DNA of 64,000 nucleotides from Priestia megaterium NBRC 15308 = ATCC 14581 (GTDB taxonomy: Bacteria > Bacillota > Bacilli > Bacillales > Bacillaceae_H). Below the pieces are notes generated by a model that saw only the letters and a list, made by a program, of their open reading frames with translations, made no database searches and was not told the DNA's origin. Shown here piece by piece: positions 1 through 64,000 of this stretch. The first letter of the stretch is position 1. Each line of letters opens with the position of its first letter. The position numbers and the translations under genes are program-made. The stretch is taken from positions 496,001 through 560,000 of the forward strand of contig NZ_CP009920.1 of assembly GCF_000832985.1 (NCBI RefSeq), in the 5' to 3' direction.

Positions 1-441
1 CGGCCCTCGAATATCTTTAATATAGCTAGCCCCCAGCCTAGCAGGAAATACTTTGATAATATCTCCCCCATTTTCAAATGCCGTTAGGATTTCAGTAGGT
101 GAAAAAGCACCAGGGATACTAACCGCACCGTATCTTTTTGTTAGTTTAATCGTTTCCGTGTTAACAGTTGGAGAAAGGATAAATTTTGCACCTGCTAAAA
201 TAGCTGACCGTGCTGTTTCAGGGTCAAGCACTGTACCCGCTCCTACTAGCACTTGATCACCAAGCTCTGTAGAAACCTCTTTAATGGCTGAAAGTGCGTC
301 CGGCGAATTGAGAGTAATCTCTATATTTTTTACACCGCCGTCATTCAGCGCAGAGGCAATTTTCACTACATCCTGCGGTTTGGCTCCTCTAATAATCGCA
401 ACGATTTTATGCTCTAATAAATGTGATAAACTATCCGTCAT
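1..441 (-). CDS. kdgA: 2-dehydro-3-deoxyphosphogluconate (KDPG) aldolase, C-terminus cut by window edge
   Basis: Class I aldolase that splits 2-keto-3-deoxy-6-phosphogluconate into pyruvate and glyceraldehyde 3-phosphate, in the cytoplasm. The ATG at 441 follows AAAGGGG. The 147 visible codons (family usually about 205-215) include the active-site Glu segment IEITLNSP, the phosphate/substrate loop VGAGTV and the Schiff-base lysine in IIKVFPA. The frame is open to base 1, so the end lies outside. It starts 17 nt after kdgK, as the last visible gene of a kdgR-kdgK-kdgA operon whose order matches the kdgRKA order of Bacillus subtilis. Confidence 0.93.
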   Translation of the reverse strand, partial: MTDSLSHLLEHKIVAIIRGAKPQDVVKIASALNDGGVKNIEITLNSPDALSAIKEVSTELGDQVLVGAGTVLDPETARSAILAGAKFILSPTVNTETIKLTKRYGAVSIPGAFSPTEILTAFENGGDIIKVFPARLGASYIKDIRGP

Positions 442-458
442 GGGTAAACCCCTTTCTT

Positions 459-1412
459 TTATCGTATAACGTCTTCTCTTGTAATCGCATTCATAAATTC
501 GTAAAGCTCTTTCTTATCAGGCAAGCCTTCAATATCACCCTCTACGGTTACGACCATAGCTCCTATAGCACACCCTCTTCTAACTGTTTCTATCAAAGAA
601 GAATTATCTATTAGTCCCGATAGTATCCCAGCAGCGAACCCATCGCCAGCTCCTACTGGATCTATCACTCTAGCAACTTTAAAGCCTTCTACGTAAGCGG
701 ATTCATTTTCAGTTGAATAATAAGCTCCCTCCTCGCCTAGCTTAATAACGACTAGCTCTGCACCTAATTGATGAAGCGCTGATGCAATGTCTTCAGGGTT
801 ATCTTTCTCAAATAAAAACTGACCTTCATTCACTCCTGGTAAAATAACATCTGCATATGTAGCCATTTTAATGAGTGTTTGACGCGCAGTTTCTTCATCC
901 CAAAGCGTCTTGCGTAAATTCGGATCAAACACTATTTTTACACCATTTTTTTTAGCTGCTTTCATCGCTTGAAATACAGCTTCGTGGCAGGAATCGCTTA
1001 GTGCAGGTGTAATCCCTGTCACGTATAAGTATTTGGCAGAAGAGATGTACTCTTCATTCATATCATGTGGATTCATAAAGCTTGCTGCTGAACCTTGTCT
1101 GTAATAAAACACTTTACTGTTCATTTCATTTGTTTTTTGCTTTAAAAAAAGACCTGTAGGAGCATGATCATCAAATATCACATGTTTTACATCTATTCCT
1201 TCTCCTTTTATACTTGAAAGAATTCGCTCTCCTAACTCATCTTTTCCTAATCGGCTAACCCACCCCGTTTGATAACCGAGTTTTGACAGGGCAATTAACG
1301 TATTGCTTTCTGCCCCTGCAATTTTCGAAGAAAAATCTTTAGCGTATCGCATCTTTCCATTCGAGTGTGGGGTAAACAGAATCATTGTTTCCCCCATGCT
1401 TATCACGTCCAT
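459..1412 (-). CDS. kdgK: 2-dehydro-3-deoxygluconokinase (PfkB/ribokinase family)
   Basis: Phosphorylates 2-keto-3-deoxygluconate with ATP, feeding the KDPG aldolase encoded just downstream. The 317 residues have the usual family length. The N-terminal MGETMILFTP strand, a GAESNTLIALSKLG substrate segment and the C-terminal PfkB signature DPVGAGDGFAAG (about residues 251-262, catalytic Asp at about 257) are all visible. It lies 17 nt behind the IclR-type regulator and 17 nt before the aldolase, so the three are surely cotranscribed. Assignment to KDG kinase rather than another sugar kinase rests on the neighbours. Confidence 0.93.
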   Translation of the reverse strand: MDVISMGETMILFTPHSNGKMRYAKDFSSKIAGAESNTLIALSKLGYQTGWVSRLGKDELGERILSSIKGEGIDVKHVIFDDHAPTGLFLKQKTNEMNSKVFYYRQGSAASFMNPHDMNEEYISSAKYLYVTGITPALSDSCHEAVFQAMKAAKKNGVKIVFDPNLRKTLWDEETARQTLIKMATYADVILPGVNEGQFLFEKDNPEDIASALHQLGAELVVIKLGEEGAYYSTENESAYVEGFKVARVIDPVGAGDGFAAGILSGLIDNSSLIETVRRGCAIGAMVVTVEGDIEGLPDKKELYEFMNAITREDVIR

Positions 1413-1429
1413 TTTACCCCTCTTTTCAT

Positions 1430-2188
1430 TTATCTCTTCGCCTCTTCATATCCAGCAATAAAAGATATGTTAGTTGCTGTTTGAAGCAGCCTTTCTACAA
1501 TAAACTCCTTATGCTTCAGCATTCTTTCCTTAGGACCAGCTACACTAATAGCAGCTTGAATGCTTCCCTTTGCTCCAAATACAGGTGCAGCAAGGCAAAA
1601 CAACCCTTCCTCATTTTCTTCATCATCAATTGCATAGCCCATTTGGATAAAAGAGTCTAGATTGTCATTAAGAACTTTTTTATCTGTAATTGTATAATCC
1701 GTAATAGGTAGCAGCTCCGTATGTTCAAGCAGCTGTTCTCGCTGATCTTTAGGAAGAAAAGCTAAAAAGGTTTTTCCTAATCCAGTACAATAGAGCGGCT
1801 TTCGGTTACCAGGCTGAGCTGTTGTTCTAATAGAGCGATTATTATCAATCTTAACAACATAGACCAACTCCCCATCCGACAGCAAGGCCATAAACACAGT
1901 TTCTTGAACATCCTCCATCAGCTTCTTTAAATACGGTTTTCCTTCTGAAGAAATATCCAACGATTCCATAGCCGCTGCTCCAATTTGAATTAGCTTTGGC
2001 CCTAGCTTGTACTTCTTTAATGAGTCCTGATTTAAATACCCTTCATTATGAAGTGTTCCCACAAGATTAAACGTACTGCTTTGCGGAAGCGAAAGTAAAT
2101 CGCTAACTTCTTTTACTGTTAATCCCTCGGGATGTTGAGCAATCAATTCAAATACCCTTAATACACGTTCTGCTGATTTTACCGACAT
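1430..2188 (-). CDS. kdgR: IclR family transcriptional regulator, probable KDG/pectin-catabolism repressor
   Basis: 252 residues: an N-terminal winged helix-turn-helix (about residues 5-65, SAERVLRVFELIAQHPEGLT to the LPQSSTFNLVGTL recognition helix) and a C-terminal IclR effector domain (about 75-250). First gene of the operon with kdgK and kdgA, so it probably controls its own operon from the palindrome at 2204-2221. In B. subtilis the protein called KdgR belongs to the LacI family; an IclR-type KdgR is known from Erwinia. The effector is therefore likely KDG or a related keto-sugar acid, by context only. Confidence 0.85.
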   Translation of the reverse strand: MSVKSAERVLRVFELIAQHPEGLTVKEVSDLLSLPQSSTFNLVGTLHNEGYLNQDSLKKYKLGPKLIQIGAAAMESLDISSEGKPYLKKLMEDVQETVFMALLSDGELVYVVKIDNNRSIRTTAQPGNRKPLYCTGLGKTFLAFLPKDQREQLLEHTELLPITDYTITDKKVLNDNLDSFIQMGYAIDDEENEEGLFCLAAPVFGAKGSIQAAISVAGPKERMLKHKEFIVERLLQTATNISFIAGYEEAKR

Positions 2189-2203
2189 AAAGAAATCCTC
2201 TCT

Positions 2204-2221
2204 AAATCACATATGTGATTT
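2204..2221. promoter_or_regulatory. Perfect 18-bp palindrome, probable operator of the IclR regulator
   Basis: AAATCACATATGTGATTT reads the same on both strands and sits 15 nt in front of the regulator start. A looser copy (TATATGATTTACTGATTT) follows at 2230-2247. IclR proteins bind such short inverted repeats in their own promoters; the link to this regulator is inference. Confidence 0.6.
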
Positions 2222-2520
2222 TAAATTTTATATATGATTTACTGATTTAAATATTATCATAGACAGATCATTAATTCAAAATATTTTTATAAATCCAACA
2301 AAAATATTTATGACAGAAAATGAAAAACTAGATTTATTGATCTAAAAGCCGTTTTAATTGCTGAAACAGGTATTATATTAACCTAACTTATTTTTTCACT
2401 TCTTCCAAAGCAGCTTTAATAATATTAATTATGACCTGGAATGGGTTAACATGAAGAATTTTCTATGTCGTTAAAGAAACATTGGACGAATTATTTTGGA
2501 TAGACAAGGAGTGATTTTGA
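2222..2520. other. Intergenic region between divergent units
   Basis: AT-rich. Apart from the operator at its left edge and the ribosome binding site AAGGAG before 2521, I see no gene, RNA structure or further repeat. Confidence 0.5.
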
Positions 2521-3063
2521 ATGAAAAAGATAGTTGATCAGAAGTTCACCTTTTTAAATTTGCAGCATATTAAAATTGCATATATTATTCAAACACTTGG
2601 AGTTTTACTTATTCTTGGTCATGATTTCTTAAAAGGTGGATTAGAAAAGATGAAGGCAAATTCACTATGGGTTTTGTTCATTCTATCTAGCGTTGTATAC
2701 GGCTATTTATCTCTAAGTATTAGCGTAGAACAGGAAAAAGAAATAAAAAGACCTTTTCGCTCTTTTTTGCTGAGTTTATTCGTCCTGTTAGTAATCGGTT
2801 CAATTACTGCCTATTTAACATCTGTGACTTCAGGATTTAATTGGAGTAATGGAGTATTATTTGGAGGCATTATTTTTGTATGCGGTCTTATAGCCATGAA
2901 CTATGCGTACCATTTAAGAAAAAACAACAAAATGAATGGGAAGATGATGAATAAAAGAAGACCTTGTTCAAGATCTTCTTTATTTCTACGGATAATTCAC
3001 ATTACGATAACTAGAAGTAACCCTATTTTATGCTATCAATACTTCACATTAAAATTCAGATGA
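2521..3063 (+). CDS. Uncharacterised four-helix membrane protein, probable C-terminal frameshift
   Basis: Not a family I recognise. The first 135 or so residues give four hydrophobic helices (about 19-35, 50-67, 81-101 and 110-128) with short polar loops. The remaining tail is basic, low quality, and is translated through a terminator hairpin (2954-2981). One extra A in the A-run at about 2929-2934 would switch to a frame that ends ...QQNEWEDDE and stops at 2952-2954, at the base of that hairpin, giving 144 residues. I therefore think the natural protein ends there and the 180-residue reading is a frameshift product or assembly error. ATG 2521 follows AAGGAG. Confidence 0.65.
   Translation: MKKIVDQKFTFLNLQHIKIAYIIQTLGVLLILGHDFLKGGLEKMKANSLWVLFILSSVVYGYLSLSISVEQEKEIKRPFRSFLLSLFVLLVIGSITAYLTSVTSGFNWSNGVLFGGIIFVCGLIAMNYAYHLRKNNKMNGKMMNKRRPCSRSSLFLRIIHITITRSNPILCYQYFTLKFR
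2954..2986 (+). terminator. Intrinsic terminator inside the 3' end of the preceding ORF
   Basis: A 13-bp stem (AAAGAAGACCTTG with CAAGATCTTCTTT, one mismatch) and a TT loop, followed by ATTTCT. Its position before the nominal stop codon supports a frameshift in the gene. Confidence 0.65.
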
Positions 3064-3101
3064 TTCCATATACCTTGGGTAGCTTGCTCAGTTTATAAAA
3101 T

Positions 3102-3851
3102 TCACCCTAATTTGCGTTTGAATCCTTTACTAGCTAAAAAGTAAGCGATGACCATGATACCTAGGCACCAGGCGAGGGCACTCCAGATATCGTTGCCAAC
3201 TGATCCTTCATACAAGAGTGCACGAATTGTATTCACGATTGAAGTCACGGGCTGGTTCTCAGCGAATGCACGAACAGCTTTAGGCATCGTTTCAGTGGGA
3301 ACAAAGGCGGAACTAATAAAAGGCAGGAAGATTAGCGGGTACGAGTAGCCTGTGGCTCCTTCCATAGATTTTGCTGTCAATCCTGGAATAATGGCCAACC
3401 ATGTCAGGGCTAGCGTAAACAGCCCGAGTATCCCGGCTACCGCAAACCAATCTAGGATATCAGCGCTGGAGCGGAAACCCATCAAGAGCGCGATGAGGAT
3501 AACTACTACGATAGTAAGCGCATTGGAAACAAAAGATGTCAACACATGAGCCCATAATACCGAAGAACGTTTGATAGGCATAGTAATGAAACGGGCCATC
3601 AGTCCACTTTTCACATCATTAAATAGCCGCACGGAAGTGTAAGCGACGCCGGATGCGATAGCCATCAGCAGGATTCCCGGCAATAAATAATTGACGTAAT
3701 TGGCTGTTCCTGTATTTATAGCGCCACCAAACACGTAGACAAACAGTAGCATCATCATAATTGGCGTAATTGCCACCGTAATGATCGTATCCGGGCTGCG
3801 CATAATATTTCGCATCAAACGTCCTAGTAATACACCTGTATTGTTTTTCAT
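3102..3851 (-). CDS. ABC-2 type exporter permease (DrrB-like)
   Basis: Membrane half of a drug/lipid exporter. 249 residues with six predicted helices in the ABC-2 arrangement (N-terminal helix near 20-40, others spread to 247) and the family patch AVRAFAENQPVTSIVNTIRALL near 190-210. The ATG directly abuts the stop of the ATPase gene (TAAATG), with AGGAGG inside the end of that gene, so the two are translationally coupled. This pair and the DUF1048 gene look richer in G+C codons than their neighbours, which may mean a different history. Natural substrate unknown. Confidence 0.88.
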   Translation of the reverse strand: MKNNTGVLLGRLMRNIMRSPDTIITVAITPIMMMLLFVYVFGGAINTGTANYVNYLLPGILLMAIASGVAYTSVRLFNDVKSGLMARFITMPIKRSSVLWAHVLTSFVSNALTIVVVILIALLMGFRSSADILDWFAVAGILGLFTLALTWLAIIPGLTAKSMEGATGYSYPLIFLPFISSAFVPTETMPKAVRAFAENQPVTSIVNTIRALLYEGSVGNDIWSALAWCLGIMVIAYFLASKGFKRKLG

Positions 3852-4613
3852 TTATATTTCCTCCTTTTTGCCGATGATTGCGAGGAAGATTTCCTCCAAT
3901 GTTGGCTGTTTCTCGATGTATTCCACTTTTGCTGGCGGGAACATCTCTTTAAGTTCGGTAAGGGTACCGGTTTTGATGATTTTTCCGCCATGTAGGATGG
4001 CTATCCGATCTGCCAGTTGTTCAGCTTCCTCCAGGTACTGAGTCGTGAGCAAGATGGTCGTACCATCGCCAGCAAGCTCTTTGATGGTGTTCCAGACTTC
4101 AATCCTGGCTTCCGGATCAAGTCCGGTCGTCGGTTCGTCGAGAAAAATAACCGCTGGCCTGCCAATCAGACTCATAGCTATATCAAGTCGGCGCTTCATT
4201 CCACCGGAATATTGATCCGCCCGGCGATTGGCTGCATCGGTCAAGCTGAATCTTGCAAGCAGATTGTCAGCTACTTCATTAGGATTAGATACCCCTCGCA
4301 ATTTGGCGATCATGATCAGGTTTTCCTTCCCAGTAAGCATGCCGTCTAACGCTGCGAACTGCCCCGTTAGGCTGATGTTCTGGCGGACGTCAGCCGGTTG
4401 ACGTTGGACGTCAAATTCGCAAATACTTACTTCGCCGCTATCAGCCTTCATCAGTGTTGAAAGAATGTTAACTGTCGTCGTCTTGCCTGCTCCATTTGAA
4501 CCCAGCAGTGCAAAAATTTCACCGCGCTGCACCTCAATATTCACCCCTTTTAAAACTTCTTTGTCTTTAAAAGACTTTTTTAACTCTTTTACAAAAATCG
4601 CTGTATTTCTCAT
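3852..4613 (-). CDS. ABC transporter ATP-binding protein (DrrA-like)
   Basis: ATPase of the exporter. Walker A GSNGAGKTT (residues 38-46), signature YSGGMKRRL (135-143), Walker B VIFLDEPTTGLD (155-166), and a DrrA-type C-terminal extension after TTQYLEEAEQLADRIAIL. 253 residues, slightly short for DrrA proteins (about 310-330). Preceded by a block at 4722-4752 that is nearly identical to one in front of the PadR gene, so PadR probably represses this exporter. Ribosome binding site AAAAGGAGG lies before the ATG. Confidence 0.9.
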   Translation of the reverse strand: MRNTAIFVKELKKSFKDKEVLKGVNIEVQRGEIFALLGSNGAGKTTTVNILSTLMKADSGEVSICEFDVQRQPADVRQNISLTGQFAALDGMLTGKENLIMIAKLRGVSNPNEVADNLLARFSLTDAANRRADQYSGGMKRRLDIAMSLIGRPAVIFLDEPTTGLDPEARIEVWNTIKELAGDGTTILLTTQYLEEAEQLADRIAILHGGKIIKTGTLTELKEMFPPAKVEYIEKQPTLEEIFLAIIGKKEEI

Positions 4614-4721
4614 ACGTTTTTCCTCCTTTTAAAAAGCTCCACAAGTCTGCTCGCTAGAACTGTCATGATGTAACTAAGCTGAGCGTCTCGTAGAGCTAGT
4701 TTTTTTATACTCTACTATTAA

Positions 4722-4752
4722 GTCTGACTTATATTCTGTATTACTTAGTACC
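4722..4752 (-). promoter_or_regulatory. Promoter/operator block of the DrrAB-type exporter
   Basis: A 31-bp block, nearly identical to 5569-5599, containing the palindromic core TACTTAGTA (4742-4750) and, reading towards the exporter, a TATAAG that could be a -10 box. The matching copy in front of the padR gene makes this a likely PadR binding site. Confidence 0.6.
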
Positions 4753-4765
4753 GAGTTTAAAAAAT

Positions 4766-4798
4766 GACCGAATAGCGAAAGTAACTAGCTATTCAGTC
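4766..4798 (-). terminator. Intrinsic terminator of the DUF1048 gene
   Basis: 11-bp stem (4766-4776 with 4788-4798, one G-U pair on the transcript) followed on the minus strand by ATTTTTT, immediately after the DUF1048 stop codon. Confidence 0.7.
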
Positions 4799-4802
4799 GA
4801 TG

Positions 4803-5156
4803 TTATTGATTAAATTTATTTTTTCCTAATCGTTCCTTAATACTCTGATTCAAATCTTCACGATACTTAACCATATAAGTTTTAGCATTTGCCACTAATT
4901 CGTCAGCAAAGGAAGCCACATCGTCTCCCGTAATTTCGAGCACCTGTCTACCTTCTGCAGCACCTGCTTCGAATAAATCAATTAATTCATACTGCATGTG
5001 TAGCATATCCATTCCGTTGCCCGATGAGAAATTCCACATGTAGTTTTGAATTTTTTTAAATACAAACTGATAGTCCTCTGGCAAGGCTTCAACCCGTGCC
5101 ATCATCATTTTATACTCTTTTTTATCACCAATCATTTTTTTGAATATTTCCAGCAT
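4803..5156 (-). CDS. DUF1048 family protein
   Basis: 117 residues, mostly helical, soluble, with the family pattern MARVEALPEDYQFVFKKIQNYMWNF near residues 20-44 and the acidic LIDLFEAGAAEGRQVLEITGDDVASF. Such proteins are commonly encoded with a PadR regulator and a DrrAB-type exporter, as here; their biochemical role is unknown. Lies 70 nt after the padR stop, with AGGAGG before the ATG, and is closed by the terminator at 4766-4798. Confidence 0.85.
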   Translation of the reverse strand: MLEIFKKMIGDKKEYKMMMARVEALPEDYQFVFKKIQNYMWNFSSGNGMDMLHMQYELIDLFEAGAAEGRQVLEITGDDVASFADELVANAKTYMVKYREDLNQSIKERLGKNKFNQ

Positions 5157-5226
5157 GTCATTTTTCCTCCTTTTTATAAAACTTCATAAGATGCTTTAAA
5201 ACTATCCGACGGTCTATCTTATGAAG

Positions 5227-5529
5227 TTAGTTTGACTTCAAGACGTTGATTTTTGATGATACAAAATCCCACCTTTTCCAAAACAGCTCAAGCTCCTTGT
5301 AGCCTGCCTCATTAAGCGAATAAAATTTGCGGGGTGGGCCCATATCTGATGGTTTTTTTTCTATATTCACAAGTTTTTTCTTTTCTAATCGTACGAGAAT
5401 AGTGTAGACCGTCCCTTCCACGACCTCGATAAATCCAAGCTCGTTCAGACGGCGTGTAATCTCATAGCCATAGGTTTCATGCCGGCTGATAATTTCTAAC
5501 ACACAGCCTTCCAGCGAACCCTTCAGCAT
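5227..5529 (-). CDS. PadR family transcriptional regulator
   Basis: Winged-helix repressor; LKGSLEGCVLEIISRHETYGYEI opens the domain and VEGTVYTILVRLEKK is the recognition/wing region, GPPRKFYSLNEAGYKEL the C-terminal wing. The frame is open to an ATG at 5613, but that part overlaps the repeated operator block, so it is probably upstream of the transcript. A strong GAGGAGG at about 5562-5556 points to a start at 5547, where the codon is ATC, or at this ATG (100 residues, normal for PadR). Controls itself and the exporter through TACTTAGTA sites, by inference. Confidence 0.85.
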   Translation of the reverse strand: MLKGSLEGCVLEIISRHETYGYEITRRLNELGFIEVVEGTVYTILVRLEKKKLVNIEKKPSDMGPPRKFYSLNEAGYKELELFWKRWDFVSSKINVLKSN

Positions 5530-5568
5530 TTCAGTTAAATTTTCGATCTTCAGAACCTCCTCTATATC

Positions 5569-5599
5569 GTCTGACTTATATTCTGTATCACTTAGTACC
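5569..5599 (-). promoter_or_regulatory. Promoter/operator block of the PadR gene
   Basis: Near-identical (one base difference) to 4722-4752, with the core CACTTAGTA at 5589-5597 and a TATAAG reading towards padR. Its position inside the longest padR ORF decides against the ATG at 5613. Confidence 0.6.
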
Positions 5600-5646
5600 A
5601 AGCCAATTTTCACTTAATAACTTTTAAAAATTAAGCTATTAAGTAA

Positions 5647-5678
5647 TACTTAGTATATGTAGATTGTAATACTTAGTA
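5647..5678. promoter_or_regulatory. Two further TACTTAGTA operator copies upstream of padR
   Basis: TACTTAGTA at 5647-5655 and 5670-5678, 23 bp apart, each within a TAATACTTAGTA context. With 4742 and 5589 this makes four copies within 1 kb, all at PadR-associated promoters. Confidence 0.6.
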
Positions 5679-5728
5679 CCGGGCATTTCAACTATTTTTT
5701 AAAATATTTTCAAAATTATTTATGCTTT

Positions 5729-6028
5729 TTATTTTGGGAAAAGCTTATTAAATAAGATAAGCATAATTACAAAGTATGGAATCCATAATACAGTCCCAAA
5801 ATAATTTAGTTTACTATCTTTTAAGTATTGACGATTAAGTAAATAATAAATGAAACTAAATACGATAATCAAAATCAACATAACTACAACTCCAATTTTT
5901 CGTGCTACTGCTACATCAATTTTTATTATTCTACTAATAAGATAAATATTGAAAATTAGTTTGATATTAATAAAAATCAAAACAGCATATAGTATACTTG
6001 AGAAATTTAATTTCAAAAACCAATTCAT
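5729..6028 (-). CDS. Small membrane protein, possible immunity protein of the adjacent peptide toxin
   Basis: 99 residues with three to four hydrophobic segments (about 9-28, 38-52, 55-68 and 77-95). I do not recognise a family. The longest frame starts at 6064, but that ATG lies inside a terminator hairpin (6047-6082); the ATG at 6028 has GGGAGGG at the right distance and is preferred. It is the third gene behind the secreted precursor at 6407-7078. Small polytopic proteins next to secreted peptide toxins are often immunity proteins; that role is inference from position. Confidence 0.65.
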   Translation of the reverse strand: MNWFLKLNFSSILYAVLIFINIKLIFNIYLISRIIKIDVAVARKIGVVVMLILIIVFSFIYYLLNRQYLKDSKLNYFGTVLWIPYFVIMLILFNKLFPK

Positions 6029-6046
6029 AACGTCCCTCCCTAAATG

Positions 6047-6082
6047 AAAAAAGTCCTCTATCAAGATAATAGAGAACTTTTT
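6047..6082 (-). terminator. Intrinsic terminator between the two small membrane protein genes
   Basis: Stem AAAAAGTTCTCTAT / ATAGAGGACTTTTTT (minus-strand reading) with a T-run. It separates the gene at 6090 from the one at 5729, which then depends on readthrough or its own promoter. Confidence 0.7.
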
Positions 6083-6089
6083 AAAACAG

Positions 6090-6389
6090 TTAGCCTAAAA
6101 TGTAGAATAAGCATAGTAATAAAATATCAACAGGCAAACTAATACTTAGAAAAAGCAAAATATATTTTTTAGGTTCTGGACCTCTCTTCTTAATTGAGAA
6201 GAATTCTACTCCTAAATTGTTGATTGTAATTAGTAAAGCAAACATTACATAAAGCAAAACGTTTTCTTTAAACATATGCGTAAATAGTGGAGAGAATAAA
6301 ATCAAAAAAGTAAACATTTGAAAAGATCCTCTTGAGAACAAGTCTATTTTACCGCCTAAAAAATCTTTGAAAGTGTTATCAGGACTCAT
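6090..6389 (-). CDS. Small three-helix membrane protein, possible immunity protein
   Basis: 99 residues, hydrophobic segments at about 23-38, 42-58 and 76-97, with a basic loop KKRGPEPKK between the last two. No family recognised. ATG follows AAGGTGG and starts 17 nt after the stop of the secreted precursor gene at 6407, so it is cotranscribed with it and ended by the terminator at 6047-6082. The tight coupling makes it the leading candidate for producer self-protection, by analogy with sdpC-sdpI and class II bacteriocin operons. Confidence 0.68.
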   Translation of the reverse strand: MSPDNTFKDFLGGKIDLFSRGSFQMFTFLILFSPLFTHMFKENVLLYVMFALLITINNLGVEFFSIKKRGPEPKKYILLFLSISLPVDILLLCLFYILG

Positions 6390-6406
6390 GTTATATCACC
6401 ACCTTA

Positions 6407-7078
6407 TTATGATAAACAACCAGCAGCAGCACTAGCACCTAACCATACAGCACCAACTCCGGTGCCAATAGCCCATCCTGCAGGTCCACTTACCCCAGCA
6501 ACAGTCATTAGGCCACTGAAAGCAGCAGTATGAGCAAATCCAGCAATCGAAGCTGCTCCACAGCCACTAATTCCTTGAATTGAAACTGTACCAGAAGACG
6601 TTTTACTTGCGCCAAGTTCTTTAAAAATTTGTTCTTTTAGTTCTTTACCTTCTGGGCTATCAATAATTTCGTTGAATTGTTCTACTGTAGCTGTTAGTTG
6701 ATTGTATGAAGGAGAATCAAGGTTATCTTTTACTCTCTCTTTATTTTCAATGATTACTTGATTCTTATCTTCGTCGAATTTTACATACTTTAGAATATTA
6801 TTAAGTTGTTCAACTGAACCTTCTAACTGGTTATAAGCATCAGAATCATTAAGATCATTTTTTAATTCCTCTTCATTAACAATGGTTATTTGATTATCTT
6901 CTTTACTGAACTCTAAATGTTCTAATATAGTATTAAGTTCTTGTTGTTCTGCTGTAGAAAGTTCCTGACTTTCTGCTGCATTTACGCTTACCGGCGTTCC
7001 CACAGCAGTAGACGTAAGTAATACACCAGCTGTTAAAGTCGTACATATGGAAAGTTTAATTTTCTTTGCAAATTGCAT
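6407..7078 (-). CDS. Sec-exported precursor of a probable hydrophobic peptide toxin (SDP-like or halocin-C8-like)
   Basis: 223 residues from ATG 7078 (a TTG at 7096 is also possible). Signal peptide 1-34 (KKIKLS, then a hydrophobic core, cleavage near SVNA-AES). Residues about 46-134 are two tandem copies of a 44-residue acidic unit (N-I-L-x(12)-NQ-x-I-I/V... to SV/TVEQ), with a partial third. After a linker, the last 53 or so residues are uncharged, Gly/Ala-rich, hydrophobic and hold the only two mature-region cysteines (173 and 221). This is the layout of precursors such as SdpC, cut to release a membrane-active peptide. Two small membrane genes follow. Toxin function is inferred, not shown. 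Confidence 0.72.
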   Translation of the reverse strand: MQFAKKIKLSICTTLTAGVLLTSTAVGTPVSVNAAESQELSTAEQQELNTILEHLEFSKEDNQITIVNEEELKNDLNDSDAYNQLEGSVEQLNNILKYVKFDEDKNQVIIENKERVKDNLDSPSYNQLTATVEQFNEIIDSPEGKELKEQIFKELGASKTSSGTVSIQGISGCGAASIAGFAHTAAFSGLMTVAGVSGPAGWAIGTGVGAVWLGASAAAGCLS

Positions 7079-7462
7079 ATCTATAAAATCCCCCAACCCT
7101 AAAAAATACTTTATATGTATTATCCTACCAGATATTCAAAAGCTTGAATTGTATTTCTAGTAATTTGAAAATAACATACTAGAATTATTCAAAAACCAGG
7201 AATTTCATTGTGATTCTTAAGGCTCAAATAAATTCATATATAGAGTCTAAAATCACCGAATTTTAACATATAAAGTGTATCTTCTAGGAGAAACAATAAT
7301 TCTACGTTATTGCTAGTTGCCTTCAGATAATTTTTTTCAAACTGAAATTTTTTTATTTGGAGATGAATTAAAATGCTGTTACCGCGATATAGCATTTTCC
7401 GACGTTTTGTAATTCATACAGTAAATAATGTCGTCAAATACGCACTTTTTAAAATCTGATAC
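7079..7462. other. Intergenic region upstream of the peptide precursor gene
   Basis: AT-rich. Holds the unmarked promoter of the precursor and a hairpin at 7370-7398 (AAATGCT ... AGCATTT) that could terminate the small gene at 7463. No other gene seen. Confidence 0.45.
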
Positions 7463-7675
7463 CTAGCTTTTTTTCTCAGCCTCATTTATTTCTCTTTCAA
7501 TAAGAGCCACTGAAAGCTCAAATGCTTGTATCCGTCTTTTAGCTAAAGTAATTTGAGATTTATATCTACCAGTATTTTCTTTAGCTTCAAACGTTTTTAC
7601 TGTCTGTCTGAGTTTATGTAAAGTTGAATCGATTTGACGCTTTGCTTCAACTAATTCAGCTACATCAAATTTCAT
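7463..7675 (-). CDS. Small coiled-coil protein of unknown function
   Basis: 70 residues, charged, almost wholly alpha-helical (VAELVEAKRQIDSTLHKLRQTV ... LSVALIEREINEAEKK), without membrane segment. ATG preceded by AAAAGGAGAG at good spacing, so the start is secure. No domain recognised. Gene debris on its upstream side (7681-8122) suggests it is the survivor of a larger accessory cluster. Confidence 0.7.
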   Translation of the reverse strand: MKFDVAELVEAKRQIDSTLHKLRQTVKTFEAKENTGRYKSQITLAKRRIQAFELSVALIEREINEAEKKS

Positions 7676-7680
7676 TTAAG

Positions 7681-7806
7681 TCTCTCCTTTTTATAATTGT
7701 TATTGGCAGCCTTCTCATATGAAAAAACTGGTGCCTCATCTCTGTATAAAGCATATCATCAAGATCTATTCCTTGCTGCTCTATCTCTTATTAAATGACC
7801 ATACAT
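7681..7806 (-). pseudogene. Probable gene remnant with frameshift
   Basis: A good-looking peptide, EQQGIDLDDMLYTEMRHQFF, is encoded here, but the frame from an ATG at 7806 (MYGHLIRDRAARNR) must shift by one base near 7775 to join it. The downstream end runs into the ribosome binding site of the 7463 gene. Family not recognised. Confidence 0.35.
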
Positions 7807-7828
7807 AAGAGTGAACAAATGCTAGAGT

Positions 7829-8122
7829 TTAACCCTCCCATTTATCTCCATCCGTAATCCACTTATCATTTTGCAAATCATAGCATGTATCATAATCATG
7901 AAAACTAAAATAGGTAGCTAACGTACTACCTTTTCCGTCTGCCTTATTTCGACACTCTACAAACCATTCTACAATGGCTTTTGTTTCACCTTCCTATATT
8001 TCCTGTGCGGAAGTTTTATAGAACGCCCAAAATCCACCTTCTTTGTCAACAGGTATACTATACATTTCAATCTCGTCAAACAAGTCGTAGATACCTGAAA
8101 AAATACTGCTATTTTCCCCTTT
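7829..8122 (-). pseudogene. Decayed gene with in-frame TAG and no start
   Basis: An uninterrupted-looking protein reads EMYSIPVDKEGGFWAFYKTS, then a TAG, then continues in the same frame with IVEWFVECRNKADGKGSTL and a C-terminus ending DGDKWEG and TAA at 7829-7831. No ATG, GTG or TTG precedes it within the frame after a TGA at 8123-8125. The style (acidic, aromatic, about 95 residues) recalls immunity-type proteins, but no family is certain. Confidence 0.55.
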
Positions 8123-8379
8123 TCAATTTATATTGTTATTGTATAAAATGAAATTTTCTTTTCTCTTACTTAAATCTTACGTTTTTCTTAATTTTCTTTT
8201 TATAAAAATTAGAATTTTACCCTTTATATTAAATAGAATAATAGTCAAGCTCGAATAAAACCTGATCATCTATAATAAAATTTAAGGAAAAACCTTTTTG
8301 ATCATACGATGTAAGTTTTCATTAGGTTAATTCTATGAAATGTAATAGATTATTCAGATGGAAAAAGGAGTGAATACAA
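8123..8379. other. AT-rich intergenic region
   Basis: No gene or structure seen apart from the AAAGGAG ribosome binding site for the gene at 8380. Confidence 0.4.
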
Positions 8380-8784
8380 ATGAGTTTAGCCACCTATATA
8401 GGTTCGAATGTAGAATTACCTATTAATGACGAACTGGATGATATAGTTACTATTGGAAGTTGCTTTTCAGATGAAATGCATCGATTAAACATAAAGAAAC
8501 ATCATTTTACTACTTCTTATGTTTATGAAGTGTCAAGTGACTGGGGAATTGAAATTACGGAATATATGAATAAAAGCAGACTGAAAGAATCAAAAGAGAA
8601 ACTACTTGCACTGTGTCAATTGATGGATCACTATCTTAAATCAGGAGATTTTTTTGAATTGTATAGTTGTTGGATAGGAGAAGAAGCTGAAGAGCGAGAA
8701 GGAGAACTAACGTTAAACATCAATTATTTTGATATAGATGCTATTAAAATGCCTGAAAAAACATTAGTTAGAATCGAGAAATAA
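8380..8784 (+). CDS. Uncharacterised acidic cytoplasmic protein
   Basis: 134 residues, no signal peptide or membrane helix, rich in Glu/Asp (GEEAEEREGELTLN near residues 107-120). Start ATG behind AAAAAGGAG. I do not recognise a named family; small acidic proteins of this kind often act as immunity or antitoxin partners, and the neighbouring gene debris would fit, but nothing in the sequence proves it. Followed by a strong terminator. Confidence 0.7.
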   Translation: MSLATYIGSNVELPINDELDDIVTIGSCFSDEMHRLNIKKHHFTTSYVYEVSSDWGIEITEYMNKSRLKESKEKLLALCQLMDHYLKSGDFFELYSCWIGEEAEEREGELTLNINYFDIDAIKMPEKTLVRIEK

Positions 8785-8833
8785 ACTTCCCTTATTATGC
8801 TAACAATTTTGTCGCATCTATAATCTGAACGCA

Positions 8834-8882
8834 AAAAAAGCTATTTCAATCGTATTGGCATCGGAGTGAAATAGCTTTTTCT
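8834..8882. terminator. Intrinsic terminator (bidirectional)
   Basis: AAAAAGCTATTTCA pairs with TGAAATAGCTTTTT across an 18-nt loop; T-run on both strands. Confidence 0.8.
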
Positions 8883-8917
8883 ACTTTACATTCAAGAGTG
8901 TGTTAGATCCTTATGGA

Positions 8918-8965
8918 TATCTTCACATGTGAATTGTATCACAAACTTTTCTGCATGTGAAGATA
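8918..8965. repeat. 12-bp inverted repeat with 24-nt spacer
   Basis: TATCTTCACATG (8918-8929) and its exact complement CATGTGAAGATA (8954-8965). It is not a terminator (no T-run) and lies between two terminators. Confidence 0.5.
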
Positions 8966-9000
8966 AAAAGTGAAATTTGTATGACAAGTATCAAAAAAAT

Positions 9001-9041
9001 AAAGAGCAACCTCGTTTGTCAATGACGAGGTTGCTCTTTAT
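9001..9041. terminator. Intrinsic terminator
   Basis: 15-bp stem AAAGAGCAACCTCGT / ACGAGGTTGCTCTTT with a 9-nt loop and A/T tails on both sides. Confidence 0.8.
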
Positions 9042-9259
9042 AAGGGTTCATTCATACTTATCCGAGTGCGAACGATAGCAGCATTATAACCTCTTTTTAT
9101 TGTATCCTTATCTTTAGAGTCTTCTAGTCGTCTAACTCCTACTCCACCGCCATCCATAAGTAAGGATTTTTCACTAAATACCAATTCTCCTGTATATGCA
9201 TAATTATAGTTTCGAATATACTCAGAATTAATTACTTCTTTTCCGTTGTAAATGCTCTA
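9038..9259 (-). pseudogene. Truncated gene remnant
   Basis: Open frame of about 70 codons reading NGKEVINSEYIRNYNYAYTG, then MDGGGVGVRRLEDSKDKD, ending ISMNEPL and TAA. It has no canonical start and is preceded in frame by TAG; a one-base shift near 9258 would extend it upstream (VIYARA). Codon pattern looks genuinely coding. Family not recognised. Confidence 0.4.
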
Positions 9260-9353
9260 GCATATATAACCTTCAATTGTTAAATTAAAGGTTTATTTCT
9301 ATATATTGTGTTATACTTTTAAACATGTATTACGGTTGTAGAGGAGTTTTCAA

Positions 9354-9908
9354 TTGAAACAGAAAGAGATTTTTTCGTGGATTAAATCCATTATTATTGC
9401 CTGTATTCTGGCTTTTGTGGTAAGAGAGTACCTATTTACACCTATAATAGTAGACGGTGAATCGATGATGCCGACTTTAAAAGACAGTGAACATATTATT
9501 CTTAATGAAGTAGGTAAAAATAAAGTAAATAATATAAGAAGATTTGATATTATCGTTTTTCATGCTACAAAGGAAAAAGACTATATTAAAAGAGTAATCG
9601 GTTTACCTGGTGATCATATAGAATATCGCAATGACACGCTATATATAAACGGTAAAAAATATGAAGAGCCTTATCTAGACCAATATAAAAAAGAAATAGG
9701 AACAGGCCCATTAACTGAGGATTTTAAACTTGAAGATTATACAGGCAGCAAAACCGTTCCAAAGGGTCAATTATTTGTCATGGGAGATAATAGAATGTAC
9801 AGCTTAGATAGCAGATCACCTAAAGTAGGAACAATCTCCGTAGACAAAATCGTAGGAAAAGCCAAATTAGCTTATTGGCCTTTAAAAGAATTTCAATGGA
9901 TTAAGTAA
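9354..9908 (+). CDS. lepB: Type I signal peptidase
   Basis: Membrane-anchored serine protease that removes signal peptides from Sec-exported proteins. 184 residues: N-terminal anchor (about 8-26), box B VDGESMMPTL with nucleophile Ser37, box D DYIKRVIGLPGD with general-base Lys79, and box E GDNRMYSLDSRSP. Length and layout match the SipS/SipT type of Bacillus. TTG start at 9354 behind GAGGAG. Flanked by terminators, so monocistronic. It could process the peptide precursor at 6407, but general secretion is the safe assignment. Confidence 0.95.
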   Translation: MKQKEIFSWIKSIIIACILAFVVREYLFTPIIVDGESMMPTLKDSEHIILNEVGKNKVNNIRRFDIIVFHATKEKDYIKRVIGLPGDHIEYRNDTLYINGKKYEEPYLDQYKKEIGTGPLTEDFKLEDYTGSKTVPKGQLFVMGDNRMYSLDSRSPKVGTISVDKIVGKAKLAYWPLKEFQWIK

Positions 9909-9916
9909 AATCTCTT

Positions 9917-9946
9917 AAAGCTCCCTTATGAAAGGGAGCTTTTTCT
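9917..9946 (+). terminator. Terminator of the signal peptidase gene
   Basis: AAAGCTCCCTT / AAGGGAGCTTT stem with T-run. Confidence 0.85.
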
Positions 9947-10023
9947 ATTTCTTTGCCAGTCTGTCACATGAAATGAAGCATTGTTGCTTTAAGTCCCACA
10001 CTAACTGTAGCCCCTGTTTAAAT

Positions 10024-10194
10024 TCACTTTTCCTTATATTTTCTGCGAAAGTGAGAAATAGCTGACGCTCCTACAGCAGCAATCAAAACTGAAAAAATGG
10101 TAGATAGCGTATCATTGGCAACAAACATCTTCACCAAAAATGCAGATAGCAAAATAGCTACAAAACCTATTCCTAAATATGAAAGATTAATAAT
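10024..10194 (-). CDS. Small two-helix membrane protein without canonical start
   Basis: 56 residues if the first ATT (10194) is the start: two hydrophobic segments (YLGIGFVAILLSAFLVKMF and LSTIFSVLIAAVGASAI) and a basic end FRRKYKEK. No ATG, GTG or TTG is present before the first helix; a TAG closes the frame at 10207-10209, and CTGGAG lies 6 nt before the ATT. Either ATT is used, as known for infC in bacteria, or the start was lost. Same strand and 26 nt behind the ORF at 10221. Confidence 0.4.
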   Translation of the reverse strand: MINLSYLGIGFVAILLSAFLVKMFVANDTLSTIFSVLIAAVGASAISHFRRKYKEK

Positions 10195-10220
10195 TGATAA
10201 CTCCAGCTATAACGTTATTC

Positions 10221-10421
10221 CTATGTAAAAGGTTTTACAATTAAAAACATAATGAACATAATAACGGTAAATAAAGCCCCCAGAAGAGCAAAGTTAAGTG
10301 GCCTATGAGTATCTTCATTAGCCTTTACAAACAGCTTGGACCATCTTGTATACATCACTAATTTTGTACAAAGACTAAACAAAACGCCTGCAATGATTGA
10401 AGCAATTGCTATTTTTAAGAT
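10221..10421 (-). CDS. Small two-helix membrane protein without canonical start
   Basis: 66 residues from an ATC at 10421: helix 1 (IAIASIIAGVLFSLCTKLVM), a charged loop WSKLFVKANEDTHRP, helix 2 (FALLGALFTVIMFIMFLIV). A perfect AAGGAG sits 9 nt before the ATC, yet the frame has no ATG/GTG/TTG before the first helix. Either a start codon has mutated or a rare AUC start is used. Family not recognised. Confidence 0.45.
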   Translation of the reverse strand: MLKIAIASIIAGVLFSLCTKLVMYTRWSKLFVKANEDTHRPLNFALLGALFTVIMFIMFLIVKPFT

Positions 10422-10631
10422 ATGAATTCACTCCTTTCTAACACAACAGAAGGATATCCATAACCTAACATAAAAACCTATATAATACAAAAGTCTAAGA
10501 ATCATAGGAAGTAGTCTTTCCACTTTCTATGCCGCTACTGGTTAACCGCTCTACATAGTATCTAACGATTCAATGCTTTATTGGTTGGCCATTAAATCTT
10601 TCATTAGTTGTACCGGTTTAATACAAAAATA

Positions 10632-10660
10632 AAATAGCGTTCTTGAAGAACGCTATTTAA
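10632..10660 (-). terminator. Terminator of the XRE-cupin regulator
   Basis: AAATAGCGTTCTT / AAGAACGCTATTT stem with T-rich tail on the minus strand; overlaps the stop codon. Confidence 0.8.
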
Positions 10661-11211
10661 ACTGGATAATATATGATCATACTTAATTTAGCTAATGTTT
10701 TTCCGCGATTATAATAAGAATGAGCTCTATCAGCTTTGAACCTAATAGCATTCCCACTCTTTATCGTATATTCATTGCTATTTACACTTATAGTGAGTTC
10801 ACCTTCAAAGACAGTTATGAACTCTTCAGTCCCTTCCCTATGCGAATCAGCGTCTAGAGATCCACCTTCTTCTATTTCTACAGAATAAACTTCAAAGCGT
10901 CTATCATCCTCGAAGGGAAAATAAGGGTAGACTTGATATTTTCCGTTGTCTTCAGATAATATTTGAATGTCGGTTTTTGAAATGACTTTGGTGTCTGGCT
11001 GAGGATTATTTATTAATGAAGTAAAAGAAATTTTTAATCCATTAGCTATTTTCCAAATAGTTGTAATTGTAGGACTCGATTCTCCTCTTTCAATTTGCCC
11101 TATCATTGTCTTGCTTACCCCAGTTAATTCTGCAACTTTTTCGAGACTTAATTTCTTACTTTCTCTAAAATTTTTTAGGTTTTTGGCGATAATAAGATTT
11201 ATTTCCTCCAT
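10657..11211 (-). CDS. XRE-type regulator with C-terminal cupin domain
   Basis: 184 residues: helix-turn-helix at about 5-60 (LSLEKVAELTGVSKTMIGQIERGESSP) and a cupin sensor at about 105-180 (EGTEEFITVFEGELTI). Start set at ATG 11211 behind AGGAG; the longer frame to 11268 runs through the operator region. Divergent from the LysE-type exporter at 11325, which it most likely controls, as is usual for such pairs. Confidence 0.88.
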   Translation of the reverse strand: MEEINLIIAKNLKNFRESKKLSLEKVAELTGVSKTMIGQIERGESSPTITTIWKIANGLKISFTSLINNPQPDTKVISKTDIQILSEDNGKYQVYPYFPFEDDRRFEVYSVEIEEGGSLDADSHREGTEEFITVFEGELTISVNSNEYTIKSGNAIRFKADRAHSYYNRGKTLAKLSMIIYYPV

Positions 11212-11236
11212 AAATACACTCCTATCACTATATACA

Positions 11237-11282
11237 ATATAACGACCATAATGTAAAATAAAAAGCACGACGTTATATCGTC
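11237..11282. promoter_or_regulatory. Shared operator region of the XRE regulator and LysE exporter
   Basis: Near-palindrome GACGTTATATCGTC (11269-11282) and a half-site AATATAACGA (11237-11246) in the divergent promoter. A related palindrome, ACGTTATAACGT, occurs at 12024-12035. Confidence 0.5.
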
Positions 11283-11324
11283 CTTTTTGAACATTATAAT
11301 ATACATATTAGAGGAGGTACAAAT

Positions 11325-11909
11325 ATGCCATTATTATCATTTTTGCTATATATTTTTGTGACCAGTTTTACCCCTGGTCCTAACAATATTATGGCCATGT
11401 TATTTGCTAACAAATACGGTTTGAGAAAGACTACAAAATTTTGTTTAGGAGTAGGTGCAGGCTTTCTCGTAGTAATGTTGTTATGTAGTTATTTTAATGT
11501 TTTACTCCAAAATTCCATCCCAAAGATTGAGTTTTTCATGACGGTCTTAGGAGCAATCTATATGGTCTATCTAGCTATAAAAATTATTTTGAGTAAAGAT
11601 GATGATAAAAATAACGATGAAAACAGGAATAACAGTTTTTTCATGGGGATGCTTTTACAATTTATAAATCCAAAAGGTATTCTGTATGGTATAACGGCTA
11701 TAGCAACCTTTATTCTTCCATATCACAACTCGAATTTTAGTTTAATAATGTATTCTTTATTTCTAGCTTTTGTGGGCTTTGTAAGTACTTTCTGTTGGAG
11801 TTTATTTGGTTCGGTTTTTCAAAAATTTCTCTCAAAGTATAAAAGCCAGTTTAATATAGTTATGGCTTTATTATTAATGTATAGTGCAGTCTCCATTCTT
11901 ATCAAATAA
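11325..11909 (+). CDS. LysE/RhtB family amino-acid exporter
   Basis: 194 residues, six hydrophobic helices, with the family N-terminus FVTSFTPGPNNIMAM (about 9-23) and the loop FINPKGILYGITAIATF. Exports an amino acid or a small amphipathic compound across the membrane; substrate unknown. ATG behind GAGGAGG. Divergent from its probable XRE-cupin regulator. Confidence 0.9.
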   Translation: MPLLSFLLYIFVTSFTPGPNNIMAMLFANKYGLRKTTKFCLGVGAGFLVVMLLCSYFNVLLQNSIPKIEFFMTVLGAIYMVYLAIKIILSKDDDKNNDENRNNSFFMGMLLQFINPKGILYGITAIATFILPYHNSNFSLIMYSLFLAFVGFVSTFCWSLFGSVFQKFLSKYKSQFNIVMALLLMYSAVSILIK

Positions 11910-12531
11910 CTTGCTTATTTGATTAAGGATCCATTTTAACAATGGAATCATTTTAACGTTAGAAATATTCGTTTTATTAAAGAGTCAGTACTTCTCTTAT
12001 GCGAAATATTAACCCCTCCTTGAACGTTATAACGTACATATTGTACTTTATATCACCATTTTACTTAAAAATATAAATTGACCAGTTATGCATAATTCGA
12101 GAAGGATACTCTTATGTATCTATTGATTTGCTTACCTTTTTAATTTTATAAAATATGATCAATATTAATTTGTTATGAAATTTCAATAGTTATTTAATAT
12201 TTAGCTACAGCAGCCCATTTCTACACAAAAATTAGGTTAGAAAATTTCAGGGTAGATATAAGACGAGATATAAAATACTACCATATTTATAAAAAAGAGT
12301 GTTTTTCATGCAAGTCTTCCAGTTTCATGAGTGATCGAAATGTTGATAATTTAACAATGTATAAGGTCGTGTATAAATGAGAGAGTCAAAAAGTGAACGA
12401 CCCCCTGTGTATTAAGGGATCGTTCTTTTATAAATTAGGGAAAGAATGATCATGGTAACTAACTTTGATGGAGTATACAATGTATTGAGACACAATATTA
12501 TATTAACTAGTTTAACTCTTTTTCTTTAATT
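11910..12531. other. Long intergenic region with a palindrome and a terminator
   Basis: Holds the 12-bp palindrome ACGTTATAACGT (12024-12035) like the operator at 11269, and a terminator-like hairpin at 12395-12428 (GAACGACCCCCT / AGGGATCGTTC). No gene seen on either strand. Confidence 0.5.
12395..12430. terminator. Intrinsic terminator-like hairpin
   Basis: GAACGAYCCCT-type stem with loop GTGTATTA and TTTTAT after it on the plus strand. No annotated plus-strand gene precedes it closely, so a short unseen transcript is possible. Confidence 0.55.
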
Positions 12532-13050
12532 TCAACGATTAAGCCAATGCCATTTAAGCGCTTCTTTTTCGATTCTTTTAACAAATGCATCCTTACCATC
12601 ACTATAGCCCTCGATATCATTGGGAAATCTATGAGCTAACTCAGCTTTTAATGCTCCATATTCATTGCTTATCATTTGATTTTGACGAAGATAGTCTCTA
12701 AAAGATAAGTGTCTTTCAATCTCTTGAATATTATCATACTGAAAAGCGTGAATTTGATGGGTGCGATTATCCCCACCTTTACGGTAATACCTTCTTCTTT
12801 TGATTCCAAACTCCCCCATTACTTCATATCCGAGCTTCTCAAATTGGTCTGAGTAATTATCTAACCTTCTAATGTCATTAACTACCAATAGAATATCAAT
12901 AATAGGTTTTGCTTTTAAGTTTTGAATAGAAGTACTTCCAATGTGAAAAATATTTACCAATTCTTTTTGAAGCATTTCCTTAATTGAGTATTCTTCGTTT
13001 AGATATTCGTACTTCCAATTTGGATTATGTTCAACTACTGTAATATTCAT
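12532..13050 (-). CDS. GrpB family (UPF0157) nucleotidyltransferase-like protein
   Basis: 172 residues. The hallmark HIGSTSIQNLKAKPIIDILLVV (about 36-57) is a nucleotidyltransferase-fold motif, and HLSFRDYLRQN (114-124) is typical of the family. Members are often fused to or near kinases and acetyltransferases; the reaction is unproven. Single gene with AGGGGGAG before the ATG. Confidence 0.88.
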   Translation of the reverse strand: MNITVVEHNPNWKYEYLNEEYSIKEMLQKELVNIFHIGSTSIQNLKAKPIIDILLVVNDIRRLDNYSDQFEKLGYEVMGEFGIKRRRYYRKGGDNRTHQIHAFQYDNIQEIERHLSFRDYLRQNQMISNEYGALKAELAHRFPNDIEGYSDGKDAFVKRIEKEALKWHWLNR

Positions 13051-13201
13051 TTTTCTCCCCCTTAATCCTTGATCACATGGACAATATATTAAAGGATTAA
13101 ATTGATTGCAAAAATCTTAGTATCTTCTAAATTATAATATATGCCTTCTTAGAAAAGTATTTATGTAAACTAGCTTTCTATATGGTATACATCGTTATAT
13201 T

Positions 13202-13741
13202 TTAATCTTGAGATAAGTAAATCCAGTTCATTTCATCAAATTCTTCGATAATATAATTTGAACCTATATCCTTTAAAATTTTATTAAAAAATTTTATATT
13301 AACGTCATGATCATACAAATCTTCTTGAATGTATTCCGTAATAATAAAATTTGTTAAATTTGTATTATTAACAAAATCTGAAAAGAACGATTTTAGAAAA
13401 AGTGAATCTTCTTCACTTAATTTTTCATCATTGATTAATGAAATCCTAAACACATTTAAAATCGCGTTAATATCTTCTTCCTCCATATAACATAATGGAT
13501 CTAGTTTTTTATCTTCTTCTGTAAATGGCTTTCTCGTGTCTTCAATGACTACATAAGATAAAATAGTTCCCTCTCTTTCTACGTGAAAAATTTCTAAATC
13601 ACGCAATTTTAAAATTCTATGAAGTGCTATCATAAGTTCCCCCTGCTTAAATATTAATTTAGGATATTTTAATAGATTAGATACTGCGTCTTGCATGGAA
13701 ATCAACCGCAGTGTAACAAGCGATTCGCTCATGCATTCCAT
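13202..13741 (-). CDS. Uncharacterised acidic cytoplasmic protein
   Basis: 179 residues (or 176 from the second Met), no signal or membrane segment, strongly acidic, with FTEEDKKLDPLCYMEEEDIN in the middle. I recognise no domain. Lies between GrpB-like and GNAT genes on the same strand, 47 nt after the GNAT stop, so may be cotranscribed with it. Confidence 0.65.
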   Translation of the reverse strand: MECMSESLVTLRLISMQDAVSNLLKYPKLIFKQGELMIALHRILKLRDLEIFHVEREGTILSYVVIEDTRKPFTEEDKKLDPLCYMEEEDINAILNVFRISLINDEKLSEEDSLFLKSFFSDFVNNTNLTNFIITEYIQEDLYDHDVNIKFFNKILKDIGSNYIIEEFDEMNWIYLSQD

Positions 13742-13788
13742 TCGTTCGTCTGTAGATTGTATTGATTTATTTATGTCTCATTCTCTTT

Positions 13789-14571
13789 TCATTTTAATAC
13801 ATATAAAGCGTAATCCTCTTCATTCGAAAACCCAAGTTTATTGGTTAGTGCTTTCGAGGCTTTATTGTTCTTATCGCAATCCCAAGCAGGCATAACGTTT
13901 TTTTCTAAACATTTATTTATAAACGCCTGGCCCACTATCTTTCCTAATCCTTGTCCTCTATAGGTAGGGTTAGTCACAATATCAATTTCAGCTATTGTTC
14001 CACTATGAAAAATAGACACACATTCAGCGATAATCTTTTCTTTATGGATAAGACAAACTCCTAATCCGTTTTTCAGAAAATTACTCTCTGATCCCCAGTA
14101 CTCCACTATATATGATTCATTGAAATTCTCACTTTTTCTTAAAGAATCAGCGTTAAAGTCTTTTAACTCATAGAGATTGGAAAGACTGTACGTAGAATGA
14201 ACTTTTGAAGGAAGAAACCTATACTTAGAACGCGTCATTTTCTTTACATACGTTTTGAAAGTTTCGTCAAAAACAGTTTCCCAGTCAGTGGATGGAGTAA
14301 AAACCGTAAACCGTTTCTCCTTACCATACACGTTCTCAACAAAATAACGATAGAGAAAGTTATTAAATACCACGTCATTTCCTTGTCCAAATACATAATA
14401 GTCACCTGCACCTATTCTAAGAAATCCTGATGATGGCCTCACAATATCATTTACGTACACAGCTCCTGGAATAACATGATTAACAACAGAAAAAGCAAAT
14501 GTAGGAGTCTTAAATGACGCTTCTAATATGTTGTTTATCTTGTAATAATCTTTCGGTTCCAAACAATGCAT
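13789..14571 (-). CDS. GNAT family N-acetyltransferase
   Basis: 260 residues. The acetyl-CoA motif NPTYRGQGLGKIVGQAFINKCLEKNV is at about 195-220, followed by AWDCDKNNKASKALTNKLGF, a C-terminal GNAT pattern. The N-terminal 100 residues are a separate domain (VYVNDIVRPSSGFLRIGAGDYYVFG), as in FR47-like/zwittermicin-type acetyltransferases. Substrate unknown. Confidence 0.82.
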   Translation of the reverse strand: MHCLEPKDYYKINNILEASFKTPTFAFSVVNHVIPGAVYVNDIVRPSSGFLRIGAGDYYVFGQGNDVVFNNFLYRYFVENVYGKEKRFTVFTPSTDWETVFDETFKTYVKKMTRSKYRFLPSKVHSTYSLSNLYELKDFNADSLRKSENFNESYIVEYWGSESNFLKNGLGVCLIHKEKIIAECVSIFHSGTIAEIDIVTNPTYRGQGLGKIVGQAFINKCLEKNVMPAWDCDKNNKASKALTNKLGFSNEEDYALYVLK

Positions 14572-14779
14572 TTTATTTCCCCCTTAATAAATATCAGTGT
14601 CTTCATTATATAAGTGCATGCACAAATTTAGTTATCATAATGTGCTTTATCGATACAAAAACAGCCCGAGGAATAATTAAAATAAAGGTTAATTACTCTT
14701 TTTCAAGCGAGCTAACTCAAAAAGATTTCATATATAAGTTTGTTATAATAAAGATTGTTAAAAGCAAGGAGGAGTATAA

Positions 14780-15679
14780 GTGCACATAAGAAAACATGAA
14801 AGACAGGCATTTTATGCCGGATGTCAATTCGTAGATATGGAAGATGATGGAAATGAACATGGCTTTCCTTTACTTATCATGTATCCTACATACCAAGAAG
14901 AACAAGTTGAAAAGATGGGACCTTACACGATAAGCGCTGCGCAAGATGCTCCGCTTTCAAATGGATCATTTCCTTTAGTAATTATTTCTCATGGAGATGG
15001 TAGCACGCCTCTTGTTTATCGAACCATTGCCCAGTTTTTAGCACGTAATGGTTTTATTGTAGGGGTACCTCAACATCCGTTTAATAATCGAGAGAATAAT
15101 ACACTATCCGGAACAATAGATAACCTAAAAAATCGGCCTAATCATATACGTACTATAATCGATTGGTTTTTAAAAGAAAGTTCCTTTTCGCCATCCATTA
15201 AATCAAATAATATTTCTCTTATTGGGCATTCCATGGGAGGATATACAGCTCTTGCTGTAGCAGGTGGAGTTCCCAATTCTTTTCCTTCTGAATCTCCTGA
15301 TCAAAAGCCTTATTGTTTATCTGTTGATCATGACAAGCGGGTTCAATCACTGATTCTTTTAGCGCCAGCCACCGGATGGTTTAGGGAAAAAGGAGCCCTT
15401 GAAGACGTGAATATACCTATTTTAATGATTACAGGCGAAAAGGATACGATTACTCCTTCTTTTCACGGGGAATTTGTATTAAATGGTGTTTCTGATCCGG
15501 AAAAAGTTCAGCATATCGTTGTAGAAAATGGAGGGCATTTTTCATTTCTCAGCCCATTTCCCGACTTTATGAAATCTCCTTCTTTCCTCCCTTCTCAGGA
15601 TCCTGAAGACTTTAATCGCAAGGAGTTTCATGAGGACCTGCAAAACACTATATTGAACTTTTTATTACATTCTTTTTAA
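14780..15679 (+). CDS. Alpha/beta hydrolase (platelet-activating-factor acetylhydrolase/dienelactone hydrolase-like)
   Basis: 299 residues from a GTG at 14780 behind AAGGAGGAG. Catalytic triad readable: Ser151 in GHSMGG, Asp222 in ITGEKDTITP and His253 in ENGGHFSF. ISHGDGSTPLVYRTIAQFLARNG near 70-90 is the oxyanion-hole region. Cytoplasmic esterase-like enzyme of unknown substrate; monocistronic, ended at 15738-15780. Confidence 0.85.
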   Translation: MHIRKHERQAFYAGCQFVDMEDDGNEHGFPLLIMYPTYQEEQVEKMGPYTISAAQDAPLSNGSFPLVIISHGDGSTPLVYRTIAQFLARNGFIVGVPQHPFNNRENNTLSGTIDNLKNRPNHIRTIIDWFLKESSFSPSIKSNNISLIGHSMGGYTALAVAGGVPNSFPSESPDQKPYCLSVDHDKRVQSLILLAPATGWFREKGALEDVNIPILMITGEKDTITPSFHGEFVLNGVSDPEKVQHIVVENGGHFSFLSPFPDFMKSPSFLPSQDPEDFNRKEFHEDLQNTILNFLLHSF

Positions 15680-15737
15680 CAGATTAGTCAGTTGTATCAT
15701 CTTTTCTTTTGAAGCAATTATATCTAGAAAGAGAAGT

Positions 15738-15780
15738 TAAAATCTCTTAGAAACCGATGAGCTTCTAAGGGATTTTTATT
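15738..15780 (+). terminator. Terminator of the hydrolase gene
   Basis: AAATCTCTTAGAA / TTCTAAGGGATTT stem, then TTTATTTC. Confidence 0.75.
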
Positions 15781-15982
15781 TCTTATAAGGCCCATTATGC
15801 TAATCTCCTTCTTTCTTTTTAAAAAGAAGTCAGTATTTACAAATAAATATTTTTAAATTCAAAAAACATAACACGCGATCTTGTTAATCTGTAATAATTA
15901 AGAAATAGAGATATATAGAAAAAGTGCTGCTTATTGAATTGATATTTTTGCTCTTTTACAAAACAAAAGGGGGATTTACAAT

Positions 15983-16600
15983 ATGGCTTTAAAAAAAGGT
16001 CAGCTAAGCGGACATGTATTTTTGGCTAAACTTATTACACAGTACGCAATGATTCATGAAAAAACGGTAGGCCCCGTAGCTGAAGAATATATTAAACAAA
16101 TTGGTATTCGTACTGGAGAGTGGATGGAAGACTTTTATAGCGATAAGCATGAAAAGTGGACGGTAGAGGAATATGCAGAAGTTATAATTGACCTTAAAAA
16201 TTCAATTGGAGGTCACTTTGAAATTATTTCCGTTCATCCAGATCATGTGGTTGTAAGCGCTACCCAATGTCCATTTGGTGACGTCGTACAGGATGCTCCT
16301 CATTTATGTAAGATGACGTCTAGTGTGTTTGGAGGAATTGCAGCTCGGAAATTTGGCTATGGAAAAGTGAGCTTGCGCCAGCGTATTGCTCTTGGTCATC
16401 CAATGTGTGAAGTTGCTATATATTTTACAAAACACAGTGAAGAAAATGGAGATGTGTATGAAGATCTTCCTATTACGCCTTCTTATGGTAATCCTTTCAA
16501 TTGGGAAGAGGAAACAATTCATATGCTTAATCAAGAACTTCGAAGAAGCGATGAAATGATTGAAGCCCTTCTTGCGGAATTAGAAGAATTACGTAAATAG
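15983..16600 (+). CDS. Protein with a methanogen-output-type (V4R-related) domain
   Basis: 205 residues. Region about 60-160 resembles the methanogen output domain 1, a V4R-like small-molecule-binding fold, with three cysteines in the pattern CPFGDVVQDAPHLCKM and GHPMCEVAIYF that could bind a metal or cofactor. The last 30 residues form a coiled coil (IHMLNQELRRSDEMIEALLAELEELRK), where related proteins carry signalling output domains. Here the sensor stands alone and may act by protein contact. ATG behind AAAGGGGG; monocistronic with a terminator after it. Function unknown. Confidence 0.68.
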   Translation: MALKKGQLSGHVFLAKLITQYAMIHEKTVGPVAEEYIKQIGIRTGEWMEDFYSDKHEKWTVEEYAEVIIDLKNSIGGHFEIISVHPDHVVVSATQCPFGDVVQDAPHLCKMTSSVFGGIAARKFGYGKVSLRQRIALGHPMCEVAIYFTKHSEENGDVYEDLPITPSYGNPFNWEEETIHMLNQELRRSDEMIEALLAELEELRK

Positions 16601-16670
16601 CATTGTATTACCACACTTAACTATTAAGACATTTTGTTTTAGTTAGAAAAGCAAAATAAGATGTATAAAA

Positions 16671-16710
16671 CAAAGAGCAGCCTTTAATTAAAGGGTTGCT
16701 CTTTGTTTTC
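16671..16710 (+). terminator. Intrinsic terminator
   Basis: CAAAGAGCARCC / GGTTGCTCTTTG stem with T-run, downstream of the gene at 15983. Confidence 0.85.
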
Positions 16711-16937
16711 ACCACTCATTTTAGTTATTATGGTAAGCAGAAAAAATAAAGTAAAAGTTATTATAGCTATTTAGGGATTTTATTTGTAATCAGATGCGTC
16801 ACCCTAAAGAATCCTTGGAGCGATCAGATGCCTTTGTTAATTGCATGAACTGATAAAAAAGAAGCGCCCTCCGGCAACTTCTTTTCGCTTTTCTTATTCA
16901 TACGTCAGATTTTCACTTACAAAATAATCATTTATAC
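16711..16937. terminator. Intergenic region with terminator for the hydrolase at 16938
   Basis: Hairpin at 16855-16886 (GAAGTTGCC / GGCGCTTC with T-run on the minus strand). Nothing else seen. Confidence 0.65.
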
Positions 16938-17774
16938 TTAGTCTCTTAAAAATGACAGCAGCGCTTCGTTAAATTCGTGTGCATGCGTTGCATTTAAGCC
17001 GTGTGGACCGCCTTTTATTAAAGCTAACTTGGAACCAGAAATGGCTTCATACGTTCGCTTTCCGCTATATTCGAATGGAACAATCTCGTCTGCATCACCG
17101 TGAATAATAAGAGTAGGTATTGTAAACTTGGCTAGATCGTCTCTGAAATCCGTTTTGCTGAAAGCAGCTATACAGTCTAGTGTCCCTTTAGGCGATGCGG
17201 CTGCTGCAATATCCCTGTTGTAAAGTCGAAATGGTTCGCTGACTAAGTCATTTCCGTCTTCTACCCCAAAAAATGTTTTTGTAAAATCATCAAGAAAAGC
17301 TAAGCGATCATTTTTTACGCCGTTTTCAAATTCTTGGATTCCTGCATCATCTAATGCTCCTTCAGGATGATCTTCTGACTTATAAAGAAATGGTGGTACA
17401 GCTCCTGCAAATACAGCTTTTTCTACTCTATCTGTTCCGTAAGTTCCTATATAACGAGCTACTTCTCCGCCGCCCATTGAAAACCCGACTAGCGTCACAT
17501 TTGTTAAATCCAAATGTTCTAGCAGCTGATGTAAATCAGCAGCAAATGTTTCATAATCGTAGCCGTCCCATGGCTGAGAAGACTTTCCGAACCCTCGGCG
17601 GTCATACGTTATAACTCTGTATCCAGCCTCAACAAGAGCTGGAACTTGATATTCCCAAGATCGTCCGCTTAGCGGCCAGCCGTGAATTAAGACAACCGGC
17701 TTTCCTGTCCCGTGATCCTCATAGTATAGTTCAATAGGTGCTTCATTTTCTGTTCCTACATTAATTTTTGCCAT
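16938..17774 (-). CDS. Non-heme haloperoxidase-type alpha/beta hydrolase
   Basis: 278 residues, the usual length for chloroperoxidase/arylesterase enzymes. Catalytic Ser99 in GFSMGG, Asp229 in HGDADEIVP, His258 in GGPHGLN; oxyanion loop HGWPLSGRSWEYQ at 31-43 and YDRRGFGKSSQP at 58-69 are diagnostic. Natural role is probably esterase/perhydrolase. Codon use is richer in G+C than in many neighbours. It is the first of several detoxification genes running to 22.2 kb. Confidence 0.9.
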   Translation of the reverse strand: MAKINVGTENEAPIELYYEDHGTGKPVVLIHGWPLSGRSWEYQVPALVEAGYRVITYDRRGFGKSSQPWDGYDYETFAADLHQLLEHLDLTNVTLVGFSMGGGEVARYIGTYGTDRVEKAVFAGAVPPFLYKSEDHPEGALDDAGIQEFENGVKNDRLAFLDDFTKTFFGVEDGNDLVSEPFRLYNRDIAAAASPKGTLDCIAAFSKTDFRDDLAKFTIPTLIIHGDADEIVPFEYSGKRTYEAISGSKLALIKGGPHGLNATHAHEFNEALLSFLRD

Positions 17775-17810
17775 TTCGCTACCTCCATTATATAGTCGTT
17801 CTTTATTTGG

Positions 17811-18902
17811 TTAAGTGGTCGTAAACCTAGCGTAGATAATAAAAAAGATGGCTAACTCTCCTATGATGAGGGTGTTCGGGACGACTAAAAATAAGTTAAT
17901 AATAAAAAATACAGCTAAAATCCCTAAAAACAAGCCTAAATGATACACTTTCAAACGATGTTCTTCGAATCTATACTGGTGAAAAACAAGAGTGGTTGCC
18001 ATGAAGTAAAGCAGCACGGATCCGAATACAAAATATAAGCTGAATGTGTACTGAACTTCATGTAAAAACATCAGCTTAATCGATGCTGCAATCATGCTTA
18101 GAGACATGAGGATAAGTAAGTGTCCGTAAATAATCGTTTGCCCGGCTCTTTGGATGGACTTGTTCACTTTCTTTTCTACGTTCTCAAAGTACTGCCACCA
18201 CATGGCGATGATCAGGACAAATGAAATAATCGAAAATAAAATGGTGTTCCAGTCCCCTTTTTGTGGCTGTATCACAGCAAGAATGCTGACAACCGATTCT
18301 CCAAACAGAATTAATGTTAGTAACGCAAAGCGTTCTAACAAATGAGCCGTGTTGGTCGGTAATTTCGCCAGTCGCTTATGTCCTAAAATAGGTAAAATCA
18401 TGTCCACGGCAATTCCTGTATATAACACGGCGTAGCGGACCCATGAATCAAAAAAGAGCGACAGAAGCGAGATAAAAATCCCAATTCCAAAGCATGTTCC
18501 TAAAAACACAGCAACTTTTTTTCTCTCACTCTGTTCAAATTTTTGGACAATAAGATATTGAATCGAGGTTAACGCTCTTAGCCCGATATAGCCAACCAAA
18601 AAAGAGACGTAATATTGATCAAAATCTACGGACAGGCTTGAGATCATGATAAGAACAAACAGCATTTGAAGAATCATAAAGATGCGCTGATGCAAAAAAT
18701 CTTGTCCAAATCGATTGATAAACATCGTTTGTCCCGTCCACGCCCACCATATCGGAATAAAGATCAGTACAAACTTTAACAAATACTCTCCATGAATATA
18801 CCCTTGTTCAACGTGAAGCAAAACATGCGTAGCAGTCGCAACGGCTGCCACAAACAACAAATCATAAAAAAGCTCCAGCCACGTAACTTTTTTTTCTTCC
18901 AC
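17811..18902 (-). CDS. ltrA: Low-temperature-requirement protein A (LtrA) family membrane protein
   Basis: Integral membrane protein, about 363 residues from GTG 18902 (VEEKKVTWLELFYDLLFVAAVATATHV is the family N-terminus). The frame extends to an ATG at 18980 but that leader is not conserved-looking. About ten hydrophobic helices; ERFALLTLILFGESVVSIL is the LtrA hallmark. Named after a Listeria cold-growth gene; the biochemical function is unknown. Ends 36 nt upstream of the hydrolase start at 17774. Confidence 0.87.
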   Translation of the reverse strand: MEEKKVTWLELFYDLLFVAAVATATHVLLHVEQGYIHGEYLLKFVLIFIPIWWAWTGQTMFINRFGQDFLHQRIFMILQMLFVLIMISSLSVDFDQYYVSFLVGYIGLRALTSIQYLIVQKFEQSERKKVAVFLGTCFGIGIFISLLSLFFDSWVRYAVLYTGIAVDMILPILGHKRLAKLPTNTAHLLERFALLTLILFGESVVSILAVIQPQKGDWNTILFSIISFVLIIAMWWQYFENVEKKVNKSIQRAGQTIIYGHLLILMSLSMIAASIKLMFLHEVQYTFSLYFVFGSVLLYFMATTLVFHQYRFEEHRLKVYHLGLFLGILAVFFIINLFLVVPNTLIIGELAIFFIIYARFTTT

Positions 18903-18999
18903 TACTCCGCATCCCTTCCTATCATCTATCAGGCTGTCGTTAATATACTTTATTTTATATACAAGAGACGCATATTTCATGACAGGTAGCGTAGTAAAA

Positions 19000-19038
19000 G
19001 ATAGGTGAGCCAGCTGTTCATCAGCCGGCTCACCTATC
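19000..19038. terminator. Strong hairpin terminator
   Basis: 12-bp stem GATAGGTGAGCC / GGCTCACCTATC; TTTTAC follows on the minus strand, where it would close the isochorismatase transcript. Confidence 0.7.
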
Positions 19039-19160
19039 TAACAATTTTCTCTTATGTCGTTACGTTTTCTCCGTCACATAAATGATCCACAGATGCCATT
19101 CTACTTTCATGTCTTATATGTAAAGAGAACGACCTTTAGCAAAACTTAATTTCTGCTACG

Positions 19161-19805
19161 TTAGACACTCTGCTTGCTGAAATCGCGCTGAGCTCCTCTA
19201 TAGCTGCCCATTAAGTTTTGATAACCAGGAAGATGACTAGAAATTAAATTGCCAAAACCTTCAACGTCGTTGCGCCAGTCACGCTGCAGCTCGCACGCTA
19301 CGCTAAACCAGTTCATAAGCTGTGCGCCTCCGTGAGCCATACGCGTTAATGCTGCATCTGCGACTTGCTTATTGAACGTTCCGGAAGCATCTGTCACAAC
19401 AAACACTTCGTAGCCTGCTTTAATGGCAGAAAGTGCAGGAAAAGCAACGCAGACATCTGTCACTACACCGGCGATAATCAGCTGTTTTTTCCCGGTCGCT
19501 TTAATGGCTTTAACAAACTCTTCGTTGTCCCACGCGTTAATTTGTCCAGGACGAGCTATTTTTGGCGCATTAGGAAACAAGTCAACGAGTTCTTGCATGA
19601 GCGGGCCGTTGGGTCCATTTTCAAAGCTAGTTGTTAAAATAACCGGTAAATCAAAGAATTTAGCCGTATCACCAAGAGCCAATACGTTGTTTTTAAATTC
19701 ATCAACACCATAGTCACGTACAAGGCCGGAAATAAGCCCCGTTTGGTGGTCAACTAAAAGCACAGCAGCATCATCTTTTGAAAGGCGAGAGTAAAGATCA
19801 GACAT
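19161..19805 (-). CDS. Isochorismatase-family hydrolase (YcaC-like)
   Basis: 214 residues. Cysteine-hydrolase fold with catalytic Asp19 in LLVDHQTGL and nucleophile Cys119 in GVVTDVCVAFPALSA; the C-terminal NWFSVACELQRDWRNDVEG is characteristic of YcaC-type proteins rather than true isochorismatases. Substrate unknown. ATG behind AAGGAGG. Sits between LtrA and the FMN reductase in a cluster of stress enzymes. Confidence 0.88.
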   Translation of the reverse strand: MSDLYSRLSKDDAAVLLVDHQTGLISGLVRDYGVDEFKNNVLALGDTAKFFDLPVILTTSFENGPNGPLMQELVDLFPNAPKIARPGQINAWDNEEFVKAIKATGKKQLIIAGVVTDVCVAFPALSAIKAGYEVFVVTDASGTFNKQVADAALTRMAHGGAQLMNWFSVACELQRDWRNDVEGFGNLISSHLPGYQNLMGSYRGAQRDFSKQSV

Positions 19806-19979
19806 TTTATAATCCTCCTTAAATTAAGGCAAGTAAGGATACATGTACTTCTTCCATTCCTTACAAGCGGTCTATAATTTGAACGTTTTTTTGGATTTCA
19901 TTTATGATCTGTTAGGTAAAACATGTATAGAAAGAAAAGCTATTTCTGAGGTGAAAGTTCGTGAGGTGTGTTCTCTCTC

Positions 19980-20546
19980 TTAATCTAGAACAGGAACAGG
20001 CGCTTGATCAATCCAATGAATGAACTGCTGTAGGTAGCGCTGAAGATAGCGTTTTGTTGATTCATCGGTTAGTACTTTTTGTTGCGAATCAATTTTTTCA
20101 TAAACTTGCGAAATCAGCATTTTTTGAAATGGTAAAACGTTGACTTGCATAGCTTCCAGTACTTCTCTCGTTTGCATTTGAGCAAAAGCCGTACCGAAGC
20201 CTCCTGGAGTCGCTCCAATGAGACCAACTGGTTTTCTGTTTAAAACAGAAGAAGTCCGAGGTCTTGATGCCCAGTCTAAGGCATTTTTCAACACTCCTGG
20301 AATTCCTGAATTGTACTCTGGACTAACTATAATAACGCCGTCAACATCTTGAATCGCAGCTCTAAAGGATGCGACAGATTCTGGTGATCCGTCAGCTTCT
20401 AAGTCTTCATTAAAAAAAGGCAGGCTGCTTATTTCAATCCAGCGATATTGAGCTGAGTCATCTAATGTAGTCAATGACTCAGCAATCATTCGGTTATACG
20501 AATTCTTTCGTAAGCTTCCACAAATAAGACCAATGGTTTTTGTCAT
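19980..20546 (-). CDS. NAD(P)H-dependent FMN reductase (quinone/azo reductase type)
   Basis: 188 residues, flavodoxin-like fold. Phosphate-binding loop CGSLRKNSYNRMIA (9-22) and flavin/NAD(P)H loop SPEYNSGIPGVLKNALDW (75-92) are diagnostic. Members reduce quinones, chromate or azo compounds. ATG behind GAGGAGGTG. The company of MhqO/MhqP supports a quinone-detoxifying role, by inference. Confidence 0.9.
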   Translation of the reverse strand: MTKTIGLICGSLRKNSYNRMIAESLTTLDDSAQYRWIEISSLPFFNEDLEADGSPESVASFRAAIQDVDGVIIVSPEYNSGIPGVLKNALDWASRPRTSSVLNRKPVGLIGATPGGFGTAFAQMQTREVLEAMQVNVLPFQKMLISQVYEKIDSQQKVLTDESTKRYLQRYLQQFIHWIDQAPVPVLD

Positions 20547-20701
20547 CTATTCACCTCCTCACTTGGAATTAATTTCATATTACCACGGTGTTTCAAATAT
20601 AGATATTAGTTTTATATATAGATAAATTAATTCCTTCTTTGTACCTAATGTAGGATTGAACTAGCGTTTTACTATTACTAAAAGAATTCTTTCATTAAAA
20701 T

Positions 20702-21640
20702 TTAGTCTAATTCTCTCACTTCAAAAGGAATCAAAGCTCTTTCAATTTGATCTCGATGGGTTTCGTACTGTTCAGGCAGCATGAGTTTTTCTCCCATTGT
20801 TTCAAGTGACTCATCATGAGCAAAACCTGGAGGGTCTGTTGCAATTTCAAATAAAATTTCTCCGTGTTCTTTAAAGTAAATTGCATTAAAATAATTTCGA
20901 TCTCGAACAGCCGTTACTCCGTATCCGCTGTCGGCTACGTATTTCTGCCATTCTAATTGATCTTCATCATCTTTTGCTCGCCATGCAATATGGTGAACTG
21001 TTCCAACGCCCATTTGCCCGCGTCCAATGGTTGTTAATTTTAAATCGATGACATTTCCAATGTCAGCTGATGATTGAAAACGTATAAAATCTCCTTCTTG
21101 CCCTACTTTTTGTAGACCCATTACGTTTTCTAATAACTGAGCTGTTTCATGAGGCTTAACAGATAATAACGTAGCGCCTCCGAATCCTTTAATGGCAACA
21201 TCGGGTTTAATTTCACCAGCTTGCCACGTATTGTTTTCTCCTTCTTCTCTTTCCACAATCTCTAGATGCAAACCATGAGGGTCGTCAAACTCTAAATACT
21301 GTTCTCCGAATCGCTCCATCTTTGTAGCTGGAACCCCAAACTTTGCTAATCGCTGTTCCCAAAAGTCCATCGCACCTTTTGGAACCACATAGGAAGTTAC
21401 CCCAACTTGCCCGTCGCCTATTTTTCCTTGTCGTGCATTTGCCCACGGGAAGAATGTAATAATCGTTCCAGGTTTTCCGCCTTCATTCCCAAAGTAAAGG
21501 TGATACGTTCCTGGATCATCAAAGTTTACCGTTTGTTTGACCAAACGTAATCCTAGCACGCCCGCATAGAAATCAACATTTTCTTGAGGATGACCTACAA
21601 TCGCCGTGATATGATGAATACCCGCTGTTTTTTTATTCAT
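20702..21640 (-). CDS. mhqO: Ring-cleaving dioxygenase, MhqO-like
   Basis: 312 residues from ATG 21640, which has AAGGAG in front (frame is open to 21682). Two glyoxalase/extradiol domains: the first opens GIHHITAIVGHPQENVDFYAGVLGLRLVKQTVNF, the second centres on VGTVHHIAWRAKDDEDQLEWQ; metal ligands are the HH and the Glu of ILFEIATDPPGF. Fe(II)-type dioxygenase of the hydroquinone-specific MhqO group, which protects against catechols and quinones. Upstream lies an MhqR-like palindrome. Confidence 0.9.
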   Translation of the reverse strand: MNKKTAGIHHITAIVGHPQENVDFYAGVLGLRLVKQTVNFDDPGTYHLYFGNEGGKPGTIITFFPWANARQGKIGDGQVGVTSYVVPKGAMDFWEQRLAKFGVPATKMERFGEQYLEFDDPHGLHLEIVEREEGENNTWQAGEIKPDVAIKGFGGATLLSVKPHETAQLLENVMGLQKVGQEGDFIRFQSSADIGNVIDLKLTTIGRGQMGVGTVHHIAWRAKDDEDQLEWQKYVADSGYGVTAVRDRNYFNAIYFKEHGEILFEIATDPPGFAHDESLETMGEKLMLPEQYETHRDQIERALIPFEVRELD

Positions 21641-21714
21641 TACTACCATCTCCTTCGATACATTTTTCGTCATATGTTTCATTATCCCTCTTAAAATTAC
21701 AACTATTTATCGCA

Positions 21715-21736
21715 AATATCTCGAATTCGAGATATT
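21715..21736. promoter_or_regulatory. 22-bp perfect palindrome, probable MhqR operator
   Basis: Core ATATCTCGAATTCGAGATAT, perfectly symmetrical, lies 75 nt before mhqO. It matches the ATCTCGAATT-type inverted repeat recognised by the MarR-type quinone sensor MhqR in B. subtilis, as I recall it. No mhqR gene is in the window. Confidence 0.75.
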
Positions 21737-21782
21737 AATCAAAAAATAAAAGCGTCTTTCTTGTTTCAACCTATTTTCTCTT

Positions 21783-22181
21783 TTAGAAAATAAACGTGTC
21801 TAATGCATAATACCCTGGTCCTGCAATTGCTACACCGATTGCTACAACTAAAAGCGTAAGATTATATTCATAGCCATTTTGTGTTGCCCAGTATCCATTC
21901 GGACCGTGTACTTTCACAATAGCCATGACCATTGTTCCGGCAATCAAAAGCGCTCCTAGCGGTGTAAGAAGTCCTGCAGCAAATAAAGCTCCTCCTACTA
22001 GCTCGGATAATCCAGCCATTAACGCCATTCTAACACCTGGCTTCATTCCGATAGATTCAAACCATCCTCCCGTTCCTTTTAAGCCGTGACCGCCAAACCA
22101 TCCAAATAATTTCTGAGTTCCATGTGCCATAAAAGATAACCCAATGACTAAACGTATTAACAATAAACCAATACTCACCAT
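21783..22181 (-). CDS. mhqP: DoxX family membrane protein, MhqP-like
   Basis: 132 residues, four hydrophobic helices, with the DoxX patches [23 protein letters not shown] and [23 protein letters not shown]. MhqP in B. subtilis is a DoxX protein encoded with MhqO and induced by quinone-type electrophiles; the same order is seen here. ATG behind AGGAGG. Half-sites ATCTCGAATT/ATCTTGAATT at 22214-22239 precede it. Confidence 0.88.
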
Positions 22182-22213
22182 TTTTTATTCCTCCTATTTT
22201 TTCATCAATTTAA

Positions 22214-22239
22214 AATCTCGAATTAAAATATCTTGAATT
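22214..22239. promoter_or_regulatory. Tandem MhqR-like half-sites before mhqP
   Basis: ATCTCGAATT and ATCTTGAATT, 15 bp apart, resembling one arm of the palindrome at 21715-21736. Confidence 0.5.
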
Positions 22240-22717
22240 AAGTATAATTATAAAATCATATGGTTCTACTGTCAACATGAATTTTATTATTTTTTATAGA
22301 AACATTTAGCGACTTATTAAAAACATATTCGTTATTATGTATGGATATGAACATCAGGATGGAAAATATAACAGCTGAACTTTATTGATCCTGTTAAAAG
22401 CAGGATAGTTTTTGAGACGCAACTATACTTAATGATTCTGAGCCAAATTAAGACCCTTTTTTTGTTTCAAAACTAGCCTCAAAACCTATAAACAGAATCA
22501 TATACATAAATAAAAGAAGCAAACGCCTTATCACTGGAGTTTGCTCCTTCTTTTCTGGTACATAGAGAATACCCAACTGTTAGATAGTACTTGTTGTGTA
22601 CAACTAACGAAAGTTTTTTTCTACTTTTAAATATTTAAGACCTTTTATTAAATGAGCTCAAACACGCGGAGCCATTTGCAATTTAGTTCTCTAAAGCTAA
22701 TTGTACTTTATACTAAA
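22240..22717. other. Intergenic region with one terminator
   Basis: Hairpin at 22512-22554 (AAAAGAAG-GCAAAC ... GTTTGC-CTTCTTTT with bulge). No coding sequence found; the rest is AT-rich. Confidence 0.5.
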
Positions 22718-22999
22718 TCATAGTTTAACTCTTACCTCCGTACCGTCAGTAGCTTTGACATCTACTAGTACCATTCCCTTATGTTTCCTCAGTTCCTTAA
22801 CAATAGGCTTTAGCATGCTTTTATCTATTATCGGAAAAGTGAAATTCAGCCCTTTTCTTTTAAAATGCTCTTTTGTCCATTTAATCGCATGCTTCTGGAT
22901 AAATTTCGAAAAAGCAACGCTAATAGCAATGTTTAAAAGAGCATATGGAACTGGAATGCTAAATCGAACATCTTTTGTTTTCACTTTTACATAAATCAT
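22718..22999 (-). CDS. Uncharacterised small protein of the DUF2089 operon
   Basis: 93 residues from ATG 22999 (frame open to 23071, inside the preceding gene). One central hydrophobic segment (FSIPVPYALLNIAISVAFSKF), then a basic stretch and a beta-rich end (MVLVDVKATDGTEVRVKL) that repeats the theme of the end of the preceding protein (IVDIKSANGDTVSVIIE). Starts 10 nt after that gene. No named family. Confidence 0.68.
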   Translation of the reverse strand: MIYVKVKTKDVRFSIPVPYALLNIAISVAFSKFIQKHAIKWTKEHFKRKGLNFTFPIIDKSMLKPIVKELRKHKGMVLVDVKATDGTEVRVKL

Positions 23000-23009
23000 A
23001 AGCAAACCA

Positions 23010-23405
23010 TTACTCAATGATGACTGAAACGGTATCTCCGTTCGCCGATTTAATATCAACAATTTGGCCATCTAACTCGTTTTCAATTGCTTCAACAATC
23101 AGGTTTATGTCTATATCTTTTACATATTTTTCTGATTGAGGAATACTTGCTGCGATGCTGTGTCCCGCCATCAATACCAGCTTGACAAGCTTTATTGGCA
23201 AATTAACCTTCACATTATCATTTTCAGTTGAAACAACTCGAATTTTTAACGTTTTATCTAGATACGCATTCGGTTTCTTCAAAAGCTTATTGCCTGTTTC
23301 TTCTTTTTCTTTTAATACTTGTATCAGTTCTGATCCCTTTTCTGCATCAATTTTGCCTTCTTGAACCATTGTTAACACTTTTGTAATTTCCTCTTTCATA
23401 GACAA
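23010..23405 (-). CDS. SHOCT-like/YvlB-type protein
   Basis: 131 residues. N-terminal 40 residues (KEEITKVLTMVQEGKIDAEKGSELIQVLKEKEE) match the SHOCT-like helical hairpin also seen at the end of the upstream DUF2089 protein. The C-terminal part (about 50-131) alternates short strands with an amphipathic segment (LPIKLVKLVLMAGHSIAASIP). Five nt after the DUF2089 gene, so cotranscribed. Confidence 0.75.
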   Translation of the reverse strand: MSMKEEITKVLTMVQEGKIDAEKGSELIQVLKEKEETGNKLLKKPNAYLDKTLKIRVVSTENDNVKVNLPIKLVKLVLMAGHSIAASIPQSEKYVKDIDINLIVEAIENELDGQIVDIKSANGDTVSVIIE

Positions 23406-23410
23406 TACCC

Positions 23411-23782
23411 CTATTCTTCTTTTAAGAGCTTGATGGCTTCTTCTGCTGTAATTTCACCATTTTCTAACATAGACACAACTTTTTTCTCATCTACTTCATT
23501 TTTCTTCTTCTCTACATATCCAAGAGATGTAATGATGTCATTAAGCTTACCTCGAACGGTTGGATACGAAACGCCCAGTTCTTTCTCAACTTCTTTGATA
23601 TTTCCTCTGCATGTTAAAAATACTTCTACAAAATGCAGCTGATCACTCGATAAAGATGCCAGCTTAGATAATTCAAACTCATTTTCAATCGTCGTGTGAC
23701 AATGGGTGCACTGCAGCTTTGTAATTTTTAACGTTTCACTGCAGACAGGACAATTTGTAAGTACTTTATAAGCCATAATCAA
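23411..23782 (-). CDS. DUF2089 family zinc-ribbon/HTH regulator
   Basis: 123 residues. Zinc ribbon CPVC ... CTHC (about 11-33), helix-turn-helix-like middle (GNIKEVEKELGVSYPTVRGKLNDIITSLGY) and a C-terminal SHOCT-like hairpin (VVSMLENGEITAEEAIKLLKEE). The domain set implies a DNA-binding regulator, probably of its own operon, which encodes two further proteins with related ends. ATG behind AGGAG. Confidence 0.85.
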   Translation of the reverse strand: MIMAYKVLTNCPVCSETLKITKLQCTHCHTTIENEFELSKLASLSSDQLHFVEVFLTCRGNIKEVEKELGVSYPTVRGKLNDIITSLGYVEKKKNEVDEKKVVSMLENGEITAEEAIKLLKEE

Positions 23783-23930
23783 ATCTCCTTCTTTTAGTTA
23801 ACTTGATTATACAACAAATACTTAATTTTAAAAATAATAAAATTAAATTATTTTAACTAATAAATTAAATAAATGAAGTTAAATGTTAATATTATTAATA
23901 TTATTCTTCAACCCACACACAAAATCAAAT

Positions 23931-23960
23931 AAAAAAGAGAAGGATTTTACCCTTCTCTTA
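23931..23960 (-). terminator. Intrinsic terminator
   Basis: AAGAGAAGG / CCTTCTCTT stem with TTTTTTATTT on the minus strand, downstream of the remnant at 24002. Confidence 0.75.
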
Positions 23961-24001
23961 AACTACATAATTGTTTTTCAACTATCATTTAATCAATCTA
24001 T

Positions 24002-24112
24002 TCATCCTGCAATTTGAGCCCTAGTAAAAGTTCCATTTATATTTCCTTCTACAATGATGCTATGTCCTGCAAAAATATCTCCATCAAAGAAGTAAAAATC
24101 AAAATTACCTTA
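24002..24112 (-). pseudogene. C-terminal remnant of a DUF2262/DUF2004-like gene
   Basis: 37 codons read GNFDFYFFDGDIFAGHSI and end NGTFTRAQIAG then TGA. This is the ending of a known type of small cytoplasmic protein (I recall DUF2262), with the N-terminal part missing. It directly abuts the hairpin at 24097-24142. Confidence 0.4.
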
Positions 24113-24142
24113 CCTTATATATAAGGCAGGTAATTTTTGATT
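24097..24142 (-). terminator. Long hairpin, probable terminator of the GntR regulator
   Basis: AATCAAAATTACCT pairs with AGGTAATTTTTGATT, and an inner palindrome CCTTATATATAAGG (24113-24126) would form a second stem. Lies 48 nt after the regulator stop. Confidence 0.6.
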
Positions 24143-24189
24143 AATTATGAAATAGGTACATAGAAATAAAAAATAAGTAGAACTCATTT

Positions 24190-24921
24190 TCACTGAGGAT
24201 TAGTAGGTTCCGAGTAGAACTCAATAAGATCTCCTCTTGCTAATGTTTGATAATATTCAATAGGCCTTTCTAAAGAATCATAAGTGGTGCCTTCAATTGA
24301 AAGGCACGGAGTTTCATTTCCGATTCTAAGTAATTTACTTTCAACCGAATCAGATAAAGATATTCGCATATACTGTTTTTGTTTAGCCAATTTTAATCCA
24401 TAGAATTCATCTAAGACCTGGTACAAGGATATTTTGTTTGATATATACTCTTCTATTTGTAAACAGAATTTGTATGGTATTTGACTTAATTCTATAGCAA
24501 CCGGAATATCATCAATAATTCTTAATCTCTTTAAAGAAAAAACTTCTTCTCCATTAGAAATATTTAATTTATTTGCTAGAAACTCATCTGCTTTTTCAAT
24601 TTTTGCAAAGATTGTCTCAGTAGTAGGTTTTAATCCTTTGTCTTCCATCCCTTTCGTGAAACTATTTACAGTTATAAAGTTCCATTGAATTTTACGGTTA
24701 GATATAAATGTACCTACGCCTACTCTTCGCTCTACAAACCCCTCTCTTTCCAATGTAGAAAGCGCGTGACGAGCTGTCATTCTACTCACTCCGAATTTAT
24801 CAGCTAACTCCCTTTCTGAAGGAATCTTATCGCCGTACTTAAGGTTTCCATTTTTAATTTCCTCTATAAACATTGTTTTCAACTTTTGATAATAAGGAAT
24901 TCCATCAATTTCTTTTTCCAT
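24190..24921 (-). CDS. frlR: GntR/HutC family regulator, probable FrlR
   Basis: 243 residues: winged helix-turn-helix at about 10-75 (GDKIPSERELADKFGVSRMTARHALSTLEREGF) and a UTRA effector domain at about 95-235. Placed next to the fructoselysine genes as FrlR (YurK) is in B. subtilis, so it probably senses fructoselysine 6-phosphate and represses from the TGGTATATACCA sites at 28569, 30790 and 30822. The ligand is inferred. Confidence 0.83.
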   Translation of the reverse strand: MEKEIDGIPYYQKLKTMFIEEIKNGNLKYGDKIPSERELADKFGVSRMTARHALSTLEREGFVERRVGVGTFISNRKIQWNFITVNSFTKGMEDKGLKPTTETIFAKIEKADEFLANKLNISNGEEVFSLKRLRIIDDIPVAIELSQIPYKFCLQIEEYISNKISLYQVLDEFYGLKLAKQKQYMRISLSDSVESKLLRIGNETPCLSIEGTTYDSLERPIEYYQTLARGDLIEFYSEPTNPQ

Positions 24922-25145
24922 TGTCTACCCCATTCTTTATATTTTCAATTTATACCTGTTATTAATAGATAATATATATATAAGTAAAAGTTTACAACCT
25001 TGGTATAAAGCTACAATTACTCAAATTCGTCAGATAAGGATTCTATAATTTCAGTTAACACCCTTTAAAATAAAAACACTATAATATTTCCAAGAATGAT
25101 AACCTTTTATATGATTGTTATCCGGTGTAAGTATAAAATAAAATA

Positions 25146-25182
25146 GGAGACGGACTCAAATGCTAAAAGGCCCGCCCCCTAA
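25146..25182 (-). terminator. GC-rich terminator of the frl operon
   Basis: On the minus-strand transcript GGGGGCGGGC pairs throughout with GUCCGUCUCC (several G-U pairs), followed by UAUUUUAUUUU. Confidence 0.7.
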
Positions 25183-25205
25183 TAATTTAAAGGTACTCTA
25201 AAAGA

Positions 25206-26048
25206 TCATACCAACTTTTTGGAGAGATTTGTCTTTTTGCTTAATCCATACCCAAATGCTCCGTAACTTTCACAGTTTTTTGCTGCTGCTATTGCTGATT
25301 GATTCAGTGCTTCATTTACATTGCCATGCTGATGATAATGGGTCAAAAACATTGAGATAAAGGAATCCCCTGCTCCTAGAGTGTCTATTACTTTTGCTTC
25401 AACGATAGGTTGTTTGTAAACTTGTTCATCTACTAAAAATAAGGCGCCCTTTTCTCCTCTTGTAATTCCAATAACTTTTGTTCCTAAGCTTTTTACGTAA
25501 TGCATTAACTCAATACACTCTGTTTCGTTTAATTCGCTTCCTGAGAAAAAGCCATAATCAACATATGGGCAAACCTTTTTAAGGTATGCTTCTTCATGTC
25601 GGAAAGAAAAGTCAAAAGAAATAGCTATTTTATCCGAGAGCATAGGTAAATCTTGTTCTATATGACTGTATAAGCTTGTATGCATAAGATCATGAGTTGA
25701 AATATAGTTAAGGTCAGTTTCATCGAAATTTAATTTTATTAGGGCTTGTACGCCTCCATTATTTGATCCAACAAAGGTACGATCGTTATCTTCGTTAAGG
25801 GAGATTACAGATTCTCCATTTGGTCCATATGCTTTCCTGATTCTAGAAATATCAACATCTTCAGCCACTAAACTATTTACAATATGATTAGCCGCCAGAT
25901 CGTTTCCAATCACTCCAATATAAGAGCTTTTCTCAACTCCATATCTTTTACATAAAACAGCTATGTTCAGAGCGTTTCCTCCTGGATAAATTTCGTCACG
26001 GTCTTGATAATAATCAACTACGTTGTCTCCTATTCCTATTACCTTCAT
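25206..26048 (-). CDS. frlD: PfkB family kinase, probable fructoselysine 6-kinase
   Basis: 280 residues with the PfkB signatures GGNALNIAVLCKRYG (22-36) and DTLGAGDSFISMFL near the C-terminus (ATP/catalytic Asp). FrlD phosphorylates fructoselysine at C6 before the deglycase FrlB splits it. The FrlB-like gene at 29737 and the regulator at 24190 support this substrate over other sugars. ATG behind GGTGAAGGG. Last gene of the minus-strand run that begins with the binding protein at 28437. Confidence 0.85.
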   Translation of the reverse strand: MKVIGIGDNVVDYYQDRDEIYPGGNALNIAVLCKRYGVEKSSYIGVIGNDLAANHIVNSLVAEDVDISRIRKAYGPNGESVISLNEDNDRTFVGSNNGGVQALIKLNFDETDLNYISTHDLMHTSLYSHIEQDLPMLSDKIAISFDFSFRHEEAYLKKVCPYVDYGFFSGSELNETECIELMHYVKSLGTKVIGITRGEKGALFLVDEQVYKQPIVEAKVIDTLGAGDSFISMFLTHYHQHGNVNEALNQSAIAAAKNCESYGAFGYGLSKKTNLSKKLV

Positions 26049-26198
26049 TTCCCTTCACCTCTGTATCTATATTTCATTTGATAAGTAAGTTATTTAAATA
26101 AAAGTGAAGGATCTATTATTTAATTTAAAGTTATATTACTTTCTTTAACCCTATAATCAATTTAAAGATCCTTTTTATTTTCAAATATACTTTCAGTT

Positions 26199-26966
26199 TC
26201 AAACAGCATTCCTTGATAATGTACTTAAAAACTTTCTGATACGTTCATTACCATTGGTAGTATGAAAAAACTTTTCTGGTGGTGCATCTTGAACAATTAC
26301 TCCCTGATCAATGAATATGACACGATCACCTACTTCACGAGCAAAGCCCATTTCATGGGTAACTACAGCCATTGTCATTCCTTCTAGTGCTAACTCTTTC
26401 ATTACTATAAGAACTTCACCGACTAATTCAGGATCTAAGGCAGAAGTTGGTTCATCAAAAAGCAACATCTTTGGTTTCATAGCCAATGCTCTTGCAATAG
26501 CAATTCGCTGTTGCTGCCCCCCAGAAAGAGAATGAGGATACTGATCGCGTTTATCTGACAAACCGACTTTCTTTAACAAATATTCTGCTTCCTGGATTGC
26601 TTGCTCTTTTTTTATTTTCCTTACGTAAATAGGACCTTCAATAATATTTTCAAGAACAGTTTTGTGGGCAAACAAGTGGAAACCTTGAAATACCATTCCA
26701 ATTTCAGCTCGAAATTTGCTTAATTCCTTGTCATTTCGTGAAGTATGCTTTCCATTTATATCTTTATAGAGAATTGACTCCCCTTCTAGCCTGATATCTC
26801 CTTCAGTAGGATACTCAAGGGCATTCATCATTCTCAGAAGAGTACTTTTCCCACTACCACTTGGTCCAACGATAACGACTACTTCACCTTTTCGTACTGA
26901 TAAATCAATTCCTTTAATCACTTTTTTTTCATTAAAAGATTTTTTAATATTGGCTAGTTGTAACAT
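26199..26966 (-). CDS. Polar amino-acid ABC transporter, ATP-binding protein
   Basis: 255 residues. Walker [10 protein letters not shown] (34-42), signature LSGGQQQRI (147-155), Walker [14 protein letters not shown] (168-180), HisP/GlnQ type. Overlaps the permease gene by 23 nt. In this setting the complex probably imports fructoselysine or another Amadori compound, which is chemically an amino-acid derivative; B. subtilis uses a sugar-type importer (FrlONM) instead. Confidence 0.92.
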
Positions 26967-27618
26967 TATTTTTATTACCTCGCTTTTCTAAATAATCTAC
27001 AAGAATGGCAAGTGGATAATGTAGAGCCCAATAAATAATTCCGATCATCGTGAATATCTGTATATTTTGATATGTGGATGAAGCTAATAAATTTCCTTCA
27101 TGCATTAACTCTGTCACTGTAATAACTGCTGCTAATGAAGAGTTTTTGATTAATACAATAGCTGAATTTCCGATCGCAGGAATGACATTTTTAATTGCTT
27201 GAGGGAGAATAATCCTACGCATTGAAAGAGAGTAATTCATTCCAATAGCCTTTGCTGCTTCCATTTGTCCTTTAGGAATGGATTTAATACCTGCTCGGAA
27301 TGTTTCAGCTAAGTAAGCACTCTCATTAATAGAAAGAGCAACAATAGCTGCCTGAAAAGCACTTAACGAAAGACCTAAATCAGGAAAAACAAAGTAAACA
27401 TACATCATTTGCACTAAGAGAGGTGTTCCTCTTACTATGCTGATATAAATACCACATACTTTATTTATAAATTTATTCGGCGTTATTTTACCAAGCGCAA
27501 CCGCTAAACCAATAATAAGAGAGAGAATTAATGATATTATAGTTAATTCAATTGTAATAACGGTACCTTCAAGAAACCTTGGTGCAAATTCTCTCGCATT
27601 CGATAAAAAATCATTCAT
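26944..27618 (-). CDS. Polar amino-acid ABC transporter, permease
   Basis: 224 residues, five hydrophobic helices, HisM/GlnP type, with the ATPase-contact loop [32 protein letters not shown] (about 138-170). Follows the binding-protein gene by 21 nt. Partner of the ATPase at 26199 and the lipoprotein at 27640. Confidence 0.92.
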
Positions 27619-27639
27619 TGTTGGTCCCCTCCCTCTTCA

Positions 27640-28437
27640 TTAATTAAAATCCCAATCCACACCCCATTTTTTATAAATATCTTTCAGAGTGCCATCAGCT
27701 TTCATTTCTTGAATTGCTTTGTTAAATTTTTTTACTAGTTCAGAGCGATCTTTGGATACGCCTATTCCAACTTCTCCTGTAAGAGAAGGAACATACCCCT
27801 CAACAATTCGATACTTCATATTAGGATTTTTAGCTTTAAAATAACTAAAGGTAGGAGCGTCTGCTAAAGCTGCATCTATACGGTTTGTTTGAATATCTTT
27901 TAGTAAATCGGATAGTGTTTGGTAAGTTTTCACTTTTATATTTAAATCTTTATTTTCTTTTTCTAGCATGTCTTTAAATGACGTCCCCATTTGAACCCCA
28001 ATAACTTTTCCTTTTAAGTCCTTCAATGATTTTGTCGTTTTGTCGCGTTCTGGTACAATAAGGCCTTCACCAAAACCGAACACGGGATCTGTAAAGTTAA
28101 TTTGTTTTTTTCTTTCATCAGTAATATACATAGCGTCAGCAATAACATCTGCCTTACCTGATTGTAAAGAAGGAATAAGCGAATTCCATTCCCCAGTTGA
28201 TATTTGAATTTTCACACCCGATCTCTTTGCTACTTCATTAACAATATCAATAATAAAACCTTCAATTTTATTGGTTTTTGGGTTTGTAGCATTAAATGGA
28301 TATCCTCCAGCTGTAGTTATTACTTTAATTTCCTTATCGTTTTTTGAAGCTTCTCCACTAGTTGATGTATTTTTTCCACACCCCACTACCCCCATAAGTA
28401 AAATAAGAGTCACACATGCTATTAGAATTTTTTTCAT
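27640..28437 (-). CDS. Amino-acid-type solute-binding lipoprotein
   Basis: 265 residues. Lipoprotein signal with lipobox MGVVGC (lipidated Cys20), then a family 3 solute-binding domain (KEIKVITTAGGYPFNATNPKTN, GFIIDIVNEVAKRSGVKIQI, ADVIADAMYITDERKKQINFTDPV). Captures the substrate outside the membrane for the permease/ATPase pair encoded next. The promoter region carries one copy of the frl operator (28569-28580). Confidence 0.92.
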   Translation of the reverse strand: MKKILIACVTLILLMGVVGCGKNTSTSGEASKNDKEIKVITTAGGYPFNATNPKTNKIEGFIIDIVNEVAKRSGVKIQISTGEWNSLIPSLQSGKADVIADAMYITDERKKQINFTDPVFGFGEGLIVPERDKTTKSLKDLKGKVIGVQMGTSFKDMLEKENKDLNIKVKTYQTLSDLLKDIQTNRIDAALADAPTFSYFKAKNPNMKYRIVEGYVPSLTGEVGIGVSKDRSELVKKFNKAIQEMKADGTLKDIYKKWGVDWDFN

Positions 28438-28568
28438 TACAAACTTCCCCCTATATTAAAGATGTTCTTCCTTGTTAACCGCTTACAACCCCTCTTATAG
28501 ATATTAGACAATAATGAAAATTCCTAAAATTATAAAGATAGGATTATCATATCACAGAAAAAATAAAA

Positions 28569-28580
28569 TGGTATATACCA
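28569..28580. promoter_or_regulatory. frl operator upstream of the binding-protein gene
   Basis: TGGTATATACCA, a 12-bp palindrome identical in core to the two sites before the deglycase gene. It lies 130 nt upstream of the start at 28437. Confidence 0.7.
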
Positions 28581-28597
28581 AATGGAATTTATTTAGA

Positions 28598-29434
28598 CTA
28601 CCACTTCAATTTAAATTTCCCAAACGTTTTCTTAGTTGGTAATGATAAAATAAAGGCCTCGGGGTCGATACCTTTTACTGCATGAGTTACTTCCATCCAC
28701 TCTAATTCGATAATCAAACATAGCAACACCGTTTTTTTCTTTTCCTTGTATATATCGATATCCTTCCACGAGGTAACTTCTCTATCTAATTTTTTTGCCA
28801 GTAAGGAAGAGATTTCTTCCCCCTCGTTTGTAATAATCATGACGGCACTTTTCTCTGCAATGTTTAGAATGGCATCATATGTTTTAGTTCCTACAAAAAA
28901 TGATAGGATGGTATACATAGCCGACTGAACATCGAAAATAAGCGCTGAAATGGCTACAATAGCGGCGCTAAAAATTAAGCTGAATTTTCCTATAGAAATG
29001 TTTGTATACTTAGCGATAACACGAGAAAGTATATCAAGCCCCCCTACTGATCCGCCTAGCCTAAGAATAATAGCAGCTCCACTTCCTGAAATGATTGCTC
29101 CATAAATACAACACAATAATATATCTTTAGTCCATATTAAGCGGACAGGAATCCATTCAAAAAAAAGAGAGGATACTATTACTGAAAATACAGTGTAAAT
29201 AATAAACTTTTTACCAATATGAATGTACCCTAAGAACAGTAATGGAATATTGTAAACAAAATACTGTATCCCCATTTCCCATTCAAATAGATGATAAAAA
29301 ATTGCACAAATTCCACCTAACCCGCCAGCTAGTAAACTTGAAGGTGTTAGCAAACAATTAGTTCCAAAAGCAAATAGAAAACAACCTACTGTAATTCCTG
29401 CTAGTTCATAAGTAATTTGATACTTACGAGCCAC
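28598..29434 (-). CDS. YitT family membrane protein (DUF161/DUF2179)
   Basis: 278 residues from GTG 29434, which has AAAGGA 9 nt before it. Five N-terminal helices with GITVGCFLFAFGTNCLLTPSSLLAGGLGG and GGSVGGLDILSRVIAKY, then a cytoplasmic DUF2179 domain (VMIITNEGEEISSLLAKKLDREVTSW). Function of the family is unknown; it might pass the amino acid released from Amadori products. Ends between the deglycase and the transporter genes, suggesting cotranscription with frlB. Confidence 0.88.
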   Translation of the reverse strand: MARKYQITYELAGITVGCFLFAFGTNCLLTPSSLLAGGLGGICAIFYHLFEWEMGIQYFVYNIPLLFLGYIHIGKKFIIYTVFSVIVSSLFFEWIPVRLIWTKDILLCCIYGAIISGSGAAIILRLGGSVGGLDILSRVIAKYTNISIGKFSLIFSAAIVAISALIFDVQSAMYTILSFFVGTKTYDAILNIAEKSAVMIITNEGEEISSLLAKKLDREVTSWKDIDIYKEKKKTVLLCLIIELEWMEVTHAVKGIDPEAFILSLPTKKTFGKFKLKW

Positions 29435-29689
29435 ACTAAAACATCCTTTCACTCTCTCTCATAGAGTATCCTCTGTTAACTCTTCATTAACTCTAACTTC
29501 TTTATTATCCAGGTCTAATGAAAATGGATGTTAAAGGGAAATTATTTTATGATCAATACTTTTCCAAAAACTTTCTTCATCAGACACATGTATTCATACG
29601 TTAAAAATCTTAAATTTCCAGAAAAGTATTGACGTATGTAGTAATTAATAGATTTTTATTAATAAAGCCAGTAGTTTGAGAAACTTCCT

Positions 29690-29727
29690 TGAGGAGAACA
29701 CTTACTTCCTATATTCCCCTCAAGTTT
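29690..29727 (-). terminator. Hairpin after the deglycase gene
   Basis: 11-bp stem CTTGAGGGGAA / TTCTCCTCAAG (one G-U) on the minus strand, without a strong T-run; may be a partial terminator or RNA-stabilising stem. Confidence 0.4.
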
Positions 29728-29736
29728 AACTACTTC

Positions 29737-30750
29737 TTAGTAAGCTACAGTACGGTAATACCTTCTTTTATCTAAGGAATGATTGCGCTTATTTTCTAGA
29801 TGAACACTTACTCGTTGAAGTAGACTTCCTAAGACTAGTGGAGGGAAATATTGACGAAATTCTGGACTAATCCCATCAAGCGTATAATCTTGAGTATCAA
29901 AGATAGTAAGCTTGTCAGTATATTTCTCAGCAAAACGCTCTACTCTCTCAGCTAAAGGTCTCGTAGCGTCTTCTCCTTTAAGTAAGATAATACTGGTGTC
30001 TCTTTCAACCAGCTCAATTGTTCCATGGAAAAATTCTGCTGCATGTACAGACTTTGTACGAATCCATTGCATCTCTTCCAGTACGCACATACTATATGCA
30101 TAAGTTCTTCCCCATGCCGTTCCTGATCCAATTAACATATGATAATCTTCATCTTTATATTTATCTGCGAATTCTTTAGCTTTTTCTTCTGTCTGTTCTT
30201 TTACTGAAATTAAATTTTCAGGCATTTTCTCTAACTCTGATACAAATTGTTCGTATTGCGCGAATTCTCCATTATTGTGCATTAGTCTAAAGATAATCAT
30301 ATACATTTGAAGATTTATTGAATCTGCAGCGTAGTCGTTTTCTGCGTAGTTAGCTATTGGATAATCTACGATATTTGCTAATGGAGTATCCATTTCTCCC
30401 ACTAACCCAATAGTAGTTGCCCCTCTTTCCTTACAATATTGTGCTGCTTCAACAGTCTCTTCTGTTGTACCGGATAGAGAAGAGAGAATAACAACTGAAT
30501 TTTCATCAAATTGTTTATGGCTTTGTAGCATAAACTCAGAAGCAATTTCAGCATAAGCAGGAATAGATGAAGTAGAATTCCATATGTATTCAAATGGATA
30601 CATAATAGCGATAGAACCACCTGATCCAATAAGGAATAAATTTTTAAATTCTTTTTTTGAAACTTCATCCATTTTCTTTTCTATTTCTGCTCTTAATAAC
30701 ACTGCTCCATTTGTTACTTTTAAGTAGTTCCGTGGATTAAACTTTAACAT
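29737..30750 (-). CDS. frlB: SIS-domain deglycase, probable fructoselysine 6-phosphate deglycase
   Basis: 337 residues with two SIS domains: LFLIGSGGSIAIMYPFEYIW and SSLSGTTEETVEAAQYCKERGATTIGLVG in the first, YHMLIGSGTAWGRTYAYSMCVLEEMQWIRTKSVHAAEFFHG in the second. FrlB splits fructoselysine 6-phosphate into glucose 6-phosphate and lysine. Two perfect operator palindromes lie just upstream. The exact Amadori substrate (fructose or glucose type, lysine or another amino acid) cannot be read from sequence. Confidence 0.85.
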   Translation of the reverse strand: MLKFNPRNYLKVTNGAVLLRAEIEKKMDEVSKKEFKNLFLIGSGGSIAIMYPFEYIWNSTSSIPAYAEIASEFMLQSHKQFDENSVVILSSLSGTTEETVEAAQYCKERGATTIGLVGEMDTPLANIVDYPIANYAENDYAADSINLQMYMIIFRLMHNNGEFAQYEQFVSELEKMPENLISVKEQTEEKAKEFADKYKDEDYHMLIGSGTAWGRTYAYSMCVLEEMQWIRTKSVHAAEFFHGTIELVERDTSIILLKGEDATRPLAERVERFAEKYTDKLTIFDTQDYTLDGISPEFRQYFPPLVLGSLLQRVSVHLENKRNHSLDKRRYYRTVAY

Positions 30751-30783
30751 TTAGCAATCTCTCCTCTTAATTTTCAATTTAGC

Positions 30784-30835
30784 TACTCAATGGTATATAC
30801 CATTGAGTATAAAAAATATAATGGTATATACCATT
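30784..30835. promoter_or_regulatory. Two frl operators in front of the deglycase gene
   Basis: A 26-bp perfect palindrome (30784-30809) and a 16-bp one (30820-30835) share the core AATGGTATATACCATT; centres are 31 bp apart, about three helical turns. Same core as at 28569. Confidence 0.75.
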
Positions 30836-30910
30836 TGTAATTTAGATTATAACACGCAAAATTATAGGATTCAATATAAATATTAAAAAATTCTGATAAT
30901 TAAAATAATA

Positions 30911-31081
30911 TCGGGACAACCCTTGCATCTATTAAGCCCGCTTCAAAGTTCAATTTATGTCTTAGTAGGACTCCTAGGTATTGATATAGGTGATCATATT
31001 CGCTTTGTTGCCAAGTATGCCCTTGGAACAGCGTTAGTTATGAAGATTGTGTCTATATTATTTGGAATACTATCTATATAA
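30911..31081 (+). pseudogene. C-terminal fragment of a CitMHS-type citrate transporter
   Basis: About 56 codons read LSPLQSSIYVLVGLLGIDIG and GDHIRFVAKYALGTALVMKI and end in TAA, matching the last helices of CitM/CitH metal-citrate symporters (pattern SPL-P-S-Y-L-VGLAG-E-GDH). No start codon and no upstream part are present, so it is a deletion remnant. Confidence 0.6.
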
Positions 31082-31232
31082 ATGATTTATAAAAACATAA
31101 AAAAGGAGAGCTGATTCTTCAAAACATTTCTCTCTTTCATTAATTTGTTTTCAATTGTTTGAATAATAAAGGTTATGTCTATATCTGCAAAAATTTAAAA
31201 GGTGCTTACATAAGGCTACTTAAGTTGTTAAA

Positions 31233-31712
31233 TCAACTCCATCTTTTCACCTTTTCAAATAAATACTGCACTCCATATAACAAATATGCTTTGTAATGAA
31301 GATAGATAAAAAATTGGAAATGACTTAACCGTTTCAGACTTACAATTTTCAACCTTTTAAGAACATCAATAAAGTAAAAAGCAAAGATTCCATCAACTAT
31401 AACATTCAGTAATAAAAACTTCTTAAAGTTTCCATACGAAGATTTAAGCAGCCACATTGAAAGAGGCATATAAGGTCCAACGCTAAAAGGAAGTTCATCT
31501 TTTATAAATGAACTTTTTTTATCATAAAATTTCCACCACTTCCTCTGATGTCCATACAAATGATTAGTAATTTCAAAGATAATAATAAAAATCCCTGCTA
31601 ACGAATAACGTTTTATGCTACGTTTTCCTATAAATAACAACGACAACCATGGAATCGCTATTATAGACAGGTTAAATCCTAAGTGTTTTCTTGATATCAT
31701 AAGCGAACTCAC
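31233..31712 (-). CDS. Uncharacterised membrane protein, paralogue of 38490-38969
   Basis: 159 residues with about four hydrophobic segments. It shares the frame PWLSLLFIGKRSIKRYSLAG, WWKFYDKK-SF--DELPFSVGP, YGNFKKFLLLNVIVDGIFAF and L-R-S-FQ with the protein at 38490. A second Met (residue 5) could be the start. Family unnamed; two copies 7 kb apart suggest local duplication. Confidence 0.7.
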   Translation of the reverse strand: MSSLMISRKHLGFNLSIIAIPWLSLLFIGKRSIKRYSLAGIFIIIFEITNHLYGHQRKWWKFYDKKSSFIKDELPFSVGPYMPLSMWLLKSSYGNFKKFLLLNVIVDGIFAFYFIDVLKRLKIVSLKRLSHFQFFIYLHYKAYLLYGVQYLFEKVKRWS

Positions 31713-31757
31713 CTCAATGTACTTTATCTAGTTCTTCTTATAGTGTCCGCCTATTAC

Positions 31758-31796
31758 AAAAAAAACACAGACCATCCAATGGTCTGTGTTTTTTAT
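31758..31796 (-). terminator. Terminator of the DHA2 exporter gene
   Basis: AAAAACACAGACCAT / ATGGTCTGTGTTTTT stem with T-runs on both strands. Confidence 0.85.
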
Positions 31797-33241
31797 TAAT
31801 GTGCTTTTTGTTCAACATTGACTCTCTTGATAAAGAACGAGATAACCAATCCAACAATTGCAACAATAATCGCAAAGACGAACGCATGCTGAACACCGTT
31901 GGTAAAGGCAAGAACTTGATTTAATGGATCCATTTTATCTGATACCGTCTCAAGGAAGCTTCTTGAACCTGATGAAAGAATGGAAATTCCAACAGCTGTT
32001 CCAATTGCGCCAGAAACCTGCTGCAAAGTGTTCATAATTGCTGTTCCGTGCGGGTACAGCTCAGGGGGAAGCTGGTTTAATCCGTTTGTTTGAGCCGGCA
32101 TCATAATCATCGAAATGGCTATCATAAGCGCAATGTGCAGAGCAACGATAAACCCTGTTGACGTTTCCAGCGTTACGGTTGAGAAACCATACATGGTGCC
32201 GGCTACAATCACAAGTCCAGGGATAACTAACCATTTGGGACCAAAGCGGTCAAATAATCCCCCCATAACCGGTGAAAGAATTCCGTTAATCACTCCTCCA
32301 GGAAGAAGCATTAGGCCAGCGGCAAAGGTTGATAAAGCTAATGATGTTTGTAAGTACAAAGGTAAAATCATCATCGCAGACAATAGTACCATCATGCAGA
32401 CTAGAATTAATAAAAGGCCAATTGTAAACATTGGATACTTAAAGGCTTTAAGGTCTAACATTGGCTCTTCCATCTTCGTTTGACGAATAGAAAACGCAAC
32501 TAACGCGATAGTTCCAATCACAAGAGTTAGAATAACCTGTAGACTTCCCCAGCCCCCGCCTTCTCCAGCACTGCTAAATCCAAACACGATTCCTCCAAAA
32601 CCTATTGTTGAAAGAACAACGGAAATCATATCGATTTTTGGCTTTGTTGGTGTGGTAACGTTCTGCATAAAAAAAGCTCCAAATACTAAGGCAACAAATA
32701 ACAGTGGAAGTGAAATCCAGAAAATCCAGTGCCACGTTAATGTTTTTAAGATTAATCCTGATACGGTTGGTCCAACAGCTGGCGCAAACATAATAACAAG
32801 GCCGATGATCCCCATTGACTTTCCACGTTTATGCGGCGGGATAATAACAAGAATCGTGTTAAACATAAGCGGTAAAAGTAAAGCAGTTCCAACCGCTTGC
32901 ACGACACGGGCAATCATCAGTACCCCAAACGTTGGTGCAATAGCCGCAATAAATGTTCCAATGATGGAGCAAATTAGAGATGCTATAAAAAGCTGTCTGG
33001 TCATAAATCGCTGAAGAATAAAACCTGAAATAGGTACCAGAATTCCTAACGTTAACAGGTACCCTGTTGTCAGCCATTGAGCGGTTGTTTCGTGAATGCC
33101 AAATCCTGAAATTAGCTCCTTTAACGCCATATTTAAAGCTGTTTCACTAAATAAACCGATAAACCCGGCAATAAGAAACGACGTAATAATCGGCAGCACT
33201 TTGATGTTAGAGCTTTCGGCTGCTGTTTGTTGATTACTCAT
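31796..33241 (-). CDS. MFS drug:proton antiporter, DHA2 family (14 helices)
   Basis: 481 residues. Motif C-like GLVIMFAPAVGPTVSGLILKTLTWHWIFWISLP near 150-182 and QWLTTGYLLTLGILVPISGFI near 59-79 are the EmrB/QacA family marks. Exports drugs or metabolites using the proton gradient; substrate unknown. ATG behind AGAGGAAG. Next to a small basic membrane ORF at 33291. Confidence 0.9.
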   Translation of the reverse strand: MSNQQTAAESSNIKVLPIITSFLIAGFIGLFSETALNMALKELISGFGIHETTAQWLTTGYLLTLGILVPISGFILQRFMTRQLFIASLICSIIGTFIAAIAPTFGVLMIARVVQAVGTALLLPLMFNTILVIIPPHKRGKSMGIIGLVIMFAPAVGPTVSGLILKTLTWHWIFWISLPLLFVALVFGAFFMQNVTTPTKPKIDMISVVLSTIGFGGIVFGFSSAGEGGGWGSLQVILTLVIGTIALVAFSIRQTKMEEPMLDLKAFKYPMFTIGLLLILVCMMVLLSAMMILPLYLQTSLALSTFAAGLMLLPGGVINGILSPVMGGLFDRFGPKWLVIPGLVIVAGTMYGFSTVTLETSTGFIVALHIALMIAISMIMMPAQTNGLNQLPPELYPHGTAIMNTLQQVSGAIGTAVGISILSSGSRSFLETVSDKMDPLNQVLAFTNGVQHAFVFAIIVAIVGLVISFFIKRVNVEQKAH

Positions 33242-33290
33242 ATTAAATTGTCTTCCTCTCTTTTACATACTCTTTTTGGTGAACGTTTTT

Positions 33291-33440
33291 CTATCTTAAT
33301 GATAAGTTGATTAGCAGACAAACAATGCATATTGATATAAAGATTAGTGATAAGTTTAAGGCATTATGTTGACTAAGCTTTTTCTTTCTCTTCTCTTTTG
33401 ACCGAAGTGCTTTTTGTCTTCTAAATTCGTTTCTTTCCAC
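33291..33440 (-). CDS. Small basic membrane protein (49 residues)
   Basis: GTG start at 33440 behind GGAGAGG. Residues 1-25 are strongly basic (ERNEFRRQKALRSKEKRKKK), residues 29-47 are one hydrophobic helix (NLSLIFISICIVCLLINLSL). It lies 49 nt upstream of the DHA2 exporter on the same strand and may be a small regulator or leader of that operon. Too short for the usual ORF cut-off; family unknown. Confidence 0.55.
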   Translation of the reverse strand: MERNEFRRQKALRSKEKRKKKLSQHNALNLSLIFISICIVCLLINLSLR

Positions 33441-33804
33441 AGATACCTCTCCATTTCATTTCTAAATCAACTTTAGAAACCTTCCTATGTAAACTAATTT
33501 CCATTCATAATATGGAATTTTTAATAAGTAAGTTAAAACGAAATAGAACTATAAAATGAATTTCATTTTACATAACAGGAATATTGTAACACAGCTATAA
33601 GTACTGTTTCTATCTAAAATATACTAAATAACAACAGCTATATACCCAACTTGGTACCATGTGACAATTAAAACTTGGTTCTGTTATATGCTTTTTGTTC
33701 TGTTCGCCCTAATAGAACACAGCTAACTTTTTAATCATCAGTCAAAAGAAAGAGTATCAGAAATGAAGTAATAGTAAAAATTGATACTATGGAGGTGTTT
33801 TCTT
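33441..33804. other. Intergenic region
   Basis: AT-rich; no gene, repeat or terminator I can support. Contains GGAGGTG before the ATG at 33805. Confidence 0.4.
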
Positions 33805-33999
33805 ATGAAAAAGTATGAAGTAACGTTTCATCTAATTAATGGTGAAATAAGTCATTTAGTTGAAGCTAAATCACTTATTCGTGCAAAGAACTACATACAG
33901 TATAGGTTTGAAGACAAAAGTAAAATATTGGATCTAACAAATGATTTGGTCATTGTTAAAAGGAACGTCCAATACTTTACGGTAGTTGAAAAAGAATAA
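33805..33999 (+). CDS. Small protein of unknown function
   Basis: 64 residues from ATG 33805, which follows GGAGGTGTTTTCTT; an upstream in-frame Met is less likely. Mixed strand/helix, KKYEVTFHLINGEISHLVEAKSLIRAKNYIQ, with no membrane helix. No family recognised. Closed by the terminator at 34010-34044. Confidence 0.65.
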   Translation: MKKYEVTFHLINGEISHLVEAKSLIRAKNYIQYRFEDKSKILDLTNDLVIVKRNVQYFTVVEKE

Positions 34000-34009
34000 T
34001 TAGCTATGT

Positions 34010-34044
34010 AAAAGGACGTTATCACAAAAGTAATGTCCTTTTAT
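34010..34044 (+). terminator. Intrinsic terminator
   Basis: AAAGGACGTTA / TAATGTCCTTTT stem (one G-U). Confidence 0.7.
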
Positions 34045-34559
34045 ATGGATGTAATATCTTATAGGGTAGTCTCTTTTTCCCATTCTATCACTAAAATTTT
34101 CCTCCAACTTGAAGCCAAAATAGATTTGGCGCCCTCCAAGCGTATCTTTAATTTAAGCCTACTAATTTTCCTTTTTTGATAAAATTTCGCATTCCATACT
34201 TTTCTCCTTAAAAATATTAGATCAACTAAGAAAAAAGCTAAATACATGCATTTAATATGCAGAGAGAAGCTCTCTGAGGAAATTATCTTTGAAACAAACA
34301 ACTCGAATTCACATACTAAATATATCTAAATAAAAGGCTCTATTAAATTTTGGTATTGATATTAAGCGTAAAAACAGAACTCCCTATTTTATGAAAGTTC
34401 TGTTTTGTTTATTCGCTTACTATGTATATTTTCTGCGTCACAACGTAATTTATAAAAATCCACATATCTGTAAAGAGTACGTATAGAAATGAAAAGAGCA
34501 AACTCTCTTACACGTGAGTTTGCTCTTTCTGTTCTTTATTCAAATTTCTTCAGTTTAAC
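34045..34559. terminator. Intergenic region with two terminators
   Basis: Hairpins at 34370-34410 (AAAACAGAACT / AGTTCTGTTTT) and 34491-34530 (AAAGAGCAAACTC / GAGTTTGCTCTTT). The second closes the exporter at 34560. An 80-codon minus-strand frame at 34059-34301 shows no coding character. Confidence 0.6.
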
Positions 34560-36245
34560 TTATTGTCCTATATCCTTCATCCTTTTAAGAGCTTTTCTAT
34601 ATTCTTGATCTCTTATACGCAGCATTTTATCAGCAGAAGGTTTAGGCTGACCAAACTTTTTTAAAGCTGCTCTATACTCGCTGTCACCAATGACTCGATT
34701 CGAAACAGCCTCTTTAGGCGAACGCTCAAAAACGGGAGTATCTTTTTTAATGTGAACCTCTTCGGTACTCTGCTTTTCTTTATCATGCGGCTTATGAGCC
34801 AGCTTGTGGCCTTTACCTGTTAGGAACATCAAAAACGAAAGAATGAATACTACAATGCTTAATACACACGAAAACGTAGAAAATGTATGATAAGTAATGA
34901 TTTCAGATTTTACATGTAGAGACTGAGTGAAATTTTCTTTACTAGCCACCTGGCTCTCTCCGCTTACCGTTGCAAAGTGACCTTTATACACCTTTGCAAA
35001 GACAATACTGCTGATTACAGGGATGACCGCAGATACTGTAACTCTTATAAATTGAACCGTGACCATCCGAGGGACTAAACTTGATAGTGGTCCGCCTAAA
35101 GCTGCACCCATAAGACCTGCAGCAACTGTGAAACCCACTCCTGCAATTAAAGCGGCAAAGCTACTAACAAAGAGAAAAGCTGAAGCATGACCGTCTAAAT
35201 AAATCCATTGTATGTTCACTCCCATAATAATGACCGCTCCTATAATACCTAATACGCCCGATCCAACTTTATCATATAATACGGCACTTAATATGGCGGC
35301 AATTACTATTCCAGCAAAAAGCCCGATATAGATCAGTGAAGTGTCTCCTTTATCAAAACTAGATCTACTTTTAAGCAATCCTTGTAGAGATAAAAGAGTT
35401 AAACTCATACTAACATTGCCTATAACAGCGATCAGAATAGCGAGAGCTGGTTTTCGAGAAGCCACTAATCGAAAGGGAATTAAAGGATTTTTAATATGCC
35501 ATTCTGCGGCGAATAAAAAGCATAGAAAAATGATGCTTCCCACTATGCCTATCCATACATAAGTAGATGTCCACCCTGATTTTTGGAGATTAAGTAATGT
35601 AAACGTAATAAATGCAGTAACCATAAACATTAATGCTACACCGATGATGTCAAATGGTTCATGATGCTTGTGCTGTTGCTTGGCATGATCATTTGTTAAA
35701 AATTTGTAGCTGAAGCATATTCCCAGTAAGGAAAGGACGGCCGCTATATAGAATAACCATCTCCAGTGTCCGTAGCTGTTCACTAACATTCCGAGAAAAA
35801 TGCCCACAACGCTAGATCCATAAAATCCGCCGATAAGAATCAGTAATGCCAAGTTCCGTTTCTGAATCGGAAAAGAAAGAACCAGCATTGGAATCATCAT
35901 CATAAGTGCTAAACCTGTTCCTGTTCCTTGTAAAAAACGACCAATGCCCATTCCTAAGAAGCTGTTAGAAGCAATGCTTACAATAGCTCCTATAAAAAAC
36001 AGACACATCGAAAGAACATACGTCCTTCTCTCCCCTAACTTATGTCGAAGAATAGGTCCAAACGGAATACAAAATGCAAAGCTCATAACCCCTATTAAAA
36101 CCGGTGTTATCGAAATATAAGATTGATTATTAAACGTTTGTTGGAGAATTTCACGTATAGAATTTAATGAAGTGTTTAACATTAAACCAGGACCAATAGC
36201 TAAAACTGCCAGTAAGGAAATCCCCCAATGTTTTTCTATTTTCAT
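34560..36245 (-). CDS. MFS transporter, DHA2 type, with long cytoplasmic tail
   Basis: 561 residues. About 14 helices up to residue 480 (GIGRFLQGTGTGLALMMMIPMLVL and GGFYGSSVVGIFLGMLVNSYGHWRWLFYI are motif A/C regions). The last 75 residues form a charged tail with a repeated element EYRAALKKFGQPKPSADKM and EYRKALKRMKD, absent from most relatives. Divergent neighbour is not present; the TetR gene lies upstream on the same strand and probably represses it. Confidence 0.88.
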   Translation of the reverse strand: MKIEKHWGISLLAVLAIGPGLMLNTSLNSIREILQQTFNNQSYISITPVLIGVMSFAFCIPFGPILRHKLGERRTYVLSMCLFFIGAIVSIASNSFLGMGIGRFLQGTGTGLALMMMIPMLVLSFPIQKRNLALLILIGGFYGSSVVGIFLGMLVNSYGHWRWLFYIAAVLSLLGICFSYKFLTNDHAKQQHKHHEPFDIIGVALMFMVTAFITFTLLNLQKSGWTSTYVWIGIVGSIIFLCFLFAAEWHIKNPLIPFRLVASRKPALAILIAVIGNVSMSLTLLSLQGLLKSRSSFDKGDTSLIYIGLFAGIVIAAILSAVLYDKVGSGVLGIIGAVIIMGVNIQWIYLDGHASAFLFVSSFAALIAGVGFTVAAGLMGAALGGPLSSLVPRMVTVQFIRVTVSAVIPVISSIVFAKVYKGHFATVSGESQVASKENFTQSLHVKSEIITYHTFSTFSCVLSIVVFILSFLMFLTGKGHKLAHKPHDKEKQSTEEVHIKKDTPVFERSPKEAVSNRVIGDSEYRAALKKFGQPKPSADKMLRIRDQEYRKALKRMKDIGQ

Positions 36246-36369
36246 ACTACAATTCCTTTCTGCCTTTCATGATTGTAAAAAACTAAAAATGCGGCGTTCA
36301 TGTTTCTTCAAACCATCACGGTAGCTATGATAAAGAAGAAAGATATTTATCCGCATTTGAACAAACTAA

Positions 36370-36402
36370 AAAATAAAGCTTCAGTAAGGAAGCTTTATTT
36401 TA
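36370..36402 (-). terminator. Terminator overlapping the TetR stop codon
   Basis: AAATAAAGCTTC / GAAGCTTTATTT stem; the TGA stop (36381-36383) is within the hairpin. Confidence 0.75.
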
Positions 36403-37013
36403 TTTTCTAAACCCGCCACTCGAATTGGCCCTAAAAGTGTTAGGCTGGTTAATTTATCAGCCATAAATGCAGGGCTAAATTTCATATCACTTTCTAACCA
36501 AGAACAAATGACACCTATATGAGCTGATGTGATATAGCTAATCAGAATATCTTCAGGGATATCAAGTCCATCCTCTGCTTCTCCAATTGAAGAGATCAGC
36601 TCTCCATACACTCTTTTCTTTACAATTTCCGTCATATGACTTCTAAATTGAGGCAACCCTCGATCACTTAGCATAACTTTAAAATAATCGGAATGGTCAT
36701 AGATGAATTCAAAAAGCTTTAAGAAAGAAACGGATTCATCATTTTCTTCTACTGCTGCGGGATCCTCATTATTTTGTTTAGGCTTTACTTTCTCTATTAG
36801 CTCTTCTAGAACTTCATTCATACTCTGCATGAGAAAGTCTTGCTTATCTTGGTAATGCAAATAAAAGGTTCCCCGCGTTAATTCCGCTTTTTCCGTAATT
36901 TCTTGAATCGTAATGGATGTAACGTCTTTCTCTTTAAGAAGTTCGACTAAAGCGTCTCTTAAGTATTTATTTGTTCTTTTTATCCTAGGATCTACTTTTG
37001 TTTTTTTAGACAT
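36381..37013 (-). CDS. TetR/AcrR family repressor
   Basis: 210 residues: helix-turn-helix at about 24-65 (VTSITIQEITEKAELTRGTFYLHYQDKQDFL), then an all-helical ligand domain. ATG behind AAGGAGAC. 135 nt upstream of the MFS exporter gene, the classical arrangement for a repressor of a drug pump; a terminator between the two implies separate transcription. Ligand unknown. Confidence 0.9.
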   Translation of the reverse strand: MSKKTKVDPRIKRTNKYLRDALVELLKEKDVTSITIQEITEKAELTRGTFYLHYQDKQDFLMQSMNEVLEELIEKVKPKQNNEDPAAVEENDESVSFLKLFEFIYDHSDYFKVMLSDRGLPQFRSHMTEIVKKRVYGELISSIGEAEDGLDIPEDILISYITSAHIGVICSWLESDMKFSPAFMADKLTSLTLLGPIRVAGLENKIKLPY

Positions 37014-37509
37014 CGTTCGTCTCCTTGTATAACTTTTATTAAATATATGATTGTAACTTGCATAGTTGCAGTCATTGAGAACTTTTCTGATGATTGACTA
37101 TTTAAACTATCCTGTATCATCAATGTACATTCTATACACGATGTAAACTAATGAACATTATGTATATTAAGTTTTACAAAGTATAACCAATCTGTCAATA
37201 TCGAAAATTGGTTAAGAACAAATCTTTTGATCGTTATATATGGATTGCGTGAACTTGAGAGTGAAATCTTTTGTATGAAAGAAAAAGAACTGAAGGTTGT
37301 AACCAGTGATGTAAGATCTGCTTAGCTTTTATATAGCAAATTAATAAAATACAAACCACATCTTCTTTGTTTTCAGTAATTAATTCTTCTCGAGAAAGGT
37401 CTACCTTCTAAGGTAGACCTTTCTTTTTTATATCCATATAAATAACGCATACAGAAGTACAATATAATATAGAAACGAATCTAGATTCTATGAAATGGTT
37501 TACCTTATC
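37014..37509. terminator. Intergenic region with a strong terminator
   Basis: 14-bp perfect stem at 37394-37423 (GAAAGGTCTACCTT / AAGGTAGACCTTTC), T-run strongest on the plus strand. No gene seen. Confidence 0.6.
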
Positions 37510-38325
37510 TTAAAGATAAGAAATTCTTCGTAATGAGCATTGGTTGGCTTCTTGCTGCAATTCCGGAGCATAGTAACTCAATTTTTTAATAAAATAACAA
37601 GTCTCAGGAAAATGATGTATCAGAAACCTTAACGTCTCCTTATTTAATAGCTTGTTCTCCTTGTACTTTTCAGTCATAGCATAAACAAACTGGCTCATCT
37701 CAATAGTTGTTTTCCCCACTTCTAAAGCAAATTCTGTTTGTCTTGCAAAACCTGGCTGCTTAAACCGCAAATAACCTTTTAAATGATGATTCTGTACAAT
37801 GAATGCCTGAAATTTCCCGATATATAAATCTGCTTGTTTAGATATCATAATCTCAATCGGATCAAGCAGGTTTTTAAACAAAACAGCATGTCCAAGCTGA
37901 TCTTCGAGCCATAAATCCATTAATTCGACTAAGCTAAGGGGAACCGGCTCCTTTCCTTTTACTAGATAAGATAAAAATCTTAAATATTCCTGATTTTCAC
38001 TTAACGTACCATTAAGATAGGTTGGAGATAAGTTTAGATTCACTGCGTTTTCAATTCGAAGAGCCTGAAGAGACCCTTCAAAATCAAAATATCCTTTGGT
38101 AATTGGCCAGGCCTTTCTCGAGAATTCTATTAATGCAGGATCGTTGTGCATAACATCAGGGGATAAATAGTTCAGTTGTTTTAGCAAGTCATCAAACAAA
38201 TGAATATATTGCTTAGCTGTTCGGACGTATTCGACTTCCTTCACCGATAAGTGATCTCGTACAAAATAAGCATGGTCCTGAATTATTTCTAACCAAAATA
38301 AATGTTCCTCCCATAATGAAATCAT
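37510..38325 (-). CDS. DUF2935 family helical protein
   Basis: 271 residues, all alpha-helical, two similar halves each starting with an E-H-xFW(L/M) type helix (WEEHLFWLEIIQDHAYFVRDHL; the second near LVELMDLWLEDQLGHAVLFKNLLDP). The conserved His/Glu positions suggest a ferritin-like metal-binding bundle. Function unknown. Paralogue at 50107-50907. Divergent from the membrane protein at 38490. Confidence 0.85.
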   Translation of the reverse strand: MISLWEEHLFWLEIIQDHAYFVRDHLSVKEVEYVRTAKQYIHLFDDLLKQLNYLSPDVMHNDPALIEFSRKAWPITKGYFDFEGSLQALRIENAVNLNLSPTYLNGTLSENQEYLRFLSYLVKGKEPVPLSLVELMDLWLEDQLGHAVLFKNLLDPIEIMISKQADLYIGKFQAFIVQNHHLKGYLRFKQPGFARQTEFALEVGKTTIEMSQFVYAMTEKYKENKLLNKETLRFLIHHFPETCYFIKKLSYYAPELQQEANQCSLRRISYL

Positions 38326-38489
38326 TACTAGCTCTCCCTTCGGTTTCCTTACTACTACATGTTTATTAGAAGCTTTAGAAGAAATGAACCAAAGTAATAA
38401 AAAACAGGATCTCTTATTTCATCACATAAACACTCATAAAAAAGGGAATATATATACATATCCATATTTTTAAAAAGGGAGAATATCAG

Positions 38490-38969
38490 TTGAAGAAAAA
38501 AGATAAATTGCTAATCATTTTAATGACGATTTTACCTTGGCTTAGTATTCCGTTTATTGGTAAAAAAGCGCTAAAAAGATTCCTTCCAGGGAGTCTTTTT
38601 ATGAGTTTGTATCTTATTGCCGAAGGCAGGTTTGCAGAGAAGAAAAAATGGTGGTGGTTTCCGTACTCAATCAAGCCGAATGTTCTAGCAGAATTACCAT
38701 TAATATTTGGCCCCTTTTTAGTTGGAGCTTTGTGGATATTAAAATATACTTACGGAAAGTTCAACTTATATCTTTTAGTAAATATACTTATTGATTCTTT
38801 TTTTACTTACTTCGGACTAAAATGGTTAAAAAAAATAGGGTACGTCTCTTTAGCCCGGTTGACTAGATTTCAATTATCCATTGTTTTTTTAATAAAAACG
38901 TTTGTGCTGTATGGGTTTCAGATTGTTTATGAAAAGTGTTGCCACCTATCAAAGAATTCGTCTTTATAA
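38490..38969 (+). CDS. Uncharacterised membrane protein, paralogue of 31233-31712
   Basis: 159 residues from TTG 38490 behind AAAGGGAGAA. Hydrophobic segments near 9-24, 32-45, 65-90 and 125-145. Shares LPWLSIPFIGKKALKRFLPG, KKWWWFPYSIK, AELPLIFGPF and YGKFNLYLLVNILIDSFF with the paralogue. No named family. Promoter shared with the divergent DUF2935 gene. Confidence 0.7.
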   Translation: MKKKDKLLIILMTILPWLSIPFIGKKALKRFLPGSLFMSLYLIAEGRFAEKKKWWWFPYSIKPNVLAELPLIFGPFLVGALWILKYTYGKFNLYLLVNILIDSFFTYFGLKWLKKIGYVSLARLTRFQLSIVFLIKTFVLYGFQIVYEKCCHLSKNSSL

Positions 38970-39163
38970 ATTTTGCAGTCTAGGATAAAAAAACAAAACA
39001 AAATGTCTATAAATGGGAGTATATTAAAGAAGAACATTAATGAAATAGATACTAATTGCTAAGTGGAATTATGATTTTTTAGATACTATGTAGTTGTAGT
39101 TACCTCAGGAAGCTAATGAATCCTATGTCTTAAGGCTTAAAAAGAGTGAAAATAAGGTTAAAT

Positions 39164-39201
39164 AAAAAAAAGAAGTCACCTTTTGGTAACTTCTTTTTTT
39201 A
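39164..39201. terminator. Intrinsic terminator (bidirectional)
   Basis: AAAAAAGAAGT-ACC / GGT-ACTTCTTTTTT stem with long A/T tails; closes 39241 on the minus strand and possibly 38490 on the plus strand. Confidence 0.8.
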
Positions 39202-39240
39202 CTATGCATATGTGATTAAAACAAATAACATATAAGTGTT

Positions 39241-39474
39241 TTATTTTTCACTATCTTCCTCAGCAGGTTTTCGTTTATGTTTCTCACTAATAATTTTTTT
39301 GTGCAGTATCCTTACCTCATCCACCATCAGCAGCCTCATATCTTTTACAATATATTTTGCTAATTCTTCATCAGAGATATCATCACCCTCAATATCGAGA
39401 CGAAATTCCTGCCCTTGTATTCCACCGCCATTAGTAAAATCGACTTCAAAGTCAAAAATGACTCTTTTATCCAT
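39241..39474 (-). CDS. Small conserved-looking protein, function unknown
   Basis: 77 residues, no membrane helix. N-terminus is beta-like (RVIFDFEVDFTNGGGIQGQEF), the rest helical and charged, ending in a basic/acidic tail. I recall similar short proteins in Bacilli sometimes labelled cyclase, without experimental support. ATG behind AAGGTGG. Confidence 0.65.
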   Translation of the reverse strand: MDKRVIFDFEVDFTNGGGIQGQEFRLDIEGDDISDEELAKYIVKDMRLLMVDEVRILHKKIISEKHKRKPAEEDSEK

Positions 39475-39692
39475 GTCTAATCCACCTTACTTTATTTTAA
39501 TTACCTAATATATATTCGGTTTATGAAAACAAATTCCCGATCTAACTATCTAAGGAAGCATATTGTCTGATAAGTCCTGATAAAAGAACTTTTAAGTTCT
39601 AGAATGTTATTTAAAAAGGACAATGGGTTGAATAAGCTCCGCTCTATTAACTCATCTTAACAGTGTAACTATATTTGAAGGGAGATTTAAAA

Positions 39693-39830
39693 ATGAGTCA
39701 GAAACGCGATAAAGGCAATAGTCAAAAAGGCAAATCAACTAGCAATACGGTAGATCCAGTAATCGCAGCAGAAGACGTGGAAAAAGCAATTTTTCCAACT
39801 AACAAGCCTCCTGGCAATGCAAAACCTTAA
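39693..39830 (+). CDS. Small hydrophilic protein (45 residues)
   Basis: ATG 39693 behind GAAGGGAG; reads MSQKRDKGNSQKGKST, then IAAEDVEKAIFPTNKPPGN and a stop, followed directly by a terminator. Its size, charge and lack of hydrophobic residues resemble small spore-associated proteins, but no family motif is certain. Confidence 0.6.
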   Translation: MSQKRDKGNSQKGKSTSNTVDPVIAAEDVEKAIFPTNKPPGNAKP

Positions 39831-39853
39831 ATAAAAATTAGAGCTGTATTATT

Positions 39854-39877
39854 AGCTGCCTATTTGGCAGCTTTTTC
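39854..39877 (+). terminator. Terminator of the 45-residue protein gene
   Basis: AGCTGCC / GGCAGCT stem followed by TTTTTC. Confidence 0.8.
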
Positions 39878-40082
39878 ATTAAGAAAAGAAGTTAATTAAT
39901 AAATACGAGTAGTGAACAAAGTATTGATTTTTCAGGTTTTATTTGAGTACTGAAGTAAGGTTGCACGTCTACTCATGAGATTAAAAAATGAACTGTAGGA
40001 AGCTATGTGGCGACAATTATCTAGTATCTCCTCTTTAAACTATTTTATCTTGACACTGTTCTAAAGGCGTGATTAGATATAA

Positions 40083-40112
40083 TTGTTAACTTTAAATATA
40101 ATTAAGTTAACA
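40083..40112 (+). promoter_or_regulatory. BirA-type biotin operator
   Basis: TTGTTAAC (40083-40090) and GTTAACA (40106-40112) as inverted repeats around an AT spacer with TATAAT, the form of the BirA operator in front of Bacillus biotin genes. It ends 27 nt before the bioF start and shows that the in-frame upstream TTG at 40083 is not used. Confidence 0.8.
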
Positions 40113-40139
40113 TATATTTATTTCGGTGGTGAAAGTGTA

Positions 40140-41318
40140 TTGAATTGGGAAGAAGATATTAAGAGAGAACTTGCCTATTTAGATGAGATTTTTCAAAAAC
40201 GGCACCTTGTTACTACAGAATTTGCTGAACAACCATGGCTTACAGTCAATGGCCATAGGATGTTAAACCTTGCCTCTAATAACTATTTAGGCTACGCAGG
40301 AGATAAGGGGCTGAAGAAAGCAATGAGTGATGCTGTGATGACATATGGAATAGGAGCAACGGCTTCACGCTTAATAGTAGGAAATCACTCTCTTTATGAG
40401 AAAGCAGAACGAGCACTTGTTAATTGGAAGAAAGCTGAGGCAGGACTTATTATCAATAGTGGTTATAATGCAAACCTAGGAATCATCTCAGCCTTGGTTC
40501 CGCGTAATGGCTTCATCTTCAGCGATAAGTTAAATCATGCAAGTATCATTGATGGGGCCCTGCTGAGCCGTGCAAAGCTGCAACGCTATCGCCATAACGA
40601 TATGAACCACCTAGAAAATTTATTAAAAAAAGTTCCCTTAGAGTCACGGAAGTTAATTGTAACAGATACTGTTTTCAGCATGGATGGTGACTTCGCCAAG
40701 CTCAAGGAGCTTGTTAAATTGAAAGAGCAGTATAACGCCCTACTAATGGTTGATGAGGCTCACGCAAGCGGTATATACGGGAAAAATGGTGAAGGATATA
40801 CGCATTTTCTTGATCTGCAAGATAAAATTGATATTCAAATGGGAACGTTTAGTAAAGCGCTAGGGTCATTTGGAGCTTATGTTACTGGAAAACAGTGGCT
40901 CATAGCTTATTTAAAAAATAAAATGCGAGGATTCATTTATTCAACTGCTCTTCCCCCTGCTATACTCGGTGCAATAACGGCTGCGATTAAAAAGGTACAA
41001 CAAGACATAGAGCGTCGCACACTTCTTCAAGAAAATGCATTATTTTTTAGAAGAGCACTTACATACGAAGGATTTAACACATGCAAAAGTCAGTCTCAAA
41101 TCATTCCAATTTTAACGGGAGGAAACAAAAGAACAATGCAGTTTGCAGAGCGTTTACAGAAAGAAGGAATTGCTGCTATTGCAGTTAGGCCCCCTACTGT
41201 TCCTGAAAACAAAGCAAGAATTCGTTTTACTGTAACAGCAGATCATACTCGAGAAGATTTAGATTGGGCCATAAAAAAAGTTTCTCTAATTGGAAAAGAA
41301 ATGAGTGTGATTCAATGA
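40140..41318 (+). CDS. bioF: 8-amino-7-oxononanoate synthase
   Basis: PLP enzyme joining pimeloyl-ACP/CoA and alanine, first step of biotin ring assembly. 392 residues from TTG 40140 behind GGTGGTG. Marks: LNLASNNYLGY (substrate loop), VDEAHASGIYG with PLP-contacting Asp205 and His207, and GTFSKALGSFGAYV with Schiff-base Lys239. Overlaps bioH by four nt (ATGA). Repressed by BirA through the operator at 40083, by inference. Confidence 0.93.
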   Translation: MNWEEDIKRELAYLDEIFQKRHLVTTEFAEQPWLTVNGHRMLNLASNNYLGYAGDKGLKKAMSDAVMTYGIGATASRLIVGNHSLYEKAERALVNWKKAEAGLIINSGYNANLGIISALVPRNGFIFSDKLNHASIIDGALLSRAKLQRYRHNDMNHLENLLKKVPLESRKLIVTDTVFSMDGDFAKLKELVKLKEQYNALLMVDEAHASGIYGKNGEGYTHFLDLQDKIDIQMGTFSKALGSFGAYVTGKQWLIAYLKNKMRGFIYSTALPPAILGAITAAIKKVQQDIERRTLLQENALFFRRALTYEGFNTCKSQSQIIPILTGGNKRTMQFAERLQKEGIAAIAVRPPTVPENKARIRFTVTADHTREDLDWAIKKVSLIGKEMSVIQ

Positions 41319-42061
41319 AACAATCCACTATTATAATATTTCCTGGATGGGGAATGGAAAAAGCAGCGTTTCACCCAATCAGAAAATCATTGTCTACTAT
41401 ATGTAACGTTTTATGTACAGACTGGAGAGGTGTAAAAGAACTAAGTGACTTTAGAGAGCGAGCAATCCAATTGCTTACTTCCACTCAAGGTACTGTTTAT
41501 TTAATGGGTTGGTCATTAGGTTCCCTTGTAACGCTTGAACTTGCAAGTTTATACCCTAACAAGATAGAAGGACTCATATTGATTGGCGGAACTAGTCGCT
41601 TTACAAATGACGTGCATAATACATTTGGATGGGAGCAACGCATCGTTGAACGTATGAAAAAACAGCTACAGCGTAATAAAGAAAAAACCCTCACTTCATT
41701 TTATAACGCTATGTTCACTAAATCTGAAAAAGAAGAGAAGTTTCATCATCAATTTATTGAATTTGCTCAGCGTAATTATAAGGGAGACAGTACGCACTCC
41801 CTCCTTACAGGGCTGGATTATTTACTTCAAAAAGATGTTAGAATGCAACTCGATCAAATTCAAACTCCTTGTTTGTTGATCCATGGAAGAGATGATCAAA
41901 TATGTTTACCTGAATCTTCTTCTTTCATAGCTGAAAGAATTGGTGGAAAAGCTCAGCTGTGTATCCTAGAAAAAGCTGGCCATATTCCTTTTTTTACAAA
42001 GCCTCAGCACTGTACGCAACTTATAGAAAAATTTCTCGAAAAGGAGCTCATTTATGATTAA
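41315..42061 (+). CDS. bioH: Pimeloyl-ACP methyl ester esterase-like hydrolase
   Basis: 248 residues from ATG 41315, which overlaps the bioF stop. Alpha/beta hydrolase with FPGWGMEKAAF (oxyanion loop), nucleophile Ser67 in MGWSLGS, Asp in LIHGRDDQIC (about 193/194) and His223 in EKAGHIPFF. Its place between bioF and bioC makes removal of the methyl group from pimeloyl-ACP methyl ester the natural role. Confidence 0.85.
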   Translation: MKQSTIIIFPGWGMEKAAFHPIRKSLSTICNVLCTDWRGVKELSDFRERAIQLLTSTQGTVYLMGWSLGSLVTLELASLYPNKIEGLILIGGTSRFTNDVHNTFGWEQRIVERMKKQLQRNKEKTLTSFYNAMFTKSEKEEKFHHQFIEFAQRNYKGDSTHSLLTGLDYLLQKDVRMQLDQIQTPCLLIHGRDDQICLPESSSFIAERIGGKAQLCILEKAGHIPFFTKPQHCTQLIEKFLEKELIYD

Positions 42062-42878
42062 TAAGCAACTTTTAAAGAAAAGGTTCAATAATCATGCTAA
42101 AACTTATGATGCTTATGCCGATGTACAAAAAAATATGGCAAATCAGTTAATAGATCAATTTTCTACCAATTTCTTTAGACAGGAAATAACGATTCTTGAA
42201 ATTGGCTGCGGTACGGGTTATTTAACACAATTATTGTGCAAAAAATTTCCTAAGGCTGCTATTACAGCAGTTGATTTGTCATCAGGAATGATTGAGTTAG
42301 CAAAGAAAAAAGTAACGGAAGATCGAGTTTCATTCATATGCGGAGATATCGAGGAACTAAGTATAGAAAGGCAGTATGACCTTATTATTTCGAATGCAAC
42401 ATTTCAGTGGTTTAATAGTCTCCATACGACAATCAAAAAATTGTATAAACAACTTAAGCCTGCAGGCAGCCTGCTATTTTCAACCTTTGGTAATGGTACA
42501 TTTCAAGAGCTTCATTCATGCTACAGTCATGCGAAACAAAAGCTTGGTCTTTTCAGTAACAGTTCACCTGGTCAATCGTTTTTTTCTCTTGAAGAGTTGT
42601 CTCAAATTTGTGAACAAGCATTAGTTCCATTGAGAGAGCATCCATTTAAACTATCAAAAATGGAGAAACTAGAGGTTCAATACTTTCCGACCGTTCAGGC
42701 ATTTTTTACATCAATAAAAAAAATTGGAGCAAGTAACAGTAACGAGGAAAACTACTGTCAGCGTCCTTCATTTTTTCGTCAGTTAATCAATTTATATGAA
42801 AATAATCATCGTGACGAAAATGGCGTAAAAGTAACCTATCATTGCTTAATGTTTAATATTACAAAAACGAACCAATAG
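42054..42878 (+). CDS. bioC: Malonyl-ACP O-methyltransferase
   Basis: 274 residues. SAM-binding motif ITILEIGCGTGYLTQL (45-60), acidic AVDLSSGMIELA, and IISNATFQWF, the BioC-specific segment. Methylates malonyl-ACP so that fatty-acid enzymes can build the pimeloyl chain; BioH then releases it. Overlaps bioH by eight nt. The remaining biotin genes are not in this window. Confidence 0.9.
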   Translation: MINKQLLKKRFNNHAKTYDAYADVQKNMANQLIDQFSTNFFRQEITILEIGCGTGYLTQLLCKKFPKAAITAVDLSSGMIELAKKKVTEDRVSFICGDIEELSIERQYDLIISNATFQWFNSLHTTIKKLYKQLKPAGSLLFSTFGNGTFQELHSCYSHAKQKLGLFSNSSPGQSFFSLEELSQICEQALVPLREHPFKLSKMEKLEVQYFPTVQAFFTSIKKIGASNSNEENYCQRPSFFRQLINLYENNHRDENGVKVTYHCLMFNITKTNQ

Positions 42879-42925
42879 CCAATCCAGCCCTGGTTACTCT
42901 CTAGAAGTGATGAATTTCCACCCGT

Positions 42926-42964
42926 AAAAAAGGGTACTCTTCTATTTAGAAAAGTACCCTTAAA
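42926..42964. terminator. Intrinsic terminator between bio and PTS units
   Basis: AAGGGTACT / AGTACCCTT stem, between convergent genes; usable from both sides. Confidence 0.75.
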
Positions 42965-42986
42965 TAATCAATTAGATTTAATTAAC

Positions 42987-44939
42987 TTACTGTTTTTTAG
43001 AAACTAACTCAATAATATTTGTTATACCTTGCTCATTGTACCCTGTTTTTAATAACTGTATTTGATTATGTTCAGATAAATTTGTAAAAATGATTGGTGT
43101 AACAAGTGATTTAGCACTTTGTTTAATGTAGTTTAGGTCTATTTTTAAAAGCGGGGTTCCTTGTTTAACCTTTTCTCCCTCTTTAATTAGACATGTAAAT
43201 CCTTTCCCATTTAAGTTCACTGTTTCTAACCCTACGTGAATTAATAACTCTAGACCTTGATCTGTTTTTAGACCTATGGCATGTTTTGTAGGAAAGATGC
43301 TAACAACCTCCCCATTGATAGGAGAAACAAGAGTATTATTAGTTGGTTCGATGGCAAAACCGTCTCCCATCATCTTTGAAGAAAAAACGGCATCAGGAAC
43401 TTCTTCTAGAGGCACAATATATCCGTCAAACGGAAGGTTGAATGCGCTTCCTAAAGTTGTATCGTTCATTTCTTTTTTCTCACCTGTTGCAGCAACTTCA
43501 GTTTTTGTCTTCGCTTCAGGTACTTCTTTGTTATTAGAGCCTTCTGTAATAGCCTCTTTTGGTATGCCAAATAAATATGTGCAGATGAACCCTCCAGCAT
43601 ATCCTGCAAGTAAGCCGATGATATATTTCAGCCATAAACCATGAGCAATTAATGGAATTAAAGCTAGGCCAGATGGACCGATAGCAATGGAACCAACATT
43701 TCCGAACATTCCAATTACAGCTCCTCCAATTCCTCCACCGATACAAGCAGTAATGAACGGGCGTCCTAATGGAAGAATAACTCCATAAATAAGTGGTTCT
43801 CCAATACCTAATATTCCGACAGGAAGAGCCCCTTTAATAATGGTAACAAGTGATTTATTTTTACGACAACGAACCCAAAGTGCTAAAGTTGCACCTACTT
43901 GTCCAGCACCAGACATTGCAAGAATCGGAAGCAAGATGGTCATACCGGCTGTGTTAATCATTTCAATATGAATAGGGATTAATACTTGATGCAGACCTAG
44001 CATCACCAATGGTAAAAATGCTACTCCTAGTACAAAACCTGCAAAAACCCCTCCACGTTCAAGTGTCCAATCTATTCCACCAATTAAATTACTAGAAATG
44101 AGACCTGCAAAAGGCATAATAAAGAAAATCGTTAACAATCCGACAATCAGAAGAGCAATTGTTGGCGTTACAATAATATCGATTGCATCGGGAATAAACC
44201 TACGTAAGAATTTTTCTAAAAATGAGAGTAACCATACAGCAATCAAAACCCCAATAACCCCGCCTTGCCCAGCAGTTAGAGGCTGATCAGTAAAGATATT
44301 CATAATAGGAAATTCTTCTGTAACTCCCGTTAAAAGGGTGATACCCCCGATAACTCCACCTAGGGCTGGAGTAGCTCCAAACTCTTTTGCTGCGTTAATA
44401 CCTACATAAATAACTAAATAGCTGAAGATTGCATTTTTAATTACATTAAGAATCGTCACGTATTGTTGCCAAGTATCTTTATCAAGATCTCCCGCGGTTA
44501 TGCTATTGGCTAAAATAGAGGCAATACCAGCTATTAAACCTGCACCTACGAATGCTGGGATTAAAGGTATGAAAATGCTTCCAACTTTTCGTAAAAAATT
44601 TTTGAATGGCGTATTGTTTTTCTTTTTTAGCTCAGACTTCATATCTGTACCTTTTGAAGTCAAATCTTCAGATGAAGGAGCTGCAGAATCTTCTTGAAGT
44701 ACAATACCAAATTGTTCAGCAACTTTCGTAACTACTCCTGGTCCTAGGATAATTTGATACGTATCATCATTGACAACTCCTACCACTCCTTTCACTTGTT
44801 TTATACTTGCTTCATCGATTCTATTATGATCCACTGGAGTGACACGGAGTCTTGTCATACAGTGTGTATAATTCGCTATATTAGAACTGCCTCCAAGAGC
44901 TTGAAGCAGTTCTTTAGCTGTTTGATGATGTTTACTCAT
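42987..44939 (-). CDS. murP: PTS EIIBCA permease, probably for N-acetylmuramic acid
   Basis: Membrane sugar transporter that phosphorylates its substrate during uptake. Start taken at ATG 44939 (a second ATG at 44951 abuts the AAGGGAG and leaves no spacing). Domains in order: EIIB at 1-90 with phospho-Cys27 in NYTHCMTRLRV, EIIC at about 110-460, EIIA at about 510-645 with phospho-His in LLIHVGLETVNL. B. subtilis MurP lacks a fused EIIA; here all three are joined. Next to murQ, so MurNAc is the likely substrate; a beta-glucoside is the alternative. Confidence 0.87.
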   Translation of the reverse strand: MSKHHQTAKELLQALGGSSNIANYTHCMTRLRVTPVDHNRIDEASIKQVKGVVGVVNDDTYQIILGPGVVTKVAEQFGIVLQEDSAAPSSEDLTSKGTDMKSELKKKNNTPFKNFLRKVGSIFIPLIPAFVGAGLIAGIASILANSITAGDLDKDTWQQYVTILNVIKNAIFSYLVIYVGINAAKEFGATPALGGVIGGITLLTGVTEEFPIMNIFTDQPLTAGQGGVIGVLIAVWLLSFLEKFLRRFIPDAIDIIVTPTIALLIVGLLTIFFIMPFAGLISSNLIGGIDWTLERGGVFAGFVLGVAFLPLVMLGLHQVLIPIHIEMINTAGMTILLPILAMSGAGQVGATLALWVRCRKNKSLVTIIKGALPVGILGIGEPLIYGVILPLGRPFITACIGGGIGGAVIGMFGNVGSIAIGPSGLALIPLIAHGLWLKYIIGLLAGYAGGFICTYLFGIPKEAITEGSNNKEVPEAKTKTEVAATGEKKEMNDTTLGSAFNLPFDGYIVPLEEVPDAVFSSKMMGDGFAIEPTNNTLVSPINGEVVSIFPTKHAIGLKTDQGLELLIHVGLETVNLNGKGFTCLIKEGEKVKQGTPLLKIDLNYIKQSAKSLVTPIIFTNLSEHNQIQLLKTGYNEQGITNIIELVSKKQ

Positions 44940-44971
44940 AGTTGTTTCCATCTCCCTTATAGTTTCGCTAC

Positions 44972-45862
44972 TTAATTCACGATCGCTTGACGGATAAATC
45001 CTTGTGTTTGTTCTAAGCGATGTAAAGATTCCTCATATGAAAGGCCTGTCAAAATCATGACTATAGCAAGCTTAGAATTACAATTTGCTTTTGCTAAGTA
45101 CTCTTCTGCCGTATCATACGTGCATGAAGTTGCTTCCATCACAATTCGTTTTGCGCGTTCTACGAGCTTTTCATTCGTCAGCTGAACGTCTACCATTAGA
45201 TTTCCATACACTTTTCCGATACCTACCATGGAAGCTGTCGAAAGCATGTTACAAACCAATTTTTGTGCTGTTCCAGCTTTTAAACGAGTCGAACCTGTTA
45301 ATACTTCAGGACCATTTATTACTTCAATTGCAATGTTTGCTACCTTTCCAATATCAGAACCTTTATTGCAACTAACAGCTACTGTCTGAGCTTCAATTGA
45401 GTTCGCATATTCTAATGCTCCAATGACATAAGGTGTACGACCACTTGCTGCAATCCCCACAACGATGTCCGCCTTAGTAAGTCGAATGTTTTGTAAGTCT
45501 TCCATGCCTAACTCTTTACTATCTTCTGCTCCTTCTACTGCTTTAATAAAGGCTTTTTCTCCGCCGGCAATTAAACCTATTACTTCATCTGGACTTGTAC
45601 CAAATGTAGGCGGACACTCAACAGCATCAAGCAAGCCGATGCGTCCACTGGTTCCTGCACCTATATAAATAAGGCGCCCCCCTTGTTTCTTAGCTTCTAT
45701 AATAGCTTCTACAGCTTTTGCAATAGAAGGAAGTTCTTTTTTTATCGCACTCGCAACTTTTTCATCTTCTTCATTCATGGTTGTAAGAAAATCAAAAATG
45801 GACATTTCATCCAGATTCATTGTTTTTTCATTACGAGTCTCAGTAGTTAAATGTTCAAGCAT
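44972..45862 (-). CDS. murQ: N-acetylmuramic acid 6-phosphate etherase
   Basis: Cleaves the lactyl ether of MurNAc 6-phosphate, giving GlcNAc 6-phosphate and lactate; part of cell-wall recycling. 296 residues, SIS fold, with IYIGAGTSGRIGLLDAVECPPTFG (about 66-89) and the active-site Glu in that segment, then GSTRLKAGTAQKLVCNML. First gene before the PTS permease, 32 nt apart. ATG behind AGGATG. Confidence 0.95.
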   Translation of the reverse strand: MLEHLTTETRNEKTMNLDEMSIFDFLTTMNEEDEKVASAIKKELPSIAKAVEAIIEAKKQGGRLIYIGAGTSGRIGLLDAVECPPTFGTSPDEVIGLIAGGEKAFIKAVEGAEDSKELGMEDLQNIRLTKADIVVGIAASGRTPYVIGALEYANSIEAQTVAVSCNKGSDIGKVANIAIEVINGPEVLTGSTRLKAGTAQKLVCNMLSTASMVGIGKVYGNLMVDVQLTNEKLVERAKRIVMEATSCTYDTAEEYLAKANCNSKLAIVMILTGLSYEESLHRLEQTQGFIRQAIVN

Positions 45863-45890
45863 TTCTTATCATCCTATCTTTGTTTTTGTT

Positions 45891-45904
45891 TGAAATCGTT
45901 CTCA
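45891..45904. promoter_or_regulatory. cre site upstream of murQ
   Basis: TGAAATCGTTCTCA fits the catabolite-responsive element pattern TGNAANCGNTNNCA at every fixed position; CcpA would bind here 28 nt before murQ. Confidence 0.65.
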
Positions 45905-45921
45905 AGTACAGAATAACGTGT

Positions 45922-45971
45922 TTGAAATTTAATTTCAACAATTATTTTAAAATGTTAAAATTTAATTTCAA
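45922..45971. promoter_or_regulatory. Two palindromic operators upstream of murQ
   Basis: TTGAAATTTAATTTCAA (45922-45938, perfect 17-bp palindrome) and the same with one change (45955-45971), centres 33 bp apart. RpiR-type MurR regulators bind such sites at mur operons; no murR gene is in the window. Confidence 0.65.
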
Positions 45972-46309
45972 AAACTATAGTAATATGTGACTTTTAACAA
46001 ACATCATATGACTAAATCTTAGTAAATAAGACAACTTTCGCTGTATAAAGATCAAGCATTTCTTATACCAATACTGACTCCTTGCCTACTGTAGGAAGGA
46101 TTCTTTTTTACATACGTTCCTAAATAGGCCATTATGGTAACTAAAGATGTATACGATACATCGCTTAAAAACAGAAAAACCACTGACCTCAATCAGTGGT
46201 TTTTCTGTTTATTAAAAAGTAGTCAAATAATGCTTCATCCATCTTGAGTAGTTATCCAAAAATCATATGATAAGTAATTTTATTATTAGTATATATGCAT
46301 TAATACTGG
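45972..46309. terminator. Intergenic region with terminators
   Basis: A long hairpin at 46169-46210 (18-bp stem AAACAGAAAAACCACTGA with its complement) closes the TrmB gene on the minus strand; a bulged hairpin with T-run at 46076-46110 points along the plus strand with no gene before it. Confidence 0.65.
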
Positions 46310-47152
46310 CTATTTAATCAAACCTAATTTTGCTGCTACGCTATAACCTGATGAGTTAAATTTAAATCGATTACGAAGTTCAATAAGGTTCGGTCCAAAG
46401 CTTGACTCTAAGATCTCTCGATGTTTTTTCATCATTTCATAGATATACAAGTCGTGAATGATTACTTCTGTAATTGGCATAACTAATCCTGGATGCATCG
46501 TCCAGGCAGCACGGCTGTCCTTACCAAGTGATAGTATACCTGCAACTACCTCTCGATCATCAGCGCTTAGAACAATCCATCGTCCCCCATATTCATTGGT
46601 TATTTCTTCGCTTGCATCATGCTGATGAACCTGCGCAAAATCAAATACTAAATCTCCATAAGACACAATTAAAATTTCTACGCCTCTTTTGGCTGCTGCT
46701 TGTAATTCTTCTTTTAATTCCTGGGCATCTTCTGACCATATTTCCAATAGAATACGCCCTGTAGCTTCTTTTATAGCTTCCTTTGTGCGATTTAATATAG
46801 GCTCATACCCTGTAATGTTCCAAATATTTTCTCTGTTTAAAGATACATAAGAATAATTTTCGAGAGCTTCCTCAGCTACTTCCAACGAGGATTCAGCTTT
46901 ACGTTTTTTCAAGTTGATTAATTCATTAGGAGGTAACGGTGTGTACAGAGCAGGATTTTCATGACTGACCATGATTTCTCCTCGATCTACTAGTCCTCCC
47001 AATACTTCATAAATTTTAGATCTGGGCACTCCAGAATTTAATGAAATAGCATACCCTGAAAGAGGAGATTTTTCTAGTAAAGCTAAATATGCTTTTGCCT
47101 CATATTCAGTAAAATTAACATCTTTCAAAATTTTTATTATATCTAGTGTCAT
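46310..47152 (-). CDS. TrmB family transcriptional regulator
   Basis: 280 residues from ATG 47152 behind AAGGAGG. N-terminal TrmB winged helix (LKDVNFTEYEAKAYLALLEKSPLSGYAISLNSGVPRSKIYEVLGGLVDRGEI, about 6-57) and an effector/PLD-like domain from about 110. Divergent from the EamA exporter at 47310, its likely target. Effector unknown. Confidence 0.88.
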   Translation of the reverse strand: MTLDIIKILKDVNFTEYEAKAYLALLEKSPLSGYAISLNSGVPRSKIYEVLGGLVDRGEIMVSHENPALYTPLPPNELINLKKRKAESSLEVAEEALENYSYVSLNRENIWNITGYEPILNRTKEAIKEATGRILLEIWSEDAQELKEELQAAAKRGVEILIVSYGDLVFDFAQVHQHDASEEITNEYGGRWIVLSADDREVVAGILSLGKDSRAAWTMHPGLVMPITEVIIHDLYIYEMMKKHREILESSFGPNLIELRNRFKFNSSGYSVAAKLGLIK

Positions 47153-47309
47153 GATTGGTCCTCCTTGATAATACCGGGATAGAGTCAATAATTTCAAACT
47201 AAGTATACCATTAGTGCCCTTGACAGTTGGGTTTAAAAATTATAATTTAATTTTAGTTGCTACAAAAGTAGCTACCTAATAGTTTCTAATACTGCTTGGA
47301 GGTGTACTA

Positions 47310-48257
47310 ATGGATACAATGATAGCGAAACAACAAGAAAGCTTAAAAATAAGAAAGGTTAGAAGAGGAAATGGTTTATACATAAGTGCTTCCGTAATAG
47401 CCGTCCTTTTATGGAGTACATCGTTTGTGGGGACAAAAATAGCCTATACCTCTTTTCCACCCCTTACATTAGGAGCAGCTCGTTTTGTTATAGCTGCTGT
47501 TATTTTAGGACTTATTCTCTTAATCAGGAAAGATAAAACAAAGCCTTCATTCAAGGATATAGGATTAATGTCTATAAGCGGTGTACTAGGCACTACCCTT
47601 TATTTTTCTCTGGAGAACATAGGAGTTGAACTAACAACAGCATCCAATGCCGCTATTATTGTAGCGTCGTATCCTGCTATAACGGTTTTAATGGAATTTC
47701 TCTTTTTTAGAAAAAAGACATCATGGGTAAAGGCCATAGGGATTGGAGTAGCGATGATAGGTGTATATCAAATATCCTATAGTCCTGAAACTCAGACAGA
47801 TGATAAACAATTAATTGGTAATATTATATTAATTGCGGCAGGTTTTATTTTTGCTCTCTATAATTTCACAACTCGTAAAGTTGTCAAAAAATATTCCATG
47901 ATTACGATCTCTTTTTATCAAACTTTGGCGGGAGCTATTACCTTTATTCCATTAGCCTTTATAGAGAAGTCAAGTTGGCAAACACCAGATATAAGATCAT
48001 TTCTAACCTTATTGTACCTAGGCGTTTTCTGCTCGGTTATCGCTTTTTTATTATATAATTTTGGATTACGCAAATTATCTTCTAGTTCTGCGATGACGTT
48101 AATGAATCTTGTTCCTATTTTCGGTGTGTTATTTTCTGTTCTGCTTCTTAATGAAGTGGTAGGCATAAACCAATTTATTGGTGGAATCATTGTCCTTTTA
48201 GGTGTAGTTTTGAGTATGAGAGAACCGAGTAAAAAGCATGTTTTAGAAAACAAGTAA
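47310..48257 (+). CDS. EamA/DMT family transporter
   Basis: 315 residues, ten hydrophobic helices in two EamA repeats (about 28-155 and 165-305). WSTSFVGTKIAYTSFPPLTLGAARF in the first and FTTRKVVKKYSMITISFYQTLAGAI in the second are typical. Exports or imports a small metabolite; substrate unknown. Paired with the divergent TrmB regulator. Confidence 0.9.
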   Translation: MDTMIAKQQESLKIRKVRRGNGLYISASVIAVLLWSTSFVGTKIAYTSFPPLTLGAARFVIAAVILGLILLIRKDKTKPSFKDIGLMSISGVLGTTLYFSLENIGVELTTASNAAIIVASYPAITVLMEFLFFRKKTSWVKAIGIGVAMIGVYQISYSPETQTDDKQLIGNIILIAAGFIFALYNFTTRKVVKKYSMITISFYQTLAGAITFIPLAFIEKSSWQTPDIRSFLTLLYLGVFCSVIAFLLYNFGLRKLSSSSAMTLMNLVPIFGVLFSVLLLNEVVGINQFIGGIIVLLGVVLSMREPSKKHVLENK

Positions 48258-48336
48258 AAAATATGCACTATGTACACAAAAGATTCCTGATTAAGCACCA
48301 GAAGCTTTTCTTTATATATATAAGTTATCAATAGCT

Positions 48337-48437
48337 TGCACAAACTAAAAAAGACGCTATGATAGAGTCAATTACGACTACAATTCAATGAATGGGAGAA
48401 GACCACCTCTTTTGACTGGTAAGAGGTGGTCTTTTTC
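48337..48437 (+). ncRNA. Candidate short RNA (promoter plus terminator)
   Basis: TTGCAC (48337-48342), a 16-bp spacer and TATGAT (48359-48364) form a good promoter; a perfect terminator (AGACCACCTCTT / AAGAGGTGGTCT, TTTTT) ends at 48437. Transcript would be about 65 nt with no ORF. Confidence 0.4.
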
Positions 48438-48906
48438 TATTTTTAAACTGTATATAATATATAGATTTAGTTAGGGTACTCACACTTATACGAAATAAGC
48501 CAACAAATACACTTAACATGAATAAAGTATGAAAACTTGATCAAACTATGGAATAAATGGAGAGATGTTCATTCTCAATTTCTCATTATGTAGTATAAGC
48601 AACCTATAAAAAGAGCTTCCCTTCGGCAGACCGGGGAAGTTTTTCTCTTTATATGATATATTTCATACATTTTTAGTCATCACCATTCACGTTACTAGAA
48701 TTCTTATTAGCAAGAATACAGGACTTTTTTATAGTGAACGTAGTTTCTTCATAATAAATAATAAAAATTTTGTTGATCTCAAACGGTCGAGAATCAACAA
48801 GGGACTATATTGAATTAACTGTAAGATAGTAAAGGATTATATCTTTTGTAAATTAGATTAGACTTAACTAAAAAGTACTCATCAACTGATTTTGGAGTGA
48901 AAAATA
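48438..48906. terminator. Intergenic region with one more hairpin
   Basis: Hairpin at 48611-48645 (AGCTTCCC / GGGGAAGTTTTT). No coding sequence found. Upstream of the hydrolase at 48907 lies TGGAGTG. Confidence 0.45.
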
Positions 48907-49680
48907 ATGGCTTTTATTGAAACAAACACTAATCACTATTTGTATTATGAAGAGTATGGACAAGGCACCCCTGTCATCTTTATTCATCCCCCTGGACTTG
49001 GCTATAAAGTATTCCAATATCAACACGAGTTATCCAAACATATGAGAGTCATCTTTCCAGATTTAAGTGGTCATGGAAGAAGCTCAAAACCTAAACAGCC
49101 TGTATCAATTTCTTTTTATGCAAACGAGTTAGTACGTTTTATGGATTCGCTGCATCTAGACAAGGTGATTATATGTGGTTACTCTGCTGGTTGTCTAATT
49201 GCTCAAGAGCTAGCTATTCATTATCGCCATCGAATTGAATTATTAATACTTTCAGGAGCTTATCCTATAGTAAGAGATGTACCTGGACGGCTATTACATA
49301 AAACAGGAATGTATATGGTAAAAGAACATCCGAATATACTAACAACAAGCCTTGCTATAAGTCATACTCGAGACAAAACATTAAGAAAGAATCTAGTTAG
49401 TTACATGAGGAAATCAGACCAGGAATCCTGGTATCAGTATTATAATCATTCATTACACTATAACTGTGTAGACAAGCTTCATCGCTTAACGATGCCTTTA
49501 TTGTTTATATATGGTGGAAAAAAGGATTGGACTGCTCACTATATGAAAGAGTATAAAAATAAGTGTAAGCATGCTGAATTCTTTGTTTTACCCAATCAAG
49601 GTCACCAACTGCCTACCAAACAGTGGACTCAGTTTAATGAGTTAATTACAGGATTTGTCTTAAATAGATCTCATTTATAA
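48907..49680 (+). CDS. Alpha/beta hydrolase
   Basis: 257 residues. Catalytic Ser93 in CGYSAGCL, Asp207 in YGGKKDWT, His233 in NQGHQLP; oxyanion loop IHPPGLGYKVFQYQ at 26-39 and FPDLSGHGRSSKP at 50-62. Cytoplasmic; substrate unknown. Monocistronic, ATG behind TTGGAGTG, followed by two terminators. Confidence 0.87.
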   Translation: MAFIETNTNHYLYYEEYGQGTPVIFIHPPGLGYKVFQYQHELSKHMRVIFPDLSGHGRSSKPKQPVSISFYANELVRFMDSLHLDKVIICGYSAGCLIAQELAIHYRHRIELLILSGAYPIVRDVPGRLLHKTGMYMVKEHPNILTTSLAISHTRDKTLRKNLVSYMRKSDQESWYQYYNHSLHYNCVDKLHRLTMPLLFIYGGKKDWTAHYMKEYKNKCKHAEFFVLPNQGHQLPTKQWTQFNELITGFVLNRSHL

Positions 49681-49736
49681 AACAAAGCGAAAAGCCCTTT
49701 CTTTAAGTGTTTTTTAACTATTATAAAATACATAAC

Positions 49737-49882
49737 AAACAGAAAAAACTACTGAGCTTAATCAGCGGTTCTTCTGTTTGTTGAAAGGTAGTTATAGTGG
49801 TAATCGTTCGTCTAGAGTAATTTGCTTAAAAGATTATAAATTAGAAAGCCTACTGATACGAAATGAATCAGTAGGCTTTTCC
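49737..49882. terminator. Two terminators in tandem
   Basis: 49737-49778 (AACAGAA...CTGA / TCAG...TTCTGTTT) and 49849-49882 (AAAGCCTACTGAT / ATCAGTAGGCTTTT). The region 49883-50106 up to the next gene shows only the AAAGGAGG ribosome binding site. Confidence 0.75.
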
Positions 49883-50106
49883 TTTAGCGTGTTGTCCACT
49901 TGAAGCAATGGGATTAGAGAATCTCTTTCTACTTTACTCTTATAATCGGAAATGAAAAATGAAATATAACTGTTTTTTATAAAATGTAGTTTGGTTTTGA
50001 TAAAACATTTACCTTAAATGTGCTAGATTTTCTCTTATATATTAATATAAATAAGTTTTCTTTAATATGTATTGGAAAGTGACTATCTTATTAAAGGAGG
50101 AAAACA

Positions 50107-50907
50107 ATGAATAGTAGCTTTACTCAAAATGCAATTTTTGAACATACATTTTGGATGCAAATTTTGAAAGACCATTCCCAATTTATCTTAGATGCCTTGG
50201 CTGAAAAAGAGCAAGAAGAAATCCAGGCGGCTAAAACTTTCATCCAAACTTTTAATAGTTTGTTAGAAGAAGTTAAAGCAGACCATAACAACCTAGAAAG
50301 CATTACAATGAAAGCTAAAGCTCAAACAATAGCACTCAAAGAATTTAAACTTTCCTTATTAAGAAAGCATTTAACAACTGACTTCACGATTCACCTTACA
50401 CCTACTTTTCTAAACCATATGGTCAATGAGCTGGATGAGTATTTATTAATTCTTAGTTACTTAGAACAACAACAAATTCCACCCATCTTTCATGAGCTTC
50501 ACCATCATTTGTTATGGATATTAGATGCTGCGGGACATGCTGGAGCTATTTCCGATAGTCTTGATGCAGTAGAAAAGCAACTAAAACAAAAGAGTATGCA
50601 ATTTTCTACCCATTTTGAACATTTTTATCTGAAGGCTGTAGAATTAACTGGTTATTTAAGAACGAACCTTGAATCCTTTCCAGCATTAAAGAGAATGAAC
50701 AAAGACGTCAAGTTAGAAATAGAGTTATTTCAAGTATTTCTTCATGAGATCGAAGAATTAGAACTATCGAACGAAATGCTTAGTACATTTTCTGCTTTAA
50801 TGGCTGATCATATGATGAGGGAAGAATGCTACTATTTAACTAAGTTAGCACAATCAACCAATACTGCAAAACCACCTTGTGACCCTACGTCATCTCATTA
50901 CAAATAG
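50107..50907 (+). CDS. DUF2935 family helical protein
   Basis: 266 residues, all helical, same family and layout as 37510-38325: first half FEHTFWMQILKDHSQFILDAL, second half FHELHHHLLWILDAAGHAGAI with conserved His/Asp. Ferritin-like metal binding is possible; function unknown. ATG behind AAAGGAGG. Confidence 0.85.
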   Translation: MNSSFTQNAIFEHTFWMQILKDHSQFILDALAEKEQEEIQAAKTFIQTFNSLLEEVKADHNNLESITMKAKAQTIALKEFKLSLLRKHLTTDFTIHLTPTFLNHMVNELDEYLLILSYLEQQQIPPIFHELHHHLLWILDAAGHAGAISDSLDAVEKQLKQKSMQFSTHFEHFYLKAVELTGYLRTNLESFPALKRMNKDVKLEIELFQVFLHEIEELELSNEMLSTFSALMADHMMREECYYLTKLAQSTNTAKPPCDPTSSHYK

Positions 50908-50970
50908 GTGCCAATTTTACCCTTTATATTTGTGAACGATTTAAACGGAGAAATATATCCGATTTTATAA

Positions 50971-51014
50971 GAAAAGCTATCCCTTTGATTATTTTACAAA
51001 AAGGATAGCTTTGA
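50971..51014 (+). terminator. Terminator of the DUF2935 gene
   Basis: AAAGCTATCC / GGATAGCTTT stem with 20-nt loop. Confidence 0.65.
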
Positions 51015-51202
51015 AATGCTTGACGATGGTTTGAGCATCTGCCACGTGCACTTATTAAAAAGTTAGTATGTATTATTATCCTGATTTCTGGAGTACTTTT
51101 ACTGATTAACACACAAAGAAGTGAAAGATATAAAAGAAGAATATAAACCATTAAGAGAGCGATGATTAAAAAGCACCTAAAAAGAATCCTTTGCTGATTA
51201 TA

Positions 51203-51250
51203 AACTGGCTCCCAATTGTTAGACACAGCCTGACAATTGGGAGCCAGTAT
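51203..51250 (-). terminator. Strong terminator of the alcohol dehydrogenase gene
   Basis: 15-bp perfect stem CTGGCTCCCAATTGT / ACAATTGGGAGCCAG with 13-nt loop. The 100-codon minus frame that covers it is not coding. Confidence 0.8.
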
Positions 51251-51264
51251 TTAATCTTTATCTT

Positions 51265-52467
51265 TTAATTTAAGCTCTCTACTTCAGAATTCCAATTTCT
51301 ATCTACATGGTTAAAATAGGCTTGTTCAAGAATTTGCATATAATCAGCCTCGGTAATTAAACGGACGTTACTTGACGATGAGTTGTTTTCCATGGCCAAC
51401 CTTACAATACTCGGAAAGTCTTCTTTCTTTACACCCGCTAAATCTTTTAATTTAGGAATGTTTAATAATTCTGTTAAGTCTATAATTCCTTGAATTAATT
51501 TTCCAACAGCTACTTCGTCTGAATCTGAATCTTTAGCAAAGCTCATATACCTTGCTAATTTTGCGTGCAGCTGCTTATTCTCCGTAGAATTAAATCGTAA
51601 TACGTATGGTAAAAATACTGCGTTAGCAACTCCATGCGGGGTATCATAAAGTCCTCCAAGCGCTTCTGCTAGGCAGTGTACTGAGGCAACATCTGCAGAT
51701 CCAAAACAAAGGCCAGCTAAGAGACTTCCTTCCAGCATATCTTGACGAGCCGCTTCATTTTTACCATCGCGGAAAACGATAGGCAATGCCGAAACAATGG
51801 TTCTCATTGCTTGAGCCCCAAGCGCTTGTGAAATAGGATTTGTGACTTTACAGGTATAGCCTTCAATCGCATGAACTAATGCATCAATGCCAGTCGCAGC
51901 CGTAACAGAAGGAGGAAGACTTAATGTTAGTTCAGCATCAAGAATCGCCAAGACAGGCCTTAATGTACTATGTTTGAGCGTCATCTTTCGGTGTGTAGCT
52001 GCTTCCGTGATAACGGCAGAACGAGTAACCTCTGAGCCTGTACCTGAAGTAGTTGGAATACAAATAACTGGTGCAATGTTTGAATACAGAAGTCGACCGT
52101 CTGCATAGTCAGATGGTTCCCCGCCGTTTGGGCCGCACAGTGCGATAGCTTTTCCTGTGTCCATTGCACTTCCGCCACCAATGGCAACAACTGCATCTGC
52201 ACCAAATTCACAAAATAATTTAGCACCTGCCAAACAATTTGTATCTCGAGGGTTCTGTTCAATTGAATCAAATACCGACACTCGATAACCAGAAGCCTCC
52301 AAGGCAGTTACAATTGGTGAAACTAATCCCGCACGAACTACACCAGGGTCACTAACGACTAAAATTGATGAACCAATATTTAAAGATGTTAGCATGTCTG
52401 GTAATTCTTTAGCTTTGCCCATCCCTACCTCGATTTGAGTAGAACAAAAATAGTTATAGGATTTCAT
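51265..52467 (-). CDS. Iron-containing alcohol dehydrogenase
   Basis: 400 residues. NAD(P) loop GGGSAMDTGKAIALCGPNGG (about 97-116), IPTTSGTGSEVTRSAVI (135-151) and metal-binding His-containing HAIEGYTC and SVHCLAEALGGLYDTPHGVAN (about 265-285). Oxidises or reduces a primary alcohol/aldehyde; the substrate cannot be told. ATG behind GGGAGAG. Confidence 0.93.
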   Translation of the reverse strand: MKSYNYFCSTQIEVGMGKAKELPDMLTSLNIGSSILVVSDPGVVRAGLVSPIVTALEASGYRVSVFDSIEQNPRDTNCLAGAKLFCEFGADAVVAIGGGSAMDTGKAIALCGPNGGEPSDYADGRLLYSNIAPVICIPTTSGTGSEVTRSAVITEAATHRKMTLKHSTLRPVLAILDAELTLSLPPSVTAATGIDALVHAIEGYTCKVTNPISQALGAQAMRTIVSALPIVFRDGKNEAARQDMLEGSLLAGLCFGSADVASVHCLAEALGGLYDTPHGVANAVFLPYVLRFNSTENKQLHAKLARYMSFAKDSDSDEVAVGKLIQGIIDLTELLNIPKLKDLAGVKKEDFPSIVRLAMENNSSSSNVRLITEADYMQILEQAYFNHVDRNWNSEVESLN

Positions 52468-52559
52468 TTCTATCTCTCCCTTTGTCTAAAATTAAATGCC
52501 TATCTTAAGAAGTACTAGCTTTTTAATTTCATAATAGCAAATGAATTTTAAAAATAAGC

Positions 52560-53069
52560 TTACTTATTCCATTCCGAAGCTAGTATACCCATAAAATATG
52601 TATCTACGTACTTCCCATCCACATAAGCATGATTTCTTAATTTCCCTTCGGTGACAAAACCAATTTTTTCATATAGTGCAATGGCCTGTTTGTTGATTCC
52701 TCTTGTAGTTAAATAGATTTTATTTAGACGAAGCTGTTTAAATCCTAAATCAATCATTTGCTCCATAGCCATTCGACCGTACCCGTGACCTCTAGATTCT
52801 GAAGATAGGAGAATTCCTATACTAGCTCTTCCATGTCCGTAGTCTATATCCTTCAGAAATACCCATCCAACTAATTCTTGTTCATCGCTTTCAATTCCTA
52901 AAATTAAATCGCTGTTCAATCTTTTCTTTTCTACTTCTTGTACTACTTCTTCATAAGTTAAAGGTGTTCTGCCTATCATTCGTATTGCCCGTTCATCATT
53001 TAACCATTTATGTAAGTATTGAATGTGAGTTGTTTCAAATGGGGTAAGGTGTATTCTTTTTGTACTCAT
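52560..53069 (-). CDS. GNAT N-acetyltransferase (RimJ/SpeG-like)
   Basis: 169 residues from ATG 53069, behind AAGGAG; the longer frame to 53102 includes that site. Acetyl-CoA motif SESRGHGYGRMAMEQMIDLGF (about 90-110) and the C-terminal GINKQAIALYEKIGFVTEGKLRNHAYVDGKYVDTYFMG are standard for the group. Substrate (protein N-terminus, polyamine or antibiotic) unknown. Confidence 0.88.
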   Translation of the reverse strand: MSTKRIHLTPFETTHIQYLHKWLNDERAIRMIGRTPLTYEEVVQEVEKKRLNSDLILGIESDEQELVGWVFLKDIDYGHGRASIGILLSSESRGHGYGRMAMEQMIDLGFKQLRLNKIYLTTRGINKQAIALYEKIGFVTEGKLRNHAYVDGKYVDTYFMGILASEWNK

Positions 53070-53396
53070 TGATTTATCTACTCCTTCTAAAAAGTTAACC
53101 ACAAACTATAATTCATTCCATACTTGATTCAATAAATATCGCTAGCGAAAGCAAATATACATTTCTGATTACAATATACTTAACAGTCAAATTGAAATAA
53201 GTAGATACATAATTGAATGAAACCATTAATCTGTTTAAATAGAACACTTTTGTATGTAATTCTGGAATCAATAAAAAAACCCTCTCTTACATTTTACGTA
53301 TACTTAATCTTTGTCTTTAATTAGGGTTAATTTATCGGTTTGAGATATTAAATCAATTATCTTATTTCCTTTTTCATAATAAGTAGAGGCCCCTTC

Positions 53397-53645
53397 TCAG
53401 TTCCTTTCCTTCCACCCTTTTGATTTAATTACTAATTTATATCCTGACGGGATGCCGTTTTCTTCAGAAGCTTTAGACCAATCATATATGTTTACACGTT
53501 CTTTTCCTTTTACTAGCTTTGCATTTTTAGGGACAGGAAAACTGAAAAATTTATTAGATGGGATATAGGCAAAGAATGTAACAAAATAAAAAATCGCTGC
53601 TCCCATTAGTAGAATTGCTAAAACAGTCGTCACGGCTTTTTTCAA
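53397..53645 (-). CDS. Small membrane-anchored protein
   Basis: 82 residues: one hydrophobic segment (about 6-27) acting as signal anchor, then a small extracytoplasmic domain ending DWSKASEENGIPSGYKLVIKSKGWKERN. No family recognised. 294 nt of AT-rich sequence without features separate it from the GNAT gene. Confidence 0.65.
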   Translation of the reverse strand: MKKAVTTVLAILLMGAAIFYFVTFFAYIPSNKFFSFPVPKNAKLVKGKERVNIYDWSKASEENGIPSGYKLVIKSKGWKERN

Positions 53646-53720
53646 CTTATTGCCTTTCTTTCAATGACATTTTTACAATGAGATGGATCTTATTGCATTA
53701 AGATTCCTTTAGTTTTAGAT

Positions 53721-54053
53721 TTAAGCACCTTTTTGTACATTCGTCCTATATAGCTTTTTCCAACAGGAATAAAGAATACATTCGCTAATTATAAAGAGAA
53801 GAACGCTTATAAACGTAGTCGCTAAAAACTCAAAGATGTTAAGAATAGACATAGCGTGTCCCCACCACCAATATCTAAAATCCGTTCCGAACAAAACGAA
53901 ATGAATAAAAAGAGAAATTGCCTGAACTTCTCCTACTGATCTATAAGAATTTATAATAAGTATTTTTTAAGTAAAGAAACTAATTATGAAAGATAGAATA
54001 ATGAATACAGAATAAAGAGAACCAGCCAATAAGGCTTCCTGTGGGGAATGCAT
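53721..54053 (-). pseudogene. Membrane protein gene broken by one nonsense codon
   Basis: An ideal AAAGGAGG precedes ATG 54053. The frame reads MHSPQEALLAGSLYSVFIIL, meets TAA at 53967-53969 (codon 29) and continues in the same frame with SVGEVQAISLFIHFVLFG and DFRYWWWGHAMSILNIFEFL to a TAA at 53721. The full product would be a 110-residue, three-helix membrane protein of unknown family. Confidence 0.65.
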
Positions 54054-54330
54054 GGTAACCTCCTTTCATATTGATTATTTTACCATTAATTATAATTAAA
54101 GGAAGTTAACTTTTTAAGGATTTGCACCTTAAAAAATATTTAAATAGAAAAAGAATCCTTTTGTAGCATCGTTGACACATTTTTTCTCAAAAAAAAAGGA
54201 TTAATTTTCCTCCAATCTAAAGTTCTTACTTCTGACAACCCCCACTACCTCAATCCGATGTAATATGAAGAAGGATTTTTACTTTTTAAGATAGAATAGT
54301 TTCTTAAAGAGTGATAAAGGAGTTGATTTC

Positions 54331-54522
54331 ATGTCTAAACAAATAAAAGATAGAAAAGAAATAAAGCTTTTGGATTCTCAAATTTATTTATGTGATGAAA
54401 TTAGAAAGTTGTTGAAGAAAAAAGAAAAAAGAAGTCTAGCCTTTGAACAAGAGTATACAGAACATGATATATTACACATTGCTTTAAACAGGTTAATGAG
54501 TGAGTTAATCTCTAGACATTAA
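54331..54522 (+). CDS. Small charged helical protein
   Basis: 63 residues, Lys/Glu-rich (KQIKDRKEIKLLDSQIYL, LKKKEKRSLAFEQEYTEHD), no membrane segment. ATG behind AAAGGAG. Pattern DILHIALNRLMSELISRH at the end resembles a short helix-turn-helix or RHH-like end, but no family is certain. Confidence 0.65.
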   Translation: MSKQIKDRKEIKLLDSQIYLCDEIRKLLKKKEKRSLAFEQEYTEHDILHIALNRLMSELISRH

Positions 54523-54602
54523 AAACGTCACCTATCATTTTTGATATTTTTCGAGATAGATAAGTTTCATATAAATAATAGACAGAATATTTCATTAATA
54601 TC

Positions 54603-54727
54603 TTTACTTTGTAAACGCTTTCGTTTATACTAAGTATAGGTTGGATGGCATGAGTGGCTGTCATAGTATTTAGCGTAGGCGGGGCTGATACGAGGGAACA
54701 GGACATAGAAGAAATGTCCTTTTTTGT
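54603..54727 (+). ncRNA. Candidate cre-controlled small RNA
   Basis: TTTACT (54603-54608), a 17-bp spacer and TATACT (54626-54631) make a good sigma-A promoter. A cre-like TGTAAACGCTTTCG lies inside the spacer. Transcription from about 54638 gives an 88-nt RNA, richer in G+C than its surroundings, with a stem ATGGCA/TGTCAT (54654-54673 region) and a terminator AGGACAT / ATGTCCT plus six Ts at 54700-54726. No ORF on the plus strand. Confidence 0.55.
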
Positions 54728-54921
54728 TTGGGCAACATTTCTTAGAAACTAGGAAATGTTATAAAATACTTTCAAACGCTTTTTTTACTTAGTGTGCCCT
54801 ATCCAGTCTGGAAATTGAAAAAGACCACCTCTTCCCAGTTACAAGAGGTAGTATTTTTTAAAATTGAATTAACAGTAGTCGTTAGATAATACTTTATTGC
54901 ATCTTAAGTAAGTTGCTTAAT
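54728..54921. terminator. Intergenic region with terminator
   Basis: Hairpin at 54824-54862 (AAGACCACCTCTT / AAGAGGTAGTATT), close in sequence to the terminator at 48399. Nothing else. Confidence 0.5.
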
Positions 54922-55089
54922 TTAAGAAACAGTATTTATAGACAACATATTCACCGCTTTTTCTAAGAGTAAAATATCTTCTTCAACCATTCTTTTCATA
55001 TCATCGAGATCAAGTTGAATATATTCTTCTTTTAAACGTTCTAATTCCCTGACGAACAGGGATCCCGTATAGTACCTATAATTTGTCAC
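54922..55089 (-). CDS. Small helical protein (55 residues)
   Basis: GTG start at 55089 behind AAAGGGG. Reads MTNYRYYTGSLFVRELERLK then an amphipathic helix EEYIQLDLDDMKRMVEEDIL. No membrane segment, no family recognised. Below the usual ORF size limit, but codon pattern and ribosome binding site support it. Confidence 0.55.
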   Translation of the reverse strand: MTNYRYYTGSLFVRELERLKEEYIQLDLDDMKRMVEEDILLLEKAVNMLSINTVS

Positions 55090-55170
55090 TAAGATTTATC
55101 CCCTTTGTATGCTCTTAATAGATGTAATTCCCCTTTATTTAGATTAACAACCGATAAAAGCAAGATTTAT

Positions 55171-55208
55171 AAAAAAAATCCTTCCCTGGTGTAGGCAAAG
55201 GATTTTTA
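55171..55208 (-). terminator. Terminator of the lipoprotein gene
   Basis: AAAAATCCTT / AAGGATTTTT stem with A/T tails. Confidence 0.7.
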
Positions 55209-55285
55209 ACTTTATTGGAATAAGGAGAATAGGTTATTAATGTGGTTAGATTTTCAGTTTCATATACATACAACGTTTTATCGTT

Positions 55286-55669
55286 CTACTTTGATGTTAA
55301 ATCAAATTTATCTTCTTTCCCATTCCATTTTATTGTCACATGAAAAGGAGCGTTGCTGCTTTGAGTCGCGCATCCGCTGCAGCTCCCATTTAAATTAATT
55401 TCCCCTTCTGTCTCGTCATCCGTACCTGACAATGTGCTTGTTTCCCCTTCTACAACATAAGAAACTTTTCCTACTTTCTCCTTGTCTTTTCCTTTATAGA
55501 TGATACTGCCTTGCCCGTTTTGAGTATTCTCTCCTTTATTTAAAAGATATAAAGCTTTCCAATGATCTCCTTCACCTTCGAAACGCACACTTTCTTCCTT
55601 GCTACCACAGCTGCTCAATACTAATAAAAGAATAGACATGAATCCTAAAAACAACAAATTTCTTCTCAA
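55286..55669 (-). CDS. Small lipoprotein
   Basis: 127 residues. Signal peptide with lipobox VLSSC (lipidated Cys21), then an extracytoplasmic beta-rich domain with a CSGC motif near residue 96-99 (NLNGSCSGCATQSS) that could bind metal or form a disulfide. Function unknown. ATG behind AGGAGG. Confidence 0.8.
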   Translation of the reverse strand: MRRNLLFLGFMSILLLVLSSCGSKEESVRFEGEGDHWKALYLLNKGENTQNGQGSIIYKGKDKEKVGKVSYVVEGETSTLSGTDDETEGEINLNGSCSGCATQSSNAPFHVTIKWNGKEDKFDLTSK

Positions 55670-55764
55670 TTTTGAATCCTCCTACACGGTAAAAAAGCAG
55701 CCATATATCCTATTGAGTAAATTTTTATTACTATCTGGCCTTTTTTTAAGTAATTTAAAGTGAG

Positions 55765-56367
55765 TTATTTTTCGATATGTTCTCCTGTTATCGGAATAAA
55801 ACCATTTTTAAATAAAGCGTACCATTCTTCCAGTTCTTTACTCTTTAAAACATTTAATTTATTTAAAATGTCTTTCGAAAATTCTAATGCACCGCTTCCA
55901 TTAGCTGTAATTAGACAGCCATCACTAACAGATTGTTTTTCTATATAATTTTCATCCCCTCGATAATTAGGTGCTCCTTCTTTCAAATAAGCTAATGAAT
56001 TACCTGTATGTTTATTCTGATCAAGAAACCCATAGTTCCCTAAAAAGGTCGTTGCATCACAAATCGCTGCAACCGGAATGTTATGTTCAAAACAAAAGCT
56101 CACCAGTTTCTTTACCTGATGATTTTTCTTTTCTCTCCATCCCGTTCCCCCAGGTATAATTAACATCGCAAAGTCAAGTTTAAAAGGAAAGTCTTTTAGG
56201 CTGTAATCGGGAAGAACGGTCAATCCTCCTATTGAAGTTTTAGGGTGTTTGTCGATTGCCATTGTCTGAACTTGAAATCCTGTTCCCTGTTTATTTAACT
56301 CAGCTGTCACATAACTGGCTTCCCAATCAGCAAAACCATCTGTAATAAAGACCATCACTTTTTTCAT
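55765..56367 (-). CDS. DJ-1/PfpI family protein
   Basis: 200 residues from the second ATG (56367), which has AGGGGTGG at proper distance. Fold marks: VMVFITDGFADWEASYV (4-20), nucleophile-elbow Cys in PVAAICDATTFLG (about 101-113), LIIPGGTGWREKKNHQV. Members are glyoxalases, chaperones or amidase-like; activity here not predictable. Confidence 0.87.
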   Translation of the reverse strand: MKKVMVFITDGFADWEASYVTAELNKQGTGFQVQTMAIDKHPKTSIGGLTVLPDYSLKDFPFKLDFAMLIIPGGTGWREKKNHQVKKLVSFCFEHNIPVAAICDATTFLGNYGFLDQNKHTGNSLAYLKEGAPNYRGDENYIEKQSVSDGCLITANGSGALEFSKDILNKLNVLKSKELEEWYALFKNGFIPITGEHIEK

Positions 56368-56432
56368 ACACATACCACCCCTAATTCTTGATTAGAAATA
56401 TAACTAAGCACATGATCAATCACCTATTTTAA

Positions 56433-56456
56433 TTTACACTATATATATAGTGTAAA
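56433..56456. promoter_or_regulatory. Perfect 24-bp palindrome in a divergent promoter
   Basis: Half-site TTTACACTATAT and its exact complement ATATAGTGTAAA lie between the PfpI-like gene (minus) and the ZIP-like gene (plus). It is not followed by a T-run, so an operator is more likely than a terminator. The regulator is not evident. Confidence 0.6.
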
Positions 56457-56590
56457 ATAAAACCAATATTAAACTATTACGTTTAAAAACATCTATCTAT
56501 AATTGAACAATGTTTCCATCTAAATCATGGTTTCTCTTCTTCTGTTAAAGGGAATTAAACCCTAAAAGTGAACCTTAAAAGGAGACCACC

Positions 56591-57304
56591 ATGGTTACAA
56601 TTGAATCAATCATAATAGGTATTGTTTTTATCCTCATTCAACTATACGCATTAACGATCGTCGAACGTTCTCCAATCGGGGAGAAAAAGCTGCTCTCATT
56701 ATCAGGCGGTGTAGCTATTGCCTATGTATTTATTTATATCTTACCGACGCTTCACAAGAAACAAGAAGAGTTTGGAGGATCGCTAGCCCTTGATACTGAA
56801 TTATATTTTCTTGGTCTTCTCGGCTTACTCGTCTATTTTTCTGTGTATTCATTTGCTCAGACAAAAGCAGCCACACACCTAACGGAACTGACCGTGTACA
56901 TGGTACAGGCTAGTTTTTTTATGGTTTATTCTTTTATCATTTCTTATGTCGTATTTTCAACCGATGTTAAACGAGTTGAATCAGTATTCTACGGACTGGC
57001 TATCAGCCTTCATTTTATCGGGTGGTCTTACCATCTTGGAAAAAAACATCCGCGCTTACACAAAACTAGAGGTCGCTATATGCTGGCCGGAGCAACTTTT
57101 CTTGGGTCCATTCTGGGCGTCTTCGGACCTTCATCAGGACTGCTTATTGAATCTATGATTGCTTTTAGTTCAGGTGCAATGTTATTCAACGTGATCAGTA
57201 AAGAGCTCCCTTTTGAAAAGCATGCGCATTTGCCTACCTTTTTAATCTCATCTCTTATCTACGCGGCTACAATGATTTCGTTAAAAGCTTTTTTTAATTG
57301 GTAG
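56591..57304 (+). CDS. ZIP-like integral membrane protein
   Basis: 237 residues, seven or eight hydrophobic helices. LLSLSGGVAIAYVFIYILPTLHKKQEEF (about 36-63) and IAFSSGAMLFNVISKELPFEKHAHLP (about 194-219) resemble the metal-binding helices of ZIP transporters. Divalent metal transport is therefore possible but the key His residues are not all present. ATG behind AAAAGGAG. Confidence 0.6.
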   Translation: MVTIESIIIGIVFILIQLYALTIVERSPIGEKKLLSLSGGVAIAYVFIYILPTLHKKQEEFGGSLALDTELYFLGLLGLLVYFSVYSFAQTKAATHLTELTVYMVQASFFMVYSFIISYVVFSTDVKRVESVFYGLAISLHFIGWSYHLGKKHPRLHKTRGRYMLAGATFLGSILGVFGPSSGLLIESMIAFSSGAMLFNVISKELPFEKHAHLPTFLISSLIYAATMISLKAFFNW

Positions 57305-57331
57305 TTGCGTGCGCGTGTTTTTACAAAATAA

Positions 57332-57361
57332 AAAGAGCAGCCTTAAAGGCTGCTCTTTTAA
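57332..57361. terminator. Bidirectional terminator
   Basis: AAAAGAGCAGCC / GGCTGCTCTTTT stem between convergent genes. Confidence 0.85.
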
Positions 57362-57504
57362 AATATGGTTTTTATTACTAGATATACTGCAGCAATCGAT
57401 GCAAGAACGATAAGTACATTCAAAATACGATGTTGAGTAGCTAAGTGGCCTCGCTTCATTTCTGCACGAGTCAATGGTTTATTTTCATCGTGATTTCCAC
57501 TCAC
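57358..57504 (-). CDS. Small single-helix membrane protein
   Basis: 48 residues from GTG 57504 behind AGGAG (frame open to 57555 inside the next gene). Basic N-terminal half (NKPLTRAEMKRGHLATQHR), then one helix ILNVLIVLASIAAVYLVIKTIF. No family. Follows the CPBP protease gene. Confidence 0.6.
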   Translation of the reverse strand: MSGNHDENKPLTRAEMKRGHLATQHRILNVLIVLASIAAVYLVIKTIF

Positions 57505-57547
57505 TCTGTTACATCTCCTATCCTGTTTAGTTATTGGGTCTGCTAAT

Positions 57548-58468
57548 TTAAGCAATAAGCTGATCTTTGTCAGCTGCTTCTTCCTTTTTTATCTTCCCTC
57601 TACATAAGATATAGAAAACACTAAACATAACAATCGACCAAATAAGATTAGCTCCTGGCTCAGTGTCAGCTACCTTAAACAAACTCGGTATAGATCCGAA
57701 AACAGAATCGTCCGTTGTAAGGAACAGAGCGAGAAACATGTTGTTGGCTGCGTGTGCGCCAATGGTAATTTCTAAGCTTTTTGTTTTAATCGCGATATAT
57801 GTAAGAGCAAAACCAGCTACAATATAATCTAGTCCCACCAATATAATGGATTTATTCATTTCAGGATTAGCAAAATGACCTATTGAAAACATTAGTCCAA
57901 CAATAATCGCAAGTAAAATGGGACGCTTCACTTTCTTACTCACCCATTGAAGAAGAAGTCCTCTAAAGAAAAGCTCCTCCGTTGTTGTTTGAATAGGTAC
58001 TAACAAAAATGTAATAAGTATTAATAGTACATACTCTTTCACACTTACATGGTTCCATGAATAATCCGAATGGTTAAACACAACATCAATTAATTGTGAA
58101 ATGATTAGTAACAGGCTAAAAGTTCCAAAAGACCATATTACTTTCTTCCAATTCACACGTTTGTTAGCAGTGATTAATGATTTCATTTTTCGTTTGTGAA
58201 TAAAACGAATGCCGATCCATAAACCAAAAATCCAGCATATGTACATAATATGAGATAACAGAAAATCAAGGTTAGCATTGATTCCCACAGCCACTCCGCT
58301 ATCAAAATCAAAATATGATTTTCCACTTTCATCAGCTGCAACCATTATTATTTCAGCGATAATATAAATAATTGATCCTAACAGCATAAACACAGAAGCA
58401 AGGATTGTTGTACTTACATAACGCTTCCAGCTATTTTTTCCTTCTTCCACATTTAAATAGTTTTTCAT
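57548..58468 (-). CDS. CPBP family intramembrane glutamic protease
   Basis: 306 residues, about eight helices. Motif 1 TTTEELFFRGLLLQW (about 173-187, catalytic Glu pair and Arg), motif 2 FSIGHFANPEMNKS with His, and GAHAANNMFLALFL as motif 3. Such enzymes cut or modify membrane proteins and often confer bacteriocin self-immunity or process peptides. No direct link to the precursor at 6407 is visible. Confidence 0.88.
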   Translation of the reverse strand: MKNYLNVEEGKNSWKRYVSTTILASVFMLLGSIIYIIAEIIMVAADESGKSYFDFDSGVAVGINANLDFLLSHIMYICWIFGLWIGIRFIHKRKMKSLITANKRVNWKKVIWSFGTFSLLLIISQLIDVVFNHSDYSWNHVSVKEYVLLILITFLLVPIQTTTEELFFRGLLLQWVSKKVKRPILLAIIVGLMFSIGHFANPEMNKSIILVGLDYIVAGFALTYIAIKTKSLEITIGAHAANNMFLALFLTTDDSVFGSIPSLFKVADTEPGANLIWSIVMFSVFYILCRGKIKKEEAADKDQLIA

Positions 58469-58689
58469 TTTCTTCTTACTCCCTCAGCCTTCTCTTCTCA
58501 ATTACACCGTTCTTCTTTACTTTGTGGTTGTCTAGGCAATGTAAAAATCTATTAGGACCCGAAGTCCTGCAATCATTTTAACTACCGCCTGCTTTTTACC
58601 TTTAAAGATAAGGAAAGAGACTGACAATATTAAGAAATTACAACTCTACCCATTACCTGTTTATATAAAATTTAGCGTCTTAAAAGCCG

Positions 58690-58848
58690 TTAAAAAACAG
58701 CTTTTTCTAAAAGAAGACTCGACACCAAGTCATCGTTAACCTTTATATCTTGCTCATACGTGCCCGCATACACATAATTTTGAAGAAAATACTTGCTACT
58801 CAAGAATATATATCCTAGAACAACTAAAATAAATATTTTTTTCAACAT
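58690..58848 (-). CDS. Small signal-peptide-like protein (52 residues)
   Basis: ATG 58848 behind AAAAGGTGAGG. N-terminal MLKKIFILVVLGYIFLSSKY is a membrane/signal segment; the rest is acidic (TYEQDIKVNDDLVSSLLLEK). Family unknown; could be a secreted peptide or a small membrane regulator. Confidence 0.5.
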   Translation of the reverse strand: MLKKIFILVVLGYIFLSSKYFLQNYVYAGTYEQDIKVNDDLVSSLLLEKAVF

Positions 58849-59412
58849 CGTCCTCACCTTTTTATCTAAAGTTTTCCCCTCAAGGCTGCTACCACAACCG
58901 CTAAGAGCTTATCCATAAACAGCTTTTCATTTTTTTAAATTAGCTACCATTCTATCTAACATCGAAAAAATGATATAAGTTACAAATATATTACATTATT
59001 ATTACAAATGTAACAATTACATTATAACGAAGAAAAAGAGGATAATCAATATGAAGTGTTTAGTAACACAAATAAAATTGCTAGATTACTATAATGCATC
59101 TAAATAAATTAAAACATTATGCAAAAGTGCACACGTTTTCTGGTAGCAATATTTAAATATTAAATAAAAGTGTTTTTAACTCTTTTCATCCCATTATGGA
59201 CTGACATAGTATAGTTTTGGATTTTAATTGAATTTTTGGTTTTATATTCTATAATAGTGAAGGTGAACTAAGCTGGTGAAAAAGGTGGATTTAATATAGT
59301 TGAATAAGTTAGTGGTGCAAAGTACTAATGCCACAGCCCAGAAGTTTAGACCGTAACAAAAAAGCATAGAAAACAACTATGCTACAGCACTTTAGAAGAA
59401 GGTGGAAATAAA
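58849..59412. promoter_or_regulatory. Intergenic region with promoter and structured 150-nt leader
   Basis: TTGAAT (59228-59233), 16-bp spacer, TATAAT (59250-59255) gives a start near 59262, so the gene at 59413 has a leader of about 150 nt. The leader holds the hairpin AGCATAG / CTATGCT (59363-59385). No gene in 58849-59227. Confidence 0.5.
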
Positions 59413-59631
59413 ATGATTTTTATACCTATATTATCTTTAATAATTGGTTTGTATCTGTTAGCTTCAGGAATTTTTATAATTATAAGGGATAAAAATATAA
59501 AAGGAAAAACTAAAAAAGCTTTAGTTTTTTTAGCAGTAGCATCGGATATAGCAACTGATCCAGTGTCCTCTTCAGGATTCCGAATTATGCTTGGTGCTGT
59601 TTTATTAATAGCTGGATTCATTTTATTATAA
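59413..59631 (+). CDS. Small two-helix membrane protein
   Basis: 72 residues: helix 1 at 2-25, a basic loop RDKNIKGKTKK, helix 2 parts at 38-47 and 55-72. ATG behind AAGGTGG. No family recognised. Preceded by a long leader (see 58849-59412). Confidence 0.65.
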   Translation: MIFIPILSLIIGLYLLASGIFIIIRDKNIKGKTKKALVFLAVASDIATDPVSSSGFRIMLGAVLLIAGFILL

Positions 59632-59869
59632 GAAATACACCTTAATAATTCATTGTTAGAGTAGTTTATTAGAATAGTTCAGTTCCATAAATTTCTTCAT
59701 TTGCGATATTATTGACTCATTTTACCATACAGCGTGTACCTTTTCTTCTAAATTATTTGTTTGGAGAAAGATATTTCAAATACAGATCTTAATAGCACCT
59801 TGGATATTTTAAATTTAAATTACCAATAATACCGTTACATGTCTTTTGCCTAAAAGGAGCTAAGTAACG
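59632..59869. other. Intergenic region
   Basis: No terminator, repeat or gene that I can support; AAAAGGAGC ribosome binding site before 59870. Confidence 0.4.
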
Positions 59870-60982
59870 ATGGAACTGAAAAGAATAGTAAGCATCACCT
59901 TTTTATCAAGCGTTATCTTATTTTCGGGACCTTTATCATTGGTCAATGCATCTGTAAATGATTCTAAAATGACTGTAAAACATTCAGGGAAAGAAGAGCA
60001 GCCTAATATAAAGATTTTGGCCACTGGAGGTACGATTGCAGGCTCTTCTGAAAGCAGCACAGACACAACTGGATATGAATCAGGAGCTCTTAACATTAAA
60101 ACAATTATCAAAGCTGTTCCTGAGTTAAAAAAAATAGCGAATGTAAGCGGAGAACAGGTCGTAAATATCGGAAGTCAAAATATAGATAACAGTATTTTGT
60201 TAAAGTTAGCGAAGCGAATTAATACACTATTAGCTTCTAAGGATGTTGATGGAATTGTCGTGACACACGGATCTGATACGATGGAGGAAACGGCTTATTT
60301 TCTAAATTTAGTAGTAAAGAGTGACAAACCTGTGGTTGTAGTTGGTTCAATGAGACCAGCTACCGCTATAAGTGCAGATGGACCGCTAAACTTGTATAAT
60401 GCAGTGAAAATTGCTTCTACAAAAGACGCACGAAATACCGGCGTTTTAGTAGCGCTTAACGATCGAATTGGTGCAGCTCGTTATATAACAAAAACACATA
60501 CAACGGCAGTAGATACGTTTAAATCCCCTGAACAAGGATATGTAGGAGAAATAGCTGGAGATAAGGTAATATTTTATAACAAACCAACTCGCAAGCATAC
60601 AACACAATCAATATTCGATGTATCAAAATTAGATGAGCTTCCTCAAGTAGATATCATATATGGGTATCAAAACGATTCTAGGGGCTTTTATGACACAGCC
60701 GTAAAAACTGGAGCAAAAGGAATAGTCGTTGCAGGAGCAGGAAATGGACTGCTATCCGATGCTGCTCTAACAGGTGCTAGAGATGCGGTAAAAAAAGACG
60801 TAGTTATGGTTAGATCTAGCCGGGTAGGAAGCGGAGTTGTGACACATGAAGAATCAGATGATAAAGATACGTTTGTTACATCCGATTCGCTAAACCCACA
60901 AAAAGCCCGTATTCTTTTAATGCTTGCTTTAACGAAAACAAAGGACCCTAAAAAGATTCAAGAATATTTTAATGAGTATTAA
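59870..60982 (+). CDS. ansZ: Secreted type II L-asparaginase
   Basis: Hydrolyses asparagine to aspartate and ammonia outside the cell. 370 residues: Sec signal peptide (about 1-27, cleavage near VNA-SVN, no lipobox Cys), ILATGGTIAGSS with nucleophile Thr55, THGSDTMEETAYFL with the second Thr-Asp pair, and GSMRPATAISADGPLNL. Type II layout as in AnsZ of B. subtilis. Monocistronic, closed at 61058-61104. Confidence 0.93.
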   Translation: MELKRIVSITFLSSVILFSGPLSLVNASVNDSKMTVKHSGKEEQPNIKILATGGTIAGSSESSTDTTGYESGALNIKTIIKAVPELKKIANVSGEQVVNIGSQNIDNSILLKLAKRINTLLASKDVDGIVVTHGSDTMEETAYFLNLVVKSDKPVVVVGSMRPATAISADGPLNLYNAVKIASTKDARNTGVLVALNDRIGAARYITKTHTTAVDTFKSPEQGYVGEIAGDKVIFYNKPTRKHTTQSIFDVSKLDELPQVDIIYGYQNDSRGFYDTAVKTGAKGIVVAGAGNGLLSDAALTGARDAVKKDVVMVRSSRVGSGVVTHEESDDKDTFVTSDSLNPQKARILLMLALTKTKDPKKIQEYFNEY

Positions 60983-61057
60983 TCAAAAATATCTTTCATT
61001 CTCTATTTTGACTAAATTTTTTGAGAACACTTGGTAACTACAGCTTATAAGAAGGTC

Positions 61058-61104
61058 ATAAAGAGGCTGAGACATCATTAACATATTTTTGTCTCACCCT
61101 CTTT
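61058..61104. terminator. Terminator of the asparaginase gene
   Basis: AAAGAGG-TGAGACA / TGTCTCA-CCTCTTTT stem. Confidence 0.8.
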
Positions 61105-61118
61105 TAACAGCAGGTCCC

Positions 61119-61505
61119 TTATTCATTTCCCCAGTTCTTGCTTTCTATAATTAAATGATTTGATGTGTTGTCTAGTACACGCCATACCAAGGTCTTGCCT
61201 TCTATATCTTTTAACTCCATAATGCCCTCTAGCTTATTGGTATTCAGATGGACACGCCCCTCATCTATTCTTTGCGCACTTTTTAATCTTGTTCCAAATG
61301 TTGCAGGACTTTCTTCCGTTAGCTTTACAATGACATTTATCATACGTTCGTCAGAAACATAGTTTTTGCTGTTCTCATAGTTCTTAGCAGCAGGCTTAAT
61401 AGCGTGTTCTAACCCAGTTTCGTATTGGCGCCAATCAACAATTAAAAAAACCGCAAATACTAAAGACACTGTGAGTAACAAACCGTAGGCAACATATCGT
61501 TTCAT
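61119..61505 (-). CDS. Membrane-anchored protein of unknown function
   Basis: 128 residues: N-terminal helix (about 5-24) as anchor, then an extracytoplasmic domain (DERMINVIVKLTEESPATFG, KLEGIMELKDIEGKTLVWRV). No family. ATG behind AAAGGAG. The 305 nt upstream holds a terminator at 61707-61750 and no gene. Confidence 0.68.
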   Translation of the reverse strand: MKRYVAYGLLLTVSLVFAVFLIVDWRQYETGLEHAIKPAAKNYENSKNYVSDERMINVIVKLTEESPATFGTRLKSAQRIDEGRVHLNTNKLEGIMELKDIEGKTLVWRVLDNTSNHLIIESKNWGNE

Positions 61506-61706
61506 TTATTTTTGCTCCTTTCGCAGGAATAGGTTGTATCAGAAAATAGTATCGTTTTATTTAAAGAAATATTCCTTTTTTATAGAAAAGATAAAAGAAG
61601 ATATATTTTTGTAGACCTTCCATGCTCAAATTACAAGAACCAAGAGAGATTTGTATACGGCTCATTTTTAGCTGCCACTATTACTTTACTTCACCATAAG
61701 CTAAAT

Positions 61707-61751
61707 TAAAAAAGGTTCCACTCCAATGTTCAATGAGTAAAACCTTTTTTG
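61707..61751 (-). terminator. Terminator of the PadR/HAAS/DUF4097 operon
   Basis: AAAAAAGGTT..ACTC / GAGT..AACCTTTTTT stem with T-run. Confidence 0.75.
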
Positions 61752-61810
61752 CTTATCTCAGTCTAGCTGTGCCATTGCTTTTTTATAAAGGAGCTTATGA
61801 TAACAAACAG

Positions 61811-62674
61811 TTACTTTATTACTGAAATACTGCCGTTATGAGTGGCTAGTTTAATGATATTCTTTCCTTTTCCAATAACAGCGTCCCTATCATATTTATT
61901 CAGAATATTGACTTTTCCATTGTCCACGGAAACATTAAATTGAACGTCACTTGGTTCTTTTTCCGTCGTAATTTTAATCTTTCCATTGTGGGTTTTAAAG
62001 TCAATATCTCGATCAAGTTCTTCTGTTTCAAGAGCGATGCTTCCGTTATGCGTTTCGCCTTCTAAATTACCTTCCACGTTACTCAGCGTTATTTTCCCGT
62101 TATTTCCTTTTGCTTGAACCGTTTTTGCTGCAGCATTTTTTATGCTTGTAAGTCCATTGCGTACGCTGGTGTTCAAGTTTTGTGAATCAATGTTCTCTAA
62201 TTCTACACGCCCATTGTTTGCACGAATGGAAACATCTGCTGCACGTACTTTTTTAACAGACACATACCCATTGTTGCTGGAAATCCCCAACGAATTATAC
62301 TGTTTTTCAGGCAGATAAACGTTGATGGATAGGGGTTTTAATACACTAACAATGTCAAAATTGATCCAGCTGCGCTGTTGTTCATTATAGGAGATGAAAA
62401 GCGTTGAATTTTTAACGGCAGTAGTGAAGTCTCTTTTTATATTAGGAGATGTTTCTCCTTTTAATGTTACTTTGATATTATCGCCTTTGATAGGGTACAC
62501 ATGAACACGAGTATTATCCGTATCGATGTTTACCTTGGATACTTGATTGCTGTTGATCGTTTTTTCTTTTGAAATAGGTTCAGAATCAATAGCACGATAC
62601 GTAAGGAGACTTCCTATAACCCCAACAAGGATGAGAATGCCTGCAAGAATGGAGAGTTTCTTTTTATTCAGCAC
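61811..62674 (-). CDS. DUF4097 beta-helix-type membrane-anchored protein (LiaG-like)
   Basis: 287 residues from GTG 62674: N-terminal transmembrane anchor (about 7-26), then short repeats of the form NNGYVSVKKV, RNGLTSIKN, NNGKITLSNV, HNGSIALETE, HNGKIKITTE, a parallel beta-solenoid of the DUF4097 type. Overlaps the HAAS gene by 11 nt. Such proteins accompany PadR/HAAS units and envelope-stress systems; role unknown. Confidence 0.87.
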   Translation of the reverse strand: MLNKKKLSILAGILILVGVIGSLLTYRAIDSEPISKEKTINSNQVSKVNIDTDNTRVHVYPIKGDNIKVTLKGETSPNIKRDFTTAVKNSTLFISYNEQQRSWINFDIVSVLKPLSINVYLPEKQYNSLGISSNNGYVSVKKVRAADVSIRANNGRVELENIDSQNLNTSVRNGLTSIKNAAAKTVQAKGNNGKITLSNVEGNLEGETHNGSIALETEELDRDIDFKTHNGKIKITTEKEPSDVQFNVSVDNGKVNILNKYDRDAVIGKGKNIIKLATHNGSISVIK

Positions 62675-63227
62675 GTTTTAAACCGCCTTTCACAAGTGAT
62701 ACATTGTATTTTAGATAACGTACAAAGCCTTTTATAGCTAGCTTCGTCACAACTAACATACCTAGCATAATAAAATAGCCAATTCCGCAAAATGCTAAAG
62801 CCATGAATAAATTAAAGAGAAAAAAGCCGCTCCAATGTACAATAGCCTCACCGAGAACTAGAATAGGAGATAGCAAGAAACATAGACCTATGGCCCAAGC
62901 TGACAAAATGAAGCCAGCTAATGCCACGGCGGGCCCAAGAACAATTACTACATTGAAAAAAGCTAAACCAATTACGGCCCAAGTGGCTCTTAAAATATTT
63001 TGAGTTGTTGCCTTAGCTGTTGCTTGCTCAACGTGATAATCTGCGAGCAATTCTTTAGCTATTTGATTCGGAGAACCTAGCGACGCTACAATTTCTTCTT
63101 CTGTTTTTCCTTCTTCTAAGCCAATGGAAAAATGTTCTTCATAATCTTGTAAAATATCTGCCCGTTCTTTTGTGGATAATGGTTTTAAGGATTCATTTAA
63201 TTGCTGTAAAAATTTACTCTTCGACAT
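62664..63227 (-). CDS. HAAS domain protein (DUF1700)
   Basis: 187 residues. N-terminal HAAS domain (about 1-60: [59 protein letters not shown]) and three to four helices after residue 75. HAAS domains bind PadR-type partners. Overlaps padR by 14 nt and the DUF4097 gene by 11 nt. Confidence 0.88.
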
Positions 63228-63543
63228 TGTTCACACCTTCTTTAATTAATTGATTAACACCTCTTGAAAACTCGTGCCATTCATCGACAAGTTTGTATAA
63301 ATAATCTCTTCCTTTATCGGTAAGCTGATAATATTTCCTTGAGGGACCTTCTGTAGATTCTTTTAGGTACGTTGTGAAGTATTCTTCTTTTGTTAATCGG
63401 CGCAGAAGAGGATATACTGACCCTTCTGATATTTCAATTTGATCGGAGATTTTTTGAACTAATTCATATCCATAGCGGTCTTTTTTATCAAGCAACACAA
63501 GGACACAAAGCTCTAAAACTCCTTTTTTAAATTGTACGTTCAC
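63214..63543 (-). CDS. PadR family transcriptional regulator
   Basis: 109 residues from GTG 63543 behind GGGTGAAG. Winged helix: [52 protein letters not shown], then [21 protein letters not shown]. Heads the operon with HAAS and DUF4097 genes and probably represses it through the repeats at 63569-63653. Confidence 0.92.
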
Positions 63544-63568
63544 TGTTCTTCACCCTTTTCACAGTCCA

Positions 63569-63653
63569 CTACTGTTTATTGTATAGTACTGATTTATAAT
63601 TTCTTCCTAATAATTACAATATATCACCAACTATTGTTTATTGCAAGGTACTG
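63569..63653. promoter_or_regulatory. Two copies of a 23-bp repeat, probable PadR operator
   Basis: 63569-63591 and 63631-63653 agree in 19 of 23 positions around TGTTTATTG and GTACTG, 62 bp apart (about six helical turns), in the promoter of the padR operon. Confidence 0.55.
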
Positions 63654-63817
63654 TTTAATATTTTTTAAATTTTAGCCATTTTTACAGTCGTAAGGTGTTT
63701 TTTATAAAGCAAGGTTCAACCTTCTTTTCTAATTAGCTTGTAGATAAAATTATTTTAACGTACCCAAAAGAAAAAGCAGCCTATAGCTATAGACTACATA
63801 GCAGCGATCATGCCAGG

Positions 63818-63973
63818 CTATTTTTCTTTTGCTTGTTGGATAAATAAAAAGAAAACCGTTATTAAGATAAAATAATTTAGCGGATTTTTGAAAATATCCC
63901 CGCCTAATGCCAATTGCAATAAGATCCATAAAGCGAATATCACTAGTATGGCTGGTATTATAAGCTTGTTCAT
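63818..63973 (-). CDS. Small two-helix membrane protein
   Basis: 51 residues from ATG 63973, behind AAGGATGAG. Reads MNKLIIPAILVIFALWILLQ, a short loop GGDIFKNPLN, then FILITVFFLFIQQAKEK and TAG. A longer frame at 63750-63980 on the same strand in another phase looks non-coding by comparison. Family unknown. Confidence 0.6.
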   Translation of the reverse strand: MNKLIIPAILVIFALWILLQLALGGDIFKNPLNYFILITVFFLFIQQAKEK

Positions 63974-64000
63974 ACATCACTCATCCTTCGTTTAAAATAA

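Follow-up and report, generated by a model that had tools for sequence, protein, structure and literature searches.

SDP (SdpC) and halocin C8 share a layout that includes an export signal, a pro-region and a C-terminal hydrophobic peptide bearing Cys residues, ten of them in mature halocin C8. The class II bacteriocins with a double-glycine leader (PF10439) include the lactobin A/cerein 7B family (TIGR03949), and the mature peptide of cerein 7B is uncharged, rich in Gly and Ala, and bracketed by Cys. Closticin 574 is made as a Sec precursor whose C-terminal mature peptide is freed by an extracellular protease; the precursor has 309 residues and the mature peptide 82 (PMC10888436). A 'closticin' has also been reported for Paenibacillus larvae prophages (PMC9341999). 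The enterocin EntV (enterocin O16 of Enterococcus faecalis; NF058576; PDB 7ROA) is a Sec pre-pro-peptide with two Cys near the ends of a mature part of 68 residues; according to PMC6606811 and PMC9562342 this end-to-end pair is oxidised by a DsbA-like protein, and an extracellular M4 protease cuts the precursor three residues before the first Cys. By analogy, the anatomy of the toxin described here is closest to that of EntV.

The DNA under study, which we call the window, is a stretch of 64,000 nucleotides from Priestia megaterium NBRC 15308, situated on the 5.34-Mb contig of a 5.75-Mb genome, and its ORF listing shows three ORFs in the region 5729-7096, all on the minus strand. The toxin precursor (P0001, 223 residues) is encoded at 6407..7078, and the ATG at 7078 was preferred as its start over the TTG at 7096 because ttgggggattttatag directly precedes that ATG. 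Residues 1-35 (6974..7078) contain three K/R and no acidic residue and are signal-like, with a boundary set by eye and one Cys (C12) inside; residues 36-169 (6572..6973) form an acidic pro-region with 12 K/R versus 30 D/E and two repeats (about 48-91 and 93-134), the internal repeat reaching a local score of 101 versus a maximum of 64 in 2000 shuffles. The remaining segment, residues 170-223 (6410..6571), holds no K, R, D or E and is 48% Gly plus Ala; this predicted mature peptide of 54 residues is uncharged, Gly/Ala-rich, and bracketed by its own two Cys, C173 and C221. In an AlphaFold model of the precursor built with four sequences (mean pLDDT 52), the pro-region appears with fair confidence as two beta-hairpin/helix units (block means 61-86 for residues 41-150); for the mature part the model offers, only as a suggestion and with low confidence (27-43), two helices split at a GP turn. 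The first-pass annotation had described a Sec signal, an acidic pro-region with tandem repeats and an uncharged Gly/Ala-rich C-terminal stretch with two Cys, and the counts of charge, Gly/Ala and Cys together with the repeat score bear out each of these elements.

The toxin family is rare. Among 199 related genomes, relatives were found in the own genome and in G160 (locus L002); 397 genomes of the order gave the same two plus five weak matches to the model of the mature part, all in one genus and judged to be chance, two of the five having been read and lying in murein-synthesis gene regions, and 398 genomes of the phylum gave the own genome plus four weak matches. A species-level collection contributed Ureibacillus terrenus (L003) and Parageobacillus thermantarcticus (L004), a plasmid collection contributed pPA05-1 of Planococcus antarcticus (L005), and viral contigs contributed a phage-like contig (L045) on which the toxin adjoins, by eye, phage head/terminase genes. 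P0001 had no match in phages at E<=0.01 and L045 none at E<=1; it was the match to phrog_37475 that led to L095 in genome G047, and from this divergent member to 13 P. larvae phage records, all with the same match statistics. In the two records that were read, Lily and Bloom, the toxins are identical. The same route gave four viral contigs, two of them identical to Lily over the query and the others, L106 and L107, 85% and 83% identical, and the viral contigs gave no confirmed match with L095 or L100 as query. The last of these, L100, is a divergent member on an E. faecalis plasmid, also reached from the PHROG match through L095, with an E value of 0.07 when found and supported afterwards by later comparisons. 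With identical copies merged, the family comprises 11 distinct loci (the window, L002, L003, L004, L005, L045, L095, Lily, L106, L107 and L100). Not all of them are independent: L003 is almost identical to L004, and Lily, L106 and L107 are related to one another. One other match to phrog_37475, in G154, lies inside a 733-residue membrane protein and was judged to be chance. The L003 copy (1109-1648) seems to lack a normal signal peptide, its immunity gene is open, and by eye it adjoins apparent transposase genes. In the plasmid record NZ_CP016535.2 (L044) many genes are listed twice, about 15.5 kb apart, in a dimer-like arrangement that a fixed-offset comparison did not confirm.

The mature part of the five remaining close members (L002, L003, L004, L005 and L045) is 74-91% identical to that of the window, whereas the pro-region is 30-43% identical in four of them, the fifth, L002, being without such a pro-region; between the window and L003 the mature part shows a pN of 0.043 versus a pS of 0.63. 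On these comparisons it is the peptide, rather than the pro-region, that is kept by selection. The reverse pattern, a conserved pro-region with an unconserved C-terminal peptide, had been named beforehand as the outcome that would speak against the proposal, and it is absent. The divergent precursors L095, Lily, L107 and L100, of which Lily and L107 are close kin, have exactly two Cys, spaced by 47 residues where the window has 48. They also keep a His, which follows the first Cys at a distance of 11 residues (10 in the window), and the G-[VI]-[ST]-G-P turn. With a model made of the close mature parts only, these four score 10.9-19.0 bits versus 6.8 for the best of 2400 shuffles, and one EntV-like and one Ntox44 precursor score below zero; three of the four have weak scores by themselves, with E values of 0.01-0.055 in a set of 2406. 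When pro and mature parts are taken together, Lily and L095 match the close members in a nine-sequence set with E values between 4e-13 and 4e-5. A pro-domain common to other toxins was also considered and rejected: 4 of 299 genomes matched, only the own genome strongly and the others with E values from 5.7e-4 to 0.009. Of the weak matches the one in G009 was read; there, in a different species of the same genus, a weak pro-region-like stretch with two stops (L085, G009:C1:3013303-3013464, E 5.7e-4) may be what remains of a precursor of this kind.

At L002 the peptide is joined to a different leader. Its reading frame, preceded by a good ribosome-binding site, encodes the double-glycine leader MKELKADELVSIDGG and, with nothing in between, the same peptide (ISACG...AAGCLK); the stretch that resembles the Sec-type precursors starts immediately behind the two glycines, and this GG site is also where conservation among the Sec forms has its boundary. 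The cluster around it in G160 encodes an ABC transporter with a Peptidase_C39 domain, an HlyD protein and a Rce1-like protein, and is by its gene content bacteriocin machinery. The window peptide resembles cerein 7B in being uncharged, Gly/Ala-rich and Cys-bracketed, and L002 shares with the class II bacteriocins both leader and export cluster; it is the only relative with a double-glycine leader and a C39 exporter, whereas the window form has a Sec-type signal and a pro-region of 134 residues. Because similarity to L002 starts directly after the GG site, the mature N-terminus of the Sec forms is best predicted to be Ile170. The residue before it varies (G, K, K, R and A in the window, L003, L004, L005 and L045, respectively). 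In L002, the window, L003 and L004 a VSI stands just ahead of the core, in L005 it is VSM, and L045 lacks it; this motif may be what is left of the leader where the two parts were fused. We give about even odds to a broader proposal in which the core would move as a module between a double-glycine/C39 route and a route formed by Sec, an acidic pro-domain and an extracellular protease, with the same N-terminus in both; the pro-domain would serve as a separable part that keeps the core soluble and silent, and phages would carry the toxin-immunity pair as cargo, which would account for two anonymous PHROG families.

Downstream of L002 in the G160 cluster there are two more class II peptides with PF10439 matches (L006, 8563-9122). 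L002 itself stays below the cut-off of PF10439 (21.7 bits, cut-off 27.1). The presence of the two further peptides, together with a score of L002 close to that required by the class IIb model TIGR03949 (19.9 bits, cut-off 21.5), could indicate a two-peptide (class IIb) bacteriocin to which this peptide contributes one component and in which a second is required; we find this unlikely, given that a tblastn search of the window with the precursor finds only the precursor itself and that no PF10439-like ORF was noticed at the locus among ORFs of at least 60 residues.

The candidate immunity protein P0002 (6090..6389, minus strand) is a polytopic protein of 99 residues whose gene starts 17 bp downstream of the toxin gene; two separate stretches pass a simple hydropathy scan (43-66 and 77-95), and three do so in the relatives from L045 and L095. 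A relative of P0002 lies directly downstream of the toxin in eight of the 11 distinct loci, including the leader-switched L002, where the toxin stop overlaps the immunity start (ATGA), and the linked immunity candidate proposed from the sequence is in this way upheld. This count rests on adjacency and not on score, because the immunity model was built from six sequences and five of them come from the eight positive loci. The remaining three (L005, L100 and L095) lack a recognised immunity gene, and in L095 a 92-residue membrane protein that the model does not recognise occupies its place. The pair is distributed over phages, viral contigs and Bacillales genomes, and on the two plasmids (L005 and L100) the toxin gene stands without a recognised partner. 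Lily and window immunity proteins match each other with a BLAST E of 5e-7 in a set of 11 sequences; P0002 had no match in the plasmid collection, and in phages its only matches were four from Rhizobium phages at E 0.6. Both adjacent window proteins match PHROG families that carry no annotation and are also matched by their relatives, the toxin phrog_37475 (E 2.8e-6) and P0002 phrog_37623 (E 1.4e-4), the latter family being matched by the L004 protein and the orphan L041 as well. Orphan relatives of the immunity gene without a toxin (L041 at G000:C6:3209597-3209857, L016, L017, L018 and L021) are all found at a single conserved position, next to a thioredoxin-reductase-like gene, in five genomes: the own one, G002, G006, G007 and G008.

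The association with phages admits another reading, that of a phage-derived lysogenic-conversion factor whose main role would be to exclude or control other phages at the membrane rather than to kill rivals from outside, with the small membrane protein as its partner. It would fit the pairs LILY_33/34 and BLOOM_25/26, which lie close to lysis genes in P. larvae phages, and the L045 pair beside head/terminase genes; yet a Sec signal and a pro-region that can be removed suggest a place of action outside the cell, the form with the double-glycine leader belongs to a bacteriocin export cluster, and plasmid members and several genomic members were seen with no phage genes around them, so that this role seems improbable to us. 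That the peptide is a secreted signal or a component of the surface and not toxic is less probable still, considering the linkage to a small polytopic membrane protein, the spread on mobile elements and the bacteriocin cluster around L002.

Kinship to SdpC or halocin C8 had been suggested on the basis of the general layout, and of that suggestion the secreted hydrophobic peptide, the immunity candidate and the end-to-end Cys pair are supported. The kinship itself is not: the SdpC model TIGR04032 was absent from the genome and found in the control, B. subtilis; the NCBIfam hits of the precursor (five at E<=1) and of the C-terminal peptide (one at E<=10) are all below cut-off and include neither the SdpC model nor that of halocin C8 (TIGR04449 as named in the first-pass annotation, assumed to be in the library); and P0002 has no Pfam or NCBIfam match at E<=1, including to the SdpI model, which is presumably part of both libraries. 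With a Cys pair that spans the whole peptide, and two Cys where halocin C8 has ten, true membership in either family is very hard to sustain.

We consider it probable, at roughly 0.7, that the window cassette is a bacteriocin made as a Sec pre-pro-peptide with a linked immunity protein, and with moderate confidence that its predicted function is most like that of EntV, with a natural switch of leader to class II double-glycine export. The EntV-type layout of signal, pro-part and two Cys near the mature ends is present in the window precursor at the level of sequence, and the first Cys lies three residues after the cut in EntV and after the predicted cut in the window; the window peptide differs in being shorter (54 versus 68 residues), uncharged and Gly/Ala-rich. 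NF058576 was not among the hits of P0001 (E<=1), nor of L045, P0004, L095 and Lily, and the L100 toxin matches it weakly over residues 10-105 (E 0.0018, 18.3 of 130 bits). A PDB search with profile A9 listed 27 hits (best E 0.026), with no bacteriocin and without 7ROA. Closticin 574, compared by description only, is unlike the window in the sizes of its precursor and mature peptide. A PADLOC hit to LeoBC (E 4e-6) was taken as a match of composition. Beside the L100 toxin there is an EntV-like precursor (1948-2526, minus strand; NF058576 E 3.7e-7, 30.3 of 130 bits), with no annotated gene in the record, that has a signal peptide similar to that of its neighbour and a different mature part.

In the mechanism that we propose, the signal peptide would export the precursor via Sec, and the acidic pro-domain would keep the hydrophobic 54-residue peptide soluble and inactive. 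A DsbA-kind oxidoreductase would then close C173-C221 and join the ends of the peptide, a disulfide proposed because the Cys pair is conserved and by analogy with EntV; the own genome has two Thioredoxin_4 (DsbA-like) matches and one M4 peptidase match (G000:C6:4521097). An extracellular protease would cut just before Ile170, three residues before the first Cys. M4 neutral proteases favour Ile, Leu or Phe at P1'. Among candidates for this step we put a secreted protease of this type first, because GelE, which cuts EntV, is an M4 enzyme and Ile at P1' is favoured. Once released, the uncharged peptide would act in the membrane of related bacteria, perhaps as a helical hairpin that bends at the conserved G-[VI]-[ST]-G-P turn, and P0002 would confer immunity, a role suggested by the linkage of its gene to the toxin.

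If this reading is correct, the cassette defines a bacteriocin family with a predicted mature end and a predicted immunity partner, whose members no curated model searched names above cut-off, the weak Pfam and NCBIfam hits of family members being all below it; a literature search at the level of titles and abstract openings found no description of this toxin family. It would also give a likely function to two phage protein families that lack one, phrog_37475 and phrog_37623, and the combination of one core peptide with two unrelated leaders would offer a natural experiment on the contributions of leader, pro-domain and exporter.

The first-pass annotation had grouped the three ORFs in one locus. 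All three exist, but a cassette of two genes with an adjacent third is the better description, because a hairpin separates the last two genes and the last gene is a truncated copy. The hairpin (6048..6082, minus strand) has a 16-bp stem followed by a U run and a z of -2.9, with an equally stable structure in one of 200 shuffles; it possibly ends the toxin-immunity transcript, and a consensus terminator scan listed no terminator at this position. The gene at 5729..6028 (minus strand) encodes a membrane protein of 99 residues from the ATG at 6028, with 'agggaggg' before the start; the product shares 86% identity with a 137-residue protein of G006 over the initial 98 residues of the latter and then ends. 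In G006 and G012 the gene for the 137-residue protein lies behind a signal-bearing Ntox44 precursor (PF15607, E 1.9e-9 each), and in two other relatives (L068 and L072) there is no toxin alongside. Its distribution is also different, with relatives in 13 genomes besides the own among 101 searched, versus the toxin in the own genome and G160 among 199. From these sequence relationships the gene most likely belongs to another toxin and not to the cassette, and its earlier assignment as a second immunity protein was judged unlikely.

The idea that the Ntox44 precursors of G006 and G012 have the same pro-domain is not supported, the hhalign probability being 0.6%; within a set of six, the G012 precursor matches the window with a pairwise BLAST E of 0.004 with no composition correction, and an HMM gives E values of 0.03 (G006) and 0.13 (G012). 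The scanned neighbours are ABC, DUF1048, PadR and S26 peptidase genes. A type I signal peptidase (PF10502) is encoded at 9354-9908, approximately 2.3 kb from the toxin gene, and may be near it by chance, since part of the gene also matches G008 elsewhere. At 9074-9256 the window carries a fragment of an Ntox44 gene, 71% identical over 63 residues to the G006 copy, whose position is immediately past genes that flank the window locus as well; on account of this fragment, the truncated 5729-6028 partner and the position of the G006 copy, the locus looks like a toxin-exchange site.
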